Origin: Anaerolinea sp.
GTDB taxonomy: Bacteria; Chloroflexota; Anaerolineae; Anaerolineales; Anaerolineaceae
Direction of reading: 5' to 3'
Length of the DNA stretch: 64,000 nucleotides
Assembly (NCBI GenBank): GCA_020725865.1
Contig: DYEC01000024.1
Coordinates: forward strand, 124,001 to 188,000
Positions 1 through 64,000 of the stretch are shown here, one piece after another. Position 1 is the first letter of the stretch, and every line of letters starts with the position of its first letter. Under the pieces are notes generated by a model. That model did no database searches, was not told the origin of the DNA, and was given only the letters and a program-made list of their open reading frames with translations. The translations under genes were made by a program, and so were the position numbers.

Positions 1-2
1 TG

Positions 3-320
3 GTCAACCGTCCGTTATCTTATGCATTTTTCTTTTTGCAGACTATGTTGTTGTACGGTGTGCCTTCGGGATTGGGGGGTGGTATCTTGGGCTGGCTTGC
101 TGTAAATGGCGGACAGAGGCAGGTTGTACTCTGGAGTTTATTGATGGGGATAGTTGTCCCGTTATCTGGTGCGGTGATTCTGGCATTGGTAGCATTTATT
201 CTTTCGGGTCAGCCTCACTTGGATAAGTCCATGCTGATTATGCACCTTGCGGTGATGGTGCCGTTGTTCGGTTTTGCCGGGCAAATCCTGCTGAGAGCTT
301 TTACGGACAAAGACAGATGA
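3..320 (+). CDS. Membrane protein, 5' truncated by window edge
   Basis: The reading frame is open from the first bases of the window (codon boundary at base 3) with no stop before 320, so the gene almost certainly begins upstream; the TTG at 36 and ATG at 45 are not convincing starts. The visible 105 residues contain about three hydrophobic segments: a Gly-rich one (LLYGVPSGLGGGILGWL), a long one (SLLMGIVVPLSGAVILALVA) and a C-terminal one (LAVMVPLFGFAGQILL). A short charged tail follows. It is therefore an integral membrane protein of unknown family. Its stop overlaps the next start by 4 bp (ATGA), so the two are translationally coupled. I do not recognise a function. Confidence 0.6.
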   Translation, partial: VNRPLSYAFFFLQTMLLYGVPSGLGGGILGWLAVNGGQRQVVLWSLLMGIVVPLSGAVILALVAFILSGQPHLDKSMLIMHLAVMVPLFGFAGQILLRAFTDKDR

Positions 321-886
321 TGTTTCGACAGTGGTTATTCTTCAATCTGGCGTATTTCTTTGGACATCCTCGTTGGGATACTGGGATCTCGCCGCCGGAG
401 CTGATACAGTTTATTGCTTCTCATCCGCCGGGGCGGGCGCTTGATTTGGGATGTGGAACGGGGCTGAATGTACTGACGCTGGCAAAAGCCGGATGGCAGG
501 TACTTGGTGTGGATTATGCCTGGCGTGCTGTTGAACTGGCAAAACGACGCTTGAAACGGTCAGGGGTACAAAATGCCGAGGTGCGTGTTGGGGATGTGAC
601 AGCGTTGTTTGGTATTCATGAGTCTTATGACCTGGTTCTGGACATAGGCTGTTCTCATGCCCTCTTGCCAGCCGGTCGAGATGTTTTGCGCAAGAACTTG
701 CAGCACTGGCTGAAACCGGGTGGAACGTATCTGCTTTATGCCCATCTTGTGCAACAAGGGGGAATCGGTATCACAGAACAGGATATCGCGGCATTGTCAA
801 CAGTTCTCAAGCTGGTGCAGCGCCGGGATGGCAGCGAAGGTGATGGACGCCCATCAGTATGGTTGTGGTTTAAGAAACCAGAATAG
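317..886 (+). CDS. Class I SAM-dependent methyltransferase
   Basis: The 189-residue protein has the Rossmann methyltransferase signature. Motif I is ALDLGCGTGLNVLTLA (about residues 41-56), with an acidic residue ending strand 2 (VLGVDYA), VRVGDVTAL as motif II-like, and LVLDIGCSHAL followed by LKPGGTYLLY as post-motifs. It resembles the small stand-alone methyltransferases (Methyltransf_25/TehB-like) whose substrate cannot be deduced from sequence. It overlaps the upstream membrane-protein gene by 4 bp, suggesting a common operon, and it is convergent with the GNAT gene 3 bp away. The ATG at 317 is the only sensible start. The class is certain; substrate and role are unknown. Confidence 0.85.
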   Translation: MMFRQWLFFNLAYFFGHPRWDTGISPPELIQFIASHPPGRALDLGCGTGLNVLTLAKAGWQVLGVDYAWRAVELAKRRLKRSGVQNAEVRVGDVTALFGIHESYDLVLDIGCSHALLPAGRDVLRKNLQHWLKPGGTYLLYAHLVQQGGIGITEQDIAALSTVLKLVQRRDGSEGDGRPSVWLWFKKPE

Positions 887-889
887 CAC

Positions 890-1441
890 TCAAAGCTTTT
901 TTTCCATGCGCCAGGCAGGCTCATGCACGTCAATAACCACCCCTTTATCATTAATATAAGACCAGTTGCCTGGCTCATGTGCCACGATATGATAGCCATG
1001 GCGTTTGTACATTTTTTGTGCCAGCCGGTTTTCTTTGCCAACATTTAGGGTTACATAACGAAAACCGCGCTGACGCAGGTCATTTTCAACAATTTGCAGG
1101 ATGCGCGAACCCAATCCCAAACCGCGATAAGCCGGGCGAACGCGAAATGAATACAGGTAAGCGCGTGTCTTGCCATCTGCCAGCTCAGGCCGATCACAGA
1201 TCAGTTGAATAAAAACCTGTCCGACCAGACCCACACCGGGCAATTCGGCAACCCAAAGCACGGAGAGCCCTTTCTGAAACCGTTGCCAGGCTTGTCCAAA
1301 AACGTTGCGAAAGTGGCGGTACTCGCCGTCCCATTCCAACGCTGGCAAATCTTCTTCCCGCATCAAGCGAATAATCACCTTAGATAACCAGGCGGGTTCA
1401 GATGGAGGAGGAAGGAGGGTTGGCTTCAGATGGCTAACCAT
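890..1441 (-). CDS. GNAT family N-acetyltransferase
   Basis: The 183-residue protein carries the GNAT acetyl-CoA binding core. FRVRPAYRGLGLGSRILQ contains the R-G-x-G-x-G-S pyrophosphate loop (motif A), and LNVGKENRLAQKMYKRHGY is the typical motif B with the N-x-x-A-x-x-x-Y-x-x-x-G-F/Y pattern. The N-terminal IIRLMREEDLPALEW is a usual GNAT opening. The ATG at 1441 has an upstream purine-rich AGAGGA. It lies 16 bp downstream of the large nucleotidyltransferase gene on the same strand and probably shares its transcript. The acceptor is unknown; small-molecule or protein acetylation are both possible. Confidence 0.85.
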   Translation of the reverse strand: MVSHLKPTLLPPPSEPAWLSKVIIRLMREEDLPALEWDGEYRHFRNVFGQAWQRFQKGLSVLWVAELPGVGLVGQVFIQLICDRPELADGKTRAYLYSFRVRPAYRGLGLGSRILQIVENDLRQRGFRYVTLNVGKENRLAQKMYKRHGYHIVAHEPGNWSYINDKGVVIDVHEPAWRMEKKL

Positions 1442-1457
1442 TGGATGATCCTCTGCC

Positions 1458-4145
1458 TCAGGTAATCTCAGACCGGTTTACCGATTGTTCAAGAGACAGT
1501 AGATGCTCAAGCAGGACGTTTTCTTCTTCTTCGGTGGTAATCTCACCGTTCAACCACGCGGCGCGTAGCGAATTAAGGATGCGGGAATAGCTCTTGCCGG
1601 GGGGTAACCCTTTGGCACGCAACATCAACCCAGTGGTCTTCGGGCGCACCATCTGCCATTGGGTCACATAGCGCAGCAACAATGACTTTTGTGTCTCATC
1701 TTGCGTCAGACAATACAACACGTATAAAGCGGAATGCGGGACGACCTCAAGCCGGTTCACGATACGACTGGGGGGAAGAGTGACCAGATTGGGCAATTCG
1801 CGTCGCAGTCGTGCGATGCCAATCAGCGACCTGAGCAATACATTGGGGAACTTGAGACGTTCGGCGATATTATGTAGTGTTTCTTCCGTTAGGTTGTTCA
1901 GCCAGACCAGATATGCCAGATACATACGTGTTGTTGGCAGGTCAGTATCAAACTCCAGTTTCCAGGTCGGATCAATTGGCTCAAACAAAACCCTGCGCAG
2001 ACAGGGGGCCATTGTCTGAGACCATTTCAATGCCGGGTGAATCGGTTTCAGCAGTTGCAGCTCTTCAAGCCGTGCCAACATGTCCTCGGGGTTTTCTTCG
2101 CGCAGAATCAAGTCTAATTCGTGGCGGAGACGCGGACCGCTTGTCTGACGCAGTAATGGACGGGCTTCACTGATGAGTTGTAATGTACGTTCCTCGATAG
2201 CGAAGCCGAAGCGCTGCTCAAAGCGCACCGCGCGCAACATGCGGGTTGGGTCATCAAAAAAGGATAGTGGGTGCAGGACGCGAATGCGTTTGTTTTGTAA
2301 ATCGCGGTAGCCGCCCCAAAAGTCGTACAGGTCGCCGTAGTGTCGTCCATCTAACCGAAGCGCCATCGTGTTGATGGTGAAGTCACGTCGGTAGAGGTCC
2401 AGCTTGATACTGCCGCGTTCGACAGTTGGCAGGGCGGTTGGGTAATCGTAAAACTCTGTCCGCGAACTGATCAGGTCAAGGCTCATGGGCAGGTCTTCAG
2501 CCTTGAAGTTTGCTTCCGGGTTCAGCCGGGCAGCCAGCTCGGCGCGAATACCCCCGATTTGCCATTTGGCGGTGCCAAAGCGTTTGTGGGTGGTGATATC
2601 ACCGCCGAATTCAGCCACCAGAGCGCGCCCCAGTGCAATGGCGTTGCCTTCAACTACAATGTCAAAATCTAGACCCGGGCGCTCTAATAACAGGTCGCGC
2701 ACAAATCCACCCACAACGTAAGCGGGAAGATGTTGAGTATGCGCACGTTCAGCAATAGCACGTAGCAGTGCCAGGCGTGCTGGAGGCAGGGCAGCTTCCA
2801 GGCGGTGTGCCAGATTTTTGCGCTCCGGATGCGGATGGTGATTAGCGGCTGCCAGTGTTTTAAGCAGGTCAGTGCGCGTGACAATTCCAATAATTTCACC
2901 ACTTTCCGGCGAAACGACGGGTACCTGACCCCAGCCATGGGTGACCATCAAGTATTGCAGTTTCTCCAGCGTATCGTCCGGGCGAATGGTGACTTCACCA
3001 GCTTCCATGAGACTACCGGCAGTCAGGTTCAGGTGGTGCGCAATGGCGCGGTCAACGGCGCGGCGCGTCAATAAACCGATAACTTTGCCATTTTCGACAA
3101 CCGGAAAGCCCTCATAGCCATATCGTTGCATTAATTGGGCAGCGTCTGTTACGGATGTAGTTGGCGTAATCACTCGTGGATTGCTGGACATGATTTGACC
3201 AACAGTGACGGGCGGGCGGACAAATTTGGGCAGAATGCGTAGCAGTTCGTTATAGGTCCGCTCGAGCGGCGGGGTCTTTGAGCGTTTTCTCGATTCGGGA
3301 GAGACGCGTATCAGTGCTGCCGCGGCGCGGGCATGTCCGCCACCGCCGAAATGTGCAGCAATCTGTGAGACATCCACGCGGTCGCTGGTAGAGCGGGCGA
3401 CCATGCGAATCCCGTCTTTTGTTTGCACCAGAACAAACAGACCATCTGGCTCCAGCATATCGCGTAGCTTATGGGCAATGCTGGAAATCTCCTCGCTCAA
3501 ATCCTCTGCCTGAGCGCAGGAAATAATAATCTTTTGACCGTTGACGTAATGGGTCTGTGCGCTTTCCAACAGGCGATCCTGAACCTGTAACTGCTCTGAT
3601 GAGAGCGGAGGATTGAGATACTCGCTGACGATCCGCAAGCTGGCGCCTTCTTCAAGCAAATAAGCCGCGGCACGCACATCGCGCGGGGTAGTGCTGGTAT
3701 AAGTGAGCGAGCCGGTATCTTCATAAATTCCCAACAACATCAGGGTTGCATGGAGCGGGTTCAGCCGTTCCAGACGGGTTTGTACTTGCTCAACCACCAG
3801 CGTGGTGCAGGCGCCCAAGCGCTCGATGGTGCAAAGCCAGCCGGCGGGTAAATCGGAACGCAGTTGATGATGATCAATGACCTGGACGAGGGTATCCTGC
3901 CCCATTCCTTTTGGAGTGACCAGCGATTGAGTGTCCACCAGCGTTACGCTTTCGACCGGTTCGGGTGGCAGATCACGCGCATCAACAAAGGGCAGCTCGC
4001 TACCATAGAGGGTCAGGAAGGTGCGCAAATTGCGGTTAATACGGCGCGGCAAAACGGGGATTGCCCGCTCGTTCAAAAGGTGAACGCCCAGCATGGCGGC
4101 AATGGCGTCGAAATCCGCCTGCTCGTGAGTAAGAATCAAATGCAT
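1458..4145 (-). CDS. DHH-CBS-tRNA nucleotidyltransferase fusion (A- or CCA-adding enzyme)
   Basis: The 895-residue protein joins three modules. Residues 1-300 are a DHH/DHHA1 phosphoesterase: THEQADFDA, IDHHQL at 90-95, YEDTGSL near 141 and the DHHA1 GGGGHARAAA near 267-276. Residues about 314-430 are two CBS domains. Residues about 455-895 are a class II nucleotidyltransferase of the poly(A) polymerase/CCA type: VVGGFVRDLLL, the metal-binding LDFDIVVEG, RRDFTINTMALR and DDPTRMLRAVRFEQRFGF. This architecture is known for tRNA A-adding and poly(A)-polymerase-like enzymes in Aquifex, Deinococcus and other deep-branching bacteria. The DHH motif looks intact, so nanoRNase or cyclic-dinucleotide phosphodiesterase activity could accompany tRNA 3'-end repair. 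CC- versus A-adding specificity cannot be decided here. Confidence 0.88.
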   Translation of the reverse strand: MHLILTHEQADFDAIAAMLGVHLLNERAIPVLPRRINRNLRTFLTLYGSELPFVDARDLPPEPVESVTLVDTQSLVTPKGMGQDTLVQVIDHHQLRSDLPAGWLCTIERLGACTTLVVEQVQTRLERLNPLHATLMLLGIYEDTGSLTYTSTTPRDVRAAAYLLEEGASLRIVSEYLNPPLSSEQLQVQDRLLESAQTHYVNGQKIIISCAQAEDLSEEISSIAHKLRDMLEPDGLFVLVQTKDGIRMVARSTSDRVDVSQIAAHFGGGGHARAAAALIRVSPESRKRSKTPPLERTYNELLRILPKFVRPPVTVGQIMSSNPRVITPTTSVTDAAQLMQRYGYEGFPVVENGKVIGLLTRRAVDRAIAHHLNLTAGSLMEAGEVTIRPDDTLEKLQYLMVTHGWGQVPVVSPESGEIIGIVTRTDLLKTLAAANHHPHPERKNLAHRLEAALPPARLALLRAIAERAHTQHLPAYVVGGFVRDLLLERPGLDFDIVVEGNAIALGRALVAEFGGDITTHKRFGTAKWQIGGIRAELAARLNPEANFKAEDLPMSLDLISSRTEFYDYPTALPTVERGSIKLDLYRRDFTINTMALRLDGRHYGDLYDFWGGYRDLQNKRIRVLHPLSFFDDPTRMLRAVRFEQRFGFAIEERTLQLISEARPLLRQTSGPRLRHELDLILREENPEDMLARLEELQLLKPIHPALKWSQTMAPCLRRVLFEPIDPTWKLEFDTDLPTTRMYLAYLVWLNNLTEETLHNIAERLKFPNVLLRSLIGIARLRRELPNLVTLPPSRIVNRLEVVPHSALYVLYCLTQDETQKSLLLRYVTQWQMVRPKTTGLMLRAKGLPPGKSYSRILNSLRAAWLNGEITTEEEENVLLEHLLSLEQSVNRSEIT

Positions 4146-4293
4146 AATTCAATTTTAAACCAAAAATTTTTCGGTAGGTGATACTATTAGATGACTATGT
4201 TGGGTGGCACAAAAGTGGGCGCAGTGAATCTGTCTATGATGTGATGGCTGATGCTCAGTGTATTAATTGGCAGTATTCATGCAAGGTTAACGT

Positions 4294-4374
4294 ATGGTGC
4301 ATTGTCTCTGGATTAATCGTTTTTCCGGTGTGATTTTGCTTGGTTTTGGATTGGCCGCCTTGTTAATATTGTGA
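4294..4374 (+). CDS. Possible 26-residue single-TM small protein
   Basis: This short open frame in the intergenic gap starts at an ATG preceded by AAGG with a 7-base spacer and an immediate in-frame stop. It encodes MVHCLWINR followed by a hydrophobic stretch (FSGVILLGFGLAALLIL) and then stops. The composition is that of a single transmembrane helix with one positive residue at the boundary. I see no clear promoter. Chance occurrence is quite possible, so this is only a candidate. Confidence 0.18.
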   Translation: MVHCLWINRFSGVILLGFGLAALLIL

Positions 4375-4410
4375 TGGGAGGGGGTGAGGTTTATGCTTTG
4401 CACAAAGCCA

Positions 4411-4920
4411 TCAATCATCTTCCAGAATGACAAATCGGTTATTTCCTGTTGCAAGGTCTAACAAAGCGAAGGAACGCGCCTCGCGTCGAACACCTCCCAA
4501 TGCCCCCGGATTAATGATATGGGTAGTGTTGACCCATTCGTCGCGCCTCACGTGCGTATGTCCGTGAAAGACATAGGCGTATTTTCCTGATTGAATGAGT
4601 GTTGCCAGCGCCTGTGTATCATTGCCATGAATGGCGGCGATTGTTTTTCCTTCGATTTCCCCGCTAAACCATTGTCCGGAAAAATTGGCGGGGTTTTGCA
4701 CCAACAGAGCGCGCTGAATTTCACCTGAAGCGTAATCCGCGTTTCCGGTGACATGAATGACACGTAAGCCGTTGAAGTATGCAGCCAGCTCTGGGTCCGT
4801 GAGGTCACCACAATGAAAAATCAAGCTGACCCCTTCCTTGCGCAAGATCTCAAGTGCTTTTTGCAAATTGTGCCACTGGTTGTGGGTGTCCGAAACTAAA
4901 CCAATCAGACTACTTGTCAT
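4411..4920 (-). CDS. YfcE/MJ0936-type metallophosphoesterase
   Basis: The 169-residue protein shows all metal-binding blocks of the small calcineurin-like phosphodiesterases: GLVSDTHN (D-x-H), IFHCGDLTD (GD), VTGNADY (GN in the GNHD position), AAIHGND and VFHGHTHVRR (GHTH). The length matches the YfcE/MJ0936 group, which hydrolyses model phosphodiesters and in some members cyclic nucleotides. It starts 3 bp after the stop of the Rel/SpoT-like gene, so both are surely cotranscribed. A role in nucleotide second-messenger turnover is therefore a possible inference. The natural substrate is unknown. Confidence 0.87.
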   Translation of the reverse strand: MTSSLIGLVSDTHNQWHNLQKALEILRKEGVSLIFHCGDLTDPELAAYFNGLRVIHVTGNADYASGEIQRALLVQNPANFSGQWFSGEIEGKTIAAIHGNDTQALATLIQSGKYAYVFHGHTHVRRDEWVNTTHIINPGALGGVRREARSFALLDLATGNNRFVILEDD

Positions 4921-4923
4921 AGC

Positions 4924-6780
4924 TCAAACGACCTCAATTACCGCAAACCGAATGCCACAATTTTCGAAGGCATTTTTCAGCGCCAGCGCTTTTTCGGGGG
5001 TCAGGTGGCGAATAACCAGCCTGACTGAAAAGCTTCCGTCCGGGCTGGTATCGGTGACTGAGCGGAGAATATTTCCTCCATGCTCAAAGACCAGAGTAGT
5101 TAATCTCGCCAGCACGCCAGGGCGATGAGTTTCTTTGCCACCCTGGATATAGACATTGGTCCATTCGAGCTGTTCTTTCGATATGCCCACACCATCAAGC
5201 TCTTGCGAAAGGTCCTCCATACGGATTGCACCAGAGCCTACAGCAGCATAAAGATCTGTCAGACTAGCACATGCCAGACGCTCCAGCAGAACGTCCATGC
5301 GATCGCGTTCAAGGGATTGAACATCCTCCAGGTCAATAATTCCCTTGCTAATAAGTAGCGGTTTAATTTTGGTGAGACCTACTTCAGCCGCTTTTTTCAG
5401 TGCTTCGGTCGCAAGCACAGAGCGCAGCAGTCGGGCTGTTGTGTCATTGCAAAAACTGAGCCATTCTTCACTGGGTGTTAGTCGTTTACCGCTGGTGATA
5501 ACTTCGACAACGTCACCGGGTTTGACCTTGTCCGAAAGGCGTGCCAAATTGCCGTTGACTTCGACGGCGCTGATTTTATCCAGCAAGAATTCCTGCTGGA
5601 TCGTCGCTACGGCATCAAGGACGGTGGAACCTTCCGGGACAAAGCGGGCGCCGCCGGTTGGTGTCAGAATTTCCACCGGATTGTAATAGCTAATATCTTT
5701 ACCATTTTGAATGCAGTACACTACCCCCCACAGATTTTCGCCTTCCATATCGCGGGTAGCGATAGCGACTTCGATAGCGCCTATTTTAGGCAGATAGGCA
5801 GTGACTTGGAGGGCGCGATAACCGTTTTGGGGACAGGCAATATAATCATCGAAGCGGTTTTGGTCCAGATAGGAACCAAAAAAGCGATTCACATCTGCCA
5901 GAAGCAGGTAGCAATCGCGTTCATCTTCACTATCGACGATCATGCGAAAGCTGATGATATCGTTGACTTCAGAAAAGTCATTCATTGAGGCTTTGCGCTC
6001 ACGTGCCATACGGCGTAACTTTTGCCAGGATTGCCAGTAGCCATTGACGGTGATCTCAATGCTGCCATTGACGCCTGCTTTTTCCATGACACGCGCCAGT
6101 TGTTCCATATTTCCGTTAATAAATTCGGGATTCAGGCGAGGGTCATTATCCAGTTTTTCTTTGACAAATGCAAAGGTTTCCGGGTCAGCATGCGGAAAAG
6201 CCGTGTCCTCGAGCCAACGCCGCCATTGATAACAATTCAGAATGCCAGCCAGCCGTCCATAAGCGCGGATCGCTTCGGTGGCTTTTTGACGACGCTTATC
6301 TTCTGGCATGTGTTCCAGGGTCAGGACGTTGTGGCTTTTATCTGCCAGTTTGACCAGAAAGACGCCCGGGTTGCGGAATCGGGCTAATTTGCGCAAAGTC
6401 TCGATTTCGCGCGAGCGACCTTCACGCGGGGAACTTAACTTAGTCACCCCATCCACAATATAAGCTACTTCTTCCCCTAAGGTACCGGGAAACCTTTGGC
6501 GAATCTGGTCCAGGCTGCCGCCTTTGTCTTCAATACTATCATGGAGCAGAGCGGCAATCGTCCAGGCATCATTCTTCACTAGATTGTCAATAAAAGCTGC
6601 CACCCAGGCGCAGTGCGTCTCAAAATAGGGTTCACCAGAAAGGCGCAACTGACCCTCATGCAGTTCTCTGCCCCAGCGATAGGCTTCGGCAATAGCTTCA
6701 TTGCGCGGAACAAACTCTCCTGGGGAGAATTCATCGGTCAATTTTGGACGAACTTCCTGTACAGGTTTAATTCTTACCAT
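4924..6780 (-). CDS. Divergent RelA/SpoT homologue: HD, synthetase-like, TGS, ACT
   Basis: The 618-residue protein follows the long Rel architecture but is about 100 residues shorter than usual. The N-terminal HD hydrolase domain has AALLHDSIED (HD at 80-81), VDGVTKL and LVKLADKSHN (about 144-151). A synthetase-like domain lies about 230-370, with EVNDIISFRMIVDS and IACPQNGYRALQVT recognisable. It is followed by a TGS domain (EILTPTGGARFVPEGSTVLDA) and a C-terminal ACT domain (RPGVLARLTTLVFEHGGNI). The HD site looks intact, but the HxIAExGxAAHW block that follows the catalytic EVxIxT strand in Rel synthetases is replaced by MEGENLWGVVY. I therefore infer (p)ppGpp hydrolysis as more likely than synthesis. 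It sits in an operon-like run with PP2C upstream and a phosphoesterase downstream. Confidence 0.82.
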   Translation of the reverse strand: MVRIKPVQEVRPKLTDEFSPGEFVPRNEAIAEAYRWGRELHEGQLRLSGEPYFETHCAWVAAFIDNLVKNDAWTIAALLHDSIEDKGGSLDQIRQRFPGTLGEEVAYIVDGVTKLSSPREGRSREIETLRKLARFRNPGVFLVKLADKSHNVLTLEHMPEDKRRQKATEAIRAYGRLAGILNCYQWRRWLEDTAFPHADPETFAFVKEKLDNDPRLNPEFINGNMEQLARVMEKAGVNGSIEITVNGYWQSWQKLRRMARERKASMNDFSEVNDIISFRMIVDSEDERDCYLLLADVNRFFGSYLDQNRFDDYIACPQNGYRALQVTAYLPKIGAIEVAIATRDMEGENLWGVVYCIQNGKDISYYNPVEILTPTGGARFVPEGSTVLDAVATIQQEFLLDKISAVEVNGNLARLSDKVKPGDVVEVITSGKRLTPSEEWLSFCNDTTARLLRSVLATEALKKAAEVGLTKIKPLLISKGIIDLEDVQSLERDRMDVLLERLACASLTDLYAAVGSGAIRMEDLSQELDGVGISKEQLEWTNVYIQGGKETHRPGVLARLTTLVFEHGGNILRSVTDTSPDGSFSVRLVIRHLTPEKALALKNAFENCGIRFAVIEVV

Positions 6781-6847
6781 GTTTTTACACTCTTGAACTT
6801 GGCAGTCGATTGTAATCCTTTCTTATAAGAAAACATGAGAAAGGCGG

Positions 6848-7597
6848 TTATGATTTCGTCTTGCGAGCGATGATCACGGAGATATTATCGGGCGCTTCAT
6901 TTTCGTTTGCCAATTCGACCAGACGCTCGGCTGCTACTTGCGGCGGTAAGGTCAGGACGGCTTCTTGAATTTTTGTTTCGGGGACCACGCCCCATAGCCC
7001 ATCAGTACAGAGCAGAATCACATCACCTTTGTGGATAGCGATGCTGGCAGTATAGGGTTTGACTTCTTGTCGCTGAGCACTCAACGAAAGTGTCAGGACA
7101 TTGCGGCGCGGGTGTTGCTGGGCTTCTTCTGGGGTCAGGCTGCCAATGCGCACCATCTCGGCAACTAAACTATGGTCATAACTGATTTGTAAAACCTGCT
7201 TTTCATTGATCAAGTAAGCGCGGCTGTCGCCAATGTTGGAAAAATGGGTGACGTTGGGTTCCAGAATGGCAGCCACAACTGTGCTGCCCATTTTGGAAAG
7301 TTGAGGGTCTTTTTGAGCGCTTTGGATAATTGCCAGATGTGCGTTTTGTATTGAATCCTCAAGAATTTGAATGTAAGATAGACGACGAATATCAGAATGC
7401 TGATAATTTTCCAGAATTGTTTCTACAACCAGTTTGCTTGCCAGCGCGCCACCACTATATCCTCCCATCCCATCAGCAACGACCAGAAGGGGTGGGCGGC
7501 GGTTCAGCATGCCTGGTACCCAGACGCCAATTGCATCTTGGTTGGGTTGGTCTCTACGTTTTATACCTGTGTCTGTAATTTTTCCAATCTCAAACAT
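6848..7597 (-). CDS. PP2C-type Ser/Thr protein phosphatase (PrpC/Stp-like)
   Basis: The 249-residue protein covers a minimal bacterial PPM/PP2C domain and little else. Metal-binding and fold motifs are present in order: RRDQPNQDAIG, VVADGMGGYSGG, SNIGDSRAYLI, YDHSLVAEMVRIG, ILLCTDGLWG and APDNISVII. Such enzymes dephosphorylate targets of Hanks-type kinases. No kinase is adjacent, but a kinase is encoded 43 kb away in the same window (50865-53207). The gene is first in a minus-strand run with the Rel-like and phosphoesterase genes, 67 bp upstream of rel. It is divergent from the STAND/BTAD regulator. Confidence 0.92.
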   Translation of the reverse strand: MFEIGKITDTGIKRRDQPNQDAIGVWVPGMLNRRPPLLVVADGMGGYSGGALASKLVVETILENYQHSDIRRLSYIQILEDSIQNAHLAIIQSAQKDPQLSKMGSTVVAAILEPNVTHFSNIGDSRAYLINEKQVLQISYDHSLVAEMVRIGSLTPEEAQQHPRRNVLTLSLSAQRQEVKPYTASIAIHKGDVILLCTDGLWGVVPETKIQEAVLTLPPQVAAERLVELANENEAPDNISVIIARKTKS

Positions 7598-7744
7598 CTT
7601 TTATAAAGTTGATGGACACTTAAGCCGCCGGTTGTTGTGCTTCGAGTATACAGGAGTTGTCTAAATGCGTCAATTCGTCCATTTTGGGATTTTTACATAT
7701 GCCAATCAACGCGGAAACGGCATTTTTCTTGCAGTATCAGGTAA

Positions 7745-7773
7745 TTGCTTTGTTTGGAATATAATACTAAAAT
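7745..7773 (+). promoter_or_regulatory. Sigma-70-like promoter for the STAND/BTAD regulator
   Basis: TTGCTT and TAAAAT are separated by exactly 17 bases, which places the transcript start about 30 bases before the ATG at 7808. No Shine-Dalgarno sequence is visible before that ATG. Confidence 0.5.
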
Positions 7774-7807
7774 GTAGCAAGAATGCAAAAAGAACACTCT
7801 TCTAATT

Positions 7808-10800
7808 ATGTTGGCTGACCATACGATCCCGCTCACGCGCATCACATTACCGCGGCGACGAAGTGAATACATTACCCGCCAGCGTCTTATGGATATGCTT
7901 AGTGAGCTGCTGGACAAAAAGCTGATTCTTATTTCGGCTCCAGCTGGTTATGGAAAGACAACCCTGCTGATTGATTTTGCCAACCAGATTGAGCTGCCGG
8001 TTTGCTGGTACTCTATTGCTGCGCTGGATTATGATCCACAACGTTTTTTACTAAATCTAATTGCCGCGATTAACCTGCGTTTTCCAACTTTTGGACAGCG
8101 TGCTCTTACTGCTTTACGTAACGTGCAAGGGAACATCAATCCAGAATATCTGGCAACCGTGTTTAACAATGATTTATATGACAATGTCCCGGAACACTTT
8201 GTACTGATCTTGGATGATTTTCACCTGGTGAATGACAATCTTTTGATCCAGGAATTCATGAGCCACTTTTTACAAAACGCGGATGAGAATTGCCACACGA
8301 TTATCACTTCTCGAACGTTGTTAACCCTGCCGGTTCTGCCTTTGATGGTTGCCCGTTCAGAGGTAGGGGGGCTCAGTTTTGAGGAACTGGCTTTTCGCGT
8401 GGATGAAGTTCAGCAATTATATGAGCGCAATCAAGGACTGGCTTTGTCGGCTGATGTTGCCGGACAAATATTGGATAAAACTGAGGGATGGGTAACCGGC
8501 ATCGTATTATCAGCACAGGTTGGCTTGAAGCGTCCCGGAGAGCAATCTCGCCTGGCGCGGGTATCCGGGGTTGGGCTGGATGAGTATTTTCAATATCTGC
8601 TCAATCAGCAACCTGATGAATTACGCGATTTTCTGCTCCGCACTTCCTTGCTTGAGGAGTTTGATGTTAAGCGTTGCGAGGAGGTGATTGGTCGAGCTTT
8701 GTCGCTCTCCGGTGTGGATTGGCAGAAGCTGTTTGATGAGGTTGAGAAAAACAATTTGTTCGTTCAACCAGTGGGGGATGATGGAGCCTGGTTGCGCTAT
8801 CATAATTTGTTTCTCAGTTTCTTGCAGGCGCAAATGCGACGCGAACGTCCCTATGAGACCGTAGCCATTGAGAATGAACTTGCTACCCTCTATCTGGAAT
8901 ATGGTGCCTGGGATGATGCCTTTAGTGTATTTAAGCGTCTTGGGAGGGTGGATCAGCTGGTCAAACTTGTGGAGCGAGCAGGTCCGGATGTTCTGGTAGA
9001 AGGGCGTGTTGCCATGCTATCCGCATGGTTGGATGCGTTGCCGTCGGATGTGCTTACATCACGGCCCTTCATTGTAGCGTTGCAGGGTGCACTCGCCGCG
9101 ACAACAGGCGATATGAACCTGGCATTGGATCTGTATGATCAGGCAATTAATGCCATGAAATTGCCTGAAGACCGACGAATCCTAGCGCGTGCGCTGGTCT
9201 GGCGGGCAACGACATACTATCGCATGATCGGTGATTACGCTTCGGCAATCGCAGATGCGCGTGAGGCAATCAGTCTGATTGAGGATGACCGGGAGTTCAG
9301 CCTGGTTTTGACTGAGGCGCAACGTTGTATTGGCGTTTGTCTGCGTATGCAGGGAAAACCCAATGAGGCTTTGAAATGGTTTAACCAGGCTTTGACGGTA
9401 GCATTGCAGGATCAGGATAGCAGAAAAGAAGCAATGATCCGCATGGAGTTAGGACTGGCTTATGAAAACTTGGGGGAATATGCAAAGTCCAGAGAAATGT
9501 ACGAAGCTGCCTTACGCTACTGGCAAAAAGTGGATAACGCTTTCTGGTTGTCAAATCTGTTGAATAACCTTGGGGTGCTTCAGCATATTACCGGCAACTA
9601 TCAGGCAGCGGTGGAGACGCTTGAAAAAGCGCTGACCTATGCGCGACTGGTGGGTCATGTTCGTCTGGAGGCTTTTATCCTGACCGGTATCGCAGATATT
9701 TATGGTGAGCTGGAGGCTTATGAAGAAGCCAACAATGCATATAATCAGGCTCTTCAGCGTGCTCACCATGTTCAGGAAAACTTTTTGTATGTTTATATCC
9801 ATGTCCAGCAGGCTGTTTTAGCAGGAATTGCGGGCGAGTATGAACAGGCGTATCGTTTATTGGAGAATGCCCGCGCTATGGCAAAGCTAGATCAAATGAC
9901 AATGGAGAGTTATCTGTGTGATCTTGAATATGCTGGCTTAAAAATTCGTGAAGGAAAATCACGCGAAGTCATACCACTTTTGGAGGAAGTCCAGGCAATT
10001 TTTGAGCAAGAAGGACAAAAAATCCAGAGTGAGCGGGCGAGCCTATATCTGACACTGGCATATGGGCAGACCGGGCAGCGTGAGAAATTGCTGGGCAACC
10101 TTATCAAAGTTCTGGCGCATCTGAATACAGACTATCCTTCCGCTTCTCTGATTGCGGCGGCAGCTCGGTTTTCCTCGCAGCTGGAACAGTTGAAAAGCCT
10201 GGATTATGTTGGCGCACAGCTGGATGATCTGCTGGAACGGCTGGCTAAATTTAACTCGCGCTTGCCCACTTTACGCCGTTATTTGCGCTCGCTTGCTGTA
10301 TCAATTCCTTTTGCACCACCCATGATCCATATTCGCGCGCTTGGACGGATGCAGGTAAAGGTCAACAATCGCCTGCTCACGCTATCAGACTGGCAAACAC
10401 AGGCAGCGCGCGATCTATTTTTTCTGCTTCTTGCACATCCTGAGGGTTTAACAAAAGAGGAAATTGGGCTTGTTTTTTGGCCTGATGCTGCACCTGAAGA
10501 CCTCAAGTTCCGCATTAAAAATACCGTTTACCGATTGCGTCACGCAGTGGGTAAGGATGCAGTCGTTTTTGAACAAGAATGTTATCGGTTCAACAACCAG
10601 CTGGATTATGAATATGACGTAGAGTCCTTTTTGAGAGAAAATGCACTGGCGCAACAGGCAAAAGACCCATTGCAAAAATTGACCCATTACCGGGAAGCTA
10701 TTAAGCTCTATAAAGGTCTTTATCTTTCCGAGGTTAACGAAACCTGGGTCTATTCTCACCGTGAACACCTGCGTCAAAATTACTTAAGCATTTTGCTTCA

Positions 10801-11044
10801 GGTGGCTGAGATATACCTGGAAATGTCCAATTATGAGCTGGCGCTGGAATATGTCCAACGAGCGCTGGATGAAGATAATTGTCTGGAAGCGGCTTATCGC
10901 CTTTCATTCCGGATTTATGCTGCTATGGGGAATCGTCCTGCACTCGTCCGTCAATATCAGAAGTGTTGTGAAGTGTTGCAAAGGGAAATCAACGCCGATC
11001 CATCTCCCCAAACTCAAGCGCTTTATCTGGAACTGATCAAATAA
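7808..11044 (+). CDS. STAND-NTPase / TPR / BTAD giant transcriptional activator
   Basis: The 1078-residue protein has the MalT/LuxR-like STAND layout. The N-terminal region RITLPRRRSEYITRQRL leads into a P-loop (ISAPAGYGKTTLL, about 43-55), and FVLILDDFHLV is Walker B. A winged-helix region follows, then a long TPR array (about 370-800). The C-terminus carries an OmpR-like winged-helix DNA-binding domain (from IHIRALGRMQVKV; KEEIGLVFWPD; IKNTVYRLRHAVG) and a bacterial transcriptional activation domain (YKGLYLSEVNETWVYSHRE onward). It is thus an SARP/BTAD-type output, not a LuxR HTH. Such proteins sense a ligand through the TPR region and activate nearby genes. The next gene, 150 bp downstream after a terminator, is the tandem-repeat peptide, so that is a plausible but unproven target. 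Confidence 0.9.
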   Translation: MLADHTIPLTRITLPRRRSEYITRQRLMDMLSELLDKKLILISAPAGYGKTTLLIDFANQIELPVCWYSIAALDYDPQRFLLNLIAAINLRFPTFGQRALTALRNVQGNINPEYLATVFNNDLYDNVPEHFVLILDDFHLVNDNLLIQEFMSHFLQNADENCHTIITSRTLLTLPVLPLMVARSEVGGLSFEELAFRVDEVQQLYERNQGLALSADVAGQILDKTEGWVTGIVLSAQVGLKRPGEQSRLARVSGVGLDEYFQYLLNQQPDELRDFLLRTSLLEEFDVKRCEEVIGRALSLSGVDWQKLFDEVEKNNLFVQPVGDDGAWLRYHNLFLSFLQAQMRRERPYETVAIENELATLYLEYGAWDDAFSVFKRLGRVDQLVKLVERAGPDVLVEGRVAMLSAWLDALPSDVLTSRPFIVALQGALAATTGDMNLALDLYDQAINAMKLPEDRRILARALVWRATTYYRMIGDYASAIADAREAISLIEDDREFSLVLTEAQRCIGVCLRMQGKPNEALKWFNQALTVALQDQDSRKEAMIRMELGLAYENLGEYAKSREMYEAALRYWQKVDNAFWLSNLLNNLGVLQHITGNYQAAVETLEKALTYARLVGHVRLEAFILTGIADIYGELEAYEEANNAYNQALQRAHHVQENFLYVYIHVQQAVLAGIAGEYEQAYRLLENARAMAKLDQMTMESYLCDLEYAGLKIREGKSREVIPLLEEVQAIFEQEGQKIQSERASLYLTLAYGQTGQREKLLGNLIKVLAHLNTDYPSASLIAAAARFSSQLEQLKSLDYVGAQLDDLLERLAKFNSRLPTLRRYLRSLAVSIPFAPPMIHIRALGRMQVKVNNRLLTLSDWQTQAARDLFFLLLAHPEGLTKEEIGLVFWPDAAPEDLKFRIKNTVYRLRHAVGKDAVVFEQECYRFNNQLDYEYDVESFLRENALAQQAKDPLQKLTHYREAIKLYKGLYLSEVNETWVYSHREHLRQNYLSILLQVAEIYLEMSNYELALEYVQRALDEDNCLEAAYRLSFRIYAAMGNRPALVRQYQKCCEVLQREINADPSPQTQALYLELIK

Positions 11045-11076
11045 CGGTATACCTTGCAAAATTGTAATGGTTCATG

Positions 11077-11099
11077 CCAGTTGACGGGCTGGTTTTTTT
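11077..11099 (+). terminator. Rho-independent terminator after the BTAD regulator
   Basis: A short stem (CCAG paired with CTGG, extended by G-T pairs) is followed by seven T residues, 33 bp after the regulator stop. The stem is short, so strength is uncertain. Confidence 0.55.
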
Positions 11100-11190
11100 G
11101 TCTTTTGAGACCGATTTGATGCCTATTTTGTGACTGCAAAACCTCATAATGACCATAGTTGAAACAAAATTTGCTGAGGAGAGAATGGTC

Positions 11191-11412
11191 ATGATCGAGA
11201 CAGTTTTTGCTCAAAAGCCCGGTGCGAGTGGTGGTTTTGGCGGTTGCAAACCTGGTGCGAGCGGCGGCTTCGGTGGTTACAAGCCTGGCGCGAGCGGCGG
11301 CTTCGGTGGCTACAAGCCTGGCGCAAGCGGCGGCTTCGGTGGCTACAAGCCTGGCGCAAGCGGCGGCTTCGGTGGCTACATGCCCGGTGCGAGCGGCGGC
11401 TTCGGCGGGTAA
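11191..11412 (+). CDS. Small tandem-repeat peptide, six 11-residue Gly-rich units
   Basis: The frame encodes an 8-residue leader (MIETVFAQ) followed by six repeats of consensus K-PGASGGFGG-Y. The linker residue is Cys after unit 1 and Tyr after units 2-5. Unit 6 starts with Met instead of Lys and ends the protein. The start was chosen because GAGGAG at 11176-11181 is 9 bases before this ATG; in-frame ATGs at 11185 and 11149 are possible and would give up to 87 residues. There is no typical signal peptide and no hydrophobic segment. The regular Gly/Ser/Phe/Tyr repeat resembles either a multi-core RiPP precursor or a low-complexity structural peptide; I know no named family for it. Codons of units 2-5 are nearly identical, indicating recent unit duplication. 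Confidence 0.7.
   Translation: MIETVFAQKPGASGGFGGCKPGASGGFGGYKPGASGGFGGYKPGASGGFGGYKPGASGGFGGYMPGASGGFGG
11215..11409 (+). repeat. Six tandem 33-bp coding repeats
   Basis: Units begin at 11215, 11248, 11281, 11314, 11347 and 11380; the last is 30 bp and abuts the TAA stop. Units 3-5 differ from each other by only a few bases. Unit 1 is the most diverged (GGT/TTT codons where the others have GGC/TTC), as expected for array growth by internal duplication. Confidence 0.95.
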
Positions 11413-11446
11413 TCTCTATTCAGCAAATCTGACTTTGATTGTTGGT

Positions 11447-11465
11447 CTGGCCTGTTAGGGGCCAG
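11447..11465 (+). other. Hairpin downstream of the repeat-peptide gene
   Basis: CTGGCC at 11447-11452 pairs perfectly with GGCCAG at 11460-11465 around a 7-base loop. No T-run follows, so it may be an mRNA-stabilising 3' hairpin and not a terminator. Confidence 0.35.
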
Positions 11466-11582
11466 GTGATTAACCGCCCTTTTGGCTGGCGGAAATAGTA
11501 ATCCACTTCCGGGAGATTGTCTCGGCAAGATTCTAATCAATTGACGCGGTGAGGGCTAATTTCTGATAGCGAGTCAGTTCAG

Positions 11583-11604
11583 GCCGCCGTTGGGCGGCAT
11601 TTTT
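11583..11604 (+). terminator. Intrinsic terminator between repeat-peptide and NHLP-like genes
   Basis: GCCGCC (11583-11588) and GGCGGC (11593-11598) form a perfect 6-bp GC stem with a GTTG loop, followed by a run of Ts to 11604. It ends the repeat-peptide transcript or attenuates read-through into the next gene, whose ATG lies 60 bp downstream. Confidence 0.7.
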
Positions 11605-11664
11605 ATACCTGTTTGCCGGAGTTATTGGTGAGGAGCATCGTTTTTGCAGGAAGGAGAAGAAAAA

Positions 11665-11985
11665 ATGACTATGCTAAACCGAACAAGTGAGATCAAGCCT
11701 GTTACCTCTTATCTTCAGCCTGACCCAGTAGCCATAATGAGACGTGAGTGCAGTCGGCTGATCCACGCTGCTGTGGTCAGCAAGCGGTTCCGTGCTCGCC
11801 TGTTAACTGACCCACTGCAGGCGGTTGAAGCCGGCTACGGCGGCGAGCAGTTCATGTTCACACGTGAAGAAAAAGCCCGTATTCGCGCCATTCAGGCGGA
11901 TACACTGGAAGATTTTGCTGCCCAGCTCGTAAGGGTAATTGAAGCACCCGCGGCGGTGGAACTGGCTTATCTCTCAAATCCGTAG
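11665..11985 (+). CDS. NHLP/Os1348-like small protein (possible RiPP precursor-type leader)
   Basis: The 106-residue protein starts at the ATG preceded by AAGGAG with an 8-base spacer; a TTG 21 bases upstream is less likely. The middle matches the pattern of Os1348-type proteins of the nitrile-hydratase-leader-peptide clan: SKRFRARLLTDPLQAVEAG, then FTREEKARIRAIQADTLEDF, that is, x-F-R-x-x-L-L-x-D-P-x-x-A-x-x then L-T-x-E-E-x-A-x-I/L. In known systems these domains are leaders for post-translationally modified peptides or stand-alone relatives of unknown job. No Gly-Gly cleavage site followed by a core is obvious; the tail is APAAVELAYLSNP. No modification enzyme lies within the window. The assignment is from motif memory only. 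Confidence 0.55.
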   Translation: MTMLNRTSEIKPVTSYLQPDPVAIMRRECSRLIHAAVVSKRFRARLLTDPLQAVEAGYGGEQFMFTREEKARIRAIQADTLEDFAAQLVRVIEAPAAVELAYLSNP

Positions 11986-12055
11986 ATTTTTACCTTATCC
12001 ACCATCCTTATCCCCGCAGGGTGGAAAAACATTATCGTGGATCAAGTGGTCAGAT

Positions 12056-12886
12056 ATGAAAGCTTCTACTAACATAGACACGATGAGCCGCAGAGGCACC
12101 ATTCAGGATAATCCTTCTCACGAACTTTTCATTCCTATTGAGACGGATTACCACAACCGCGTAACTGGTATTTTTATCCTTGATCTCGCCGAATACGCGG
12201 AAAGTATCCAGAAAAATCTCTTTGATATTACCGGTAGCTACTTCCGAGAAGGTTTATCTGGGTTAACAGTTCATCGTGCACCGCTGGATCAATCACTTCA
12301 GAAAGGATATATTGCCACCCTGCTAAAGCTGGCACGTTCCATAGACGAAAGCGATGAGCATACTCGTTTCCATCGCTTGCGCACAGCAATCTGGGTTCGC
12401 CATCTTTCGCAGGAATTGGGCTTAAGTGAGGAGGAGGTCAATACACTGGTGCTGGCTGCAAAATTGCATGACGTTGGGAAGGTCATGGTACCAAAGGAAA
12501 TTCTACTTCGCCCAGATCATTTGTTGCCAGACGAGTGGGATATGATGAAGCGCCATCCGAATTTTGGTGCTGTTCTAATGGAACCTTCTGTTGCTCTTCA
12601 GCCGGTAATCCCCGCAGTTCGAGCACATCACGAAAACTATGATGGCAGTGGCTATCCTGCGGGGCTTGCCGGTGATGCGATACCTTTTGGTGCCCGTATC
12701 CTAAGCGTGGCGGACGCGTTTACAACGATGACGGATGGACGGGTGTATCGGCGTCCGTGCTCGATTCATCAGGCTGTTCAGGAGCTGGAGCGGTGTTCTG
12801 GAACGCAATTTGATCCGCTGATCGTCGAAGCGATACTGGCGTTAATCTATCGCGGTGATATTGAAGATTTGAGAGAATACTTGTAA
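12056..12886 (+). CDS. HD-GYP domain cyclic-di-GMP phosphodiesterase-like protein
   Basis: From the ATG at 12056 the protein has 276 residues; a TTG at 11939 would overlap the previous gene and is unlikely. After an unassigned 80-residue N-terminus, the HD-GYP domain shows AAKLHDVGKVMVPKEIL (HD), HPNFGAVLMEP, RAHHENYDGSGYPAGL (HHExxDGxGYP, the diagnostic GYP motif), ARILSVADAFTTMTDGRVYR and SGTQFDPLIVEAIL. All expected metal ligands are visible, so hydrolysis of c-di-GMP is likely. No receiver domain is attached. It is 70 bp downstream of the NHLP-like gene on the same strand. It may be cotranscribed with it, which would be an unexpected pairing. Confidence 0.87.
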   Translation: MKASTNIDTMSRRGTIQDNPSHELFIPIETDYHNRVTGIFILDLAEYAESIQKNLFDITGSYFREGLSGLTVHRAPLDQSLQKGYIATLLKLARSIDESDEHTRFHRLRTAIWVRHLSQELGLSEEEVNTLVLAAKLHDVGKVMVPKEILLRPDHLLPDEWDMMKRHPNFGAVLMEPSVALQPVIPAVRAHHENYDGSGYPAGLAGDAIPFGARILSVADAFTTMTDGRVYRRPCSIHQAVQELERCSGTQFDPLIVEAILALIYRGDIEDLREYL

Positions 12887-12939
12887 GAGTATCCTAGGGA
12901 GAGGTTGCGTTTCACCATGTCGGGGGAAGCGGGTAGACG

Positions 12940-14400
12940 CTAGGCAATATTTTCCACAATATGATTACCGTAGTCTAGCAATGCTTTGACCATTGCTGGA
13001 GAGCGTCCTTCAGCGTACACGCGCAGCACTGGTTCGGTGCCGGAAGGGCGAATCAACAACCAGGAATCATCTGCCAGGATGTATTTCACGCCATCTCGTG
13101 TGCTGACTTGCACTACTGCCTCACCGCCGATTTGAGCAGGAGCTTCATCCTGAAGCCTTTGGGTCATCTGGCTCTTGCTGACCGGGTGACGCAACCTCAA
13201 ATCGGTGCGTTCGTAAAATGCCGGACCAACATCTTCTAGCAGATTTTGCACTAACTCATGTAATGAGGTTTTTGAAGCGGCGACAATCTCGGTTAACAAC
13301 AGTCCCATCAGGATGCCATCTCCTTCGGGGATATGCCCTTTGAAAGAGATACCTCCCGATTCTTCACCGCCGATCAGTACATCCTCTTTCATCATATAGT
13401 CAGCAATATGGTTAAAACCGACTGGGGTTTCGTGGACGGTCAGCCCATAGCGCGCTGCCAGGCGATCAATCATGCGAGTTGTGGACACAGTGCGCACAAC
13501 AGAACCTGTCCAACCGCGCTTTTCCACCAGATAGCGGAGCGAAAGAGCCATAATCTTGTGCGGGTCGACAAAATTACCGCGCTCATCCATCGCTCCAATG
13601 CGGTCAGCATCGCCATCGGTTGCCAGCCCGAAATCACCCAACCCGTTGCTCACCGCACCTGCCAGCGCGCCGAGATAACGGGCAATTGGCTCTGGGTGGA
13701 CACCGCCAAAACCGGGGTTCATTTCGCCGCGTATTTCCTGCACCTCGCAGCCAGTGCCTTGTAGCAAACCGCGTATCACACCGCGGCCGGAACCGTACAT
13801 CGAGTCAACGACGATGCGCAGTTTGCCTTCGGCGATGATATCGAAGTTAATCAATTTACGCAGATGTTCGCCATAATCCAGAATAGGGTTGAACCGGCGG
13901 ATCAGTTTCAGCTCAACCGCTTTGTCATAGTCCATCAGGTTTGGTCCACGTCCGCGCGTTTCGTTGTCATATAGAAAGACCTCCACCTCGCGGCATTGCT
14001 CAGGTAATGCTGAGCCGCCGTAGGCGGATTTCAGCTTTACACCATTATAGCGCGGAGCGTTATGGGAGGCAGTGATCATTACGCCACCGATGGCGCCCAT
14101 GTGATACACGTTATAAGAGATTGCCGGTGTAGGCGCATCTGCTTGTGCCAGATAGACAGTGAAGCCGTTTGCTGCCAGGACACGCGCCACTTCTTTGGCA
14201 TAGCGATCAGAGAGGAAACGCGTATCGAACCCCACCACCATTTTACGTGGGTCGGATTTGGCTTCCTGACCGGCGACATTGTTCCAGGATTCTGAAGCGA
14301 TGGCGTCAGCGATTGCCTGCGTGACTAGTTGAAGGTTGTGAAAAGTGAACGTATCTGAGATGACGGCGCGCCAGCCGTCGGTACCAAAATGAACTGTCAT
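12940..14400 (-). CDS. Phosphoglucomutase/phosphomannomutase family protein
   Basis: The 486-residue alpha-D-phosphohexomutase has all four signature loops. The phosphoserine loop is TASHNAPRYNGVKLKSAYG, the metal loop ATDGDADRIGAMD, the sugar-specificity loop GGEESGGISF and the phosphate-binding loop RPSGTEPVLRVYAEG. It interconverts hexose 1- and 6-phosphates (glucose or mannose; GEESGG fits PGM/PMM and not GlmM). It starts FGTDGWRAVISDTFT as expected for the domain 1 entry. It is cytoplasmic, and the membrane-protein gene lies 24 bp upstream on the same strand. Confidence 0.93.
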   Translation of the reverse strand: MTVHFGTDGWRAVISDTFTFHNLQLVTQAIADAIASESWNNVAGQEAKSDPRKMVVGFDTRFLSDRYAKEVARVLAANGFTVYLAQADAPTPAISYNVYHMGAIGGVMITASHNAPRYNGVKLKSAYGGSALPEQCREVEVFLYDNETRGRGPNLMDYDKAVELKLIRRFNPILDYGEHLRKLINFDIIAEGKLRIVVDSMYGSGRGVIRGLLQGTGCEVQEIRGEMNPGFGGVHPEPIARYLGALAGAVSNGLGDFGLATDGDADRIGAMDERGNFVDPHKIMALSLRYLVEKRGWTGSVVRTVSTTRMIDRLAARYGLTVHETPVGFNHIADYMMKEDVLIGGEESGGISFKGHIPEGDGILMGLLLTEIVAASKTSLHELVQNLLEDVGPAFYERTDLRLRHPVSKSQMTQRLQDEAPAQIGGEAVVQVSTRDGVKYILADDSWLLIRPSGTEPVLRVYAEGRSPAMVKALLDYGNHIVENIA

Positions 14401-14424
14401 GGTGTGTCGTACTCCTTTGTCAAG

Positions 14425-15609
14425 TTACCAGTTGGGGATAGGTGTTGCTGTAACAAGCAGACTGCGTAAAATCCAGCCTTCGCGCCCATCGGGCAGGCGC
14501 ACATGTACCCATGGGATGCCCTGATTCTCCTTTATCTCTGGCAGCACTTCAACCAGCATACCGTTTAACATGCTGGTCACCACGTTAGAGGTGGGATCAG
14601 GTTGTTCGCGAATCAGTGCACCGTTGAATTCGCCGGCATTAATGCGGGCATAGACAGGGGTAGGGGCAGGAGTGGCGGTAATGGTGGGTGTGCGGCTGGG
14701 GATCAGGGTGCGCGTGAGAGTAGGGGTGATCGTCGGCGGCGGCGGAGGCAGAGTTGCTGTTGCGCTGGGAATCGGTGTGAGGGTTGGTGTTGCAGTAGGC
14801 GGGGGCATTGCAATGCGGGTAAAAACCGCCGTCCCAATACCGCTGAGAACAATGACAGCCACAATGCCGATCAAGGTCAAGCTGGTGCTGAAAGTATATC
14901 CGAAGATACCCAATGGTTTGAAACCCAGCAAAAGCAGGACAATGGTGCCTGCCAGTGCAGACCACGCCAAATGAACGGCAAACACAACTACACCATCCGG
15001 CCAGAGATGTGGCGTGCCACTGGTTAGCCCGAACCCTGCCGTTCCAATTGGGAGATAAAGCTCATATGCCATGGCGATGCTGGCTGCTACCGGCCGCTGT
15101 TTGGGTTGACGCACAAACAGGTACGCGGTCAATATCGCGCCTATGGTGAGCACAGCGAAATTTGCCCATGAGAAATGGGTGTAATAAATTCCCTGTGTAT
15201 TGGGTGTAACTGGCAACCATTTTGTGATTAAACCAGCAAGCACACCGCCCAAAAATACCAACAAACTGCCGATGCCGATTCCGCCAAGTGATTGGAAAAA
15301 GAAACTGACCGAACCCAATACAGTTGCCAGAGAGAGACCGATCACTGGCGCCAGAAATGGTGCCATCAATGCTGCCAACACGCCAACTGGTTGAGAATCA
15401 AGAAGCAAAGCAATTCCCAACGTTACTCCAGCAACCAGTGAAAAAACAAAAAAGTCCAGCGAGGGGATGATGCGTTGTGCCAGCTCCTTGAGATAAGCGG
15501 CACGAGCGTTTGAGTCGTCCATGTCAAGCATGCGTCGCTTACGTCGCCGACGAGCTGGAGGCAGGGTTTTGTACTCTTCAGGAAGTTTCTGGCTGGTAGG
15601 CAAACTCAT
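14425..15609 (-). CDS. DUF389-like membrane protein with Pro/Thr linker and C-terminal SH3b domain
   Basis: I chose the ATG at 15609 (MSLPTSQKLPEEY), giving 394 residues; a longer frame back to 15717 would overlap the divergent lipoprotein gene. A basic N-terminal tail (ARRRRKRR) precedes about seven hydrophobic segments. The first pair (LVAGVTLGIALLLDSQ, LAALMAPFLAPVIGLSLA) resembles DUF389. After the last helix comes a 55-residue linker rich in Thr-Pro, then an extracytoplasmic SH3b-like domain (RINAGEFNGALIREQPD, MLNGMLVEVLPE, WVHVRLPDGREGWILRSLL). SH3b domains often bind cell-wall or surface polymers. The fusion suggests a membrane protein anchored to the envelope; its substrate, if any, is unknown. 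Confidence 0.7.
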   Translation of the reverse strand: MSLPTSQKLPEEYKTLPPARRRRKRRMLDMDDSNARAAYLKELAQRIIPSLDFFVFSLVAGVTLGIALLLDSQPVGVLAALMAPFLAPVIGLSLATVLGSVSFFFQSLGGIGIGSLLVFLGGVLAGLITKWLPVTPNTQGIYYTHFSWANFAVLTIGAILTAYLFVRQPKQRPVAASIAMAYELYLPIGTAGFGLTSGTPHLWPDGVVVFAVHLAWSALAGTIVLLLLGFKPLGIFGYTFSTSLTLIGIVAVIVLSGIGTAVFTRIAMPPPTATPTLTPIPSATATLPPPPPTITPTLTRTLIPSRTPTITATPAPTPVYARINAGEFNGALIREQPDPTSNVVTSMLNGMLVEVLPEIKENQGIPWVHVRLPDGREGWILRSLLVTATPIPNW

Positions 15610-15710
15610 GCTGAACCAATCAGGTATATTTTGATTTATTATAATACACTCGCTCAAAGTACGTTGTCGGGATGTCGTCAACATTTTCAGAATCGGGTAA
15701 AATTTGTGGC

Positions 15711-16721
15711 ATGACACTTAAAAAACTAGTTGTATTTTTTCTTTTTGCCCTGATTACAGCTTCTTGTGCTTCTCAGCCTGTTGCTCTCGAGAGCACAGAA
15801 ACGCCAGAATCAATTGCGACTGCAACAAGCATCCCGATCCCGACTGCAACCCCACAGCCTGCCAAAGCGGTTCTGGTAATGACGGATGATCCTACTTTGC
15901 AACCTTTGCGCGAACTGGTGTCCCGCCTAGCTGTTGAAAGCGGTTTGCAATTGGAGCAACGCACAGAGGTGCAAAGCGGCGATGTCATGCCGGAATGGAA
16001 GGTCGTTGTTTTTGCAACCCCGCCTGCGAACCTGAATGATCTGGCGAACACTGCGCCGGGAACGCAGTTCTTGACATTTAGCAGTATGGAATTACCACAG
16101 GCGCCAAACCTGAGCGTGATTTCTTCACGGGCGGACTGGCAGGCTTTTGTCGCTGGCTATCTGACAACTCTGGTAGCTTTCGATTGGCGTACTGCAGCAT
16201 TTTTACCATCCGACCTGCCTGAAAGTGCGATGATGAGCGACGCCTTTCGTAACGGGCAATATTATTTTTGTGGCAGATGTGCTACTTATTACGCACCTTA
16301 TGCCAGTTTCCCGTTGATAGTTTCCCTGCCTGCAGTAAGCTCTGTGGAGGAATGGAAACTTGCCGCAAGCCCGGTTCAGCAGAATTATGCTTATGGGGTT
16401 TATGTATCACCGCAGGCAGCCAGTCCAGATTTGTTGAACTATCTGGCAGGTTTCAATCTCACCCTGCTGGGCGGGCGCACCCCGCCGCCGGAGATTTTAC
16501 CCCATTGGGCAGTTACCCTGCAAATGGATGAACTTACCCCGCTTGAACAGCTTTGGACTGATCTGGTAGTGGGGCAGGGAGGCAAGACAGTAACCGCCGA
16601 GTTTCGGTTGACGGATGTCAATCCGGAGCTACTGACGCCGGGACGCCAAATGCAGGTTGAAAAAGTCATTCAGGGACTTCGAGAGGGTATCATTGCATCG
16701 CTTTCTCCGCCGTTAGAATAA
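15711..16721 (+). CDS. Lipoprotein of unknown function
   Basis: From the ATG at 15711 the 336-residue product opens with a lipoprotein signal, KKLVVFFLFALITASC, with a lipobox-like ITAS before Cys. A Thr/Pro-rich linker (TATSIPIPTATPQP) follows. The mature part has alternating strand/helix character (KAVLVMTDDPTLQPLRELV, WKVVVFATPPANL, RTAAFLPSDLP) that recalls type I periplasmic binding or BMP-like lipoproteins. I cannot see a diagnostic motif, and a CGRC at the centre may form a disulfide. It is divergent from the DUF389-SH3b gene and is followed by nifJ after a 167-bp gap. The lipoprotein nature is firm; the function is not known. Confidence 0.75.
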   Translation: MTLKKLVVFFLFALITASCASQPVALESTETPESIATATSIPIPTATPQPAKAVLVMTDDPTLQPLRELVSRLAVESGLQLEQRTEVQSGDVMPEWKVVVFATPPANLNDLANTAPGTQFLTFSSMELPQAPNLSVISSRADWQAFVAGYLTTLVAFDWRTAAFLPSDLPESAMMSDAFRNGQYYFCGRCATYYAPYASFPLIVSLPAVSSVEEWKLAASPVQQNYAYGVYVSPQAASPDLLNYLAGFNLTLLGGRTPPPEILPHWAVTLQMDELTPLEQLWTDLVVGQGGKTVTAEFRLTDVNPELLTPGRQMQVEKVIQGLREGIIASLSPPLE

Positions 16722-16828
16722 CTTTTTCGACCGAAATATGACAGGACACAGGTTATTGGGGTGACCTATGATACTTTCCTATTCGGTAAAATAGAGATAA
16801 ACTACAATGTTGAATGTCCAGACATTAA

Positions 16829-16852
16829 CTGGAAGATCAATCATCTTTCCAG
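16829..16852 (+). promoter_or_regulatory. Imperfect inverted repeat in the nifJ leader
   Basis: CTGGAAGAT and ATCTTTCCAG face each other around CAATC with a single-base bulge, 37 bp before the PFOR ATG. A TAAAAT at 16777-16782 could be the -10 box. The repeat could be an operator or an mRNA hairpin. Confidence 0.3.
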
Positions 16853-16888
16853 ATAACATAACAGACCTTTTTAGATTGGAGTAACGAT

Positions 16889-19800
16889 ATGACACGCCAA
16901 ATGGTAACACTTGATGCAAACGAGGCTGTGGCTTATGTCGCATACCGAACGAATGAAGTGATCGCAATTTATCCGATTACTCCTTCCTCTGGAATGGGAG
17001 AACATTCGGATGCCTGGTCTGCTGCCAACATTCCCAATATATGGGGAACTGTCCCCACAGTAGTTGAAATGCAATCCGAAGGCGGCGCAGCCGGGGCAGT
17101 GCATGGTGCACTGACTACGGGCGCGCTGGCGACCACCTTCACCGCCTCGCAAGGACTTCTGCTGATGATTCCCAATATGTACAAAATTGCAGGTGAATTG
17201 ACACCAACTGTTTTCCACGTTGCGGCGCGCGCCGTGGCGACACATGCACTTTCCATTTTTGGGGATCATTCCGATGTAATGGCAACCCGGGCAACGGGGT
17301 TTGCCCTGCTGGCTTCCTCTTCAGTTCAGGAAGCTCACGATAACGCGTTGATCGCTCAGGCGGCTGCGCTGGAATCGCGTGTGCCTTTCGTGCATTTCTT
17401 CGATGGTTTTCGCACTTCTTCGGAAGTCAACAAGATTGAACAGCTCACCGAAGATGACATGCGTGCCATGATCAACGATGAACTGGTGCTGGCAGTTCGG
17501 CAGCGAGCACTTTCACCTGACCATCCGGCAATTCGCGGTACAGCGCAAAACCCGGATGTGTTCTTCCAGGCGCGCGAGGCTTGTAATCCATTTTACCTTG
17601 CCTGCCCGGTGATTGTTCAACGGGTGATGGACCGCTTTGCCAGCCTGACGGGGCGTCAGTATCGTCTATTCAACTACACAGGTGCGCCGGACGCCGAACG
17701 GGTGATTATCCTCATGGGTTCGGGCGCTGAGACTGCCGAAGAAACTGCGCTTTATCTGAACAACCGTGGTGAAAAAGTTGGTGTGGTCAACGTTCATCTC
17801 TATCGTCCTTTCTCGATGGAGCATTTGATGCAGGCATTACCGGCAACGGTGAAGTCCATTGCTGTGCTGGATCGCACGAAAGAGCCGGGAGCCGCAGGCG
17901 AACCGTTGTATCAGGACGTGGTAACTGCTGTTAATGAGGGTCTGGTTGCCGGAAAGGCACTTTTCCAGAAAACGCCCCGCATTATTGGCGGACGGTATGG
18001 TCTTTCTTCCAAAGAATTCACCCCGGCGATGGTGAAGGCAGTATTTGATGAGCTGGCGAAAGATCGGCCCATGAACCACTTTACGGTTGGTATTTACGAC
18101 GATGTTACGCAATCCAGTCTAGAATACGATCCGCAATTTTCAATTGAGGCAGAAGATGTAGTTCGTTGCGTTTTCTTTGGGTTGGGTGCAGACGGCACAG
18201 TGGGCGCCAATAAGAACTCGATTAAGATTATCGGCGAGGAAACCGAGAACGGCGCGCAGGGCTATTTCGTCTACGACTCAAAAAAGTCCGGCTCAATCAC
18301 CATCTCACATCTGCGTTTTGGTCCTCGCCGCATTCGCGCTCCATACCTGATCGGCGAGGGCGATGCGAACTTCGTCGCCTGCCATCAGTTCACTTTCTTG
18401 GAACGTCTGGAGATGCTCAAGTATGCCAAACCGGGCGGTGTGTTCCTGCTGAACAGCATCTATGGTCCGGATGAGGTCTGGGATCACTTGCCGGTGGAAG
18501 TGCAATCCGCAATTATCGAAAAGAAACTGCGCTTCTTTGTCATTGACGGTTACAACGTAGCAGAGAAAACTGGTATGGGTGGACGCGTCAACACAATCAT
18601 GCAGACCTGTTTCTTTGCTATCAGCGGTGTCTTACCGCGCGAGGAAGCTATTGAGCAAATTAAGAAAAGCATCGTTAAAACTTACGGCAAGCGCGGTGAG
18701 GCAGTCGTACAGCAGAACTTTGCGGCGGTTGACTCGACACTAGCAAATCTTCACGAAGTGAAAGTGCCTGAAAAGGTGACCAGCAAAGTCACCCGCCGAA
18801 AAGCTGTTCCGGATGCCGCGCCGGAATTTGTTCGGGAAGTGCTTGGACCAATGATTGCTTTTGAGGGGGATCGCCTGCCAGTCAGCGCGCTACCAGTGGA
18901 TGGAACATTCCCCAGCGCAACCAGCCAGTGGGAAAAGCGTAATATTGCTCTCGAGATTCCGGTTTGGGAGCCTGACCTGTGTATCCAGTGTGGTAAGTGT
19001 GTTTTTGTCTGTCCTCATGCGGTGATCCGCCAGAAAGTTTATGACCCCAAGTATCTGCAGAAAGCCCCTCCAACCTTCAAGTCCATTGATGCAAAATTCA
19101 AAGAGTTGCCGGGGATGAAGTACACCATTCAGGTTGCGCCGGAAGATTGCACCGGTTGTGCATTATGTGTGGAAGCCTGCCCCGCAAAGGATAAGACTCA
19201 GGTGGGCAGGAAAGCGATCAACATGGCAGATCAGCCGCCGTTACGCGAAGACGAGCGCATTAACTGGGAATTTTTCCTCGACCTGCCTGATCCTGACCGC
19301 AGCGCTTTTGAGCCCACAACTGTTAAAAATTCCCAGTTGCTCACTCCATTGTTTGAGTTTTCTGGTGCTTGCGCGGGCTGTGGAGAGACACCATACGTTA
19401 AACTGGTCTCACAATTGTTCGGCGACCGCTCGGTCATTGCCAACGCCACTGGCTGCTCTTCGATTTACGGTGGCAACCTGCCCACCACGCCCTGGTCGGT
19501 TAACAAGGAAGGACGTGGTCCGGCGTGGTCTAACTCACTCTTTGAGGATAATGCCGAGTTTGGTCTAGGTATGCGTCTGACACTGGATAAGCAGAACGAG
19601 TACGCTTCCGAGCTTTTGCGCGCCCTGGCAGATGAGGTGGGACAAACTTTGGTTGAAGAGATTCTTTCTGCTGATCAGTCCACCGATGCCGGCATTGCTG
19701 CCCAACGCGAGCGGGTGGCGGTGTTAAAGCAAAAGTTGTCACAAATCAGTGACCCGCGCGCAAGAAATTTGCTGGGCATTGCTGATGCACTGGTGCGCAA

Positions 19801-20473
19801 GAGCGTCTGGATCATCGGCGGCGATGGTTGGGCTTATGATATTGGCTATGGGGGGTTGGATCATGTGCTGGCTTCCGGACGCAATGTGAACATCCTAGTG
19901 TTGGATACCGAGGTGTATTCCAACACCGGTGGGCAGGCTTCCAAGTCTACACCGCGTGCTGCGGTAGCCAAGTTTGCTGCCAAGGGCAAAGGTTTACCCA
20001 AGAAAGATCTGGGTATGTTGGCGATTACGTATGGGTATGTGTATGTGGCACGGGTGGCGATGGGCGCCAACGATCAGCAGACCTTGCGTGCCTTCTTGGA
20101 AGCGGATGCCTACGAGGGTCCATCGCTCATCATTGCTTATTCGCATTGTATTGCTCATGGAATTGACATGCGCAAAGGGCTTGAGCAACAGAAACTGGCG
20201 GTCCAGTCCGGAATCTGGCCGCTGTTCCGTTATAACCCGAAGCTTCTGGACGAGGGCAAGAATCCGCTTATTTTGGACACTAAAGACCCCAGTATTTCGC
20301 TGGAAGAGTACGCCTATCGCGAGACCCGTTATCGCATGTTACTGCAGAGCGATGAGGCGCGTGCGGAGGCTTTGATGCGCAGTGCTCGTATGGATGTGGA
20401 GAAGCGGTGGCAATTGTATCGCCAGATGGCGGAAATTGAATACCAGTTGCGTGAGAATGGCGGTAGCCATTAG
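16889..20473 (+). CDS. nifJ: Pyruvate:ferredoxin (flavodoxin) oxidoreductase, single-chain
   Basis: The 1194-residue homodimeric-type enzyme oxidises pyruvate with CoA to acetyl-CoA, CO2 and reduced ferredoxin. The order of domains is complete. The N-terminal pyrimidine-binding domain has VAYRTNEVIAIYPITPSSGMGE. Domains II and III follow (VNVHLYRPFS; FVYDSKKSGSITISHLRFG). Two [4Fe-4S] motifs are CIQCGKCVFVCP (about 697) and CTGCALCVEACP (about 754). The proximal cluster and TPP domain show SGACAGCGETPYVKL and GDGWAYDIGYGGLDHVL. SHCIAHGIDM near the end supplies the fourth cluster Cys. Length is typical (about 1170-1200). A DHODH-like gene follows 15 bp downstream, a pairing seen in several anaerobes. 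This is a central enzyme of fermentative pyruvate metabolism. Confidence 0.97.
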   Translation: MTRQMVTLDANEAVAYVAYRTNEVIAIYPITPSSGMGEHSDAWSAANIPNIWGTVPTVVEMQSEGGAAGAVHGALTTGALATTFTASQGLLLMIPNMYKIAGELTPTVFHVAARAVATHALSIFGDHSDVMATRATGFALLASSSVQEAHDNALIAQAAALESRVPFVHFFDGFRTSSEVNKIEQLTEDDMRAMINDELVLAVRQRALSPDHPAIRGTAQNPDVFFQAREACNPFYLACPVIVQRVMDRFASLTGRQYRLFNYTGAPDAERVIILMGSGAETAEETALYLNNRGEKVGVVNVHLYRPFSMEHLMQALPATVKSIAVLDRTKEPGAAGEPLYQDVVTAVNEGLVAGKALFQKTPRIIGGRYGLSSKEFTPAMVKAVFDELAKDRPMNHFTVGIYDDVTQSSLEYDPQFSIEAEDVVRCVFFGLGADGTVGANKNSIKIIGEETENGAQGYFVYDSKKSGSITISHLRFGPRRIRAPYLIGEGDANFVACHQFTFLERLEMLKYAKPGGVFLLNSIYGPDEVWDHLPVEVQSAIIEKKLRFFVIDGYNVAEKTGMGGRVNTIMQTCFFAISGVLPREEAIEQIKKSIVKTYGKRGEAVVQQNFAAVDSTLANLHEVKVPEKVTSKVTRRKAVPDAAPEFVREVLGPMIAFEGDRLPVSALPVDGTFPSATSQWEKRNIALEIPVWEPDLCIQCGKCVFVCPHAVIRQKVYDPKYLQKAPPTFKSIDAKFKELPGMKYTIQVAPEDCTGCALCVEACPAKDKTQVGRKAINMADQPPLREDERINWEFFLDLPDPDRSAFEPTTVKNSQLLTPLFEFSGACAGCGETPYVKLVSQLFGDRSVIANATGCSSIYGGNLPTTPWSVNKEGRGPAWSNSLFEDNAEFGLGMRLTLDKQNEYASELLRALADEVGQTLVEEILSADQSTDAGIAAQRERVAVLKQKLSQISDPRARNLLGIADALVRKSVWIIGGDGWAYDIGYGGLDHVLASGRNVNILVLDTEVYSNTGGQASKSTPRAAVAKFAAKGKGLPKKDLGMLAITYGYVYVARVAMGANDQQTLRAFLEADAYEGPSLIIAYSHCIAHGIDMRKGLEQQKLAVQSGIWPLFRYNPKLLDEGKNPLILDTKDPSISLEEYAYRETRYRMLLQSDEARAEALMRSARMDVEKRWQLYRQMAEIEYQLRENGGSH

Positions 20474-20488
20474 AAAGGAAATACAACT

Positions 20489-21496
20489 ATGGTTGACTTA
20501 AGCACCACTTATCTGGGATTGCCCTTGAAAAATCCGCTGGTGGCAGCAGCATCTCCACTTTCTAAAAAGGAAAGCACTGTGCGCCGCTTGGAAGATGCCG
20601 GTGCGAGCGCCGTGGTAATGTACTCGTTGTTTGAGGAACAGATTACGCATGAGAGTCTGGCGCTTGATTATTATCTCAGCCGCGGCACCGAGTCGTATGC
20701 CGAAGCAATGACTTATTTTCCGGATATGGAAAAGTACAATGTGGGTCCGGAAGAATATTTAAACCTGATTCAAAAGCTCAAGAAAGCTGTGGATATTCCT
20801 ATTATCGCCAGCTTGAACGGTATCTCAACTGGTGGTTGGGTTGAGTATGCGCGCAAGATGGAACAGGCTGGTGCGGATGCGCTCGAGCTGAATATTTATT
20901 ACCTGCCGACAGATACTAACCTGACCGGCCAGGAACTGGAACAGACGTATGTAAATTTGGTCAGCGATATCCGCCGGCAAATTCATATTCCGCTGGCAGT
21001 CAAACTCAGTCCCTATTTCACCGCTCTTCCAAATTTTGCCCGCCGTCTGGTGCAGGCGGGTGCTAACGGGCTGGTGTTATTTAACCGCTTTTTCCAGCCT
21101 GATCTGGATATTGAAATGTTGGAAGTGGTGCCCCGATTGGAGTTGAGCACTTCCAGCGAATTACGCCTTCCACTGCGCTGGGTGGCGATACTTTATAAAC
21201 GCGTCGAAGCAGATCTGGCTTTGACCGGTGGTGTCCACACACCCGAGGATGCCATAAAATCTATCATGGCAGGAGCCAATGTGGTCCAGATCGCCTCGGA
21301 GCTTCTGTCGAATGGAATCAACCGCATGAGCGAGTTGTTGGTTGGCATGAGGCAATGGATGGAAACGTTCGAGTATGAGTCCGTCGCCCAAATGATGGGC
21401 AGTATGAGCCAACAAGCGGTAGCTGAGCCGGCGGCATTTGAGCGCGCCAATTATATGAAAGCGTTAACCAGCTATGACAATCGCTTATACATTTAA
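20489..21496 (+). CDS. Dihydroorotate dehydrogenase-like flavoprotein
   Basis: The 335-residue TIM-barrel protein begins [21 protein letters not shown], the usual class 1 DHODH entry. It continues with [54 protein letters not shown] and a phosphate-binding end ([29 protein letters not shown]) that would hold FMN. The N-x-S-x-P-N block of true class 1 enzymes is replaced by NIYYLPTD, so substrate specificity may differ. It is separated from nifJ by only 15 bp with a GAAAGGA ribosome site, hence cotranscribed. A role tied to ferredoxin redox metabolism is an inference; true pyrimidine synthesis would need neighbours that are absent. Confidence 0.82.
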
Positions 21497-21520
21497 TTTT
21501 GAAAGCTGAATAAAGATAAA

Positions 21521-21546
21521 AGCCCCCATCAATTACGGTGGGGGCT
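21521..21546. terminator. Bidirectional terminator between DHODH-like gene and infA
   Basis: AGCCCCCA and TGGGGGCT form an 8-bp perfect stem. The T-run is better on the minus strand (TTTTATCTTT), ending rpsU-infA, but the element also lies 25 bp after the plus-strand gene. Confidence 0.8.
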
Positions 21547-21573
21547 AATTATTTCAGAAAAAGTCCGGGTATA

Positions 21574-21825
21574 TTATTCTTCCTCTTCGCCGGGTTCGTG
21601 GTGTTTCTTCTGGCGGTAGACAATCCGTCCGCGGGTTAAATCGTAAGGGGACATTTCAACGCGCACACGGTCGCCCAACAGAATGCGGATATAATATTTG
21701 CGCATTCTGCCAGAAAGATAGGCAAGCACCTCATGGTTGTTGTCCAGACGGACACGGAATTGCGTCCCGGGCAGCGCTTCCACGATGGTGCCTTCTACGG
21801 TTATCTTATCCTCTTCTTTTGCCAT
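21574..21825 (-). CDS. infA: Translation initiation factor IF-1
   Basis: The 83-residue OB-fold protein starts at [20 protein letters not shown], the classic IF-1 opening; a five-codon-longer frame is not needed because AGGA precedes this ATG at the right distance. The core [20 protein letters not shown], then [22 protein letters not shown], is diagnostic. The C-terminal tail HHEPGEEEE is longer and more acidic than in E. coli IF-1. It lies 58 bp after rpsU and shares its promoter. This differs from the more common location of infA inside a ribosomal protein operon near rpmJ. Confidence 0.97.
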
Positions 21826-21883
21826 AATTATCCTCACAGGTAACCCATTGGCGTTTTAATTCCACAACCCGGGTTTCCGTCCT

Positions 21884-22081
21884 CTACTCGGCTTTGCTGA
21901 GTTGGCGGCGTTTAATTCGACGAATCGCCTTCTTTTTCTCGACGCGGCGCAGTTCACTTTTAGAAATGAACCAGCGCTTACGACGCACGGTGCTCAAAAT
22001 CCCGCTTTTCACCACCTTCTTGCGAAAGCGCTTGAGCAGTTGATCCTGCGATTCATTGGGACGAAGCACGACACTTGTCAC
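21884..22081 (-). CDS. rpsU: 30S ribosomal protein bS21
   Basis: The 65-residue very basic protein matches bS21: VVLRPNESQDQLLKRFRKKV, then SGILSTVRRKRWFISKSELRR and KKAIRRIKRR. The start codon is GTG at 22081, fixed by a strong GGGAGGTGA ribosome site 7 bases upstream; the ATG in between is out of frame and meets a stop at once. bS21 helps mRNA selection on the small subunit. It is first in a two-gene operon with infA behind an unusual long leader. Confidence 0.95.
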   Translation of the reverse strand: MTSVVLRPNESQDQLLKRFRKKVVKSGILSTVRRKRWFISKSELRRVEKKKAIRRIKRRQLSKAE

Positions 22082-22111
22082 GACATCTCACCTCCCTTCT
22101 GGTAAAGGGAT

Positions 22112-22145
22112 AAAAAAACCGGCTCGCAAAACAAGGCGCGGCCGG
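22112..22145 (-). terminator. Intrinsic terminator/attenuator in the rpsU leader
   Basis: On the minus strand CCGGC-CGC pairs with GCG-A-GCCGG and is followed by seven Ts, about 31 bases before the rpsU GTG. Because the promoter is upstream of it and no gene lies between, it must sit inside the rpsU mRNA leader, which suggests attenuation. A hairpin GTTTTT-CGAG-AAAAAC lies further upstream in the same leader. Confidence 0.65.
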
Positions 22146-22262
22146 GAAAACTGCAGAATGAAACCGTTTTTCTCGAAAAACCAACCGCTGCCTCCCTCGC
22201 GATTCAATCTTGAAAGGCTCAAGTTAAGTTAATAAACTAAACCTCTAAGTACTACACGAAAT

Positions 22263-22291
22263 ATTATAACGGTAATTTTAAGCATTGTCAA
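22263..22291 (-). promoter_or_regulatory. Perfect consensus promoter for rpsU-infA
   Basis: Read on the minus strand, TTGACA and TATAAT are separated by 17 bases. The predicted start near 22256 gives a leader of about 175 nt before rpsU. The region 22082-22451 has no gene and holds this promoter, the leader terminator and the DUF438 gene's upstream sites. Confidence 0.8.
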
Positions 22292-22362
22292 AGGGAATTT
22301 GGCTGAAAAAATGAATATAGGGATCACGCCGTTTTATCGTTTTTAGGAGGGATTTTGTTAAT

Positions 22363-22376
22363 ATGACAATTATCAT
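22363..22376 (+). promoter_or_regulatory. Near-palindromic operator candidate upstream of the DUF438 gene
   Basis: ATGACAATTATCAT is a 14-bp palindrome apart from one base pair, in an AT-rich stretch 76 bp before the DUF438/hemerythrin start. It is Fur/Fnr-like in size but matches no consensus closely. A redox- or NO-responsive regulator would suit the gene. Confidence 0.35.
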
Positions 22377-22451
22377 CCATATTATATAAATATATTCACT
22401 TTTCATTTCCTGATTTTAATCGGAAAATTAATAAAAAATCAGGGAGTGACG

Positions 22452-23714
22452 ATGAGTGAGTTGATTAATAATCGCCAAAAGCGAATCGAAACCATGAAGG
22501 CTTTGATTCGCCAACTGCATAGCGGCGTAGCCGAAGCGCAGGTCAAACACCAGCTTGAAACTCTGCTGGATGAGGCAGATTATAGCGATGTTTTCTTAAT
22601 GGAAGTACAACTTATTCAGGAGGGTATTCCTGCTGAAAGTATTCAAGAACTATGTGATACCCATACCCGCGTGCTTAAGAAACATTTAGATCTTCAGGAA
22701 ACCCCTGAGACCATTCCCGGTCACCCGATACACACTTTTGTACAGGAAAATCGTGAGCTGACCAAAACAACGGCGCAGATACGCCTTTTGATTGGCAAAT
22801 TAAAAGAATTACCTGATGATGCGGAGGCAGCCCCGCTCATGCGCGAGGTTCAGTCATTGTTGAATAACCTAATGGATGTGGATAAGCATTATCGGCGTAA
22901 AGAAAATCTGCTTTTCCCTTACTTCGAAAAGAAAAATCTGCCAGGACCGCCATTGGTCATGTGGGGCAAGGATGACGAAGTGCGTGAGGCATTAAAGCTG
23001 ACCATTGAGGGATTACAGCGAGTTGCTCGAATCGATGCTGCCGAAGCCAGAGCATATTGCTTGTTTACGGTAATCCCGGCGCTCGATGCAGTGGAAGATA
23101 TGGTTTACAAAGAGGAAAAAATCCTGTTCCCCACAGCGCTTAACTTGCTTACTGAACAGGATTGGTACGAAATTTATTTGCAGAGTGAAGAATACGGTTA
23201 TTGTCTGTATGTTCCACAGTTTGAGTGGGTTCCTGAGGGAGGTGTTCACCGTGAGCTTCGGCAACCCCTCGCTTCAAACGAGCGGATTCAAATGCCTACT
23301 GGAAGCTTTGGACTGGGAGAATTAATTCACGTCTTGCGCAGTTTACCATTTGACCTGACGTTTGTGGATAAGGAAGATACCGTGCGTTACTTCAGCCCCG
23401 GCGAGAAACGCATCTTTGAGCGGTCGCGCGCCATTCTTGGGCGCAAAGTGCAGTACTGCCATCCGCCTAAAAGCGTCCATATTGTGAATCAGATTCTGCA
23501 AGATTTCAAATCCGGTCAACAGGATTGTGCCCGTTTCTGGATCAACCTGCATGGGAAGATGGTTTTAATTGCATATTATGCTGTGCGTGATGAACAGGGC
23601 AGGTATTTGGGCACTCTGGAGGTGACACAGGATATTACTGAACTGCGCCAGCTAGATGGCGAACGCCGTTTACTAATGTACGATGCAACTCCCAAGGCTG
23701 ATACAGTTAATTGA
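22452..23714 (+). CDS. DUF438 / hemerythrin-like / PAS domain protein
   Basis: The start is the ATG at 22452 with GGGAG 5 bases upstream; the frame also opens at a GTG two codons earlier. The 420-residue protein has an N-terminal DUF438 region (about 5-75). An HHE hemerythrin-like bundle follows (HPIHTFVQENRELT, DVDKHYRRKENLLFPYFEKK, VYKEEKILFP), with His/Glu ligands that could hold a di-iron centre. A C-terminal PAS domain (FDLTFVDKEDTVRYFSPGEKRIF to LGTLEVTQDITELR) ends the protein. Proteins with this layout occur in anaerobes and are thought to sense or respond to oxygen, NO or redox. The downstream DUF1858/DUF2249 gene is its usual partner. Molecular function is not established. Confidence 0.88.
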   Translation: MSELINNRQKRIETMKALIRQLHSGVAEAQVKHQLETLLDEADYSDVFLMEVQLIQEGIPAESIQELCDTHTRVLKKHLDLQETPETIPGHPIHTFVQENRELTKTTAQIRLLIGKLKELPDDAEAAPLMREVQSLLNNLMDVDKHYRRKENLLFPYFEKKNLPGPPLVMWGKDDEVREALKLTIEGLQRVARIDAAEARAYCLFTVIPALDAVEDMVYKEEKILFPTALNLLTEQDWYEIYLQSEEYGYCLYVPQFEWVPEGGVHRELRQPLASNERIQMPTGSFGLGELIHVLRSLPFDLTFVDKEDTVRYFSPGEKRIFERSRAILGRKVQYCHPPKSVHIVNQILQDFKSGQQDCARFWINLHGKMVLIAYYAVRDEQGRYLGTLEVTQDITELRQLDGERRLLMYDATPKADTVN

Positions 23715-23775
23715 GTACTTGTGAGTTGTTGGATAAAAGCAGATTGATTCGAGGATTTTTAAAGGACTAAACGCC

Positions 23776-24297
23776 ATGGAAATTACAGCCAAAAGCAAAG
23801 TGCAGGATGTCTTAACCGCTTTTCCTGCATTGGAAGAAAAAATTATTCAGTTAGCGCCGCCATTCAAAAACCTCACCAACCCGGTTTTAAGGCGAGCAGT
23901 TGGCAGACTGGCAACATTGGAGAAAGTGGCACAGATTGGAAACATGGACGTCTTGGAGCTAGTCAATCAGTTGCGCCGCGAGGCAGGGCAACCTGAACTT
24001 AAATCGGGTAAGGAGGCGGTTTTGTTCACTCAATTCGCACCCGATGCCGGCGACCCCGATTGGATTATGGGAGAGCCGCAGTATATAGTTAATGGGACGG
24101 AGATGCTGGCGCGTGGTGAGGTACCGCTGAACCGGGTCAATGAACTGCTGGGTCAACTGGCACCAGGTGGGCATATTCTTCTGCTGACCAATTTTAAACC
24201 TGCGCCGATGATCGAAGCGATTGCGAAACAGAATCGCCGCGTGTATCACAAGGTGGACCCCCGCGATTCGCAGCTACATCTGACATTTTTTCAGTAG
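23776..24297 (+). CDS. DUF1858 plus DUF2249-like protein
   Basis: The 173-residue protein joins an N-terminal DUF1858 domain (about 1-70: KSKVQDVLTAFPALEEKII, PVLRRAVGRLATLEKVAQ, MDVLELVNQLRRE) to a DUF2249/TusA-like domain (about 105-173: GEVPLNRVNELLGQLAPGGH, ILLLTNFKPAPMIEAI, VYHKVDPRDSQLHLTFF). These domains recur beside DUF438-hemerythrin proteins in anaerobes and nitrite/NO-responsive clusters. A shared role in redox or NO stress is an inference from that co-occurrence. The gene is 61 bp downstream of the DUF438 gene. Its stop overlaps the convergent glycosyltransferase stop by 7 bp. Confidence 0.75.
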   Translation: MEITAKSKVQDVLTAFPALEEKIIQLAPPFKNLTNPVLRRAVGRLATLEKVAQIGNMDVLELVNQLRREAGQPELKSGKEAVLFTQFAPDAGDPDWIMGEPQYIVNGTEMLARGEVPLNRVNELLGQLAPGGHILLLTNFKPAPMIEAIAKQNRRVYHKVDPRDSQLHLTFFQ

Positions 24298-26081
24298 CTC
24301 AGACGCAGCAGGAAGAAGGCTGGTGAGCCATCAGGAAAGGGGATGATGTTTTCCACATTGATTTTGCCGAAGCGTCCAATTTCAACAAGGGTGAGATATT
24401 CTTCTTGGGTCACGATGAATACGTTGTTGGCGATTGTTTCATCCATAGCTTCTGTAAAGTGGGTGGGTGGATCGAGCAGGATTTTGGGATTATCTGGGAT
24501 AAAAAAAGCGCGCAGTATTTCGCAGCGAGTACACCATACCGGCGAGATGCGGATGGTGATATCTGGGTGATGAATGGCATAGTCCCGTGCAAGGTGAAAA
24601 ATCTGTCTGCTACCATACTGTAAGCCGTTTCGCCCGTAGTCTGGATACCAGCGCGGTGAATTGCGAAGCGCATCCAGCAGAATCGCCGCACTGCTAACGG
24701 ATAAAACAACCAGCAGCAGGTATGCTAGGATTAATTTCGATCGCGGGCGGTATTGCTCCAGCCAGCCCAGAGCTTTTTCCAGTCCCAGCGCGGTGAACAA
24801 AATCCAGAACGGTGACATGAGTAATGCAAGCGTCCGGAAGTTCCAGAAGATGGCAACCGCGAACGGCACTGCCAGCCATCCGGTCAGTGCAAGCCACGCC
24901 GGGAGGTTTTTGCCAATCTGGCGGAGAGTTAGCCAGAACCCTATGAGTAAAAAAGGAAAGGTGCCCCATCCCAGCGCTCCGTAGGGCGGCATGGTGTATG
25001 CATCCACCCCTACCGGGCGTGGCAGAAACCAAGAAATAGGGTTGAGTAGCTCCCCAAGATGCTGCAGATAGTGCCAGCTAATCGCGGGCGGTTGTGGGGT
25101 GCTCCACAAAGAAGCAGGTAGAAGCCAGTCTATGGTCAGGATATCGGCTGGCGCAGACCACAAGAAGCGTGCGAATGGCAGGATAAGAGCGATGATCAAC
25201 AAAGCGACTCGCCAGCGCAGCGCGCCCTGTCGGCGATGGTGCGCAAAATCCATAACCAGCAGGAGCAGGATAGCCAGTGGGATGAGTACACGCCCTGAGG
25301 GGGAGGTATAAAATGCCAGTGCTGCTAGCCCAACCGCCCCATACAGCCAGCCGGCAGTACCTTGGCGGTAGCGCAGATAAGCAGCCAGCCCAGCGAAATA
25401 GAGAGTGGTCAGAAGTGTCACGTCCAATGCACTTCGGGAAGGGATGAACCAGCCTGGCGTGGCTGCCAGCAGTAATGGAACAGCCCACCAGGTCTTGATT
25501 TTGAAGCCGTCCTTTAGCCAGTAGGCTAATCCCCATATCACTAACAGGCCGCTTAATATACCAAACAGGCGCGTCATCCACAACGATTGACCGACTAGGA
25601 CAATCCATATAGCGCGCAGATAAACGGAAGTTCCCAATGTCAATGCCTGACCATCGCTGAAAAAAGTGGGTAGAAAAGTGCCATCCGCTCCGTGGAGCCG
25701 CGTCTCAAGCAATTCTGAGGCCGCAACACTGGCGGCGGCTTCGCTGGCGGTGAAGGAAAGCGGAAAATCTGCAAGGGCAATCAAACGGGTGATCAGATAC
25801 ACCGCCAGCGCAAAGAGAAAAAAATAGCGTTCATTGAATGGCAGCGGTGTGGTTTGCAGACGACGAAAAGTGGATTTTATCGAACGAATGATGAAGCGCG
25901 GATTGAAGAAATTGCGTGGGCTTTTAACCGGCTGGATGATGATGTCGCCGCTTTCCGGCTGGACGGTGATCTGCCCGGCATTGTTTATGGAGATATGCAA
26001 ACTTTCTCCGGGCGGCAGGTTAACCTCAAATTCCAGATGAACATTCTGGGGTGATTGGTTTGCGTCGGAGGAAGAGTTCAT
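24291..26081 (-). CDS. Glycosyltransferase 39/ArnT-like polytopic membrane protein
   Basis: The 596-residue protein has a 70-residue soluble N-terminus rich in beta-like sequence (LEFEVNLPPGESLHISINN). About eleven to twelve hydrophobic segments follow, then a 100-residue C-terminal soluble part (WYPDYGRNGLQYGSRQIFHL, FIPDNPKILLDPPTHF). The first loop after TM1 (LADFPLSFTASEAAASVAA) contains an acidic residue at the place of the catalytic D/E of GT-C enzymes such as PMT/ArnT. This suggests a lipid-linked sugar transferase acting outside the membrane. Many Chloroflexota encode such paralogues without a known acceptor. It stands alone on its strand, divergent from dnaE. Confidence 0.7.
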   Translation of the reverse strand: MNSSSDANQSPQNVHLEFEVNLPPGESLHISINNAGQITVQPESGDIIIQPVKSPRNFFNPRFIIRSIKSTFRRLQTTPLPFNERYFFLFALAVYLITRLIALADFPLSFTASEAAASVAASELLETRLHGADGTFLPTFFSDGQALTLGTSVYLRAIWIVLVGQSLWMTRLFGILSGLLVIWGLAYWLKDGFKIKTWWAVPLLLAATPGWFIPSRSALDVTLLTTLYFAGLAAYLRYRQGTAGWLYGAVGLAALAFYTSPSGRVLIPLAILLLLVMDFAHHRRQGALRWRVALLIIALILPFARFLWSAPADILTIDWLLPASLWSTPQPPAISWHYLQHLGELLNPISWFLPRPVGVDAYTMPPYGALGWGTFPFLLIGFWLTLRQIGKNLPAWLALTGWLAVPFAVAIFWNFRTLALLMSPFWILFTALGLEKALGWLEQYRPRSKLILAYLLLVVLSVSSAAILLDALRNSPRWYPDYGRNGLQYGSRQIFHLARDYAIHHPDITIRISPVWCTRCEILRAFFIPDNPKILLDPPTHFTEAMDETIANNVFIVTQEEYLTLVEIGRFGKINVENIIPFPDGSPAFFLLRLSY

Positions 26082-26161
26082 GATTTCATTATACTGCGAC
26101 TTATCCGGGTGATATTTTAAGGTTGAGGAAGGTTAAAATTTCATTCTAGCCAGAACCCGCG

Positions 26162-26170
26162 TGCTATAAT
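26162..26170 (+). promoter_or_regulatory. Extended -10 promoter for dnaE
   Basis: TGCTATAAT is an extended -10 element (TG-N-TATAAT), about 39 bp before the ATG chosen for dnaE. No good -35 box is visible, as is usual for this promoter type. Confidence 0.5.
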
Positions 26171-26208
26171 GATTTTGGGTTATTGTGGTCTCATTCGAAC
26201 AGGTTGCT

Positions 26209-29200
26209 ATGTCATTTGTCCATTTGCACGTGCATACGGAATACTCACTTCTAGACGGCTTCAGCAAAATTAAGAAGCTGATTGGGCGCGCACAAGAGAT
26301 GGGTATGCCTGCCGTTGCGATTACCGATCATGGAACAATGTTTGGGGTAGTTGAGTTTTTTAATGCGGCCCGCGCCGCCGGAATTAAGCCCATCATTGGT
26401 CTGGAAGCATATCTGGCGCCGCGCCGGATGCAGGATCGAGACTCGAAACTGGATAAATCTGCCTATCACCTGTTATTGCTGGCAGAAAATCAGACTGGTT
26501 ATCAAAATTTGCTCAAAATTGCCACTGCAGCGCAACTGGATGGGTTTTACTACTACCCGCGTATTGATCACGAGTTTCTTGCTGCCCATTCAGAGGGTTT
26601 GATTTGCACTACAGGCTGCATGTCCGCGGAAATTCCGCGTGCTATTGAGCAGGGGAATCTGGATGAGGCGCGGCGTAAACTGGACTGGTACTATGAAGTT
26701 TTTGGGACAGACCGATTCTTTCTGGAGTTGCAACAGCATAACATCCCGGAGCTGGAACGCATCAACAAAGCACTTTTAGAACTTGGTCCGCGCTATCAGG
26801 GGCATTTTATAGCTACCAATGATGTACATTACGTAAATGCAGAGGATTACCGCTATCAGGATATTCTGCTGGCAATCCAGACTGGCGCGCTCTTAAGTGA
26901 TCCGAACCGAATGCGCATGACCGACCCCTCGTATTACCTGCGCTCGCCGCAAGAGATGGCAACGCTATTCCACGAGGTGCCAGAAGCGATCAGCAATACC
27001 CTGCTGATTGCTGAACGCTGTAATGTGGATTTGTCTTCAAACGGCTATCATTTGCCTGTCTTTGAGGTACCAGAAGGGTTTACACCAGCAACATACCTGC
27101 GTAAGCTGTGCGAAGAAGGGATGGAGCAACGTTATGGTGTACGAGCGAAAAGCCCGGAAGTTCGCCAACGATTGGATTACGAACTGGATGTCATCCGCCA
27201 GATGGGATTTGATGCTTATTTCCTGATCGTTTGGGATTTGTGCCGCTATGCACGAGAAAACGGCATCTGGTATAACGCGCGCGGCTCAGCAGCTGGTTCG
27301 TTGGTGGCGTATGCATTGGGCATCACGCTGGTGGAGCCGATTGAGCATGGACTGATCTTTGAGCGTTTCTTGAACCCGGCGCGCGTTTCCATGCCGGATA
27401 TTGATCTGGACTTTCAGGATGACAAGCGTTCACAGGTGATGGCGTATTGTGCTCAGAAGTATGGCGATGATCGCGTCGCCCAGATTATCACTTTTGGCAC
27501 GCTGGGGGCGCGCGCGGCAATTCGTGATGTCGGGCGCGTGATGGACATTCCGCTTTCGGAAGTGGATCGTGTCGCCAAGCTGATTCCCAATATCCCCGGC
27601 AAGCCAGTCACACTTCGTGAGGCGCTTGAGACCGTGCCGGAACTGAAGACCCTTTACGAAGAAAGCGGGTATTTGCGCGAGCTGATTGACACCGCTTCTT
27701 CGATGGAAGGTGTGGTACGAAATGCAGGTACGCACGCTGCAGGAGTCATCATCACCGACAAACCCATTATCGAATACCTGCCATTACATCGTCCAACCAG
27801 CGGTTCTGAAGAAAGCCCGATCAAAGCTGTTTCTCAGTTTGAGATGTCGGTGATTGACATTCTGGGCTTGTTGAAAGTGGACTTTTTAGGATTGGCAACG
27901 CTGACAATTATGCAGCGTGCCTGTGACCTGATTGAGAAACGGCATGGCGTTCGCTATACATTGCAAAATATTCCGCTCGATGACCCGGAGACCTACGAGT
28001 TTCTCGGTCAGGGTCATACGGCAGGTGTCTTTCAATTGGAAGGCAGCGGGATGACCCGCTACCTGATGCAGATGAAGCCGAAGAATCTATCGCACATTAT
28101 TGCGATGGTGGCGCTTTACCGGCCCGGTCCGATGAGCTTCATCCCGTCCTACATTCAACGCATGCACGGGCTGGAGGAAGTGACCTATCGCCATCCTGAT
28201 CTTGAGGATGTGCTGAAAGAAACCTATGGCATCCCAATTTATCAGGAGCAGATCATGTTCGCTGCCATGCGGCTGGCGAATTATACGGCTTCTGAGGCGG
28301 ATGACCTGCGCAAGGCAATTGCCAAAAAGAAAGCTGATGCGGTGGAAAAACACCGCAAGAAATTTGTCGAGGGAGCGGTGCAACGTGGCATACCGCGCCA
28401 GACGGCTGAGACAATCTTTGCCGATTGGGAAGATTTCGCCCGCTATGGTTTTAACAAGAGTCACGCTGCCGATTACGGTGTCATTGCTGTCCAGACTGCT
28501 TATCTCAAGACCCATTATACGGTTGAGTTTATGACAGCGCTTCTTTCAGCATCCAAGAACGATACCGATAAGGTGGCTTTTTATGTGGCGGATTGCCGCA
28601 GTATGGGCGTAGATGTCCTGCCGCCGGATGTGAATTACAGTTGCTGGGACTTTACAATTGAAGACCGTACGGGAGATAAACCAGCCATCCGATTTGGGTT
28701 AGGCGCCATAAAGAATGTTGGGTACAACTCTGTAGAGTTGATGCTTAAGGCGCGTCAGGCAGACGGTCCTTTTCAGAGTTTGGGCGATTTTGCGCGGCGT
28801 GTGGATTTGCGGCAGGTGGGCAGACGGGCACTGGAATGCCTGATTCGCGCCGGGGCGATGGATGGCTTCGGTGGACGCAGGGCACTTTTGGAAGGGCTGG
28901 ACAAGATTATGTCCGTGAGCGCCAGTCACTTCCGAGCTGCTCAGTGTGGTCAGTTAAGCATTTTCAACCTGTCAGATAATATGGAAGAAGAGATTGTCCT
29001 CCCGATGGGCGGCGAACTGGATCGCCGTGAGATGCTGGAATGGGAACGGGAGCTGATCGGTTTATATGTATCCGCACATCCTTTGATGCCCTATCTGGCA
29101 AAGTTAAAGCGCAAAGTGACGCATTTCTCCGCTCAGCTTGGCGAAGCTTCCCAAAAAGAGAAGGTGATAGTAGCCGGAATGGTAACTCGTTTCCGACAAC

Positions 29201-30129
29201 ATCAGACCAAAGCCGGTAAATCAATGGGTTTTGTGACGTTGGAGGATATACAGGGGACTATCGAGCTGGTATTGTTCCCACGTGTTTGGGATCAGTATCA
29301 TCATTTAGTTGAGCCGGATGCCGTTCTCGTTGTTGAAGGGAGTGTGGATGCTGAAAATGGCGATCCTAAGGTTTTAGTGGATCGTGTGACGGTGGAAGAT
29401 CTGGCAAATGTTGAGGCACTAGAGGAATCGTCCTATATTCCGTCGGCGGGCATTGCAAAATTGCAAGAGGAGAAATATGAACTAGTGTCTTCCGATGATG
29501 CGGATGAGGAACGGGAGCATGTGTTGGAGGGGGAATCGCCGTTCCGTCATCAAGTGGCGGAGGAAAAGTCTGAATGGTCGGCAGGTGGCGAGGTGGCAGG
29601 AGTGTTTGATTTGGATGATCTGCCGCCCCCGCCAGAGGTAGATGACTGGCATCTGGTGGATGAACATGGGAAGCGTTTGGCTAATGCGGCTGTAGATAAG
29701 CCGCAGGATGGGCGGGTTGTGCCTACTCCAATGCTCACACAGGCACCTGCGGTTGTCTTATCTGCCGGTGAACAGCCAGTGCCACAGTCCGATGGAACGG
29801 TAAAACCTCCTGAGATGCCTTATCTGATTTCTCATGCTGAGCGGTTACTGGCTACACAGCAGAAAGAGGAGCCGCCGCGTATGTTAACGATCATTCTGCG
29901 TCCGAGCGGAGAGCGCGAACGGGACATGCGGCGGCTGCGCCATATTCACGGCTTACTGGTTTCCTGTCCGGGTAAGGACCACTTTGCGTTTATGATCTTT
30001 GAATTTGGTTCGTTTTACCTGATCGAGTTTCCGAACTATACCACACATATCACACCAGATTTGGTGCAGAGACTGATCCATCTGGTGGGAGAAGAGAACA
30101 TTCGTATCGAGCCTATCCACGTTCATTGA
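26209..30129 (+). CDS. dnaE: DNA polymerase III subunit alpha with long acidic C-terminal linker
   Basis: The start at ATG 26209 gives MSFVHLHVHTEYSLLDG, the standard PHP-domain opening; a GTG at 26185 is in frame but less likely. The 1306-residue protein has the PHP domain, the catalytic aspartates (SMPDIDLDF near residue 398, and a third in the palm), a helix-hairpin-helix region, a probable clamp-binding QLSIF near 913 and an OB fold (KVIVAGMVTRFRQHQTKAG to VLVDRVTVEDL). After the OB fold comes a roughly 140-residue linker rich in Asp, Glu and Pro. It ends in a compact domain (RMLTIILRPSGERERDMRRL to the end). Bacterial DnaE is typically about 1160 residues, so the tail is an addition. No intein is seen. 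Confidence 0.96.
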   Translation: MSFVHLHVHTEYSLLDGFSKIKKLIGRAQEMGMPAVAITDHGTMFGVVEFFNAARAAGIKPIIGLEAYLAPRRMQDRDSKLDKSAYHLLLLAENQTGYQNLLKIATAAQLDGFYYYPRIDHEFLAAHSEGLICTTGCMSAEIPRAIEQGNLDEARRKLDWYYEVFGTDRFFLELQQHNIPELERINKALLELGPRYQGHFIATNDVHYVNAEDYRYQDILLAIQTGALLSDPNRMRMTDPSYYLRSPQEMATLFHEVPEAISNTLLIAERCNVDLSSNGYHLPVFEVPEGFTPATYLRKLCEEGMEQRYGVRAKSPEVRQRLDYELDVIRQMGFDAYFLIVWDLCRYARENGIWYNARGSAAGSLVAYALGITLVEPIEHGLIFERFLNPARVSMPDIDLDFQDDKRSQVMAYCAQKYGDDRVAQIITFGTLGARAAIRDVGRVMDIPLSEVDRVAKLIPNIPGKPVTLREALETVPELKTLYEESGYLRELIDTASSMEGVVRNAGTHAAGVIITDKPIIEYLPLHRPTSGSEESPIKAVSQFEMSVIDILGLLKVDFLGLATLTIMQRACDLIEKRHGVRYTLQNIPLDDPETYEFLGQGHTAGVFQLEGSGMTRYLMQMKPKNLSHIIAMVALYRPGPMSFIPSYIQRMHGLEEVTYRHPDLEDVLKETYGIPIYQEQIMFAAMRLANYTASEADDLRKAIAKKKADAVEKHRKKFVEGAVQRGIPRQTAETIFADWEDFARYGFNKSHAADYGVIAVQTAYLKTHYTVEFMTALLSASKNDTDKVAFYVADCRSMGVDVLPPDVNYSCWDFTIEDRTGDKPAIRFGLGAIKNVGYNSVELMLKARQADGPFQSLGDFARRVDLRQVGRRALECLIRAGAMDGFGGRRALLEGLDKIMSVSASHFRAAQCGQLSIFNLSDNMEEEIVLPMGGELDRREMLEWERELIGLYVSAHPLMPYLAKLKRKVTHFSAQLGEASQKEKVIVAGMVTRFRQHQTKAGKSMGFVTLEDIQGTIELVLFPRVWDQYHHLVEPDAVLVVEGSVDAENGDPKVLVDRVTVEDLANVEALEESSYIPSAGIAKLQEEKYELVSSDDADEEREHVLEGESPFRHQVAEEKSEWSAGGEVAGVFDLDDLPPPPEVDDWHLVDEHGKRLANAAVDKPQDGRVVPTPMLTQAPAVVLSAGEQPVPQSDGTVKPPEMPYLISHAERLLATQQKEEPPRMLTIILRPSGERERDMRRLRHIHGLLVSCPGKDHFAFMIFEFGSFYLIEFPNYTTHITPDLVQRLIHLVGEENIRIEPIHVH

Positions 30130-30245
30130 GCTTATAATTATATCGAACAAAATACTTGAAAACGCCTGAGTGAGTGGTTGATTTTACTTTATGGGCTCTC
30201 TGGGCGTGTTTTGTGGTTAAAATAGACCGTCCGCAAGGAGATAAG

Positions 30246-31223
30246 ATGAGTGCAAAAATCAAGACAATCGGTGTAATGACCTCTGGTGGGGATGCGCCAG
30301 GAATGAACCCCTGCATTCGGGCAGTTGTTCGCACCGCACTGGCTTATGGCTTGAACGTAATAGGGGTTATAGACGGCTTTCAGGGCTTAATAGAGGGACA
30401 TTTTCAGCCTTTGGGGGCGCGTGATGTAGGAGGCATCTTGCAACGCGGTGGCACAATCCTGCGCACGGCACGCAGCGAGGAGTTTAAAACGCCGCGTGGT
30501 CAACGTGAAGCGATCCGGCAGATGAACAATGCGGGAATTGAGGCGCTAGTGATAATTGGCGGCGACGGGTCATTGCATGGTGCGCAAAAGTTGGCAGAGC
30601 AGGGCTTTGCGGTGATTGGTATACCAGGTAGCATTGATAACGACATTTATGGTACAGATATGTGCATCGGGGTGGATACAGCATTAAATACTATTGTAGA
30701 TGCAATTGATAAGATACGCGATACTGCCTCGTCGCATACGCGCGCCTTTCTGGTGGAGACCATGGGACGCATGTCAGGGTATTTGGCAGTACAGGCGGGG
30801 ATCGTCACCGGGGCGGAGATGGTGCTGATCCCGGAGGTGGCGACTCCGGTAGCAGAAGTGGCGGCAATGGTAGAAGACGCCTACCGGCGCGGCAAGACGC
30901 ATTGCATTATTGTTGTTGCCGAAGGCTTCCGCCCGTGTACAACCGAGCTGGGTCAGCAGATTGATGCACTAGATTTGGGCTTTACCACGCGAGTGACCAT
31001 TCTGGGACATATTCAACGCGGCGGCAAACCCACCGCCTTTGACCGTTTGCTGGCTTCACGTTTTGGCACGCGGGCGGTGGAGTTCTTGTTGGAAGGGCTG
31101 TCCAGCGTGATGGTAGGACTGCAAGGGCGTGAAATGGTCGCAGTGCCGATCCAGGAAGTAATCAGCAATCCCCGCCAGCTTCCAGCGGAATACATTGAAA
31201 TGGCACGCATGCTGGCTAAATAA
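30246..31223 (+). CDS. pfkA: 6-phosphofructokinase (probably ATP-dependent)
   Basis: AAGGAG 5 bases upstream fixes the ATG at 30246, giving 325 residues, close to the 320 of E. coli PfkA. Diagnostic blocks are GVMTSGGDAPGMNPCIRAVV, VIIGGDGSLHGA, VIGIPGSIDNDIYGTD, HTRAFLVETMGRMSGYLA and FTTRVTILGHIQRGG. Gly in the GGDGS position (not GGDDT) favours ATP over pyrophosphate as donor. It phosphorylates fructose 6-phosphate, the committed step of glycolysis. The gene is 116 bp after dnaE and convergent with lysS (8 bp gap), so no terminator separates the converging transcripts. Confidence 0.95.
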   Translation: MSAKIKTIGVMTSGGDAPGMNPCIRAVVRTALAYGLNVIGVIDGFQGLIEGHFQPLGARDVGGILQRGGTILRTARSEEFKTPRGQREAIRQMNNAGIEALVIIGGDGSLHGAQKLAEQGFAVIGIPGSIDNDIYGTDMCIGVDTALNTIVDAIDKIRDTASSHTRAFLVETMGRMSGYLAVQAGIVTGAEMVLIPEVATPVAEVAAMVEDAYRRGKTHCIIVVAEGFRPCTTELGQQIDALDLGFTTRVTILGHIQRGGKPTAFDRLLASRFGTRAVEFLLEGLSSVMVGLQGREMVAVPIQEVISNPRQLPAEYIEMARMLAK

Positions 31224-31231
31224 GCGCTTTT

Positions 31232-32749
31232 CTAATCTTCCTCGCGCTCGCGCAGATGGGGAAAGAGCAACACTTCGCGAATGGTGCGCTTGTCGGTGAA
31301 AAGCATCGTCAGGCGGTCAATGCCCATCCCAAAGCCGCCATTGGGGGGCATGCCGTAGCGCATGGCGCGCAGGTAATCCTCATCCATTGGGTGACGTTCC
31401 TCATCATCGGCTTCATAGGCACGTCCCATCTCGAGGAAGCGTGCTTCCTGATCGAACGGATCGTTTAACTCGGTAAAAGCGTTGCATAGCTCCATGCCGC
31501 CGATGAATCCTTCAAAGCGTTCAACCGTAGTCGGATCGGTGGGTTTGCTCTTCGCCAGCGGCGAAATATCTCGCGGGTAGTCATAGAGGAAGGTGGGCTG
31601 GATCAGTGTCGGCTCCAGAAAGTCGCCCAGCAGACCGTCAATCAATTTACCGCGCGGCGTGCCCGGTTTAGGGTTCAATCCCTTTGCCCGCATGGCGGCT
31701 TCCAAGCTCTCGCTCGTTGGATGCTCGTTAATGTCAATCCCAACCGCCTCGATCAACCCCTGCCGCAGTTCAAGCCGCCGCCAGGGTTTGCTCAGGTCAA
31801 TTTCATGTCCCTCATACGTAAACGTTGGCTTACCCAGTACTTGGATACAGGTATAGCGCAGCATCTCTTCAGTGAAATCCATGACTTTCTGGTAATCGGC
31901 ATAAGCCCAGTAAAACTCAAGCTGAGTAAATTCCGGGTTATGTTTGAATGAAACGCCCTCATTGCGAAAGTCGCGCCCGATTTCATAAACCCGGTCGAGC
32001 ATGCCGACCAACAGACGCTTCAGATAAAGCTCAAAGGAAATGCGCAGGTAGAGATCTTGTTTGAGCTGGTTGTGGTGAGTGATAAAGGGACGGGCTGCCG
32101 CGCCGCCATAAATGGGCTGCAGGATGGGTGTTTCGACCTCGAGAAAGCCGTGGCTGTCCAGAAAATCACGCAAAGCGCGCACGATGCGGGCGCGGGTGCG
32201 AAAAACTTCACGCACGTCGGGGTTAACCGCAAGGTCGGCGTAGCGTTGCCGGTAGCGCACTTCGGGGTCGGCTAATGTAGCATGACGGATGACCTGCCCA
32301 TCTAAGATCTCATCTTTGGCAGCCGGCAACGGAGTGATTGCTTTTGCCAGCATACGGAAGTCGTGCACCTGCAGCGAGATCTCGCCAGTGCGGGTGCGCA
32401 TGACGATACCCTGTGCTTCGACGAAATCACCTAAATCGAAATACTCGCGAAACTGCTCAAGCTTCTCTTCGCCCAGCTCATTGATACGCAGGAAAAGCTG
32501 AATGCGCGCCTGGCTGTCCTCGATATGGGCAAAGATCAGTTTCCCCATGACACGCATGGAGCGCAGACGCCCACACAGCGTAGCCTGAATGGGTGTGGCA
32601 TTAGGGTCGTTTTCGCCAGCGGTGAAGGCGGCAATGGCTTCCTGGATCGTATGGGTTGGGTTAGCGCGTGTGGGATAAGGAGATATCCCGGCAGCGATCA
32701 GCCGTTGAATTTTTTCGTAACGTATTTTTTCAAGGTCTGAAAATTCCAT
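31232..32749 (-). CDS. lysS: Lysyl-tRNA synthetase, class II
   Basis: The 505-residue enzyme has the N-terminal anticodon-binding OB fold (TLCGRLRSMRVMGKLIFAHI, GDFVEAQGIVMRTRTGEISL). The class II catalytic core shows motif 1 (RIVRALRDFLDSHGFLEVET), motif 2 (RDFRNEGVSFKHNPEFTQLE) and motif 3 (GFGMGIDRLTMLF). The lysine-binding signature FIGGMELCNAFTELNDP is present. It charges tRNA-Lys. It lies downstream of greA on the same strand, an arrangement seen in many bacteria, but a strong terminator between them indicates at least partial transcriptional separation. Start is the ATG at 32749 (MEFSDLEKIRYEK). Confidence 0.97.
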   Translation of the reverse strand: MEFSDLEKIRYEKIQRLIAAGISPYPTRANPTHTIQEAIAAFTAGENDPNATPIQATLCGRLRSMRVMGKLIFAHIEDSQARIQLFLRINELGEEKLEQFREYFDLGDFVEAQGIVMRTRTGEISLQVHDFRMLAKAITPLPAAKDEILDGQVIRHATLADPEVRYRQRYADLAVNPDVREVFRTRARIVRALRDFLDSHGFLEVETPILQPIYGGAAARPFITHHNQLKQDLYLRISFELYLKRLLVGMLDRVYEIGRDFRNEGVSFKHNPEFTQLEFYWAYADYQKVMDFTEEMLRYTCIQVLGKPTFTYEGHEIDLSKPWRRLELRQGLIEAVGIDINEHPTSESLEAAMRAKGLNPKPGTPRGKLIDGLLGDFLEPTLIQPTFLYDYPRDISPLAKSKPTDPTTVERFEGFIGGMELCNAFTELNDPFDQEARFLEMGRAYEADDEERHPMDEDYLRAMRYGMPPNGGFGMGIDRLTMLFTDKRTIREVLLFPHLREREED

Positions 32750-32774
32750 TATTCCTCAAGCCTTTCTGCAACAA

Positions 32775-32808
32775 AAAGCCCCGCCCGCTGAATGTGGGGC
32801 GGGGCTTT
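32775..32808 (-). terminator. Strong intrinsic terminator between greA and lysS
   Basis: AAAGCCCCGCCC and GGGCGGGGCTTT form a 12-bp perfect stem around a 10-base loop. On the minus strand it is followed by TTTTTG, so it ends the greA transcript 18 bp after its stop and 26 bp before the lysS start. Confidence 0.88.
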
Positions 32809-32825
32809 GAATATTCGCCCCAGTG

Positions 32826-33293
32826 TTATTCAACCTTCAAAATTCGAACCATAAATGATCCGGCAGGAGCGTCAACCCGCACCGTTTCACCTTCACGATG
32901 ATTGAGCAATGCTTTACCCAGCGGCGATTCATTAGAAATCCGTCCTTCTTTGGGATTGGCTTCAGCGGCGCCTACGATCACATAGGTCTCCGGTTCGCCG
33001 CCCTCTTCCTGGATGGTTACTTTAAAACCAACCTGAATGGTATCCGATTTGGCTTTGGTTTCTTCATCCAGGATACGCGCGCTGGCAAGCAGAATTTCCA
33101 GTTCTTTGATGCGTCCTTCAACAAAAGCCTGCTCGTTTTTGGCGGCTTCGTATTCGGCGTTTTCGATCAGCTCTCCGCCTTCCATCGCTTCATGGAGACG
33201 TTCGGCGATCTCTTGACGCTTCACGGTGCGCAGGTAGTCCAGTTCTTCCTGTAGTTTCCGATAGCCTTCTTTGGTCAGGAACGAGGTAGGCAT
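32826..33293 (-). CDS. greA: Transcription elongation factor GreA
   Basis: The start is the ATG at 33293 (MPTSFLTKEGYRKLQEELDYL) with GAAGGAT upstream; a TTG five codons earlier is disregarded. The 155-residue protein has the coiled-coil N-terminal finger with the catalytic acidic tip (AMEGGELIENAEYEAAKNEQ) and the FKBP-like C-terminal domain (VGFKVTIQEEGGEPETYVIV, ISNESPLGKALLNHREGETV). GreA inserts into the secondary channel of RNA polymerase to cleave backtracked RNA. It is followed by a strong terminator and preceded by a promoter about 130 bp upstream. Confidence 0.96.
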   Translation of the reverse strand: MPTSFLTKEGYRKLQEELDYLRTVKRQEIAERLHEAMEGGELIENAEYEAAKNEQAFVEGRIKELEILLASARILDEETKAKSDTIQVGFKVTIQEEGGEPETYVIVGAAEANPKEGRISNESPLGKALLNHREGETVRVDAPAGSFMVRILKVE

Positions 33294-33368
33294 CTTATTA
33301 TCCTTCAAACAATTGTTTTTGACTGGTTAAGGAGGGTCTGTTGCTGGGCTGGCATGAAACAAAAACCA

Positions 33369-33380
33369 CTCCAATTGGAG
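33369..33380. promoter_or_regulatory. 12-bp perfect palindrome in the greA leader
   Basis: CTCCAATTGGAG lies between the greA promoter and its start. Next to it GAATGA/TCATTC (33393-33417) can form an imperfect hairpin. These could affect greA leader structure; no regulator is known to me for either. Confidence 0.25.
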
Positions 33381-33431
33381 CGATTTCCCTACGAATGAGG
33401 CCCCTCTGGCTTCATTCCATCCTCGCTCGTT

Positions 33432-33460
33432 ATAATAACATAATTTTGAACAGTTTGCAA
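33432..33460 (-). promoter_or_regulatory. Promoter for greA
   Basis: On the minus strand TTGCAA and TATTAT are separated by 17 bases. The predicted start near 33425 gives a leader of about 130 nt. The -35 box is only 15 bp from the left end of the IS3-derived element. Confidence 0.55.
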
Positions 33461-33475
33461 GTTTCTGTGCTCGTT

Positions 33476-33798
33476 TGTAATGGACCCCAAAAACTGGACA
33501 CCCTGGAAAGGGGGAAGCAAGACAGACACAAGGAGTCCAAATTGGAAAAACGCATCGGACTTATATGCCGGAATTCAAAGCCCGGGCGGTACTGGAACTG
33601 AATATCGTGATTTTGCAGAGGCTTATGATCAGATCGGTATCTTGATTCAGGGTGTATATATCACCAAACGCATCCATTCGTCGTTGAGATACCTGACGCC
33701 GCAAGAGTTCGAAACATCCTGCTGGATGTTATCGGCTCGAACCACCGTTGGGAGTAACCCCTGAACTCCCCTAAAAAGGGTCCAAATTTTTGAGTACA
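33476..33798 (+). mobile_element. Internally deleted IS3-family element (MITE-like remnant)
   Basis: The left end (TGGACCCCAAAAACTGGACA, starting at 33481 or with TGTAA at 33476) and the inverted right end (TGTACTCAAAAATTTGGACC read inward from 33798) are related, as in IS3-group ends. Between them are the beginning of an OrfA and the end of an OrfB joined by a deletion. No target duplication is clear. The whole piece is about 320 bp and cannot encode transposase. Confidence 0.72.
33565..33764 (+). pseudogene. IS3-family transposase remnants, orfA start joined to orfB end
   Basis: At 33565 ATG opens MPEFKARAVLEL, the usual first residues of IS3-type OrfA. After about 12 codons the homology jumps, in the other frame, to EYRDFAEAYDQIG followed by VYITKRIHSSLRYLTPQEFE. 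That is the extreme C-terminal signature of OrfB (the DDE transposase ends with KRIHSSLGYLTPxEFE). So roughly 1 kb of the element, including all catalytic residues, is missing. The frame change matches the overlapping orfA/orfB organisation. The remnant is non-autonomous and presumably fixed. Confidence 0.78.
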
Positions 33799-33956
33799 CT
33801 TCAGGACTTTATTTTTCTTATGAGAGCAATACGATGGATATTGCCCATGCAGAATAGTTAGTGACTTATTGAACCAATTGATTGACAGGTCAGATATAAT
33901 AAATGCGAGTGTCCCTGTTTTTGAAAAATTATCCTGTCTAAAAGGAGGAGAACACT

Positions 33957-35297
33957 TTGGAAAACCCTGTTCTGTCGGGATGCAGTGTCTTGATTATCGG
34001 GGCTGGGCCGGCGGGTTTGTTTGCGGCACGCGAGCTTGCCGTGAGGGGGATTCAAGTTGCTGTGCTTAATCGGGATATTAAACCGGGCGGGCTTGCAGAG
34101 TATGGAATTTTCCCTGATAAGTACAAAATGAAGGATGGGTTGCGCTGTCAGTTTAAGCAGATTTTAGCCAATGAACTGGTGCAGTATTATGGCAATGTGC
34201 AGGTTAGCCAGCAAGGTGACCTGAAACTGGAGCAACTGCGCGAAATGGGTTTCAATGCCATTCTGATTGCTGCCGGTGCGCAGGGAACCAAGCGGCTGGG
34301 GATTCCGGGAGAGGACTTGCGCGGGGTGTATCACGCCAAAGACCTTGTTTATCATTACAATCATCTGCCCCCATTCAGCCAGATGCACTTTGAGATTGGT
34401 CAGCGAATTGGCGTGGTCGGTGTTGGTAACGTGATGGCGGATATCGCGCATTATCTAATCGGATATTTGCACGCGCAAGAGGTTATCGCAATTGCCCGCC
34501 GCGGTCCCGGCGAAATCAAGTTTGACCGTAAAGAAATTGAACCCATTGCTGCAAATGTTGATGTTCAGGTCTTGGATGAGGAGATTGAGCGCGCTGCGCC
34601 GTTGATGGAAGCGATTGGACAAGATCCACAAAAGACAAAAGCCTTTCTCCATGCAGCGATCGAAAAAGCGCAACCCTGTTGTTCGAGCACCCATTTCATG
34701 CTTCGCTTTCTACTTTCCCCCATTCGTATTCTCGGGGATGAAAACGGACGGGTCTGCGGGGTGGAATTGGAAGAGAATACGTTGGTGAAGGTCAATGGAG
34801 AGGTCAAAGCCCGCGGGACAGGACGCAAGGTTACCATGGATCTGGACACAATTATATTTGCAATTGGCGATGCGGTTGATCCGCAATTGGGCTTACCTGT
34901 GTCTGGCGGGGAGTATGCCAAAAATCCCAATCCTCGCTTTCCCGTGGAAGGTATCAGTTACGAGTTATATGACCCCCAGTCCGATAAGCCATTGGAAGGG
35001 CTATTTGTAGCCGGCTGGGCGCGCCAAGCAAGCACGGGGCTGGTCGGTATTACACGCCGCGATGGATGCAATGCCGCGCATGCCATCCTCCAGTATTTGC
35101 AGACCGCTCAGCCAGCTGGTAGCCTGCCCATGGAAAGGCTGCGGCATGTTCTCGGTAGGCTGAAAAAGCCTGTGATCACCAAGGACGATCTGGAAAAATT
35201 GGAGCGGGTGGAACGGCAGCGCGCCGAAGAACTGAGTTTGCCAGAATTTAAATTTGATACAAATGAGGAAATGCTGGCAGCAATTGGAAAAGCCTGA
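33957..35297 (+). CDS. FAD/NAD(P)-binding oxidoreductase, adrenodoxin reductase/GltD-like
   Basis: The start codon is TTG at 33957, decided by AAGGAGG eight bases upstream. The 446-residue protein has an FAD Rossmann motif (VLIIGAGPAGLFAARELAVRG) and a GltD/FprA-like segment (LNRDIKPGGLAEYGIFPDKYKMKDG). The NAD(P) motif is IGVVGVGNVMADIAHYL, and the closing FAD block is GLFVAGWARQASTGLVGITR with the G-W-A-R typical of adrenodoxin-reductase-type ferredoxin-NADP reductases. The likely job is electron exchange between ferredoxin, reduced by PFOR/Kor, and NADP. A TATAAT at 33895-33900 may be the -10 box. Being downstream of the IS remnant does not damage the gene. Confidence 0.83.
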   Translation: MENPVLSGCSVLIIGAGPAGLFAARELAVRGIQVAVLNRDIKPGGLAEYGIFPDKYKMKDGLRCQFKQILANELVQYYGNVQVSQQGDLKLEQLREMGFNAILIAAGAQGTKRLGIPGEDLRGVYHAKDLVYHYNHLPPFSQMHFEIGQRIGVVGVGNVMADIAHYLIGYLHAQEVIAIARRGPGEIKFDRKEIEPIAANVDVQVLDEEIERAAPLMEAIGQDPQKTKAFLHAAIEKAQPCCSSTHFMLRFLLSPIRILGDENGRVCGVELEENTLVKVNGEVKARGTGRKVTMDLDTIIFAIGDAVDPQLGLPVSGGEYAKNPNPRFPVEGISYELYDPQSDKPLEGLFVAGWARQASTGLVGITRRDGCNAAHAILQYLQTAQPAGSLPMERLRHVLGRLKKPVITKDDLEKLERVERQRAEELSLPEFKFDTNEEMLAAIGKA

Positions 35298-35303
35298 ACT
35301 TTT

Positions 35304-35810
35304 CTAATGCCGCTTGCGCTTTTTTTCTGTCTTGGTTTGGGTGTAAGGAATGAGTAGTAGAAAACCGATGGCGATCAATGCTTCGCCAATCATTACTCCG
35401 CGTGCCTGCCATCCGCCAAAGTATGGCACGCTGGGCAGGGGATGACTGCCAAACCCAAAGACATCCGCCATTCCTGAAAAAACAGCTACAACATACCCTG
35501 TAGTGACAAAGCGCAAACCGAAATCGGCGGCAATACTTGGCGGTTCGTTTCTCCAGAGCGCCATCAGGCTGATGTAACCGCCGATGCAAATGATTGCTAA
35601 TCCGATCAGCAAAACGGCAATTTGGACGAATCCAATTACCGGGCTACGATCCCAGCCAAAGATGCTGGGACGGGCACCAATCAAAAAGACAATAAAGCCA
35701 AATAATGTCACCCCCAAACCGAAACGCACCCTGCGGCGCGGGTAGGGACGAATTGGAATGGTGGCGCTGCTGGATGCTGATGAAACGGAGGAAGGCGAGG
35801 TATCACTCAT
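35304..35810 (-). CDS. Four-helix membrane protein of unknown function
   Basis: The 168-residue protein begins with a Ser/Thr-rich tail and a basic patch (YPRRRVRFG). Four hydrophobic segments follow: LGVTLFGFIVFLIGA, GFVQIAVLLIGLAIICIGGY, LRFVTTGYVVAVFSGMADVF and GVMIGEALIAIGFLLLI. The C-terminus is strongly basic (TEKKRKRH). The start overlaps the stop of the upstream dipeptidase gene by 4 bp, so expression is coupled. No family is recognisable by eye. Confidence 0.7.
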   Translation of the reverse strand: MSDTSPSSVSSASSSATIPIRPYPRRRVRFGLGVTLFGFIVFLIGARPSIFGWDRSPVIGFVQIAVLLIGLAIICIGGYISLMALWRNEPPSIAADFGLRFVTTGYVVAVFSGMADVFGFGSHPLPSVPYFGGWQARGVMIGEALIAIGFLLLIPYTQTKTEKKRKRH

Positions 35811-36940
35811 GATTCTGGCAATACTTTTTCCAGGATGCGCTGCCAGTTCCCTCCCAGTATAGCAGTAATATCGTCGGGCTGGTAGCCCTCTTCGGCGAGA
35901 ATGCCGCTTAGTTTTTGCAAGTCGGCGATGGTCTCCAGTTCCATCGGAACAGCGGGCCAGCCGAAGCCGCCATCGAAGTCTGTACCGATGCCAACATGGC
36001 GGGCATCACCGGCAATCTGACAGATGTGGTCAATATGTGCGGTCCAGTCTTTCAAGGTGACCTGATGTCTGCCGTCTTGTTCTGTCCATCCTGGACGGAG
36101 AAAACGATTATAAGGCAATACCCCAATCACACCATCCCGTTCCACCATCCGGCGGATTGCCAGATCGGAGAGGTGACGCTCCCCTTTTCGGTCAGTGATG
36201 TGGTATTCTCCGCCGATATATCTGGTCAGAGCGCGGGCATTACTATGAGAGGCAATCACCACACCTTCGTAAGTATCCAGTGCTTGCAGGGTGGAGATCT
36301 CGTTCATGTGGCTCACATCGAGAGCAAAGCCGAGTTCTGCCATTGTTTCAAGCAGTTCATATCCTTCTTTTGTGAATCCTTCACCTTCCATTGAGCCGCC
36401 GCAAAACCGCTCGCCTGCCCAGACCGGTCCAACGATGCGCACTCCGGCTTCCCAGTATTCCTCCATCTCGCGCGGACGTCGGATGCCTTCAGCATTTTCC
36501 ATGAGCATGACCAAACCTGTTGGGCAGGTTATTGTGTTGCCGGCTTCACTGCTCTGGCTTCGTTTCCAGCAGCTCAAAACGGTTTGCAAATCCTGCCGGT
36601 TGAAAACGGGCTGAAATTTTTCGGGATGTTCCTCGCACAATTTGCGATAGTAATCTATTTCTTGCCAGTAGAGTTCATGTGCCTGATCGAAGGTATGATA
36701 ACAGATGACGTCCCATTCACCCTCTTTATATCTTTCGGGTGTGATGAAGAGGGTTGCAAAGATGATAGCGACCTTGCCCTGCTGGTATTCCTGCCAGCCT
36801 AACATGGTATGCCCGTTAACGCTGGGAATAAACGTGCCTTGTTCGAATTGACGGATGGAGGCGGCGGATTGGGTGTAATCGCGTCCAAAAGTCAACGCGC
36901 TATAAGCAAGATCTTCGTGGGCATCAATGATGATCGACAT
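35807..36940 (-). CDS. Membrane dipeptidase (peptidase family M19)
   Basis: The 377-residue TIM-barrel metallopeptidase shows the renal-dipeptidase ligands in order: IIDAHEDLAYSAL (H-x-D region, here HED), VMLMENAEGI (bridging Glu), ALDVSHMNE and VIASHSNARAL (His ligands), and HVGIGTDFDGGFGWP (catalytic Asp region). Family members cleave dipeptides, including D-containing ones, and some act in cell-wall peptide recycling. There is no signal peptide, so the enzyme is cytoplasmic. It is followed by the coupled membrane-protein gene. The H-x-D motif has Glu between (HED), so substrate range may vary. Confidence 0.88.
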   Translation of the reverse strand: MSIIIDAHEDLAYSALTFGRDYTQSAASIRQFEQGTFIPSVNGHTMLGWQEYQQGKVAIIFATLFITPERYKEGEWDVICYHTFDQAHELYWQEIDYYRKLCEEHPEKFQPVFNRQDLQTVLSCWKRSQSSEAGNTITCPTGLVMLMENAEGIRRPREMEEYWEAGVRIVGPVWAGERFCGGSMEGEGFTKEGYELLETMAELGFALDVSHMNEISTLQALDTYEGVVIASHSNARALTRYIGGEYHITDRKGERHLSDLAIRRMVERDGVIGVLPYNRFLRPGWTEQDGRHQVTLKDWTAHIDHICQIAGDARHVGIGTDFDGGFGWPAVPMELETIADLQKLSGILAEEGYQPDDITAILGGNWQRILEKVLPES

Positions 36941-36956
36941 AAGCTGATGATAAAAA

Positions 36957-36978
36957 AGCGCACCGGTAGGGGTGCGCT
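36957..36978 (-). terminator. Terminator after the S1-domain gene
   Basis: AGCGCACC and GGTGCGCT form an 8-bp stem. On the minus strand six Ts follow directly. It lies 21 bp after the S1 stop and 17 bp before the dipeptidase start. Confidence 0.83.
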
Positions 36979-36998
36979 AATTCAAAAAATTGCTTGAT

Positions 36999-38231
36999 TT
37001 ATTCAGATTGTTGCTCTTCATCATCCTCATCAATATCGGTGAGGTCTTCCTCTTCCAACAGGGTCTGCCAGTCCAGGTCGGCGTAAGCCATCGAGTCCAC
37101 GCGCCGTAAACTGAGACCGATGCGGCGGTTTTGCGGGTCAATTTTGATCACCCGCAGGGTAACGACGTCGCCTTCTTTAAGGACTTCTTTAGGGTGTTCA
37201 ATATGTTTCTCGCTGATTTCCGATATGTGGATCAGACCTTCCAGGTCTTCTTCCAGTCTGGCAAAGGCACCGAACTTAGTCAGGCGTGTGATTGTTGCTT
37301 CGACAAGCTGACCAACCTGATATTTGCTGGTACGGGATGTCCACGGGTCTTCCTGAAGCTGACGGATGGATAAGCCAATACGCCTTTTTTCGCGGTCAAT
37401 ACTGATCACTTTAACTTTAACTTCCTGACCGACCTGGAGCACTTCACTGGGATGTTGAATGCGATCCCAGGAGATTTCAGATAGATGCACTAATCCGTCT
37501 GCGCCGCTGATATTCACAAAGGCACCAAACTCAGCCAAGCTTGTGACGCGCCCAACGCGCACATCACCTTCTTGCAGTTCTTCGATGACCCGGTCTTTGA
37601 GTGTTTCCCGGGTTTCTGTACTTGCGGCCCGCTCAGAGAGAATCAGACGGTGCCGTTCGCGATCAACCTCAATGACACAGACGTCAATTTCTTCACCGAC
37701 CATTTTTCCCCAGCGTTCTTCTGGAGTATCACCGCTCATGGCTGCCCGCCGGCTCAGGCTGACCTGAGAAGCCGGTACAAAGCCTCGCAAACCGCCGATG
37801 GAAACGATCAACCCGCCTTTGTTGTAGCCAATGATTGTGCTATGGTAGGATTGCTTGGAAGTCATCAGGTCTTCGACTTGTTTCCAGCCGACCTCTTCTC
37901 GCGCCCGCACATAGGAAAGGACAACATTTCCGTTCTGGTCTTCCGGATTAACAATGTAAACCGGAATTTTCTGACCGACCTGTAAGGCGGCCAGCTCATT
38001 TTGGGGGATCATTTCGTATTCCTTCCCCGAAATCATTCCCTCGGATTTGGCACCGATGCTGACCAGGATTTGCCCTGGTGAAATGCTGGCGATGACACCC
38101 TCGCGAATTTCACCTTGACGCGGGAAATCAATATCCAGTCCTTCGCGTTCTAGCAACGTTGCCATATTTGTATCGTTGTTTTCGTTCTCGGGCATAGCCC
38201 CCTGCTCGAGCTGGATGTTCTCACTGTCCAT
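36999..38231 (-). CDS. rpsA: Ribosomal protein S1-like protein with four S1 domains
   Basis: I chose the ATG at 38231 (MDSENIQLEQG), giving 410 residues, because the promoter -35/-10 boxes occupy the region that a longer frame to 38294 would need. Four S1 OB folds are visible: GEIREGVIASISPGQILVSI, the divergent second (HSTIIGYNKGGLIVSIGGLR), and the third and fourth (GRVTSLAEFGAFVNISGADG, ATITRLTKFGAFARLEEDLE), the last two followed by IGLSIRQLQEDPW and IGLSLRRV. The C-terminus is acidic (EEDLTDIDEDDEEQQSE). Four-domain S1 proteins occur in Firmicutes, Chloroflexota and others and help mRNA binding by the ribosome. The symbol is by analogy. Confidence 0.9.
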   Translation of the reverse strand: MDSENIQLEQGAMPENENNDTNMATLLEREGLDIDFPRQGEIREGVIASISPGQILVSIGAKSEGMISGKEYEMIPQNELAALQVGQKIPVYIVNPEDQNGNVVLSYVRAREEVGWKQVEDLMTSKQSYHSTIIGYNKGGLIVSIGGLRGFVPASQVSLSRRAAMSGDTPEERWGKMVGEEIDVCVIEVDRERHRLILSERAASTETRETLKDRVIEELQEGDVRVGRVTSLAEFGAFVNISGADGLVHLSEISWDRIQHPSEVLQVGQEVKVKVISIDREKRRIGLSIRQLQEDPWTSRTSKYQVGQLVEATITRLTKFGAFARLEEDLEGLIHISEISEKHIEHPKEVLKEGDVVTLRVIKIDPQNRRIGLSLRRVDSMAYADLDWQTLLEEEDLTDIDEDDEEQQSE

Positions 38232-38265
38232 ACTGTATGAATGCTCCGGATAAAAAGTTAGATTG

Positions 38266-38294
38266 ATTATAAAAGCAATATGTAATCTTGACAA
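38266..38294 (-). promoter_or_regulatory. Promoter for the S1-like gene
   Basis: On the minus strand TTGTCA and TATAAT are separated by 17 bases. The predicted transcript start near 38258 leaves a 27-nt leader before the ATG at 38231 and excludes the longer start. Confidence 0.72.
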
Positions 38295-38459
38295 CCCTCA
38301 TATTGGGGTTTTCACATAAGTTTTCATCGAAACGTGCAGTTAAGTCAGGAGGGTAAAAAATGATAGATAAGAACGCCTGTAACAATTTGTTTCTTTGTCT
38401 CTGTGCGCATTGGTTTGAAAATGGGGTGTGTTAAGAGTGAGTTAGAGAAGATTGAAAAA

Positions 38460-38487
38460 TCCTGGCAGGACCATCGTCCTGCCAGGA
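38460..38487 (-). terminator. Terminator of the kor operon
   Basis: TCCTGGCAGGAC and GTCCTGCCAGGA form a 12-bp perfect stem with a CATC loop, followed on the minus strand by TTTTTC, 18 bp after the last subunit gene. Confidence 0.88.
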
Positions 38488-38504
38488 CGGACCGATTTGG
38501 AGGG

Positions 38505-39053
38505 TTACTTGACCTTCTCGACAAGATAATTCATGCCACGCTTAAGCGCTTCCAGATTGGCGGAGAGCAGTTTTTGCATCCGCTCAGTGGTGTGTTCGCG
38601 CAGGACTTTGGCGATAGCTTCTTCTGGAAGAATGGGTAAGTTGCCCAGCAGTGCGCCCAGCATGACCATGTTGGCCATACGTTTGTCACCCAGTGATTCG
38701 GCAATTTCGCTGGCAGGGATCATTACGGTTTGGATGTCTGTTCGCTGGGGGGCTCGATCCACCATGGACGCATTGACGATGAGCAAGCCGCCCGCTTTTA
38801 CCAGAGGTTCGTATTTATCTAGGGATGGCAGGTTGAGCGCCAGCACCACTTTGGGGGAGCCAACCACTGGCGAGCCAATTTCTTCATCTGAGATGATCAC
38901 CGTGCAGTTGGCTGTGCCACCGCGCATTTCAGGACCGTAAGAAGGGATCCAGGTAACCTGCAGGCTTTGTTCCATAGCCGCGTACGCCAGCAATTGACCG
39001 GCAAACAAAACTCCCTGACCGCCGAAGCCGGAGATAATAATTTCGGTTTGCAT
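38505..39053 (-). CDS. 2-oxoacid:ferredoxin oxidoreductase, gamma subunit
   Basis: The 182-residue protein opens EIIISGFGGQGVLFAGQLLA, the Gly-rich signature of gamma subunits. It continues with VTWIPSYGPEMRGGTANCTV and VGSPKVVLALNLPSLDKYEP. The gamma chain helps CoA binding and assembly in Por/Kor/Vor complexes. It is last in a four-gene operon (ferredoxin, alpha, beta, gamma) with 16 bp to the beta gene, and a strong terminator follows. Substrate cannot be fixed from this subunit. Confidence 0.92.
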   Translation of the reverse strand: MQTEIIISGFGGQGVLFAGQLLAYAAMEQSLQVTWIPSYGPEMRGGTANCTVIISDEEIGSPVVGSPKVVLALNLPSLDKYEPLVKAGGLLIVNASMVDRAPQRTDIQTVMIPASEIAESLGDKRMANMVMLGALLGNLPILPEEAIAKVLREHTTERMQKLLSANLEALKRGMNYLVEKVK

Positions 39054-39069
39054 CGCTCCTTCTCCCTTT

Positions 39070-39843
39070 TTATATTCTAAGTGAGGCTATCACTGGGTGA
39101 ACTTTGAAGTCATTGATGGGGAAATAAGGGATCATGTTTTGTTCGATCCATCTCAGGGCATCCACCGGGTCCATTCCCCAGTTGGTCGGGCAGGAAGAGA
39201 GCAGCTCGACCAGCGAAAAGCCCAAACCGCGCACCTGAGTTTCAAACGCCAGACGGATTGCTTTCTTAGCCAGACGAATGTTTTTGGGGTCGTGCAGGCT
39301 GCGTCTGACGATATATCCGGCACCTTCCTGTGTTGCCAGCAATTCTGCAGTGCGAATCGGGTATCCCTGACTTTCAACGTCTCGCCCATTTGGGGAAGAG
39401 GTAGTCTTCATGCCCGGCAGGGTGGTGGGTGCCATTTGTCCACCGGTCATTCCGTAGTTCGCATTGTTAATGAAGATTACAGTAATATTCTCGCCACGCC
39501 CGGCGGCGGCAACGATTTCGCCCATGCCGATGGATGCCAGATCACCATCGCCCTGATAGGTGAAAACAATTCGATCCGACAGGACGCGCTTGATTCCGGT
39601 TGCCATTGCCGGGGCACGCCCATGCGGCGCTTGTACAAAGTCGAAGTCAAAGTAATTGTAGGCAAACACTGAACAGCCTACGGATGCAACACCGATGGTC
39701 GTTTCCCGCAATCCCATTTCGTCAATGACTTCAGCAACCAGACGATGGGCGATGCCATGAGTGCAACCGGGACAGTAGTGTGTTCCCAGATCGGTCAGGG
39801 TGGCGGGGCGGTGATAAACTGTTATTTCAGTATCCGTAACCAT
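39070..39843 (-). CDS. 2-oxoacid:ferredoxin oxidoreductase, beta (TPP-binding) subunit
   Basis: GAGGAG before the ATG at 39843 sets the start (257 residues). The sequence [20 protein letters not shown] provides cluster Cys residues. [20 protein letters not shown] is the GDGD TPP/Mg motif and [19 protein letters not shown] closes the TPP site. [11 protein letters not shown] lies near the end. The beta subunit performs decarboxylation and electron transfer. The size and motifs fit the branched Kor/Vor group and not the pyruvate-type beta chain. It sits 11 bp after alpha. Confidence 0.93.
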
Positions 39844-39854
39844 TGATACACTCC

Positions 39855-40967
39855 TCAAATGTGCTGTACCATTCGCTCAAGCCATTGATCGCGCGGATGA
39901 CCGTTCAGGCGACCGGATTTCTCAGTCATGCGGTGAATTTCAACCAGTACTTCATCGGGCAGGGGAACGATGCCGCCCGGTCTGCCATAGAAGTGGACTG
40001 GTGTGCGGCCTTTTACGCAAGCCATAACATCGTCCAGCATTTGACCGCTGTTCATTTCAACGACCAGAATACCTTTGCTGCTTCCTGCCAGTGCTTCGAT
40101 TTGCTGGGCTGGGAAAGGCGCCAACGTGACCGGGCGCAGCAAGCCCACCTTGTTGCCTTCGGCTCGGGCGGCACGCACGGCAGAGAGCGCTACGCGTCCT
40201 GCCGTGCCGAAACCGATCACAACATATTCGGCATCTTCAAGGAAGTAAGATTTGTAGCGCACTTCATTTTTCTTAACTTCCTGCCAGCGTTGCAAAATGC
40301 GCAGATTGGTTTTTTCCTGTTCTACCGGGTTTAGGTAGATGGAGGTGTGAATACGGCGCTCGCGGCCAATGGCGCCGCGCGTTGCCCACTCGGGGTAACT
40401 CTCACGCAAAGGCTGCATGGGCGGCAATTCGGCGGGCTCCATCATCTGTCCCAAGCTGCCATCTAACAGAACGATAACAATGGAGCGGTATTTCTCAGCC
40501 AGGTCAAAAGCCAGCACGGTAAGGTCAATTGCTTCCTGAATGTTGGCGGGTGCTAGAACGATGGGGTAGTAATCGCCATGACCGCCGCCATGGACGATTT
40601 GATTGTAGTCCTGTTGCGATGGAGCAATATTGCCCAGCCCCGGACCACCGCGCATCACGTCAATCAAAACAACCGGCAACTCTGTTCCTGCAATATAAGA
40701 AAGTCCTTCCATCATCAGGCTGATTCCCGGACTGGAAGAGGAGCTCATCACCCGCACGCCCGTGCAGGCTGCACCATATACCATATTGATAGCACCAAGT
40801 TCACTTTCCGCCTGAACGAACGTCCGCCCCAGTTCGGGCATCCGCTTGGAGAGGTACTCCAATAACTCGGTTTGCGGTGTGATTGGGTAGCCAAAGTATG
40901 CCTGAAGTCCCGCACGCACGGCTGCTTCGGCGATGGCAATGTTGCCTTTCAGCAATTCCTTTACCAT
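39855..40967 (-). CDS. 2-oxoacid:ferredoxin oxidoreductase, alpha subunit (Vor/Kor type)
   Basis: The start at 40967 (MVKELLKGN) is preceded by AGGAGAGG; longer frames overlap the ferredoxin gene. The 370-residue chain has [20 protein letters not shown] (the YPITP motif), [40 protein letters not shown] and [20 protein letters not shown]. The C-terminal domain II is [20 protein letters not shown]. The QQDYNQ block and the length are typical of VorB/KorA. The enzyme would oxidise 2-oxoglutarate or branched-chain 2-oxoacids to acyl-CoA with ferredoxin as acceptor. The 2-oxoisovalerate-type is a guess for a fermenter of amino acids. Confidence 0.92.
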
Positions 40968-40971
40968 ATTT

Positions 40972-41220
40972 TCACCTCTCCTGTACTGGTTGAGCAGCTT
41001 TTGCGAGCTCGCGATAGACTTCAATAGCTGCTTCTGGACAGACAATGGCGCAGATGCCGCAGCCGGTACAACCGGCGGCGATCAGCTCAGCGGGGTGATA
41101 GCCTTTGGAATTCAGGCGGTCCATAGCAAGGCTGAGGACACTCTGTGGACAGGCCGCCACGCACAACCCGCAGGCTTTGCAGTATTTCTCAGTCACTTCG
41201 ACTCGTCCCTTTACGGGCAT
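40972..41220 (-). CDS. 2-oxoacid:ferredoxin oxidoreductase, ferredoxin (delta) subunit
   Basis: The 82-residue protein carries two [4Fe-4S] motifs, [17 protein letters not shown] and [20 protein letters not shown], each with the CxxCxxCxxxCP spacing of clostridial ferredoxins. The ATG at 41220 (MPVKGRVEV) has GGAG eight bases upstream; the longer frame to 41322 is unnecessary. It is the first gene of the operon, 4 bp before alpha. It passes electrons from the TPP-bound intermediate to free ferredoxin. Confidence 0.95.
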
Positions 41221-41454
41221 TTGTTTTTCTCCTTTCTGGATTTCCGAGAACTTGGACAAAAACAGTAAGAATCTTGCCGCGATTCTATTATGTGTCCATT
41301 TGGCTTCAGGGTGTAGTGTCAACCGTCATAGAGTCTGAATGTAGAATATACCCTCAATACGCGGAAAAGCGTTGGAGTAACCTTTCTTTATCTCGTTGGA
41401 GCGGGTCGAGCAGTTGTCCGGGTTTTAGGGTGGATATAGTAAATGTACATTTTC

Positions 41455-41483
41455 TTGACAAACCTTATTCCCTGGTTTAAACT
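41455..41483 (+). promoter_or_regulatory. Promoter of the riboswitch-ATPase transcript
   Basis: TTGACA and TAAACT are 17 bases apart. Transcription would begin near 41490, immediately before the riboswitch 5' helix. From 41221 to 41450 I see nothing else supportable. Confidence 0.75.
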
Positions 41484-41485
41484 GA

Positions 41486-41617
41486 AAGCGGTTGGGGAGT
41501 AGCGCCCTCCATTGTGGGACAAATTGTCGTCAAGACGGAGTATGGCTCCCGGCAATTTGTGCGCTTTGATGCGTTCAGCGAGACCACCACAGGTTTTATG
41601 TGGTGGCTGTTTTTTTA
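41486..41617 (+). ncRNA. yybP-ykoY (Mn2+-sensing) riboswitch
   Basis: The leader shows both conserved L1/L3 blocks of the yybP-ykoY class: TTGGGGAGTAGCG at the 5' side and GCGCTTTGATGCGTTCAGCG followed by AGACC at the 3' side. A variable stem (GTCGTCAAGACGG region) lies between. Directly after, CCACCACA pairs with TGTGGTGG and eight Ts follow, an intrinsic terminator that overlaps the AGACC element. In the known class Mn2+ stabilises the aptamer and prevents the terminator, so expression turns on when Mn2+ is high. The gene 17 bp downstream is a P-type cation ATPase, a common target. Confidence 0.88.
41584..41616 (+). terminator. Expression-platform terminator of the riboswitch
   Basis: CCACCACA (41584-41591) and TGTGGTGG (41599-41606) with a T-run ending at 41616. 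The 5' arm shares bases with the conserved AGCGAGACC block, so aptamer and terminator are mutually exclusive. Confidence 0.85.
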
Positions 41618-41633
41618 GACCTCGAGGTGATGC

Positions 41634-44372
41634 ATGAACTGGTATGAGCTGAATAAAGAGGAAGTTCTCGAACTGTTGGGCAGTGATGCAGATTCTGGCT
41701 TGAGTCTGGCGGAAGTTCAGCGCCGCACGCAACAATATGGTGCAAATGAGTTAATTGATCGAGGGCAAAAAAGCGTCTGGAAGATTTTATGGGAACAATT
41801 GACCGGCATCATGGTGGTCATCCTGATCATTTCCGCCGTCATCTCGCTGGTTTTGGGGGAATATAAGGATGCTATTGCTATTCTGGTGATTGTCGTTCTT
41901 AACGCAGTTCTCGGTTTCACACAGGAATATCGCGCTGAGCAGGCGATGGCTGCATTGAAGAAACTGGCTGTGCCGGTGGTGCGCGTCCGGCGTGACGGAC
42001 ACGTCCAAGAAGTGACAGCGCGTGCGCTGGTGCCTGGGGATATTGTCCTGCTCGAAGCGGGTAACCTGGTTCCGGCTGACTGCCGTCTGCTGGAAGCCAT
42101 GAACCTGCGCGTTCAGGAGGCAGTGCTGACGGGCGAATCGGAGCCTCTGGATAAAGTAACAGAAGCCTTGAAGCAAGCAGAGGTGCCGCTTGCCGAACAG
42201 CGAAACATGTTGTTTATGGGTACAGTGGTGACTTATGGGCGCGGTATGGCGGTTGTGGTCGAAACGGGTATGCGTACCCAGCTTGGTCAGATTGCCGAAA
42301 TGATCCAGACGGTTGAGCAAGAGCCGACCCCATTACAGCAGCGTCTCAATCAACTGGGCAAGGGACTGGCAGTCGCGGCTCTGGCTATTGTGGCGGTTGT
42401 ATTTGTGCTGGGGTTGGTGCGCGGCGAAGATGCTCGCCTGATGTTCATGACCGCCATCAGCATGGCAGTAGCCGCGGTGCCGGAAGGTTTACCGGCAGTG
42501 GTGACTATTGCTCTTGCTCTGGGCGCGCAGCGCATGCTCAAACGCCGTGCGTTGATTCGTAAATTGCCGGCAGTGGAGACGTTGGGTTCGGTGACGGTGA
42601 TCTGTTCGGATAAAACTGGCACTCTCACCCAAAACCGTATGACGGTTGCCATTCTGGATGTGGCAGGACACCGCTACGATTTGATCGAGCGTTTGCGTGA
42701 TTACAGTCCCACTTTTGATCTTACAGAAAAGGCACCCGAGATTTTGCAAAATCCCGCCTCCATTATTTTGCTGACAGCGGGGGCGCTGTGCAATGATGCG
42801 ATTTTAGAAGTTCGCACAGACCAGACTGGTTTTTCTGCGGTGGGTGATCCGACCGAGGGTGCTCTGGTAGTTGCTGCTGCTCGTGCGGGGTTGTGGAAAA
42901 AGGAGCTGGAAGATGCCATGCCCCGCCGGGCAGAACTGCCCTTTGAGTCAGACCGTAAACGGATGACAACGGTGCATGAACTGGTGCCGGAAAAATTGCC
43001 CGAAGCGCTGAAATATGTTTGGAAGCAATTTTATTCACCCGATAATACACCCTATCTGACGGTTACCAAAGGCGCGGTGGATAGTCTTCTGACAGTATGT
43101 GACCGGGTGTGGGTGGATGGAAAGGTGCACTCACTGGATGACCACTGGTTGGGTCGCATTCAGACTGCAAATAACGAACTGGCACAGAATGGGATGCGCG
43201 TGTTGGGGATCGCGTTTCGCTTTCGGGAAGACTTGCGTGTAGATGATCCTGCCAACTCTTTGGAAAGCCGTCTGATTTTTGTGGGCATGGTTGCCATGAT
43301 TGACCCTGCCCGTCCGGAAGCTAAACCGGCTGTTCAAACTTGCCGGTCGGCTGGGATTCGTCCAGTAATGATTACTGGTGACCATCCTCTGACCGCACTA
43401 TATATAGCCCGTGAGCTAGGCATCGCTGATCAGGCAAATGTGGTGTCCGGTCAGCAGTTGAACAAGATGTCGGATGAGGAATTGGGGAATATCGTTTCCA
43501 ATACGGCGGTTTATGCACGTGTCTCCCCCGAACATAAACTTCGTATTGTACAGGCGCTTCAAGACAAGGGTGAGGTCGTCGCAATGACCGGCGATGGCGT
43601 GAATGATGCCCCAGCGCTGAAAAAGGCGCAAATTGGAGTGGCAATGGGAATTACTGGTACGGATGTATCGAAAGAAGCTTCGGATATGGTCCTGCTGGAT
43701 GATAATTTTGCTACCATCGTGGCGGCAGTGGAAGAGGGAAGACGGATTTACGACAACATCCGCAAGTTCATAAAGTACACTATGACATCCAATGCAGGTG
43801 AGATCTGGACAATGCTGTTGGCTCCTTTTTTGGGGATGCCTTTGCCGTTGACGCCGTTACAAATTCTGTGGGTAAACCTGGTGACTGATGGTCTGCCCGG
43901 GCTGGCATTGGCAGTGGAACCCGCTGAGCGTGATACCATGCGGCGCCCGCCGTTTCATCCAAATGAGAATATTTTTGGACGGGGAATGGCGCGCGACATC
44001 CTTTGGGTTGGATTGTTGATGGGGCTGGTTTCACTGCTGAGTGGTTTTTTGTATTGGAAGGCAGATCGGGCGGTCTGGCAGACGGTAGTTTTTACCACGC
44101 TGACGCTTTCGCAGATGGGTAATGCAATGGCGGTGCGTTCACAACGAGATTCGCTTTTCAGTATTGGATTGTTGACAAATAAGGCGATGCTTGGTTCGGT
44201 GCTTCTGACCTTTGCCCTGCAAATGGCAGTAATTTATGTCCCATTCCTGCAGGGGGTGTTTTACACTGTAGCCTTGCCCTTGAAAGACCTGCTCATCAGT
44301 CTGGCTTTGAGTTTGGTGGTGTTTTTCAGCATAGAAATTTTCAAATTTGTGTTGCGCAAGTCTACACGCTGA
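41634..44372 (+). CDS. P2A-type cation-transporting ATPase, probable Mn2+ (Ca2+) exporter
   Basis: The 912-residue pump has the cation ATPase N-domain ([37 protein letters not shown]). The actuator motif is [10 protein letters not shown] (about 162-171). The M4 ion-binding motif is [11 protein letters not shown], the phosphorylation site [10 protein letters not shown] (Asp near 326), and the hinge [19 protein letters not shown]. The M5-M6 residues are [11 protein letters not shown] and [17 protein letters not shown]. These are type P2A (SERCA/PMR1-like) features. The yybP-ykoY riboswitch in the leader argues for Mn2+ export, as known for some bacterial P-type ATPases under this RNA. Ca2+ remains possible. 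GGTG upstream of the ATG is a weak ribosome site. Confidence 0.93.
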
Positions 44373-44446
44373 AAGTGCAGTAGAATTTGTTCATGTAGTT
44401 ATCTGCGGTTTGCTGCAGAAATATTCTTGACAAAGTGGAGCTTTTG

Positions 44447-45166
44447 ATGACCGACCTGCTGTATCAAACGGATAGCTATCTCAAAGGATTTACCGCTCAG
44501 GTTCAGGCAGTGGATGTTGAAAACCGGGCGATCTTATTGGACCGCACTGCTTTTTATCCGGGCGGAGGTGGTCAACCTTGCGATCATGGAAGACTGAAAG
44601 CTGGGAAGCGTCTGTGGTCGGTTCAGCGGGTGCGAAAAGATCAGCAGGGTGTGTGGCACTATCTGGATGGGGAAGAAGGACTGCCTGAGGCTGGAGTGAT
44701 GGTTGAAGGGGAAATTGACTGGCAGAGGCGTTATGCGCTGATGCGAACACACACCGCAATGCATATTTTATGCGGCGTGGTGTTCCGTGATTACGGTGCC
44801 CAGGTGACCGGCGGTGACATGGAACCGCTGAAAGGGCGCATGGATTTTGAATTTGAAACGCTGACACATGATCTGGTACATGTAATTGAGGAAGCGGTTA
44901 ACCGCGAGGTGTTGGCGGGCCGTGAAGTTCGTATCGCTATTTTGCCACGCGAGCAGGCGTTTCAAATTCCAGACCTGATCCGCACAAAAATCAATCTATT
45001 ACCGCCTGAAATCAGCGAGGTTCGCGTGGTTGAGCTGACGGGGCTGGATTTACAGGCGGATGGCGGCACGCATGTAAAAAATACCAGCGAAGTGGGACAC
45101 ATGCATATTGTGGATTACAAGAGTAAGGGGAGAATCAACAAGCGTATCTACGTTGAACTGGATTGA
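44447..45166 (+). CDS. alaX: Alanyl-tRNA editing protein AlaX
   Basis: GTGGAG six bases upstream sets the ATG at 44447 (MTDLLYQTDSYL), giving 239 residues. The protein matches the AlaRS editing domain found free-standing: RTAFYPGGGGQPCDHG, the zinc/catalytic RTHTAMHIL (HxxxH near 103), ELTGLDLQADGGTHVKNTSE and GRINKRIYVEL at the end. It hydrolyses mischarged Ser- or Gly-tRNA-Ala. The length agrees with the AlaX-M type, which has the N-terminal beta-barrel. It lies 74 bp after the ATPase and could be read through from the riboswitch promoter. Confidence 0.92.
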   Translation: MTDLLYQTDSYLKGFTAQVQAVDVENRAILLDRTAFYPGGGGQPCDHGRLKAGKRLWSVQRVRKDQQGVWHYLDGEEGLPEAGVMVEGEIDWQRRYALMRTHTAMHILCGVVFRDYGAQVTGGDMEPLKGRMDFEFETLTHDLVHVIEEAVNREVLAGREVRIAILPREQAFQIPDLIRTKINLLPPEISEVRVVELTGLDLQADGGTHVKNTSEVGHMHIVDYKSKGRINKRIYVELD

Positions 45167-45233
45167 GATGCAAGCACTTGTCCGATTTTGGCGTACAGGC
45201 GATTTTTTGATTCGGTAACAGAGTCAATTGATT

Positions 45234-48119
45234 TCAGGGAGCGTATCGCCACAATCCGGCATCAAACGGGTTTGCAGGGTCATCGGCGGAGAAAAAGAGT
45301 CTCTCCTGGTAACGGGCAAGGTCATTGACAAGACCCTTGAACACTCTTAAAGTACCATCAGGCGAGACCTGCCATAATTCTGGTTCTCCACTGTTGCCGT
45401 TTTCGACAGTGAACAGGAGTGTATTATTGATCACGGTGAGACGGGATGGCATTGAGCTTCTTCCCCCGCGTGCAATGTCTTTGACCAGCATGGTGGTCTC
45501 AGCAGTGCCGTTACTGCGCCAGAGTTCCGCTCCATACGCGCCATCATCAGCAACGAAATAGAGCGTGTTTTTAAGCGAGGTCAGTTGACCAGGGGGTATG
45601 ACCTGGCGCCCCGGCTTTTGTCTAATCAATAAGATTGTGCCATCGGGTCCGCCGTCACTTTTCCAGAGTTCCCAGGAATTATCTTCGGCGAGGGCAGTGA
45701 AATACAAAGCCTCTTCCATCGCTGTCAGGTTTGTGAGTGCGGCATTAACGCTAAAGGGCAAAACAGTTTTGATCGGTCGGGTGTTTTCGGCACTGCCATC
45801 GCTGGTCCATAAGCCCCAGCCCTGTGTGGGATCAGGGGCGACAAAAAACAGGTTATTGTTGAAATTGGTCAAAAAGGTTTTATAGCGAAACAACTTAGTG
45901 GTAATTGAGGGCAATTCTTTGACCATCATTGTCCCGGTGCGAGTACCATCGCTCTTCCATAACTGCACACTGAGCTTGTTCAGATTGAAGGCTGGGAAGT
46001 ACAGGGTATTGTTGACCAGAACCAGCTCTGTCAGGTCTTCGGTGCCGCCCCCCAAAGCCCTTATCAGCACTGTTCCCCGCTCGCTCCCGTCGCTTCGCCA
46101 GAGTTCTCCGCCGTTGACATTATCCAAGACAGTAAAATATAACGCCTGATCTACCGGCAGGAGCGTGTAAAAACGCTTGTTCATGTCAAAGGTTTTAACT
46201 TTTTGTGTACCTTGATCAGTGCCATCGCTTTTCCAGATTGCCCAGCCGTTCTCTTGAAAAGCGACAAGGTACAGGGTGTTGTCAATTGCAGCGGAAGCGT
46301 ACAGCCCCTTGATGGGTAAATCGGCAATCGGTTGGGTACTGACAGTGGTTCCCCCACTTTTCCAAAGCGTCCAGCTATCTTCCTTGGAAGTGAAGAAATA
46401 CAACCAGCCGCCAGCGGGGGTCAGAAAAAGTGCACCCTGTGAAGGATTCCATGGATTATACGCTTTGGGGAGTCCCCCTTGCACCAATTCTGGTTGGGCG
46501 CCTTCAGGTACGGGTTGACTGGCGCTGGTAGCGGGGATGGCGTAGATTAGCAGGTCGTTGACCAGCCTGCGCCCGTCTGCTGCAAAGATCAATCCGTTGA
46601 TATCGCCGGCTTCCAGAGTAACCAGTTCGGTGCAGGTGAGTGCATCCCATAATCGGATACTCCCCTGTGTTCCGGCAGCAAGGATGGAACCATCAATTGA
46701 GAAAGCCACACCCGCGACGGGTGTTTCAAAACCGCGGCAAGTGTTTAAGGGTCTCCAGGTTTTGGTTTCTATCAGGGAAATGTTTTGCATTCCCTGCTCG
46801 TCTTTGGTTTCGAATGCCAGCGTGATGCCATCGGGTGAGAATGCCAGACTGGGTGCTCCACTTTCATCCTGGACAGAGGGGACCAGGTGAAGTTTATCTC
46901 CGTTCGAGGCATCCCATAATTGCACAATTCCTTCTCCAGCATCGGCAAGGATGCTTCCATCGGGGGAAAAAGCCAGTTTCTCGCCGACAGCGCCTTCCCT
47001 GACAAAAAGCTCAGCAGCGGTGTTAATATCCCAGACAGCGAGAAAGCCCGGCATGGCGGCGGCAATCCGTAAGCCGTCCGGTGAAAAGGCAACTGCATAT
47101 CCTGCATCTGGGTGTTGCCGGCTTGCTTTTTCAACAAGGTCGGGACGTGAAGGGTCGTACTGGCGGATTTCCATCATTTTTGTTAAATCCCAAAGGCGCA
47201 CCGTTTTATCCTTTGAACCCGAAACCAACAGACGTTCGTCGGGAGAAAATGCGATGCTGGTCACGGTATCCGTATGGTTGCCTAGAATAAAGATGGTTTT
47301 CTCACCTTTTGCATCCCAAATCTCAATTTCATTGCTGTTGGCAACAGCCAGAAAGTTCCAGGATGGGGAAAATACCGCATACCCGCCAACAGCCAGTTGT
47401 TGAATCGGTTGAAGTTCGGTTGCGTTTTCGATGGTAATTGGAGCGAACTCGCTGGCGACCTGTATAGTCGGGGTAGCAGCCGGCGTGGGTGTGCGGATGG
47501 AGAGCGTTGGCAGGACGGCTTCGGGTGTTTGAGGAACGCCGCCCAGGATGAGCGCGGTGGCGGTGGCACCTACATCTGGGGTAACAGAAGCGGTGGGCGT
47601 GGGCGGTGGTGGACTCGGTGTGGTGATAACAAAAAACGGTGCCAGATAGGTTTGCCAGAGCCAAAAGCTGACAATTCCCAGAATCAGACCGGCACCAAGG
47701 ATGGCGGAAATGCGCACCGTGATACGCCACCAGCGCGGCGATTTTTTCTTTTTAGCTGGGGTTTTTGGCTTGAGAGGGGCGGTTTGCGGTAGCCGTTGTG
47801 GCATTTGCGGCAGGGGTTTTGGGGGGTGTTCGGGGGGAAGCGGAGGTGGAGGCGGGCTGGTGGTTTCAGCTTGAGCAATGCGGCGTGCAGTGATCACTTC
47901 CATTGCCTTGCGGGCGACCGGACTGCCGGGGTTGACCTTCAGCCATTGTTCGATTGTTTTCAGGCGGTCATCCTCGTCTTCCAGCGTCTCTATCAGCCAT
48001 CCCCATGCTTTATCATTGTTGGGTTCTGCGCGTATAATCTGTACCAGAATCTGTCGCGCTTGATCCAGGTTACCGCCGCGAATGAGAGTAATGGCTTGAC
48101 GCAATTCTTCATCGGACAT
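45234..48119 (-). CDS. Membrane-anchored protein with TPR, WD40 and ELWxSDGT repeats
   Basis: The 961-residue protein starts with a TPR-like region (LRQAITLIRGGNLDQARQIL). A Pro/Lys-rich stretch, one membrane helix (ISAILGAGLILGIVSFWLW, about 140-160) and a Thr/Pro linker follow, so the rest lies outside. From about 230 to 540 about seven WD40-like blades occur (AFSPDERLLVSGSKDKTVRL followed by WD; AFSPDGSILADAGEGIVQLW). From about 560 to the end at least seven ELWxSDGT-type repeats occur (GWAIWKSDGTDQGT, GGELWRSDGSERGT, SVQLWKSDGTRTGT and others). The result would be two consecutive beta-propeller-like units, one of each repeat class. Inside-TPR and outside-propeller topology suggests a sensor or scaffold. 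The function is unknown. Confidence 0.85.
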   Translation of the reverse strand: MSDEELRQAITLIRGGNLDQARQILVQIIRAEPNNDKAWGWLIETLEDEDDRLKTIEQWLKVNPGSPVARKAMEVITARRIAQAETTSPPPPPLPPEHPPKPLPQMPQRLPQTAPLKPKTPAKKKKSPRWWRITVRISAILGAGLILGIVSFWLWQTYLAPFFVITTPSPPPPTPTASVTPDVGATATALILGGVPQTPEAVLPTLSIRTPTPAATPTIQVASEFAPITIENATELQPIQQLAVGGYAVFSPSWNFLAVANSNEIEIWDAKGEKTIFILGNHTDTVTSIAFSPDERLLVSGSKDKTVRLWDLTKMMEIRQYDPSRPDLVEKASRQHPDAGYAVAFSPDGLRIAAAMPGFLAVWDINTAAELFVREGAVGEKLAFSPDGSILADAGEGIVQLWDASNGDKLHLVPSVQDESGAPSLAFSPDGITLAFETKDEQGMQNISLIETKTWRPLNTCRGFETPVAGVAFSIDGSILAAGTQGSIRLWDALTCTELVTLEAGDINGLIFAADGRRLVNDLLIYAIPATSASQPVPEGAQPELVQGGLPKAYNPWNPSQGALFLTPAGGWLYFFTSKEDSWTLWKSGGTTVSTQPIADLPIKGLYASAAIDNTLYLVAFQENGWAIWKSDGTDQGTQKVKTFDMNKRFYTLLPVDQALYFTVLDNVNGGELWRSDGSERGTVLIRALGGGTEDLTELVLVNNTLYFPAFNLNKLSVQLWKSDGTRTGTMMVKELPSITTKLFRYKTFLTNFNNNLFFVAPDPTQGWGLWTSDGSAENTRPIKTVLPFSVNAALTNLTAMEEALYFTALAEDNSWELWKSDGGPDGTILLIRQKPGRQVIPPGQLTSLKNTLYFVADDGAYGAELWRSNGTAETTMLVKDIARGGRSSMPSRLTVINNTLLFTVENGNSGEPELWQVSPDGTLRVFKGLVNDLARYQERLFFSADDPANPFDAGLWRYAP

Positions 48120-48267
48120 GAGCCTGACTCCATTTGAAAGACTTCATCGGTCTTGATTTTCATTATATACCATGATGGATACCGTAATGATAAATTTATT
48201 TCTCTGGTGATAGGTTTTGATATAAAATGAAATCATTGCACTTATTTTTTGTTTATAGAGGTGTTTT

Positions 48268-49251
48268 GTGGTGTTTCAGCGCAGAAGATGCAAAGGCGTG
48301 ATGACATGCCGGGTGGCAGTCGTTATCCTTGCGTTTGTCGGTGTGCTAGCCGCTTGTGTCCCTGTTTCGTCATTCACCGCTGAAGCGCAGGATAGACTGG
48401 AGAGCATTCTGGAGCGCGGTAAACTGGTAGTTTGGGTTGATCCTAATTATCCGCCCAGCACAATGCTGGATGAGACACAACCGCGCCCTGCCGGCACCCG
48501 TTGCACCCCTGCGGAGTATACCGCATCACAGTTTTCCGGCTTTGATGCCGATATTGCCAAAGAGGTTGCCAGACGGTTAAGTGTTGAAGCCTGTTTTGTT
48601 ACTCCCTCATGGATGGAAATGATTACGGGAGGATGGGAGGAACGCTGGGACATTGTCTTTGGTTCGCTAGCGATCACCTACCCGCGCATGGAGGCGCTCT
48701 ATTTTACCCACCCATATCTGACCGAACCGGCGGTATTCTATGTACACAAAGATAATGCGGCATTCCAAACTGTTGAGGATTTGAGCGGTAGGCGTATTGG
48801 CACCTGCGCTCAATGCACATATGAAAGTTATCTTAATCAGACCTTGCAGTTGCCTGGTTCTGAGATTGAGTTTAGGGTACAGTCCCCTCAAATGGTTGTG
48901 TACTACACGGAAGTTTGGGCGTTGCAGGACCTGGCAAAAGGCGATGGGGTGATTTTGGACGCTGTGCTGACGGGACAACAGATTGGTGAAGAGGCTATTC
49001 GCAATGGAATGCCGCTGCGCAGGCTTGACGAGCCGGTCTTTTATTCATACATCGCCGCGGCAGTTGATCGTAAAGGTAAACAGAATGCCGAGTTAATGGT
49101 GCATAGGATATCTGAAATCATTCTTGACTTAAATCGCGAAGGTTTATTGCGTAAACTTTCAACCCAGTATTATGGCGTGGATTTAAGCGGGCTTGTGGAA
49201 AATTTTGATTTTGAGTCACTTCACCAGTTTGATCGGGAAAGCAACCCATGA
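48268..49251 (+). CDS. Solute-binding lipoprotein, SBP family 3 (amino-acid type)
   Basis: The 327-residue protein begins at GTG 48268 with AGAGGTG upstream. It has a lipoprotein signal (VVILAFVGVLAACVPVSS, lipobox LAAC). The mature domain has ERGKLVVWVDPNYPPSTML, the standard SBP_bac_3 entry, then SGFDADIAKEVARRLSVEA, WDIVFGSLAITYPRMEALYF and LSGRRIGTCAQCTYESYL. No ABC permease or ATPase gene is nearby. Its stop overlaps the start of a Cache-PAS sensor by 4 bp. This suggests a receptor that presents a ligand to signalling proteins and not a transporter component. Confidence 0.88.
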   Translation: MVFQRRRCKGVMTCRVAVVILAFVGVLAACVPVSSFTAEAQDRLESILERGKLVVWVDPNYPPSTMLDETQPRPAGTRCTPAEYTASQFSGFDADIAKEVARRLSVEACFVTPSWMEMITGGWEERWDIVFGSLAITYPRMEALYFTHPYLTEPAVFYVHKDNAAFQTVEDLSGRRIGTCAQCTYESYLNQTLQLPGSEIEFRVQSPQMVVYYTEVWALQDLAKGDGVILDAVLTGQQIGEEAIRNGMPLRRLDEPVFYSYIAAAVDRKGKQNAELMVHRISEIILDLNREGLLRKLSTQYYGVDLSGLVENFDFESLHQFDRESNP

Positions 49252-50774
49252 AGCGACTGATCAAGCTCTTCTCCAACAGTTTGACAGCTCGGCTAGCAGG
49301 TTACTTTGCTTTGGTCGTGTTGATCGGCACAGTTCTGATCGGGTATATCGCATTTTCAAGGGTCGGTGTAATGGCGCGCTCTTCTGCTATTGGGCAGCTG
49401 CAGGCAGTGGCTAACCTGAAAGAGGATGCGTTGGATCGCTGGGTAGAAGAGCAGCGACGGAGTGCGGTCTTAATCGGCTCGCTGCCCGAAGTGCGGGAGT
49501 GGGTTGAGACAATATTGAACACCGGACAACCCGAATCTGCTAGGCAAAAATCCCGCGAGCAATTAAGTGAATATTTGAAGTTTGCTGTTGCTAACCTGTC
49601 GGATTTACGTGAGCTTGCCATTCTGGATCTGGATGGCAATGTGGTGCTATCTACAGATAGGCTAAGCGAGGGTCAAAATTGGGGTCAAGAACCATTTTTT
49701 ATTCAGGGGCGTTCTGTGCTGTATGTGCAGAATGTTTATTCTTCTCCCCGCAATGGCGAACCAATGATGAGTATTGCCATGCCATTATTTGATTCTTCCC
49801 GACGGCGGGTGGCTGTGCTGGTCTGTCATCTGAATATTGAGCGGCTCGATCGCATTATGCTGGAACGGAGCGGATTGAATATGAGAGGTGAGGTATATCT
49901 GGTCAATTCAGATCGCCAATTCGTTTCCGTTTCTCCCGCGCGTCAACGGCGATTCGGAAATCCCCATTCTTTTGGGATTGATGAGGCGCTTGCACACAAA
50001 GATGGTTTTGGGGAATATATCAACTATGCCGGCGACCCTGTTATTGGCGTCTATCGCTGGCTGGATCATCGCGAGCTTGCTTTGCTTGTGGAAACACCTC
50101 GGTCACCCGTGTATGACCCGGCAAGGCGCTTGATGTTCAATCTGATCATCATTGGTGGAATCACCGGGGCTTTTCTGGTTGCCGGGCTGGTATTTTTCAG
50201 CCGTCGGGTGATGCGGAAGATGCGTTTGCTTTATCAGAGTGGGAGTCAGGTGCTTGGTGATCACTCTGGAGAAGCAGCGATGGTTTCAGATGAAGATGAA
50301 ATGTCCTCTCTGAACCGCGTTTTTCTTAAGATGTCAGATAAGATTCGTGGTCAACAAAATGAAATTCGCTCTCAGGCTGAAGCGTTTGATAAAACACGGC
50401 AAATTTTACAGCGCAATGAAGCGCATCTTCGTACGCTGGTTGATCATTTACCCGATGTGCTGATCCAGATAAAACGTGGTGGAGACATCCTTTACTTATC
50501 CCCATCTGTTAAAGATGTCCTTGGTTATCAGCCTGAAGAGTTATTGGGTCAGGATATTATGGATTATATATTGCCGGAGGATTGGGCAAGTATTCGGGAG
50601 ATTATGCATGACTTGCGTGATCATCCGTTACAGCTGAGACGGTTTGAAATTCGTTTTCGTCATAAAGACGGTGTATACCGTGCAATGGAAGTTCTGGGTA
50701 AGTCTGTCCATGACGAAGAACTGACCGTTTTGCTCAGCTTGCGCGACATTACTCGTCGAAGGTGGCGAAAATAA
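49248..50774 (+). CDS. Cache-domain transmembrane sensor with HAMP-like linker and terminal PAS, no output domain
   Basis: The 508-residue protein has TM1 (YFALVVLIGTVLIGYIAF, about 19-36), a roughly 250-residue extracellular double-Cache-like region (ALDRWVEEQRRSAVLIGSL, LRELAILDLDGNVVLSTDRL, FGEYINYAGDPVIGVYRWLD), TM2 (LIIIGGITGAFLVAGLVFF, about 300-318), a HAMP-like/coiled linker and a PAS domain (LVDHLPDVLIQIKRGGDILY to LSLRDITRRRW). It stops there: no histidine kinase, GGDEF or phosphatase follows. Downstream DNA shows no lost kinase frame. It overlaps the binding-protein gene upstream and precedes the kinase-PBP gene by 90 bp, so it may signal through protein contact. Confidence 0.85.
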   Translation: MKRLIKLFSNSLTARLAGYFALVVLIGTVLIGYIAFSRVGVMARSSAIGQLQAVANLKEDALDRWVEEQRRSAVLIGSLPEVREWVETILNTGQPESARQKSREQLSEYLKFAVANLSDLRELAILDLDGNVVLSTDRLSEGQNWGQEPFFIQGRSVLYVQNVYSSPRNGEPMMSIAMPLFDSSRRRVAVLVCHLNIERLDRIMLERSGLNMRGEVYLVNSDRQFVSVSPARQRRFGNPHSFGIDEALAHKDGFGEYINYAGDPVIGVYRWLDHRELALLVETPRSPVYDPARRLMFNLIIIGGITGAFLVAGLVFFSRRVMRKMRLLYQSGSQVLGDHSGEAAMVSDEDEMSSLNRVFLKMSDKIRGQQNEIRSQAEAFDKTRQILQRNEAHLRTLVDHLPDVLIQIKRGGDILYLSPSVKDVLGYQPEELLGQDIMDYILPEDWASIREIMHDLRDHPLQLRRFEIRFRHKDGVYRAMEVLGKSVHDEELTVLLSLRDITRRRWRK

Positions 50775-50864
50775 GCTTTGTTTTGTATCTGCTGGTCATA
50801 GCGTAACGCTCACCTGGTATTTCGCAGTGCAAGAAGTATAATAGGTTTATATGTGAGGTATGGC

Positions 50865-53207
50865 GTGTCGGATCTAACAGGGCAATTCATTGAGCGTTAT
50901 CGAATCATTGAGCTGCTGGGGCAAGGCGGCATGGCTTACGTATATAAAGCATTTGATACACGCCTGGAGCGGATGGTGGCGATCAAGGTTATTCGCCAGG
51001 ATGCTTTTGCGCCCAAGGAGATGCAGGACTTGACCAAACGTTTCGAACGCGAGGCAAAGTCACTGGCGAAACTGGATCATCCTAACATTGTTAAAATTTT
51101 CGATTATGGCGAGCATGGCGGTTCGCCTTATCTGGTGATGCAATATGTAGGGGGTGGGTCGCTGAGAGAGTGTCTAAAGGAACAAGGTGAACTTTGGCAT
51201 TGGCGTAAATCTGCCCGCCTGCTGATACCAATTGCCTGGGCACTGGATTATGCGCACCAACAAAACATCATCCATCGCGATGTCAAGACCCCCAATATTT
51301 TGCTGACCACGCAGGACATTCCCATGCTCTCAGACTTTGGTATTGCCAAGATCGTTGCGCCAGGGGTTGTAGCCACTTTGACTGGTACGGGCGTGGGAAT
51401 TGGGACGCCTGAGTATATGGCACCAGAACAGGCGATGGGAAAAGTTTTTCCGCAAAGTGATATTTACTCGCTGGGAATTGTTTTTTTTGAGCTAATAACT
51501 GGTCAATTGCCCTATTCAGCGGATACACCTATGGCGGTGATCCTTAAACATCTAAATGAGCCCTTGCCCTCGCCGCGAGGTCTTAATCCTTCTCTGCCGG
51601 AGACAGTTGAGAAAATATTACTAAAAGCCTTAGCCAAGCAGCCAGAGGAACGCTATACAACAGCAGCTGAGATGGCTGAAGCCCTGGAAAATCTGATGCA
51701 GTTACCAGACGAGGCGTTTCCACCAACTGTATTATCAGCGAGCATCCCGCAGTCGGGGGTACCCGGCGAAATGGAAACAGTACCAGCTCTACCAGCTGAG
51801 CCAGAAACGGTAACGGGTGTACCGGCTGTAGCGGCACCTTCGGGTTTTGCCCCTCCCGCCCAGCCTGAAGTAAAACCGCCTGTCGAAACAATGGCACATC
51901 CGCTGGTTTTGTCTGCGCCAACACAACCCGAACCGCCAGAGCCAGCTCTCAAAACACCTCCTGAAAGAAGCAAACCACACCCAAGAATAGGCGGGGTAAT
52001 CCCTATCCTGATTGTGATGCTGGCGCTGGTGGGTTTCTTTTGGGTTATTAGCGAGAATGGGTGGAATATATTTCAGCAGACCGCTGAAAGATTTTCCCCC
52101 ACTTTGATACCGACACGTGCACTGCCTTCTGCGGTGGTTTTTGAACAATCCGAACCTATCAAGGTTGCGTTTCTATTACCTTTGAGCGGTTCATCGTCGT
52201 CATTTGGCATTTCGGCACGTGATGGCATGTCACTGGCACTTGAGGAATGGAACAGCAAAGGCGGTGTTCTTGGTCGCAGGATTGAACCGATTATCGAGGA
52301 TACCCAGTGTAAGGCTGATTTGGCAACTCGAGCGGCTGAAAGGGTTATTGATCAGAACAAAGTTCATTATATTATTGGAGAAGTCTGTTCGATGGCTTCC
52401 ATTCCCGTGTCGCAAATTGCTGAGGAAAAGGGCGTGGTGATGGTCAGCCCGACCTCCACAAACCCAACTGTCACGTTAAATGCGGATGGTTCAACAAAGC
52501 AATATGTTTTTCGTGCTTGTTTTGTCGATCCTTTTCAAGCAGTAATTATGGCAAAATTTGCCATGGATCAGGGTTTCAAGTCCGCTTTCATTCTTTTTAA
52601 TAAAAATGATGATTACTCCCGCGGTCTGGGTCTAACTTTTGAACAAGCCTGGATGCAAGCGCGCGGCAGGGTGCTTGGTATTGAGCCTTACACTTCTGAA
52701 ACAACTGATTTCACTCCCATCTTAACTAAAGCGGTATACAGCAAAGCCGATTTTCTCTACCTTCCTGATTACTACTACAGGATCAATCTGATTGCCCAAC
52801 AAGCAAAACACCAAGGGGTGGCGTCAGTGTTGATAGGTAGCGATGGCTGGGATTCGCCAGAACTCGATTTGCAGATGACAAATGGCGGATATTTCTCCAA
52901 CCACTATTCGGCAGAAGACCCGCGTCCGATTGTGCAGGAATGGGTGAAAAAGTATCAAGAACGTTACGGTAAAGCACCCGATGCAATCGCTACATTAACA
53001 TATGATTCAATCCATATTCTGCTTAACGCGATTAAAAGAGCTGGAGGGGATGATCCTGCAAAAGTGAAGGATACACTTGCCAGCGAAGGATTTGAAGCCG
53101 TCACCGGTTGGACAAAATTTGATGGACATCACAATCCCATCAAGCCCGCTGTGGTGATGCAAATTAAGGACGGGCGGATTGTTTTTATCACTAGCATCCA
53201 GCCCTGA
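50865..53207 (+). CDS. Ser/Thr protein kinase fused to extracellular Leu/Ile/Val-binding-type domain
   Basis: The GTG at 50865 with GAGGT six bases before it gives MSDLTGQFIERYRIIELLGQ; a GTG at 50853 is also in frame. Residues 10-275 form a complete Hanks kinase: LGQGGMAYVYKA, VAIKVI (Lys), IIHRDVKTPNILL, LSDFGIAKIV, GIGTPEYMAPEQA. A Pro-rich cytoplasmic linker, one membrane helix (IPILIVMLALVGFFWVI, about 376-395) and a type I periplasmic binding domain follow (IKVAFLLPLSGSSSSFGISA, NSKGGVLGRRIEPIIEDTQC, KVHYIIGEVCSMASIPVSQI, GVVMVSPTSTNPTVTL). The PBP domain is of the branched-chain amino acid receptor type (Peripla_BP_6). The protein should phosphorylate cytoplasmic targets in response to an outside solute. 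Confidence 0.93.
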   Translation: MSDLTGQFIERYRIIELLGQGGMAYVYKAFDTRLERMVAIKVIRQDAFAPKEMQDLTKRFEREAKSLAKLDHPNIVKIFDYGEHGGSPYLVMQYVGGGSLRECLKEQGELWHWRKSARLLIPIAWALDYAHQQNIIHRDVKTPNILLTTQDIPMLSDFGIAKIVAPGVVATLTGTGVGIGTPEYMAPEQAMGKVFPQSDIYSLGIVFFELITGQLPYSADTPMAVILKHLNEPLPSPRGLNPSLPETVEKILLKALAKQPEERYTTAAEMAEALENLMQLPDEAFPPTVLSASIPQSGVPGEMETVPALPAEPETVTGVPAVAAPSGFAPPAQPEVKPPVETMAHPLVLSAPTQPEPPEPALKTPPERSKPHPRIGGVIPILIVMLALVGFFWVISENGWNIFQQTAERFSPTLIPTRALPSAVVFEQSEPIKVAFLLPLSGSSSSFGISARDGMSLALEEWNSKGGVLGRRIEPIIEDTQCKADLATRAAERVIDQNKVHYIIGEVCSMASIPVSQIAEEKGVVMVSPTSTNPTVTLNADGSTKQYVFRACFVDPFQAVIMAKFAMDQGFKSAFILFNKNDDYSRGLGLTFEQAWMQARGRVLGIEPYTSETTDFTPILTKAVYSKADFLYLPDYYYRINLIAQQAKHQGVASVLIGSDGWDSPELDLQMTNGGYFSNHYSAEDPRPIVQEWVKKYQERYGKAPDAIATLTYDSIHILLNAIKRAGGDDPAKVKDTLASEGFEAVTGWTKFDGHHNPIKPAVVMQIKDGRIVFITSIQP

Positions 53208-53225
53208 GAGAATTAACCGGGCAAA

Positions 53226-53262
53226 AAACTGCCCGGTGCCTTTCAGGGCGGCCGGGCAGTTT
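53226..53262. terminator. Terminator hairpin between convergent genes
   Basis: AAACTGCCCGG and CCGGGCAGTTT form an 11-bp perfect stem. An overlapping alternative stem CCGGGCA/TGCCCGG begins at 53218. The symmetric A/T tails suit termination from both sides. Confidence 0.8.
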
Positions 53263-53277
53263 CTATCAGTGAGGGAC

Positions 53278-54345
53278 TTATCTCCTTGCAAACTTGTTGG
53301 ACAGGGTATAGTGGATCATGTTCTGCCACAGGCGCACTGTATCATAGAGTGAGTAATCGTGGGTGGAAAAAGTTTGTAAAATCACTCGTCCGTCCTGGCA
53401 GGAAGTGAGCAACCCGTAATTGTTAGGGTCGTTCGATAGCAGCCCAGCGAGGATGTGATTGTGCCCATTTGGATCTATGCGGATCAGGTCTCCAGCATCA
53501 CCGGGCCAGAAGATGCTCGGCTGAAGCGGCATGGCGACCGTATTTGGTGTGCTAAACACAGGTGAGCCGGACATCAGTGCCGGGATGTAATAGTCAAGGT
53601 AGTTTCCGGTGGCATGATGCCAATCTTTTTCGACGTGGGCGCCGCAAATATCCAGCATGAATTGACCCAACGCGGACTGGTCCTCATCGAGATTCCAGGT
53701 TTCCACAATCAATGCCCCGCCCGAATTGACATGGTTCATAATTCCATCCAACACACCTAGACTGCCGAGTTCAGTCCGGTCACGGTTTTCAACTGCCATG
53801 ACCACCAGATCCCATCCCCCGTTGCGTAGCAGACGGTCAAAGTTGCCCAGGTAATTATTGGTATTGACAACATTCCCGCCCGAAAAACGCATGCCATCCA
53901 GAGCCTTACTCAGACGGGGGACAAGCCGTCCCTGAGCATCAGGTTCATCATAGACCAGAACATTTGCTGACAAAATACGCGCCTCAAACTGTCTGGTCAG
54001 TTCGGCTGCATCTGGAGTCTGCGTGGGGATTGGTGTTGGAGTTTCTGTTGGCAGGAGGACTTCCGTCTCCGTAACGGTAGGTTCGGCAGTGGGCGGTTCG
54101 GGCTGCGTAGCGACGACCACAATTGGGGTTGGGCTGGGTTCTTCAGGAAGTTCTTTGGGGCTGGCGGTGGGCGGGTTGCCAGCAATTGCCGTTTGTTGCA
54201 GCGCCAGGGCAATTTGAGTGTTCTGTAAAGCCTGAAGTGTTAACTGGGTATCGGCCGCAGGTACAGCGGGCTGGGCAGGGATGCAGGCGGAGATGAGCAG
54301 AACAAACGCAAAAAGCGAGAAAAGGTCAAGAGGATTTCGTTTCAT
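53278..54345 (-). CDS. Lipoprotein with Thr/Pro linker and ThuA/DUF4350-like domain
   Basis: The 355-residue protein has a lipoprotein signal ending LLISAC (Cys at 21). A short helical Gln-rich segment and a roughly 60-residue Pro/Thr/Glu linker follow. The globular part begins at about 125. It alternates strands and helices with NVLVYDEPDAQGRL, GGNVVNTNNYLGNFDRLL, WDLVVMAVENRD and HVNSGGALIVETWNLDED, then QDGRVILQTFSTHDY near the end. This is the pattern of class I glutamine amidotransferase-fold proteins such as ThuA or DUF4350, without a visible nucleophile Cys. A surface-exposed binding role is likely. I cannot name a function. Confidence 0.68.
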   Translation of the reverse strand: MKRNPLDLFSLFAFVLLISACIPAQPAVPAADTQLTLQALQNTQIALALQQTAIAGNPPTASPKELPEEPSPTPIVVVATQPEPPTAEPTVTETEVLLPTETPTPIPTQTPDAAELTRQFEARILSANVLVYDEPDAQGRLVPRLSKALDGMRFSGGNVVNTNNYLGNFDRLLRNGGWDLVVMAVENRDRTELGSLGVLDGIMNHVNSGGALIVETWNLDEDQSALGQFMLDICGAHVEKDWHHATGNYLDYYIPALMSGSPVFSTPNTVAMPLQPSIFWPGDAGDLIRIDPNGHNHILAGLLSNDPNNYGLLTSCQDGRVILQTFSTHDYSLYDTVRLWQNMIHYTLSNKFARR

Positions 54346-54449
54346 GATTAAATCCTTCTCTGGAAAATCGGCTTACAAACGTTATCATCATTTTACACTT
54401 ATTTTATGGGGGCGGGTTAACCGAAATTCGGGTAAAAAAGATTAAAAAC

Positions 54450-54477
54450 TTGACTATTCGGACAACAATGGTAAAAT
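54450..54477 (+). promoter_or_regulatory. Promoter of csoR-copZ-copA
   Basis: TTGACT and TAAAAT are 16 bases apart, 46 bp before the csoR start. The CsoR-type operator lies just downstream of the -10 box. Confidence 0.7.
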
Positions 54478-54490
54478 ATTAAGGAATTAT

Positions 54491-54510
54491 CCCCTCCCAC
54501 CGGGGAGGGG
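54491..54510 (+). promoter_or_regulatory. CsoR-type operator
   Basis: CCCCTCCC and GGGAGGGG form a perfect 8-bp inverted repeat with an ACCG centre. GC-rich G-tract/C-tract palindromes of this kind between -10 box and start codon are the known binding sites of CsoR-family repressors. Autoregulation is therefore expected. The ribosome site GGAAGG follows at once. Confidence 0.68.
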
Positions 54511-54522
54511 CGGAAGGTTGTG

Positions 54523-54795
54523 ATGAAAGATCGAGAGGATGTTATTCGGCGTTTAAAAACTGCTGAGGGTCACCTGCGCGGCGTTCAGCGTATGGTAGAA
54601 GAAGATGCCTATTGCATTGACATTATCCGTCAGATACAGGCTATTCAATCCGCCTTGAATAAGATCAGCACGTTGATTCTCGAAAAGCATCTCAATTCCT
54701 GTCTCATTGCGGCTGTGCAGGGTGAGGACCCTGCAGAGCGCGAACGTGTGCTGCATGAAATTGTAGATGTTTTTGAGGCGGCTTCCCGTGTTTGA
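54523..54795 (+). CDS. csoR: CsoR-family copper-sensing repressor
   Basis: The ATG at 54523 (MKDREDVIRRL) follows GGAAGG at 5 bases; the preceding GTG codon is ignored. The 90-residue all-helical protein shows the family pattern RLKTAEGHLRGVQRMVEED, then AYCIDIIRQIQAIQSALNKI and LEKHLNSCL. This provides the Cu(I) ligands Cys (in AYC), His and Cys (in HxxxC). These three residues distinguish true CsoR from FrmR/RcnR relatives. It is followed by a copper chaperone and a copper ATPase, which confirms the assignment. Copper binding releases DNA and opens the operon. Confidence 0.95.
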   Translation: MKDREDVIRRLKTAEGHLRGVQRMVEEDAYCIDIIRQIQAIQSALNKISTLILEKHLNSCLIAAVQGEDPAERERVLHEIVDVFEAASRV

Positions 54796-54827
54796 AAAAT
54801 CTGTGTGAAAAGAAAGGGATTTAATCC

Positions 54828-55037
54828 ATGCAAACAGTCACCTATTCTATTCCAAATATTTCCTGTGCACACTGTGTTCATACAATCACAATGGAACTCA
54901 GTGATTTGGAGGGTGTTCATTCGGTTGAGGTCAGTCTGGAAAAGAAATCTGCCACAATTGCCTTTGATGCGCCAGCCAGCGAGAAAACGATCATTAATCT
55001 TCTGAAAGAAATCAATTATCCGCCCAGTCTTGCATAG
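54828..55037 (+). CDS. copZ: Copper chaperone, HMA domain (CopZ-like)
   Basis: The 69-residue protein is a single HMA domain with the metal site ISCAHCVHTI (CxxC at 14-17 approximately). The ferredoxin-like pattern LEGVHSVEVSLEKKSATIAF and a C-terminal INLLKEINYPPSLA follow. CopZ proteins carry Cu(I) to CopA and CsoR. It is 32 bp after csoR and 81 bp before copA on the same strand. The methionine usually before CxxC is replaced by Ser (ISCAHC), a minor variation. Confidence 0.92.
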   Translation: MQTVTYSIPNISCAHCVHTITMELSDLEGVHSVEVSLEKKSATIAFDAPASEKTIINLLKEINYPPSLA

Positions 55038-55118
55038 TCTGGGAATGGGATCGTCCTGACCAGACTGTGAACTTACACTGTTCAGGTTTTTAGAGGTTGG
55101 AGAAGGATCATTGCTGCG

Positions 55119-57545
55119 ATGTCAGATACAAGACAATTAACCCTACCTATTACCGGAATGACCTGCGCGAACTGTGTAGCGACAGTCGAGCGTAATATAA
55201 AAAAGGTAAATGGTGTGCAGGAGGTGTCAGTTAATTTATCATCCGAGCGCGCAACGGTGGTTTTTGATCCGGCACTGGCGAAATTGCCAGACTTAATTGG
55301 GCGGGTGGAGCGCGCCGGATATGGGGTAGCCAGCGGAGAAGCCAATCTGAGCATTCGTCGAATGAGTGATGACAACGATGCTCGCCGGCTGGAGAAGACA
55401 CTATCCACATTAGAAGGTGTGCTTGAAGCACAGGTCAGCTTCGCTGTGGAAAAAGCGTATATCCGTTATATTCCTACGATTATCAGTCAGGCGGAGTTAC
55501 GAAGAGCGATTATCTCCGCTGGCTTTGACGTTCTTGAAGCAGGCGGCGAGGCTGACGATGCCGAAGCTCGCGCCCGGCAGGCGGAAATTAATCAGCAGCG
55601 CCGTTACCTGACCATTGGTCTGCTTTTCACTGTTCCATTGTTTTTGCTTGCGATGGGGCGTGATCTTGGGTTGCTTCCAAAGATGCTGGCACATGCTTCA
55701 TGGATGAACTGGTTGATGTTGGTATTGGCAACCCCGGTACAATTTTATGTGGGCTGGCAATATTACGTTGGGGCGTATAAGTCCCTGCGTAACAGGTCTG
55801 CCAATATGGATGTGCTGGTAGCGATGGGGTCATCGGCAGCCTATTTTTATTCCCTTCCCGTGACTTTTGGCCTGCTTTCGGGGCATGTTTATTTTGAGAC
55901 AGCAGCAGTGATTATCACCCTGATCAAACTGGGTAAGTTTCTGGAAGCGCGCGCTAAAGGTCGCACCAGCGAAGCCATCAAAAAACTGATGGGTTTACAG
56001 GCAAAGACGGCACACGTCATACGCGCGGGGCAGGAACTGGAAGTGCCGGTAGAGGAAGTAAAGGTAGGTGATATTGTCATTGTCCGTCCCGGAGAGAAGA
56101 TCGCCGTGGATGGTGTGGTCCTTGAAGGTCGCTCGGCAGTGGACGAGTCCATGCTAACAGGCGAGTCGTTGCCAGTGGAAAAGGGACCAGGGGATGCAGT
56201 AATTGGGGCGACACTGAATAAATTGGGATTGCTCAAGTTTGAAGCGACACGGGTTGGCAAAGAAACCGCGCTGGCGCAAATTATCCGTCTGGTCGAAGAA
56301 GCACAAGCCAGCAAAGCGCCGATTCAAAAACTGGCTGATAGCATCTCGGCGGTGTTTGTTCCAATTGTGATTCTGATTGCGTTGACCACTTTTACAGTGT
56401 GGTATTTTCTAGTTCCATTGCCTGCAGGTTCACAAGAGAGCGTATTCACCCGCGCCTTAATTAACATGGTGGCGGTGCTGGTGATTGCCTGTCCCTGTGC
56501 GATGGGACTGGCGACGCCGACGGCGGTCATGGTTGGCAGCGGGAAAGGTGCTGAACTAGGGATTCTGTTCAAGAGCGGCGAAGCGTTGGAGCGCGCCGGG
56601 CGTTTGACGACCGTGGTGCTGGATAAAACCGGTACCATCACACGCGGTCAGCCGAAGGTGACAGATATCATCGTGCGTGAGTTTCCTGCTGGTGAGGATG
56701 AATTGTTGCGAATGGCGGCTTCAGTTGAGAAGGGTAGCGAGCACCCACTAGGTGAAGCAATCTTTGCTGAGGCCGGGGAGCGAGGTTTGACCCTGGTTGA
56801 ACCACAAGGTTTTCGCGCGACGGCAGGACAGGGTGTAACAGCAGTCGTGGATGACCATGAAGTCCTGATTGGCAACCTGCGTATGGCTGAAGCGTATCAG
56901 TTGGTATTGAATGGGCTGGATTCGGAGATTCAACGATTACAGAGTGAAGCTAAAACGGTTGTACTGGTAGCAGTAGATGGGGTGGTGCGCGGTGTTATCG
57001 GGATTGCCGATACACTTAAGGAAGGATCGGTAGAGGCTGTGCACCGTTTGCATGAGATGGGATTGAAGGTGGTAATGATCACCGGGGATAACCAGCAGAC
57101 TGCTCGAGCGATTGCCCGACAGGTTGGCGTTGACACCGTATTGGCGGAAGTCCTGCCGGGTGATAAGGCGATGGAAATAAAGAAACTACAAACTGGCGGG
57201 GAAGTTGTGGCGATGGTGGGCGATGGCATCAACGATGCGCCAGCGTTGGCGCAGGCGGATGTGGGCATTGCAATTGGCAGCGGTGCTGATGTGGCGATGG
57301 CTTCGTCACCGGTAGTGCTGATCAGCGGGGATTTAAGGGGGGTAGCGCGGGCGATCCAGCTTTCACGCCGAACGTTGCGAACCATCAAACAAAACCTGTT
57401 CTGGGCGTTTTTCTATAATGTGGTGTTAATCCCGGCGGCTGCATTGGGGCTGATGAACCCAATGTTGGCTGCGCTAGCAATGGCATTCAGCAGTGTTTTT
57501 GTTGTGACCAATAGTTTGCGGTTGCGTAAGTTTCGGGTGACTTAA
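55119..57545 (+). CDS. copA: Cu(I)-exporting P1B-type ATPase
   Basis: The 808-residue pump has a first HMA domain with [15 protein letters not shown] second HMA-like fold follows (about 78-145: [36 protein letters not shown]) that lacks the CxxC pair (SDDND stands there). Eight membrane helices are expected, with [17 protein letters not shown] (the CPC Cu site) in TM6. TGES and DKTGTITRG are the actuator and phosphorylation motifs, [11 protein letters not shown] is the HP nucleotide motif, and [14 protein letters not shown] the hinge. [20 protein letters not shown] in the last helix contains the Met and Ser ligands of Cu(I) pumps. It belongs to the CsoR operon and removes copper from the cytoplasm. 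Confidence 0.96.
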
Positions 57546-57558
57546 GAAGGCATCTTTC

Positions 57559-58692
57559 CTAGATTTCCAGGCGGTAGACACGGTACCGTTTATAAAGGGT
57601 GGCGCCGAAGCGTTTAGCCAGGACCGGCGTGCGCGGGTTATCCGCAGATGTCAGTGAAAAGTCCAGCCACTTGTAATTTCGCTCCCGAGCCCGCCTTAGC
57701 ATTTCGTCAAATAAGAGAATGACAACACCACTACCCCAATACTCTGGCAGTATCAGAATGCTTTTGATGGTCAGACAATGAATTGGCTGACGCTGGTGCT
57801 GCCATAATTTGAGGTAGTCGCATGGCTTGCGCAACCCATTTACATGAATAAAGATTTCATTCAGATTGGGTAGTCCGGGAAACCACCCAACGGTTTTTCC
57901 ATCTACTTCGGCAAATAACACTAGTTCCGGGTCGGCAATCTTGCGAAATGGCGCTAGGTTTTCAAAAACTACCTCGCGCTGCCAGGGACGGTGATCAGGA
58001 AGATGTGCTAGCGAGCGATTAAGCAAGATATAAACGCGCTCCAGTTCATCCTTCCAATGGGATAAATCAGCCGGGCGGATGAGGATGTCCTTGCGGCGCT
58101 GGCGTACGTGCTCTGCCATTTGTGCCAGTTCCTGGAAGACGGGTTTGTCCTTTGTGATGTCAAGGGCAAAAGCCAGATTATCGCCGCGCGCCGGGATGAA
58201 GCCATAGCGTTCAACAAATTCGAGATAGTAAGGGGGCGTATGCCCACACATCAAAGCTGGCGGGCGATCACGTCCTTCTACTAAAATGCCGTATCCGTCT
58301 TCATAATCCAGGTTAAAAGGTCCAACCAGAGAGGTTAATCCGCGCGCGGATGCCCAATGGATGGCGCGTTCGAGTAGAGCTTCCATCACTGTATAATCTT
58401 CAACGAAGTTGAAGAAGCCAAAAATGGCTTCTTTGCGCCCGGTTTCCTCATTGCTTTTTCGGTCCTCGGCGACACAAATTGTGCCAACAGGTTCGTGGTT
58501 ATGCCATGCGACGAAGTATCTTGCCGTACCGCGCTTGAAGAAAACCCCGCGTTTGGGGTCGGTGCGCTTTCTCAGGTCCGGCAAAAGCGGCGGCACCCAC
58601 AGGGGGTCATTTGCATAAATTTTCCATGGAAAGGTCAAAAATGTTTCCCGATCCCGGTGATTGAGCACTGGAAGAACCTGGATTTCACTCAT
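57559..58692 (-). CDS. GNAT-fold acyltransferase-like protein, unknown acceptor
   Basis: The 377-residue protein belongs to a conserved bacterial family with a tandem GNAT-like fold. It starts VLNHRDRETFLTFPWKIYAN, with WVPPLLPDLRKRTDP. FGFFNFVEDYTVMEALLERA resembles the first GNAT core, and LVGPFNLDYEDGYGILVEG is a typical family block. The second half has LILPEYWGSGVVILLFDEML (acetyl-CoA loop region) and WLDFSLTSADNPRTPVLAKR. There is no signal peptide. It overlaps the upstream GPH transporter gene by 4 bp. Acceptor and pathway are unknown; the coupled sugar transporter only hints at sugar-related metabolism. Confidence 0.75.
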   Translation of the reverse strand: MSEIQVLPVLNHRDRETFLTFPWKIYANDPLWVPPLLPDLRKRTDPKRGVFFKRGTARYFVAWHNHEPVGTICVAEDRKSNEETGRKEAIFGFFNFVEDYTVMEALLERAIHWASARGLTSLVGPFNLDYEDGYGILVEGRDRPPALMCGHTPPYYLEFVERYGFIPARGDNLAFALDITKDKPVFQELAQMAEHVRQRRKDILIRPADLSHWKDELERVYILLNRSLAHLPDHRPWQREVVFENLAPFRKIADPELVLFAEVDGKTVGWFPGLPNLNEIFIHVNGLRKPCDYLKLWQHQRQPIHCLTIKSILILPEYWGSGVVILLFDEMLRRARERNYKWLDFSLTSADNPRTPVLAKRFGATLYKRYRVYRLEI

Positions 58693-60053
58693 GCAACCTC
58701 CTGTTTGTGAGACAGACGGCGCTCTTCAAGCTCTTGAACAATACGGGCGTGTGTCTGGCGGTTAAGCGGGTAGGCAATGGCGAAGACGATCCCAATGGTC
58801 AACAACAAGGCAGGCAGCGGACCAATAACCAGTCGGATACCCAGCAGGGCGCTTGCCGGTTGTTGGGTAGCATTGGGGACATATCCACTTGCATCCAGGA
58901 TAAGCAATGCCAGAGGAATAGCCAGCGAGGAGGCGATTTTTTGCGCCAGTGTGACCAGACTGTAAAACATGCCTTCGTGACGGGAGCCGGTCTGGTATTC
59001 ATCCCATTCAATGGCATCCGGCAGGATAGACCAAGGTAACACATGCGCTGCACTCACTCCAATGCCTGCCAGAATGCAAAGAAAGAAGATCACTTGAAAA
59101 GGTACTGTAGCATTGATCGAGATCAAAATGAGCTGAACGACCGCCCAAAATGCTACTCCAACACCATAAGCCAGACGTTTGTTCAAACGACGTGCTGCCC
59201 ATTCCCATAGCGGCAAAGCCAAAATAGCGGTAATGAAAATGGCTGCCATGATGGCATCGCTTTGCGTCTCTCTTTTGAGCACATACTTGATAAAGTACAA
59301 TAGTGTGGCTTGAAGAATGTCTATAGAAACCCAGGTAATCAAAAAGATGATTGCCCCGAAAACGAAAGGACGATTTTTTATTGCTGCACGCAGCGAATCG
59401 CGAAATTTGGGCTGTTCCAGTTCAAGATGTTCCTTCCGCTCTCGGGTACAGAAAAAGACGACGAGTAGCGGTGCGGCGCTAACAAAACCGAAAATGGTGC
59501 CCATCAGTAGTACACGGGGAGCATTTTCAGGCCGAAAGGTGCCGATGATCGCCAGCGGCACAGTAAAGGCGATCAAACTACCAAGAATGGAAAAGAACAT
59601 GCGATAACTGGTCAACGCAGTGCGCTCATCGTAGTTTGACGTGAGTTCGGGCGTCAGGGCAAAGTAGGGCATGTACACGAAGGTCGCAGCCGCATCAAAG
59701 ATGACATATACAACGGCATAGTAAACTGCCAGCGCCAGATGACTCTCGAATGGAGGGCGTATCCACATTAAAACATAGGCAAGGGCAAAGGGCAATGAGC
59801 CGAAGAGCAGGAATGGCCGCCGCCGACCCCAGCGGGTACGCGCCCGGTCGGAAAGATGTCCAATGAGCGGATCGTTAATATAATCCCAGCTTCTCCCGAT
59901 AAATATGGCTATGGCTGCGATGGAGGGGGAAACACCAACTACATCGGTCAGAAAGATGGCAAAGTAGGCGCCAATAATGGTGAGTGTGAGGCTGAAACCA
60001 ATATCCCCCAAACCGTACACAATTTTGGTGCGGCGAGACAGGCGCTCGGACAT
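58689..60053 (-). CDS. GPH-family (MelB-like) sugar:cation symporter
   Basis: The 454-residue 12-helix transporter begins TKIVYGLGDIGFSLTLTIIG. It has the GPH hallmark SWDYINDPLIGHLSDRARTR, then WGRRRPFLLFGSLPFALAYV and YDERTALTSYRMFFSILGSL. The cytoplasmic loop before the second bundle half contains the usual charged patch. Such proteins import glycosides, pentosides or hexuronides with Na+ or H+. The substrate cannot be predicted. The coupled GNAT-like gene follows with a 4-bp overlap; no glycoside hydrolase lies nearby. Confidence 0.9.
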   Translation of the reverse strand: MSERLSRRTKIVYGLGDIGFSLTLTIIGAYFAIFLTDVVGVSPSIAAIAIFIGRSWDYINDPLIGHLSDRARTRWGRRRPFLLFGSLPFALAYVLMWIRPPFESHLALAVYYAVVYVIFDAAATFVYMPYFALTPELTSNYDERTALTSYRMFFSILGSLIAFTVPLAIIGTFRPENAPRVLLMGTIFGFVSAAPLLVVFFCTRERKEHLELEQPKFRDSLRAAIKNRPFVFGAIIFLITWVSIDILQATLLYFIKYVLKRETQSDAIMAAIFITAILALPLWEWAARRLNKRLAYGVGVAFWAVVQLILISINATVPFQVIFFLCILAGIGVSAAHVLPWSILPDAIEWDEYQTGSRHEGMFYSLVTLAQKIASSLAIPLALLILDASGYVPNATQQPASALLGIRLVIGPLPALLLTIGIVFAIAYPLNRQTHARIVQELEERRLSHKQEVA

Positions 60054-60159
60054 GCGGGTTTCCTTTCGGTTTCAGAGGGTGATGTTTCTAATATCATTTT
60101 ACTGCGAACTGCCGTTTTTGATTGATGGTTACTTTCTTTGTTGTATGGATCATGAAAAA

Positions 60160-60183
60160 GCCTGCGGGTTATTTCCTGCAGGC
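60160..60183 (-). terminator. Terminator after the M23-like lipoprotein gene
   Basis: GCCTGC and GCAGGC (with an imperfect inner CGGG/CCTG extension) form a hairpin followed on the minus strand by TTTTTC, 40 bp after the lipoprotein stop. The rest of 60054-60222 holds nothing else I can support. Confidence 0.72.
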
Positions 60184-60222
60184 AAAAAAGACATCCTTAT
60201 GATTTTATCAAGACTCAGTTTC

Positions 60223-62979
60223 CTATGTTCGCCGGCTGGTTTTCAATCGGTAAAAAGTTTTTACCGTCAGCCAGATGAGCGGTAAAATCAATGTGCTGCA
60301 AAACAGTGTGGGGGTATAGACTCTGGCAAGCTTTTCTACATGCACGGTATAGCGTGCTGAATTACCCGACAGCCCAGCATCATAAGGGCGTAAATGCAGG
60401 AAGTATAAGCCGTCGCTGGGAGCGATCCACTCTAATTGAGCCGGTTGTCCAAAATCGGCGGGCTTGTTCTCGCCCAATAACGTGTAACCATTATTATCAT
60501 ACAGTTGAAGACTAATGGCAGTTGTCTCGTTGCTGGGCATGGCGCTGAGACGGTAGGATTTGCCGACCTCTGCAGGGAAAACCACCCAGTCTTCGTCTCC
60601 AATACCGCAGATGTTGTGCTCCTGCGATGCGCCGATATCCAACGGTGTGGCATCCAACCATTGATCGTCCCCGGGAGGTGCGGCGTCAAATTCGTCTTCC
60701 TGACAGGTCTCTTTTACTTGCGTGACTGCTTCGGGTTGTTCGGGATAGGTTTCCTGATTTCCTTGATGGTCCACACCGCGCAGGCGGAATTCATAACGAT
60801 GCCCCGGTTCGCCCAAGAAAAGCGCCTGACGCATTTGAGCGGATAACGGGCGTTTCCAGTCATGCCAGTCTGATCCATTATCTCGGTACTGGATTTCGAA
60901 ACGCTCCAGGTCATCTGCTCCGTCTGTGACTTCCCATTGCAAGGTAAAAGCCGTGCCATCCATTTCGGCTTTCAACGGCAACAGGTGGGTGGCGGGTGGA
61001 TTGTCGGCATGTGTGACAGAGAAGGCGAGCATTGTCTGACTTTCACCCACGGGGTTGCGCGCCCAGACCAGCCAGGTGTAATCACCGGCAGTTAATTTGC
61101 CAATCGTCCATGAGGTGGCTTTTGTCCACTCCAACACCTTGTAAAATCCGGCAGGACCGTTCAGTTCGGCGCGGTATTCTTCGCTGGCTTGATCCCCTTT
61201 CCAGGTCAGGGTCAGTTCATCTTGGTCAGTAGGTGGCAAGTCAGCAGCGTTGTGGGGTGCAGTCAGTTGAGGCGGTGCGGGTAATGGGGGGCGCTGGCGG
61301 ACTTGAAAAGAAGCAGCGCGGTTTGCCTTGATTGCATTATCGGCAAGATTATCGTCATCCGATAAGAAAAGCTCATTTTCGCCGCCAAAACTGCCTTCGG
61401 TGAACAATCTCAGCATGACATTGCTACCCACTTTGACTGACTCAACGTCATTCGGCTTGATTTCCAGATTGTCCATGGTGATATAATCGCCAGGGGTGTA
61501 AACCTGACAGTGACCGCTGAAACCGGCGTTGCTGTAAAGGGCGACCTGATCTGGAGTAGGGTTACAAATCACGGGTGTTGGAGTTGGGGGGGTACATGGG
61601 TACTGATTTTCCAATAATCGGTAGCCCGGTTTTCCCTCAGCAAGGCGCCCAGCCGTATCTTGGATACGCAAAGCCAGCATAAATGGGCCAACCGGGATAC
61701 CTGCCTCGCAAATATTGATGGTGAAATCGAAGGGGTTTTTTGTCTGAGTTGGTCCCAGCTGACGCCAGTTTCCATCCCATGTAACCAACACCTGAAAGGA
61801 GGCGATCGCGTTATCGTCTTCGCCATGCCCGCGAATGCGCATTTCCGGGGTGGTAATTTTTGCCCCTGCTTTGGGCGCATCAAGAGTGCCGGTTGGAGGA
61901 CGGTCATCACCGTTCATCGAGGTCAGCCAGTTGCCGGGTGTGCACTCCTTGCCGTAATTTGGGAAAGCACGTGCTTCTGTGCAAGTGCGTGGCCGCCCGC
62001 CATTGATGGGTACATCATCAAAGACAATATCTACCGAATTACCCCAGTAACTACTTGGGTTCGTATGCACGTGAAAATGCAAGTGGTGTGCTGTGCTTGG
62101 ACCGGTGTCATCTGCGTTGCCGATGAACTGCCCCTGATATACCCGTGCTCCACGTACGCGCAGCGCAGGTGGGATGCTATCCTGAGCCAGATGATAATAC
62201 ACCTGATAGGTAGTTGGGTTGGTGGTTGGGTCTTCTATCACCAGAAAATTGCCCGCTTCAGAATACCCATTGGGGTAACGCCAGACAGCATATTTGACAT
62301 AGCCAGCTTTTGCCGCCACAACCGGAAACATTGTGCCATCAGCAAAATCGAACGCGTACAGGCAAGTGGATGGACAGGTTTTGTATGTGAATACATGCCC
62401 AATGCTGCCGCTGACACGCACCTTGCGCCCGGCAGGCCAGGGTAACTTATAACCGCGATAGACCGGGTGGTCTTTGGGTTCAGCCTGACGGTCAGGCAGG
62501 TAGCGAGCGCGAAGGTCGGCACTCAACATATCCTCTGGGACTTTGTTCAACTGTTCAACCCAATCAGCATCTGCCTGTAAAAAAATTTTCCATTGAAGAC
62601 TTCCATTATCTCCTGTAACTCGTCTGGCGATTGCCAGCCCGGCTTCGCTCGGAATAGTTTCACCAGTTTCTGGGTCAACCAGTCCCAGCCAGAGTAGAGC
62701 CAGATCCCCGTCGGCAGAAAACTGTGCGTGGTCGATGAAGACGCGGTAGATCAGGAAAGTCAGGACATCCTGACGGCCTTGGATGGTCTTTTGCAATTCT
62801 GTTTCGATCTCGGCCAGACGTAAGTCGGGAATGGGTGTAGGTGTTGCTGGCAGGGTTTTAGGCTGGGATTGGGATTCTGAGTGGTAATCTAGAATGTCGC
62901 AGCCACTCAGCGAAACAGTGAGCGTTAAGAGAAAGACCAGGAGAAGGAAAGTGGTTTGATGTGTCTTATAAGTATCCAT
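60223..62979 (-). CDS. Multidomain surface lipoprotein: M23-like, crystallin-like, FnIII and PPC domains
   Basis: The 918-residue protein has a lipoprotein signal ending LTVSLSGC (Cys 27). Residues about 180-325 resemble an M23 (LytM) domain: YAFDFADGTMFPVVAAKAGY supplies the Asp, and TAHHLHFHVHTNPSSYWGNS the HxH pair near 301-303. The first His is displaced (perhaps His195) by an insertion with two Cys, so activity is uncertain. A beta/gamma-crystallin-like segment lies about 480-565 (VALYSNAGFSGHCQVYTPGD, LRLFTEGSFGGENELF). Two FnIII-like domains and a PPC domain follow (HNICGIGDEDWVVFPAEVGK). A C-terminal hydrophobic helix ends in basic residues. Cell-wall binding or processing is the likely role. 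Confidence 0.82.
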   Translation of the reverse strand: MDTYKTHQTTFLLLVFLLTLTVSLSGCDILDYHSESQSQPKTLPATPTPIPDLRLAEIETELQKTIQGRQDVLTFLIYRVFIDHAQFSADGDLALLWLGLVDPETGETIPSEAGLAIARRVTGDNGSLQWKIFLQADADWVEQLNKVPEDMLSADLRARYLPDRQAEPKDHPVYRGYKLPWPAGRKVRVSGSIGHVFTYKTCPSTCLYAFDFADGTMFPVVAAKAGYVKYAVWRYPNGYSEAGNFLVIEDPTTNPTTYQVYYHLAQDSIPPALRVRGARVYQGQFIGNADDTGPSTAHHLHFHVHTNPSSYWGNSVDIVFDDVPINGGRPRTCTEARAFPNYGKECTPGNWLTSMNGDDRPPTGTLDAPKAGAKITTPEMRIRGHGEDDNAIASFQVLVTWDGNWRQLGPTQTKNPFDFTINICEAGIPVGPFMLALRIQDTAGRLAEGKPGYRLLENQYPCTPPTPTPVICNPTPDQVALYSNAGFSGHCQVYTPGDYITMDNLEIKPNDVESVKVGSNVMLRLFTEGSFGGENELFLSDDDNLADNAIKANRAASFQVRQRPPLPAPPQLTAPHNAADLPPTDQDELTLTWKGDQASEEYRAELNGPAGFYKVLEWTKATSWTIGKLTAGDYTWLVWARNPVGESQTMLAFSVTHADNPPATHLLPLKAEMDGTAFTLQWEVTDGADDLERFEIQYRDNGSDWHDWKRPLSAQMRQALFLGEPGHRYEFRLRGVDHQGNQETYPEQPEAVTQVKETCQEDEFDAAPPGDDQWLDATPLDIGASQEHNICGIGDEDWVVFPAEVGKSYRLSAMPSNETTAISLQLYDNNGYTLLGENKPADFGQPAQLEWIAPSDGLYFLHLRPYDAGLSGNSARYTVHVEKLARVYTPTLFCSTLILPLIWLTVKTFYRLKTSRRT

Positions 62980-62984
62980 ACATG

Positions 62985-63006
62985 ACCGCTCCGCTTACGG
63001 AGCGGT
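62985..63006. other. Perfect 9-bp hairpin between response regulator and lipoprotein genes
   Basis: ACCGCTCCG and CGGAGCGGT face each other around a 4-base loop, ending 6 bp before the lipoprotein ATG. No T-run follows on the minus strand, so it may hide the ribosome site or form a factor-dependent terminator. Confidence 0.4.
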
Positions 63007-63084
63007 GCAGGATACGTGCCATGCTGTTGCTGATTAGAACAATCCTTGATTATTGGGGATGCTTCTGGTTGGGATAGGCAGAGA

Positions 63085-63873
63085 TTAGGTTGTTTTTTGC
63101 CTATTTGGCTCTTCTGTTGCCAATCGGTAACCAACACGCCCGCGGTTGAGGATGAGCTTTGGATTGCCCGGGTCTTCTTCCAATTTCTGACGCAAGAGGA
63201 AGATCAGGTGCTTGATGCGATTTTGAACCTTGTCGTTGTTTTCTCCCCAGACTTCTTGAGCAATAGTATCATTGCTGACCACATGGGGAGCGTGACGCGC
63301 AAGAACAGAAAGAACCGCAAGCGCCCGGCCGGGCAAATCAACGCTCTTGCCGCGATAAGTGACCTCGCCTGCCTGTAGATTAATCTGTAACGCCACTTTG
63401 GGAAAGTAAAAAGAAGTGCTGATTTGCGCTGTCTCATTACGCTGCAAAACTCGTTGAACACGGGCAACTAGTTCTGCCGGATGGAAGGGTTTCGTCAGGT
63501 AATCTTCTGCACCAACCTGAAACCCTCGCACAACTGCATCTTTACTGCTAATGGCTGAGATAATAATCACAGGAGCTGTAGTGATTCTTCGCAATTGCTG
63601 GTATGTTTCCCAACCGTCCATAACCGGCATCATCAAATCAAGTAGAATAACATCAGGATGAACTTTGTTGCATTTTTGTATAGCTTCTTCGCCGCTGGTT
63701 GCGCCGATAACATCCAGTCCTGCTCTCATCATGACTGATTTCAGTAATAACATGCTTTGAACTTCATCATCAATGATCAGGACGCGCTTGCGCTCAGTTG
63801 ATTCCAGTTGATCGAGATCTATACCGTACCCTGTTGTTGTCAGAATGGCTGTTGTCATGGGTGATACTTCCAT
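63085..63873 (-). CDS. OmpR-family response regulator
   Basis: The 262-residue protein starts at ATG 63873 with a GAGG ribosome site. After 28 residues, the receiver domain shows RVLIIDDEVQSMLLLKSVM (acid pair), VILLDLMMPVMDGWETYQQL (phosphoacceptor Asp), VIIISAISS (switch Ser) and YLTKPFHPAELVARVQRVLQ (Lys). The winged-helix output domain has VTYRGKSVDLPGRALAVLSV, HVVSNDTIAQEVWGENNDKV and LILNRGRVGYRLATE. No histidine kinase is adjacent in the window, so the partner is unknown; it may lie beyond the window edge. The downstream lipoprotein gene is a possible target or operon partner. Confidence 0.94.
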   Translation of the reverse strand: MEVSPMTTAILTTTGYGIDLDQLESTERKRVLIIDDEVQSMLLLKSVMMRAGLDVIGATSGEEAIQKCNKVHPDVILLDLMMPVMDGWETYQQLRRITTAPVIIISAISSKDAVVRGFQVGAEDYLTKPFHPAELVARVQRVLQRNETAQISTSFYFPKVALQINLQAGEVTYRGKSVDLPGRALAVLSVLARHAPHVVSNDTIAQEVWGENNDKVQNRIKHLIFLLRQKLEEDPGNPKLILNRGRVGYRLATEEPNRQKTT

Positions 63874-63954
63874 TGAGCCTCACTTTCCCGCTATAAAATA
63901 AGGCCCCTATAACCTTGGGTGTAATTTCCGGCGGCGCTTATTTACTCTGGTATC

Positions 63955-63984
63955 ATTATAACGAGGTTTGTTTATAGTTTTCAA
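63955..63984 (-). promoter_or_regulatory. Promoter of the response regulator
   Basis: On the minus strand TTGAAA and TATAAT are 18 bases apart, about 80 bases before the ATG at 63873. Confidence 0.6.
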
Positions 63985-64000
63985 TCAGTGTTGCAAAGAT

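Follow-up and report, generated by a model that had tools for sequence, protein, structure and literature searches.

The window analysed here, a 64,000-nucleotide stretch of an Anaerolinea sp. genome, contains a small gene whose product consists almost entirely of six tandem 11-residue Gly-rich units, and this gene is real, translated, and under purifying selection. Judged from its sequence, the product is best explained as a soluble, nearly leaderless poly-tail peptide, in which the unit matches the Gly-rich tail of short peptides encoded at the same position in related genomes. We give about an even chance to the reading that the gene is SARP-activated and that the tail is a functional regulatory or signalling ligand, acting most likely on the TPR sensor of the adjacent regulator.

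An open reading frame is present on the plus strand at 11149–11412 of the window, and the six units are encoded within it at 11215–11409 (plus strand), confirming the six-unit gene that the first-pass annotation had described. The 33-nt units, [KM]PGASGGFGG[CY], read in order KPGASGGFGGC, four times KPGASGGFGGY, and MPGASGGFGG, with CK, YK, YK, YK, and YM as linkers, and Tandem Repeats Finder returned a period of 33, 5.7 copies, and a 90% match. The array is single-copy in the window's genome. When the units were compared with each other in frame 0, there were 68 synonymous and 10 non-synonymous differences, compared to 0/69 and 10/58 (synonymous/non-synonymous) in the other two frames; the same count between the units of five relative arrays gave 30/0, 22/0, 35/0, 12/0, and 32/4. 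The synonymous divergence in frame 0, with the five relative arrays alike, indicates that the gene encodes a translated, selected peptide and is not satellite DNA. The first-pass annotation had proposed a functional repeated-unit peptide and had named frameshifted homologues or a non-translated RNA as grounds against it; the frames of the homologues are intact, Rfam holds no family matching the repeat region, and unit number differs between homologues that are conserved in synteny, all of which upholds the proposal.

The start of the gene had been placed at ATG 11149, together with a very short leader, an own ribosome site, and an own terminator. ATG 11149 is located inside a −10-like box, CATAAT (11145–11150, plus strand), which is kept in the related genomes G031 and G054, and no ribosome site serves it. 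A ribosome-binding site, GAGGAGAG, is present at 11176–11183 (plus strand), ahead of ATG 11191, and the relatives in G031 and G054 have AAGGAGAG in the equivalent position, behind which they open directly at the repeat (MN, MH, or M followed by KPGASGG). Considering that ATG 11149 lies in the −10 box without a ribosome site and that the relatives start at the repeat, the true start is most likely ATG 11191, with ATG 11185 as the alternative. The gene would then span 11191–11412 (plus strand) and encode 73 aa, MIETVFAQ followed by the six Gly-rich units, and almost no leader would be left. The terminator is real, although it lies about 170 nt 3ʹ of the repeat gene, where GCCGCC-GTTG-GGCGGC-ATTTTTAT forms an intrinsic terminator at 11583–11605 (plus strand); by inspection, a similar hairpin is found in the equivalent place in G031 and G054. 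The upstream regulator gene is closed by an intrinsic terminator of its own (GCCAGTTGACGGGCTGGT followed by TTTTTT, 11076–11100, plus strand), which lies between the two genes. With this terminator before it and the one at 11583–11605 after it, the peptide gene is probably its own transcription unit.

The upstream gene (7808–11044, plus strand) encodes a large SARP-type regulator of 1078 aa, composed of a MalT-like STAND ATPase, a TPR superhelix, and a C-terminal winged helix with BTAD. Pfam matches were obtained to BTAD (3.9e-18), TPR_12 (3.9e-30), and TPR_MalT, similarity to MalT was found in NCBIfam, and the PDB sequence match was MalT 8bob (2.4e-46); a match to RNPP_C (E 0.013) was below the cut-off. 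The predicted model of the regulator (pLDDT 76, pTM 0.50) matched the folds of MalT, of a STAND-TPR protein, and of peptide-binding LGN TPR superhelices, the last being generic matches, and the predicted fold permits peptide binding. Downstream of the peptide gene there is an Os1348-like small protein of 106 aa (11665–11985, plus strand) with homologues in 86 of 251 genomes, which matched Pfam Frankia_peptide (1.1e-8, 35.7 bits against a cut-off of 48) and the NCBIfam Os1348-family domain (1.1e-8, 35.0 bits against a cut-off of 40). It is followed by an HD domain protein (HD_5; HD-GYP-like; 12056–12886, plus strand; Pfam HD_5 1.7e-39), which is syntenic in relatives. The other ten neighbouring proteins have housekeeping or unrelated functions, and the vicinity of the peptide gene was found to contain neither an exporter or importer nor a processing protease. 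Elsewhere in the window, a gene on the minus strand (1458–4145) fuses a DHH/DHHA1 phosphoesterase, a CBS pair, and poly(A) polymerase/CCA-adding domains.

With the Os1348-like protein as the handle, about 80 loci were fetched and 56 syntenic Anaerolineales loci were compared; an Os1348 alignment proved too divergent to be used for scanning contigs. The same cassette recurs in dozens of loci, in the order SARP/MalT-type TPR regulator, a slot for a short peptide, in part of the loci a DUF5317 membrane protein (PF17248), the Os1348-like protein, and, as the last conserved member, the HD protein. In the commonest slot peptide, a basic N-terminus is followed by a hydrophobic helix of 17 residues, which ends in [GA]GAP, and then by a Gly-rich tail, mostly of 9 residues (for example, PGATGLNGG and PSATGTIGG). 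Measured from the last basic or polar residue to the Pro, the hydrophobic stretch is exactly 17 residues long in 42 of 43 DUF5317-positive slot peptides, and in these the Pro after GA is nearly invariant. A Pro at this position disfavours cleavage by signal peptidase I. Among 400 sampled genomes of the phylum, strong matches to the helix profile were confined to the order Anaerolineales; weak matches outside the order (E about 2e-4 to 1e-2) were not counted. The window peptide has no hydrophobic segment and no export signal, a secretion signal having been looked for in its sequence, and its unit, PGASGGFGG, agrees with PxAxGGxG, the consensus of the tails. On the strength of this short low-complexity sequence together with its position, the repeat unit matches the slot-peptide tail and appears related to it. 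Neither Pfam nor NCBIfam has a family for the window peptide or for the helix-type slot peptide, and the literature searched gives no description of the slot-peptide family, in agreement with the earlier remark that no described family could be recognised. In four loci (L082, L086, L247, and L265), the entire gene for a short hydrophobic peptide is present in the slot in two to five tandem copies, and every copy has a ribosome site of its own, while other lineages multiply within one gene. In L106, L113, L256, and L261, two or three Os1348-like genes come after DUF5317, and neither a SARP regulator nor a peptide was found upstream.

Repeat forms were also found in the slots of other genomes. 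Homologues of the repeat gene occur in G054 (E 1.4e-16) and G031 (4.6e-13), both of the same family as the window's genome, each with two adjacent genes in the same slot that carry 5+5 and 4+4 units of KPGASGGIGGGY, respectively, compared to six units in the window; the comparison of unit number that had been suggested earlier thus revealed variation. A direct protein search of the genome contigs with the repeat protein found no relative, and further weak matches of the repeat search were read as chance, several of them containing stops; the one in L004 was inspected and is not a repeat gene. The slot of Thermanaerothrix daxensis GNS-1 (L170, matching G030) encodes PQASGDISRRS four times, and four genomes of family f9 (G123, G135, G146, and G225) and the Anaerolineales MAG TGS_CHL7 have four units of the HPVGGGVGTGP or NQPLGGGIGTGP type. 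The genes of these five genomes sit directly after the SARP regulator, behind promoters with TCATAG-type repeats 12 bp apart, and the f9 units (HPVGGGVGTGP) share with the tail no more than a leading Pro and a richness in Gly. A single helix-less SPTASGGIGGV was found in G009. In 49 loci fetched by regulator similarity only, tandem arrays with a period divisible by three were enriched in the slot, which accounts for 5% of the sequence and held 3 of the 7 rows, some of which overlap (p = 0.004).

The presence of the helix goes together with that of DUF5317. On a regulator tree of 56 loci, the absence of DUF5317 requires 7 changes, and the helix motif was absent along with DUF5317 in 7 of 7 independent pairs (sign test, p = 0.016); some alternative pairings gave 6 of 7, with p up to 0.031. 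An earlier test on 27 loci had yielded 3 of 3 (p = 0.25), and more loci were added because only three independent pairs were available there. The motif rule used on the tree was written after the sequences had been seen, and it misses the DUF5317-positive L114, which counts against the coupling. With a helix profile trained on DUF5317-positive loci only, held-out DUF5317-positive slot peptides scored at least 36.6 bits, and all 13 DUF5317-negative ones scored at most 11.4 bits. DUF5317 was absent genome-wide in all eight motif-less genomes tested and single-copy in three helix-type genomes; its absence in L183, L272, L275, L276, and L281 was judged at the locus only. The DUF5317-negative slot peptides of G029, G148, G247, and G249 are still hydrophobic, without the GAGAP motif, and the others are soluble. 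For DUF5317 itself, a model was predicted with a pLDDT of 90, a fold search of the PDB with this model found no relative (best E 2.9), and the literature searched contained nothing on the domain.

The slot promoters carry boxes of the SARP type. In the window, SARP-type direct repeats TTTTGAGACC, TTTGATGCC, and TTTTGTGAC, 11–12 and 23 bp apart, are located at 11103–11134 (plus strand); they are imperfect (8/10 matches, p = 0.195 against dinucleotide shuffles). Across 33 loci, the slot direct repeats beat the shuffles at p ≤ 0.05 in 27. Taking repeats with at least 8/10 matches and a −10 hexamer 7–14 nt downstream as the criterion, direct repeats followed by a −10 box were present in 52 of 61 slot promoters, spaced 12 bp apart in 44, 23 bp in 7, and 11 bp in 1; in known SARP targets, the repeats are 11 or 22 bp apart and 8 bp from the −10 box (PMC10936776). 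The pattern TTTGAGACCN{2,3}TTTRATGCC occurred once per genome in G000, G031, G054, and G011, and in the first three of these the sole site is the slot promoter; the repeats at 11103–11134 are such a site. The half-sites vary among genomes and are usually the same within one promoter (TTTTGAAGCC, TTTTGCATCC, TTTTGTAGCC, TTTTGGAGCC, and TTTTGATGCC), which looks as if they had evolved in concert with the DNA-binding domain of the SARP protein.

We propose that the adjacent large SARP regulator most likely activates the peptide gene directly, much as AfsR does afsS, that the tail would be the active part of the peptide, serving as a regulatory or signalling ligand, and that it would most likely feed back on the regulator through its TPR sensor. 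In the relatives, DUF5317 and the helix may help to place the tail in the membrane, to export it, or to process it; lineages lacking DUF5317 lack the helix motif, and some of them keep the tail in a soluble, often multiplied form. More tentatively, and with the balance of probability against it, the cassette could represent a peptide signalling system of a new kind in Chloroflexota, in which SARP/STAND-TPR receptors are paired with cognate Gly-tailed peptides, DUF5317 handles the helix precursor, and repeated switches to leaderless poly-tail precursors bypass DUF5317.

The other readings were weighed against the same evidence. The peptide could instead be an AfsS-like intracellular microprotein that is no ligand of the SARP protein; its repeats would contact RNA polymerase or some other regulator and so pass the SARP signal on to distant genes. 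The shared anatomy (a SARP-TPR regulator, an adjacent small gene with SARP direct repeats, and short tandem repeats) and the lack of an export signal in the window form would suit this reading. However, unlike AfsS, the commonest family members have a hydrophobic helix of 17 residues that goes together with a membrane protein, and we regard this reading as a rather unlikely alternative. If the hydrophobic peptide were antimicrobial or toxic and DUF5317 its immunity protein or antidote, the strict co-loss of helix and DUF5317 would be accounted for, in that loss of DUF5317 would force loss of the helix and leave a harmless repeat remnant; up to four tandem peptide genes and the link of an Os1348 protein to antibiotic activity in Pseudomonas (PMC7726476) would also fit. 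Yet a remnant tail should decay, whereas the arrays are multiplied and under strong purifying selection, arose repeatedly, and keep the same kind of SARP promoter, so that this explanation seems improbable. We are slightly more sceptical still of a structural role, as a Gly-rich repeat or a small membrane subunit partnering DUF5317 and assembling in the envelope of these filamentous bacteria; the Gly-rich repeats with aromatics at regular spacing and the fixed-length membrane helix of the relatives would be in keeping with it, but the window form is short, lacks a signal sequence, and has a dedicated activator promoter.

The first-pass annotation had suggested, beside a self-assembling peptide, a multi-core RiPP precursor, to which the six near-identical units and the sub-threshold match of the Os1348-like neighbour to a RiPP-named family could lend some colour. 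The relatives are leaderless, however, and the neighbourhood check proposed with that reading found no radical SAM, YcaO, LanM, protease, or other modifying enzyme gene among the 10 neighbours or in the conserved cassette. The SARP regulator directly upstream, the boxes in the promoter, and the hydrophobic peptides related to this one suggest a regulator/small-peptide pair instead, and a RiPP now appears very unlikely. A non-coding satellite or attenuator with an accidental frame, despite the tandem repeat DNA and the terminator downstream, is hardly credible in view of the five relative arrays, whose units diverge almost purely by synonymous changes in a single frame, the ribosome site, the intact frames of the homologues, and the lack of an Rfam match.

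Whatever its mode of action, the slot peptide represents an unannotated small-protein family, without a Pfam or NCBIfam model, in a conserved Anaerolineales regulatory cassette that extends to the cultured Thermanaerothrix daxensis. DUF5317, on which the literature searched has no paper, is thereby given a specific genetic partner and a role that can be tested, and a membrane-helix peptide changed repeatedly in evolution, several times to soluble or tandem forms and each time without DUF5317. If the peptides are signals, TPR-receptor peptide signalling would extend beyond Bacillota, and the function of the AfsS repeats may have to be considered in this light.

Among known systems, the Os1348/NHLP clan touches the locus through the downstream neighbour at 11665–11985, which matches the family domain below curated cut-offs; the matching protein is this neighbour and not the repeat peptide, and no modifying enzymes stand beside it. 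The RRNPP, SHP, and leaderless communication peptide (LCP) pairs likewise place a TPR-containing cytoplasmic regulator beside a very short peptide gene, the relatives of the window peptide share their basic N-terminus, hydrophobic core, and short C-terminal tail, and leaderless variants occur among LCPs (PMC10518010). In contrast to these pairs, the putative receptor here is a MalT-like STAND/SARP protein with a C-terminal SARP/BTAD part and not an HTH-TPR RRNPP protein, the organisms are Chloroflexota and not Bacillota, and tandem copies are joined in one chain; the window peptide, unlike an RRNPP propeptide and unlike its DUF5317-positive relatives, has no hydrophobic segment. The literature searched described no RRNPP systems in Anaerolineae and contained nothing relevant on Chloroflexi quorum sensing and SARP; by analogy, the RRNPP and LCP mode of action may resemble that of the window system. 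The nearest described arrangement appears to be AfsR/AfsS of Streptomyces, in which AfsS, a target of AfsR, has 63 aa with three 12-aa repeats (PMC10936776, PMC2267785). Both systems have a large SARP regulator with nucleotide-binding and TPR domains, an adjacent small gene with short tandem repeats (3 × 12 aa in AfsS and 6 × 11 aa here, compared by description), and direct repeats near the −35/−10 region of its promoter (PMC10936776, PMC2267785). They differ in that the SARP domain is N-terminal in AfsR and C-terminal in the window regulator, that the promoter repeats are 11 or 22 bp apart there and 12 or 23 bp here, and in the sequence of the repeats, and here there are relatives with membrane helices and DUF5317, and Os1348-like and HD genes follow.
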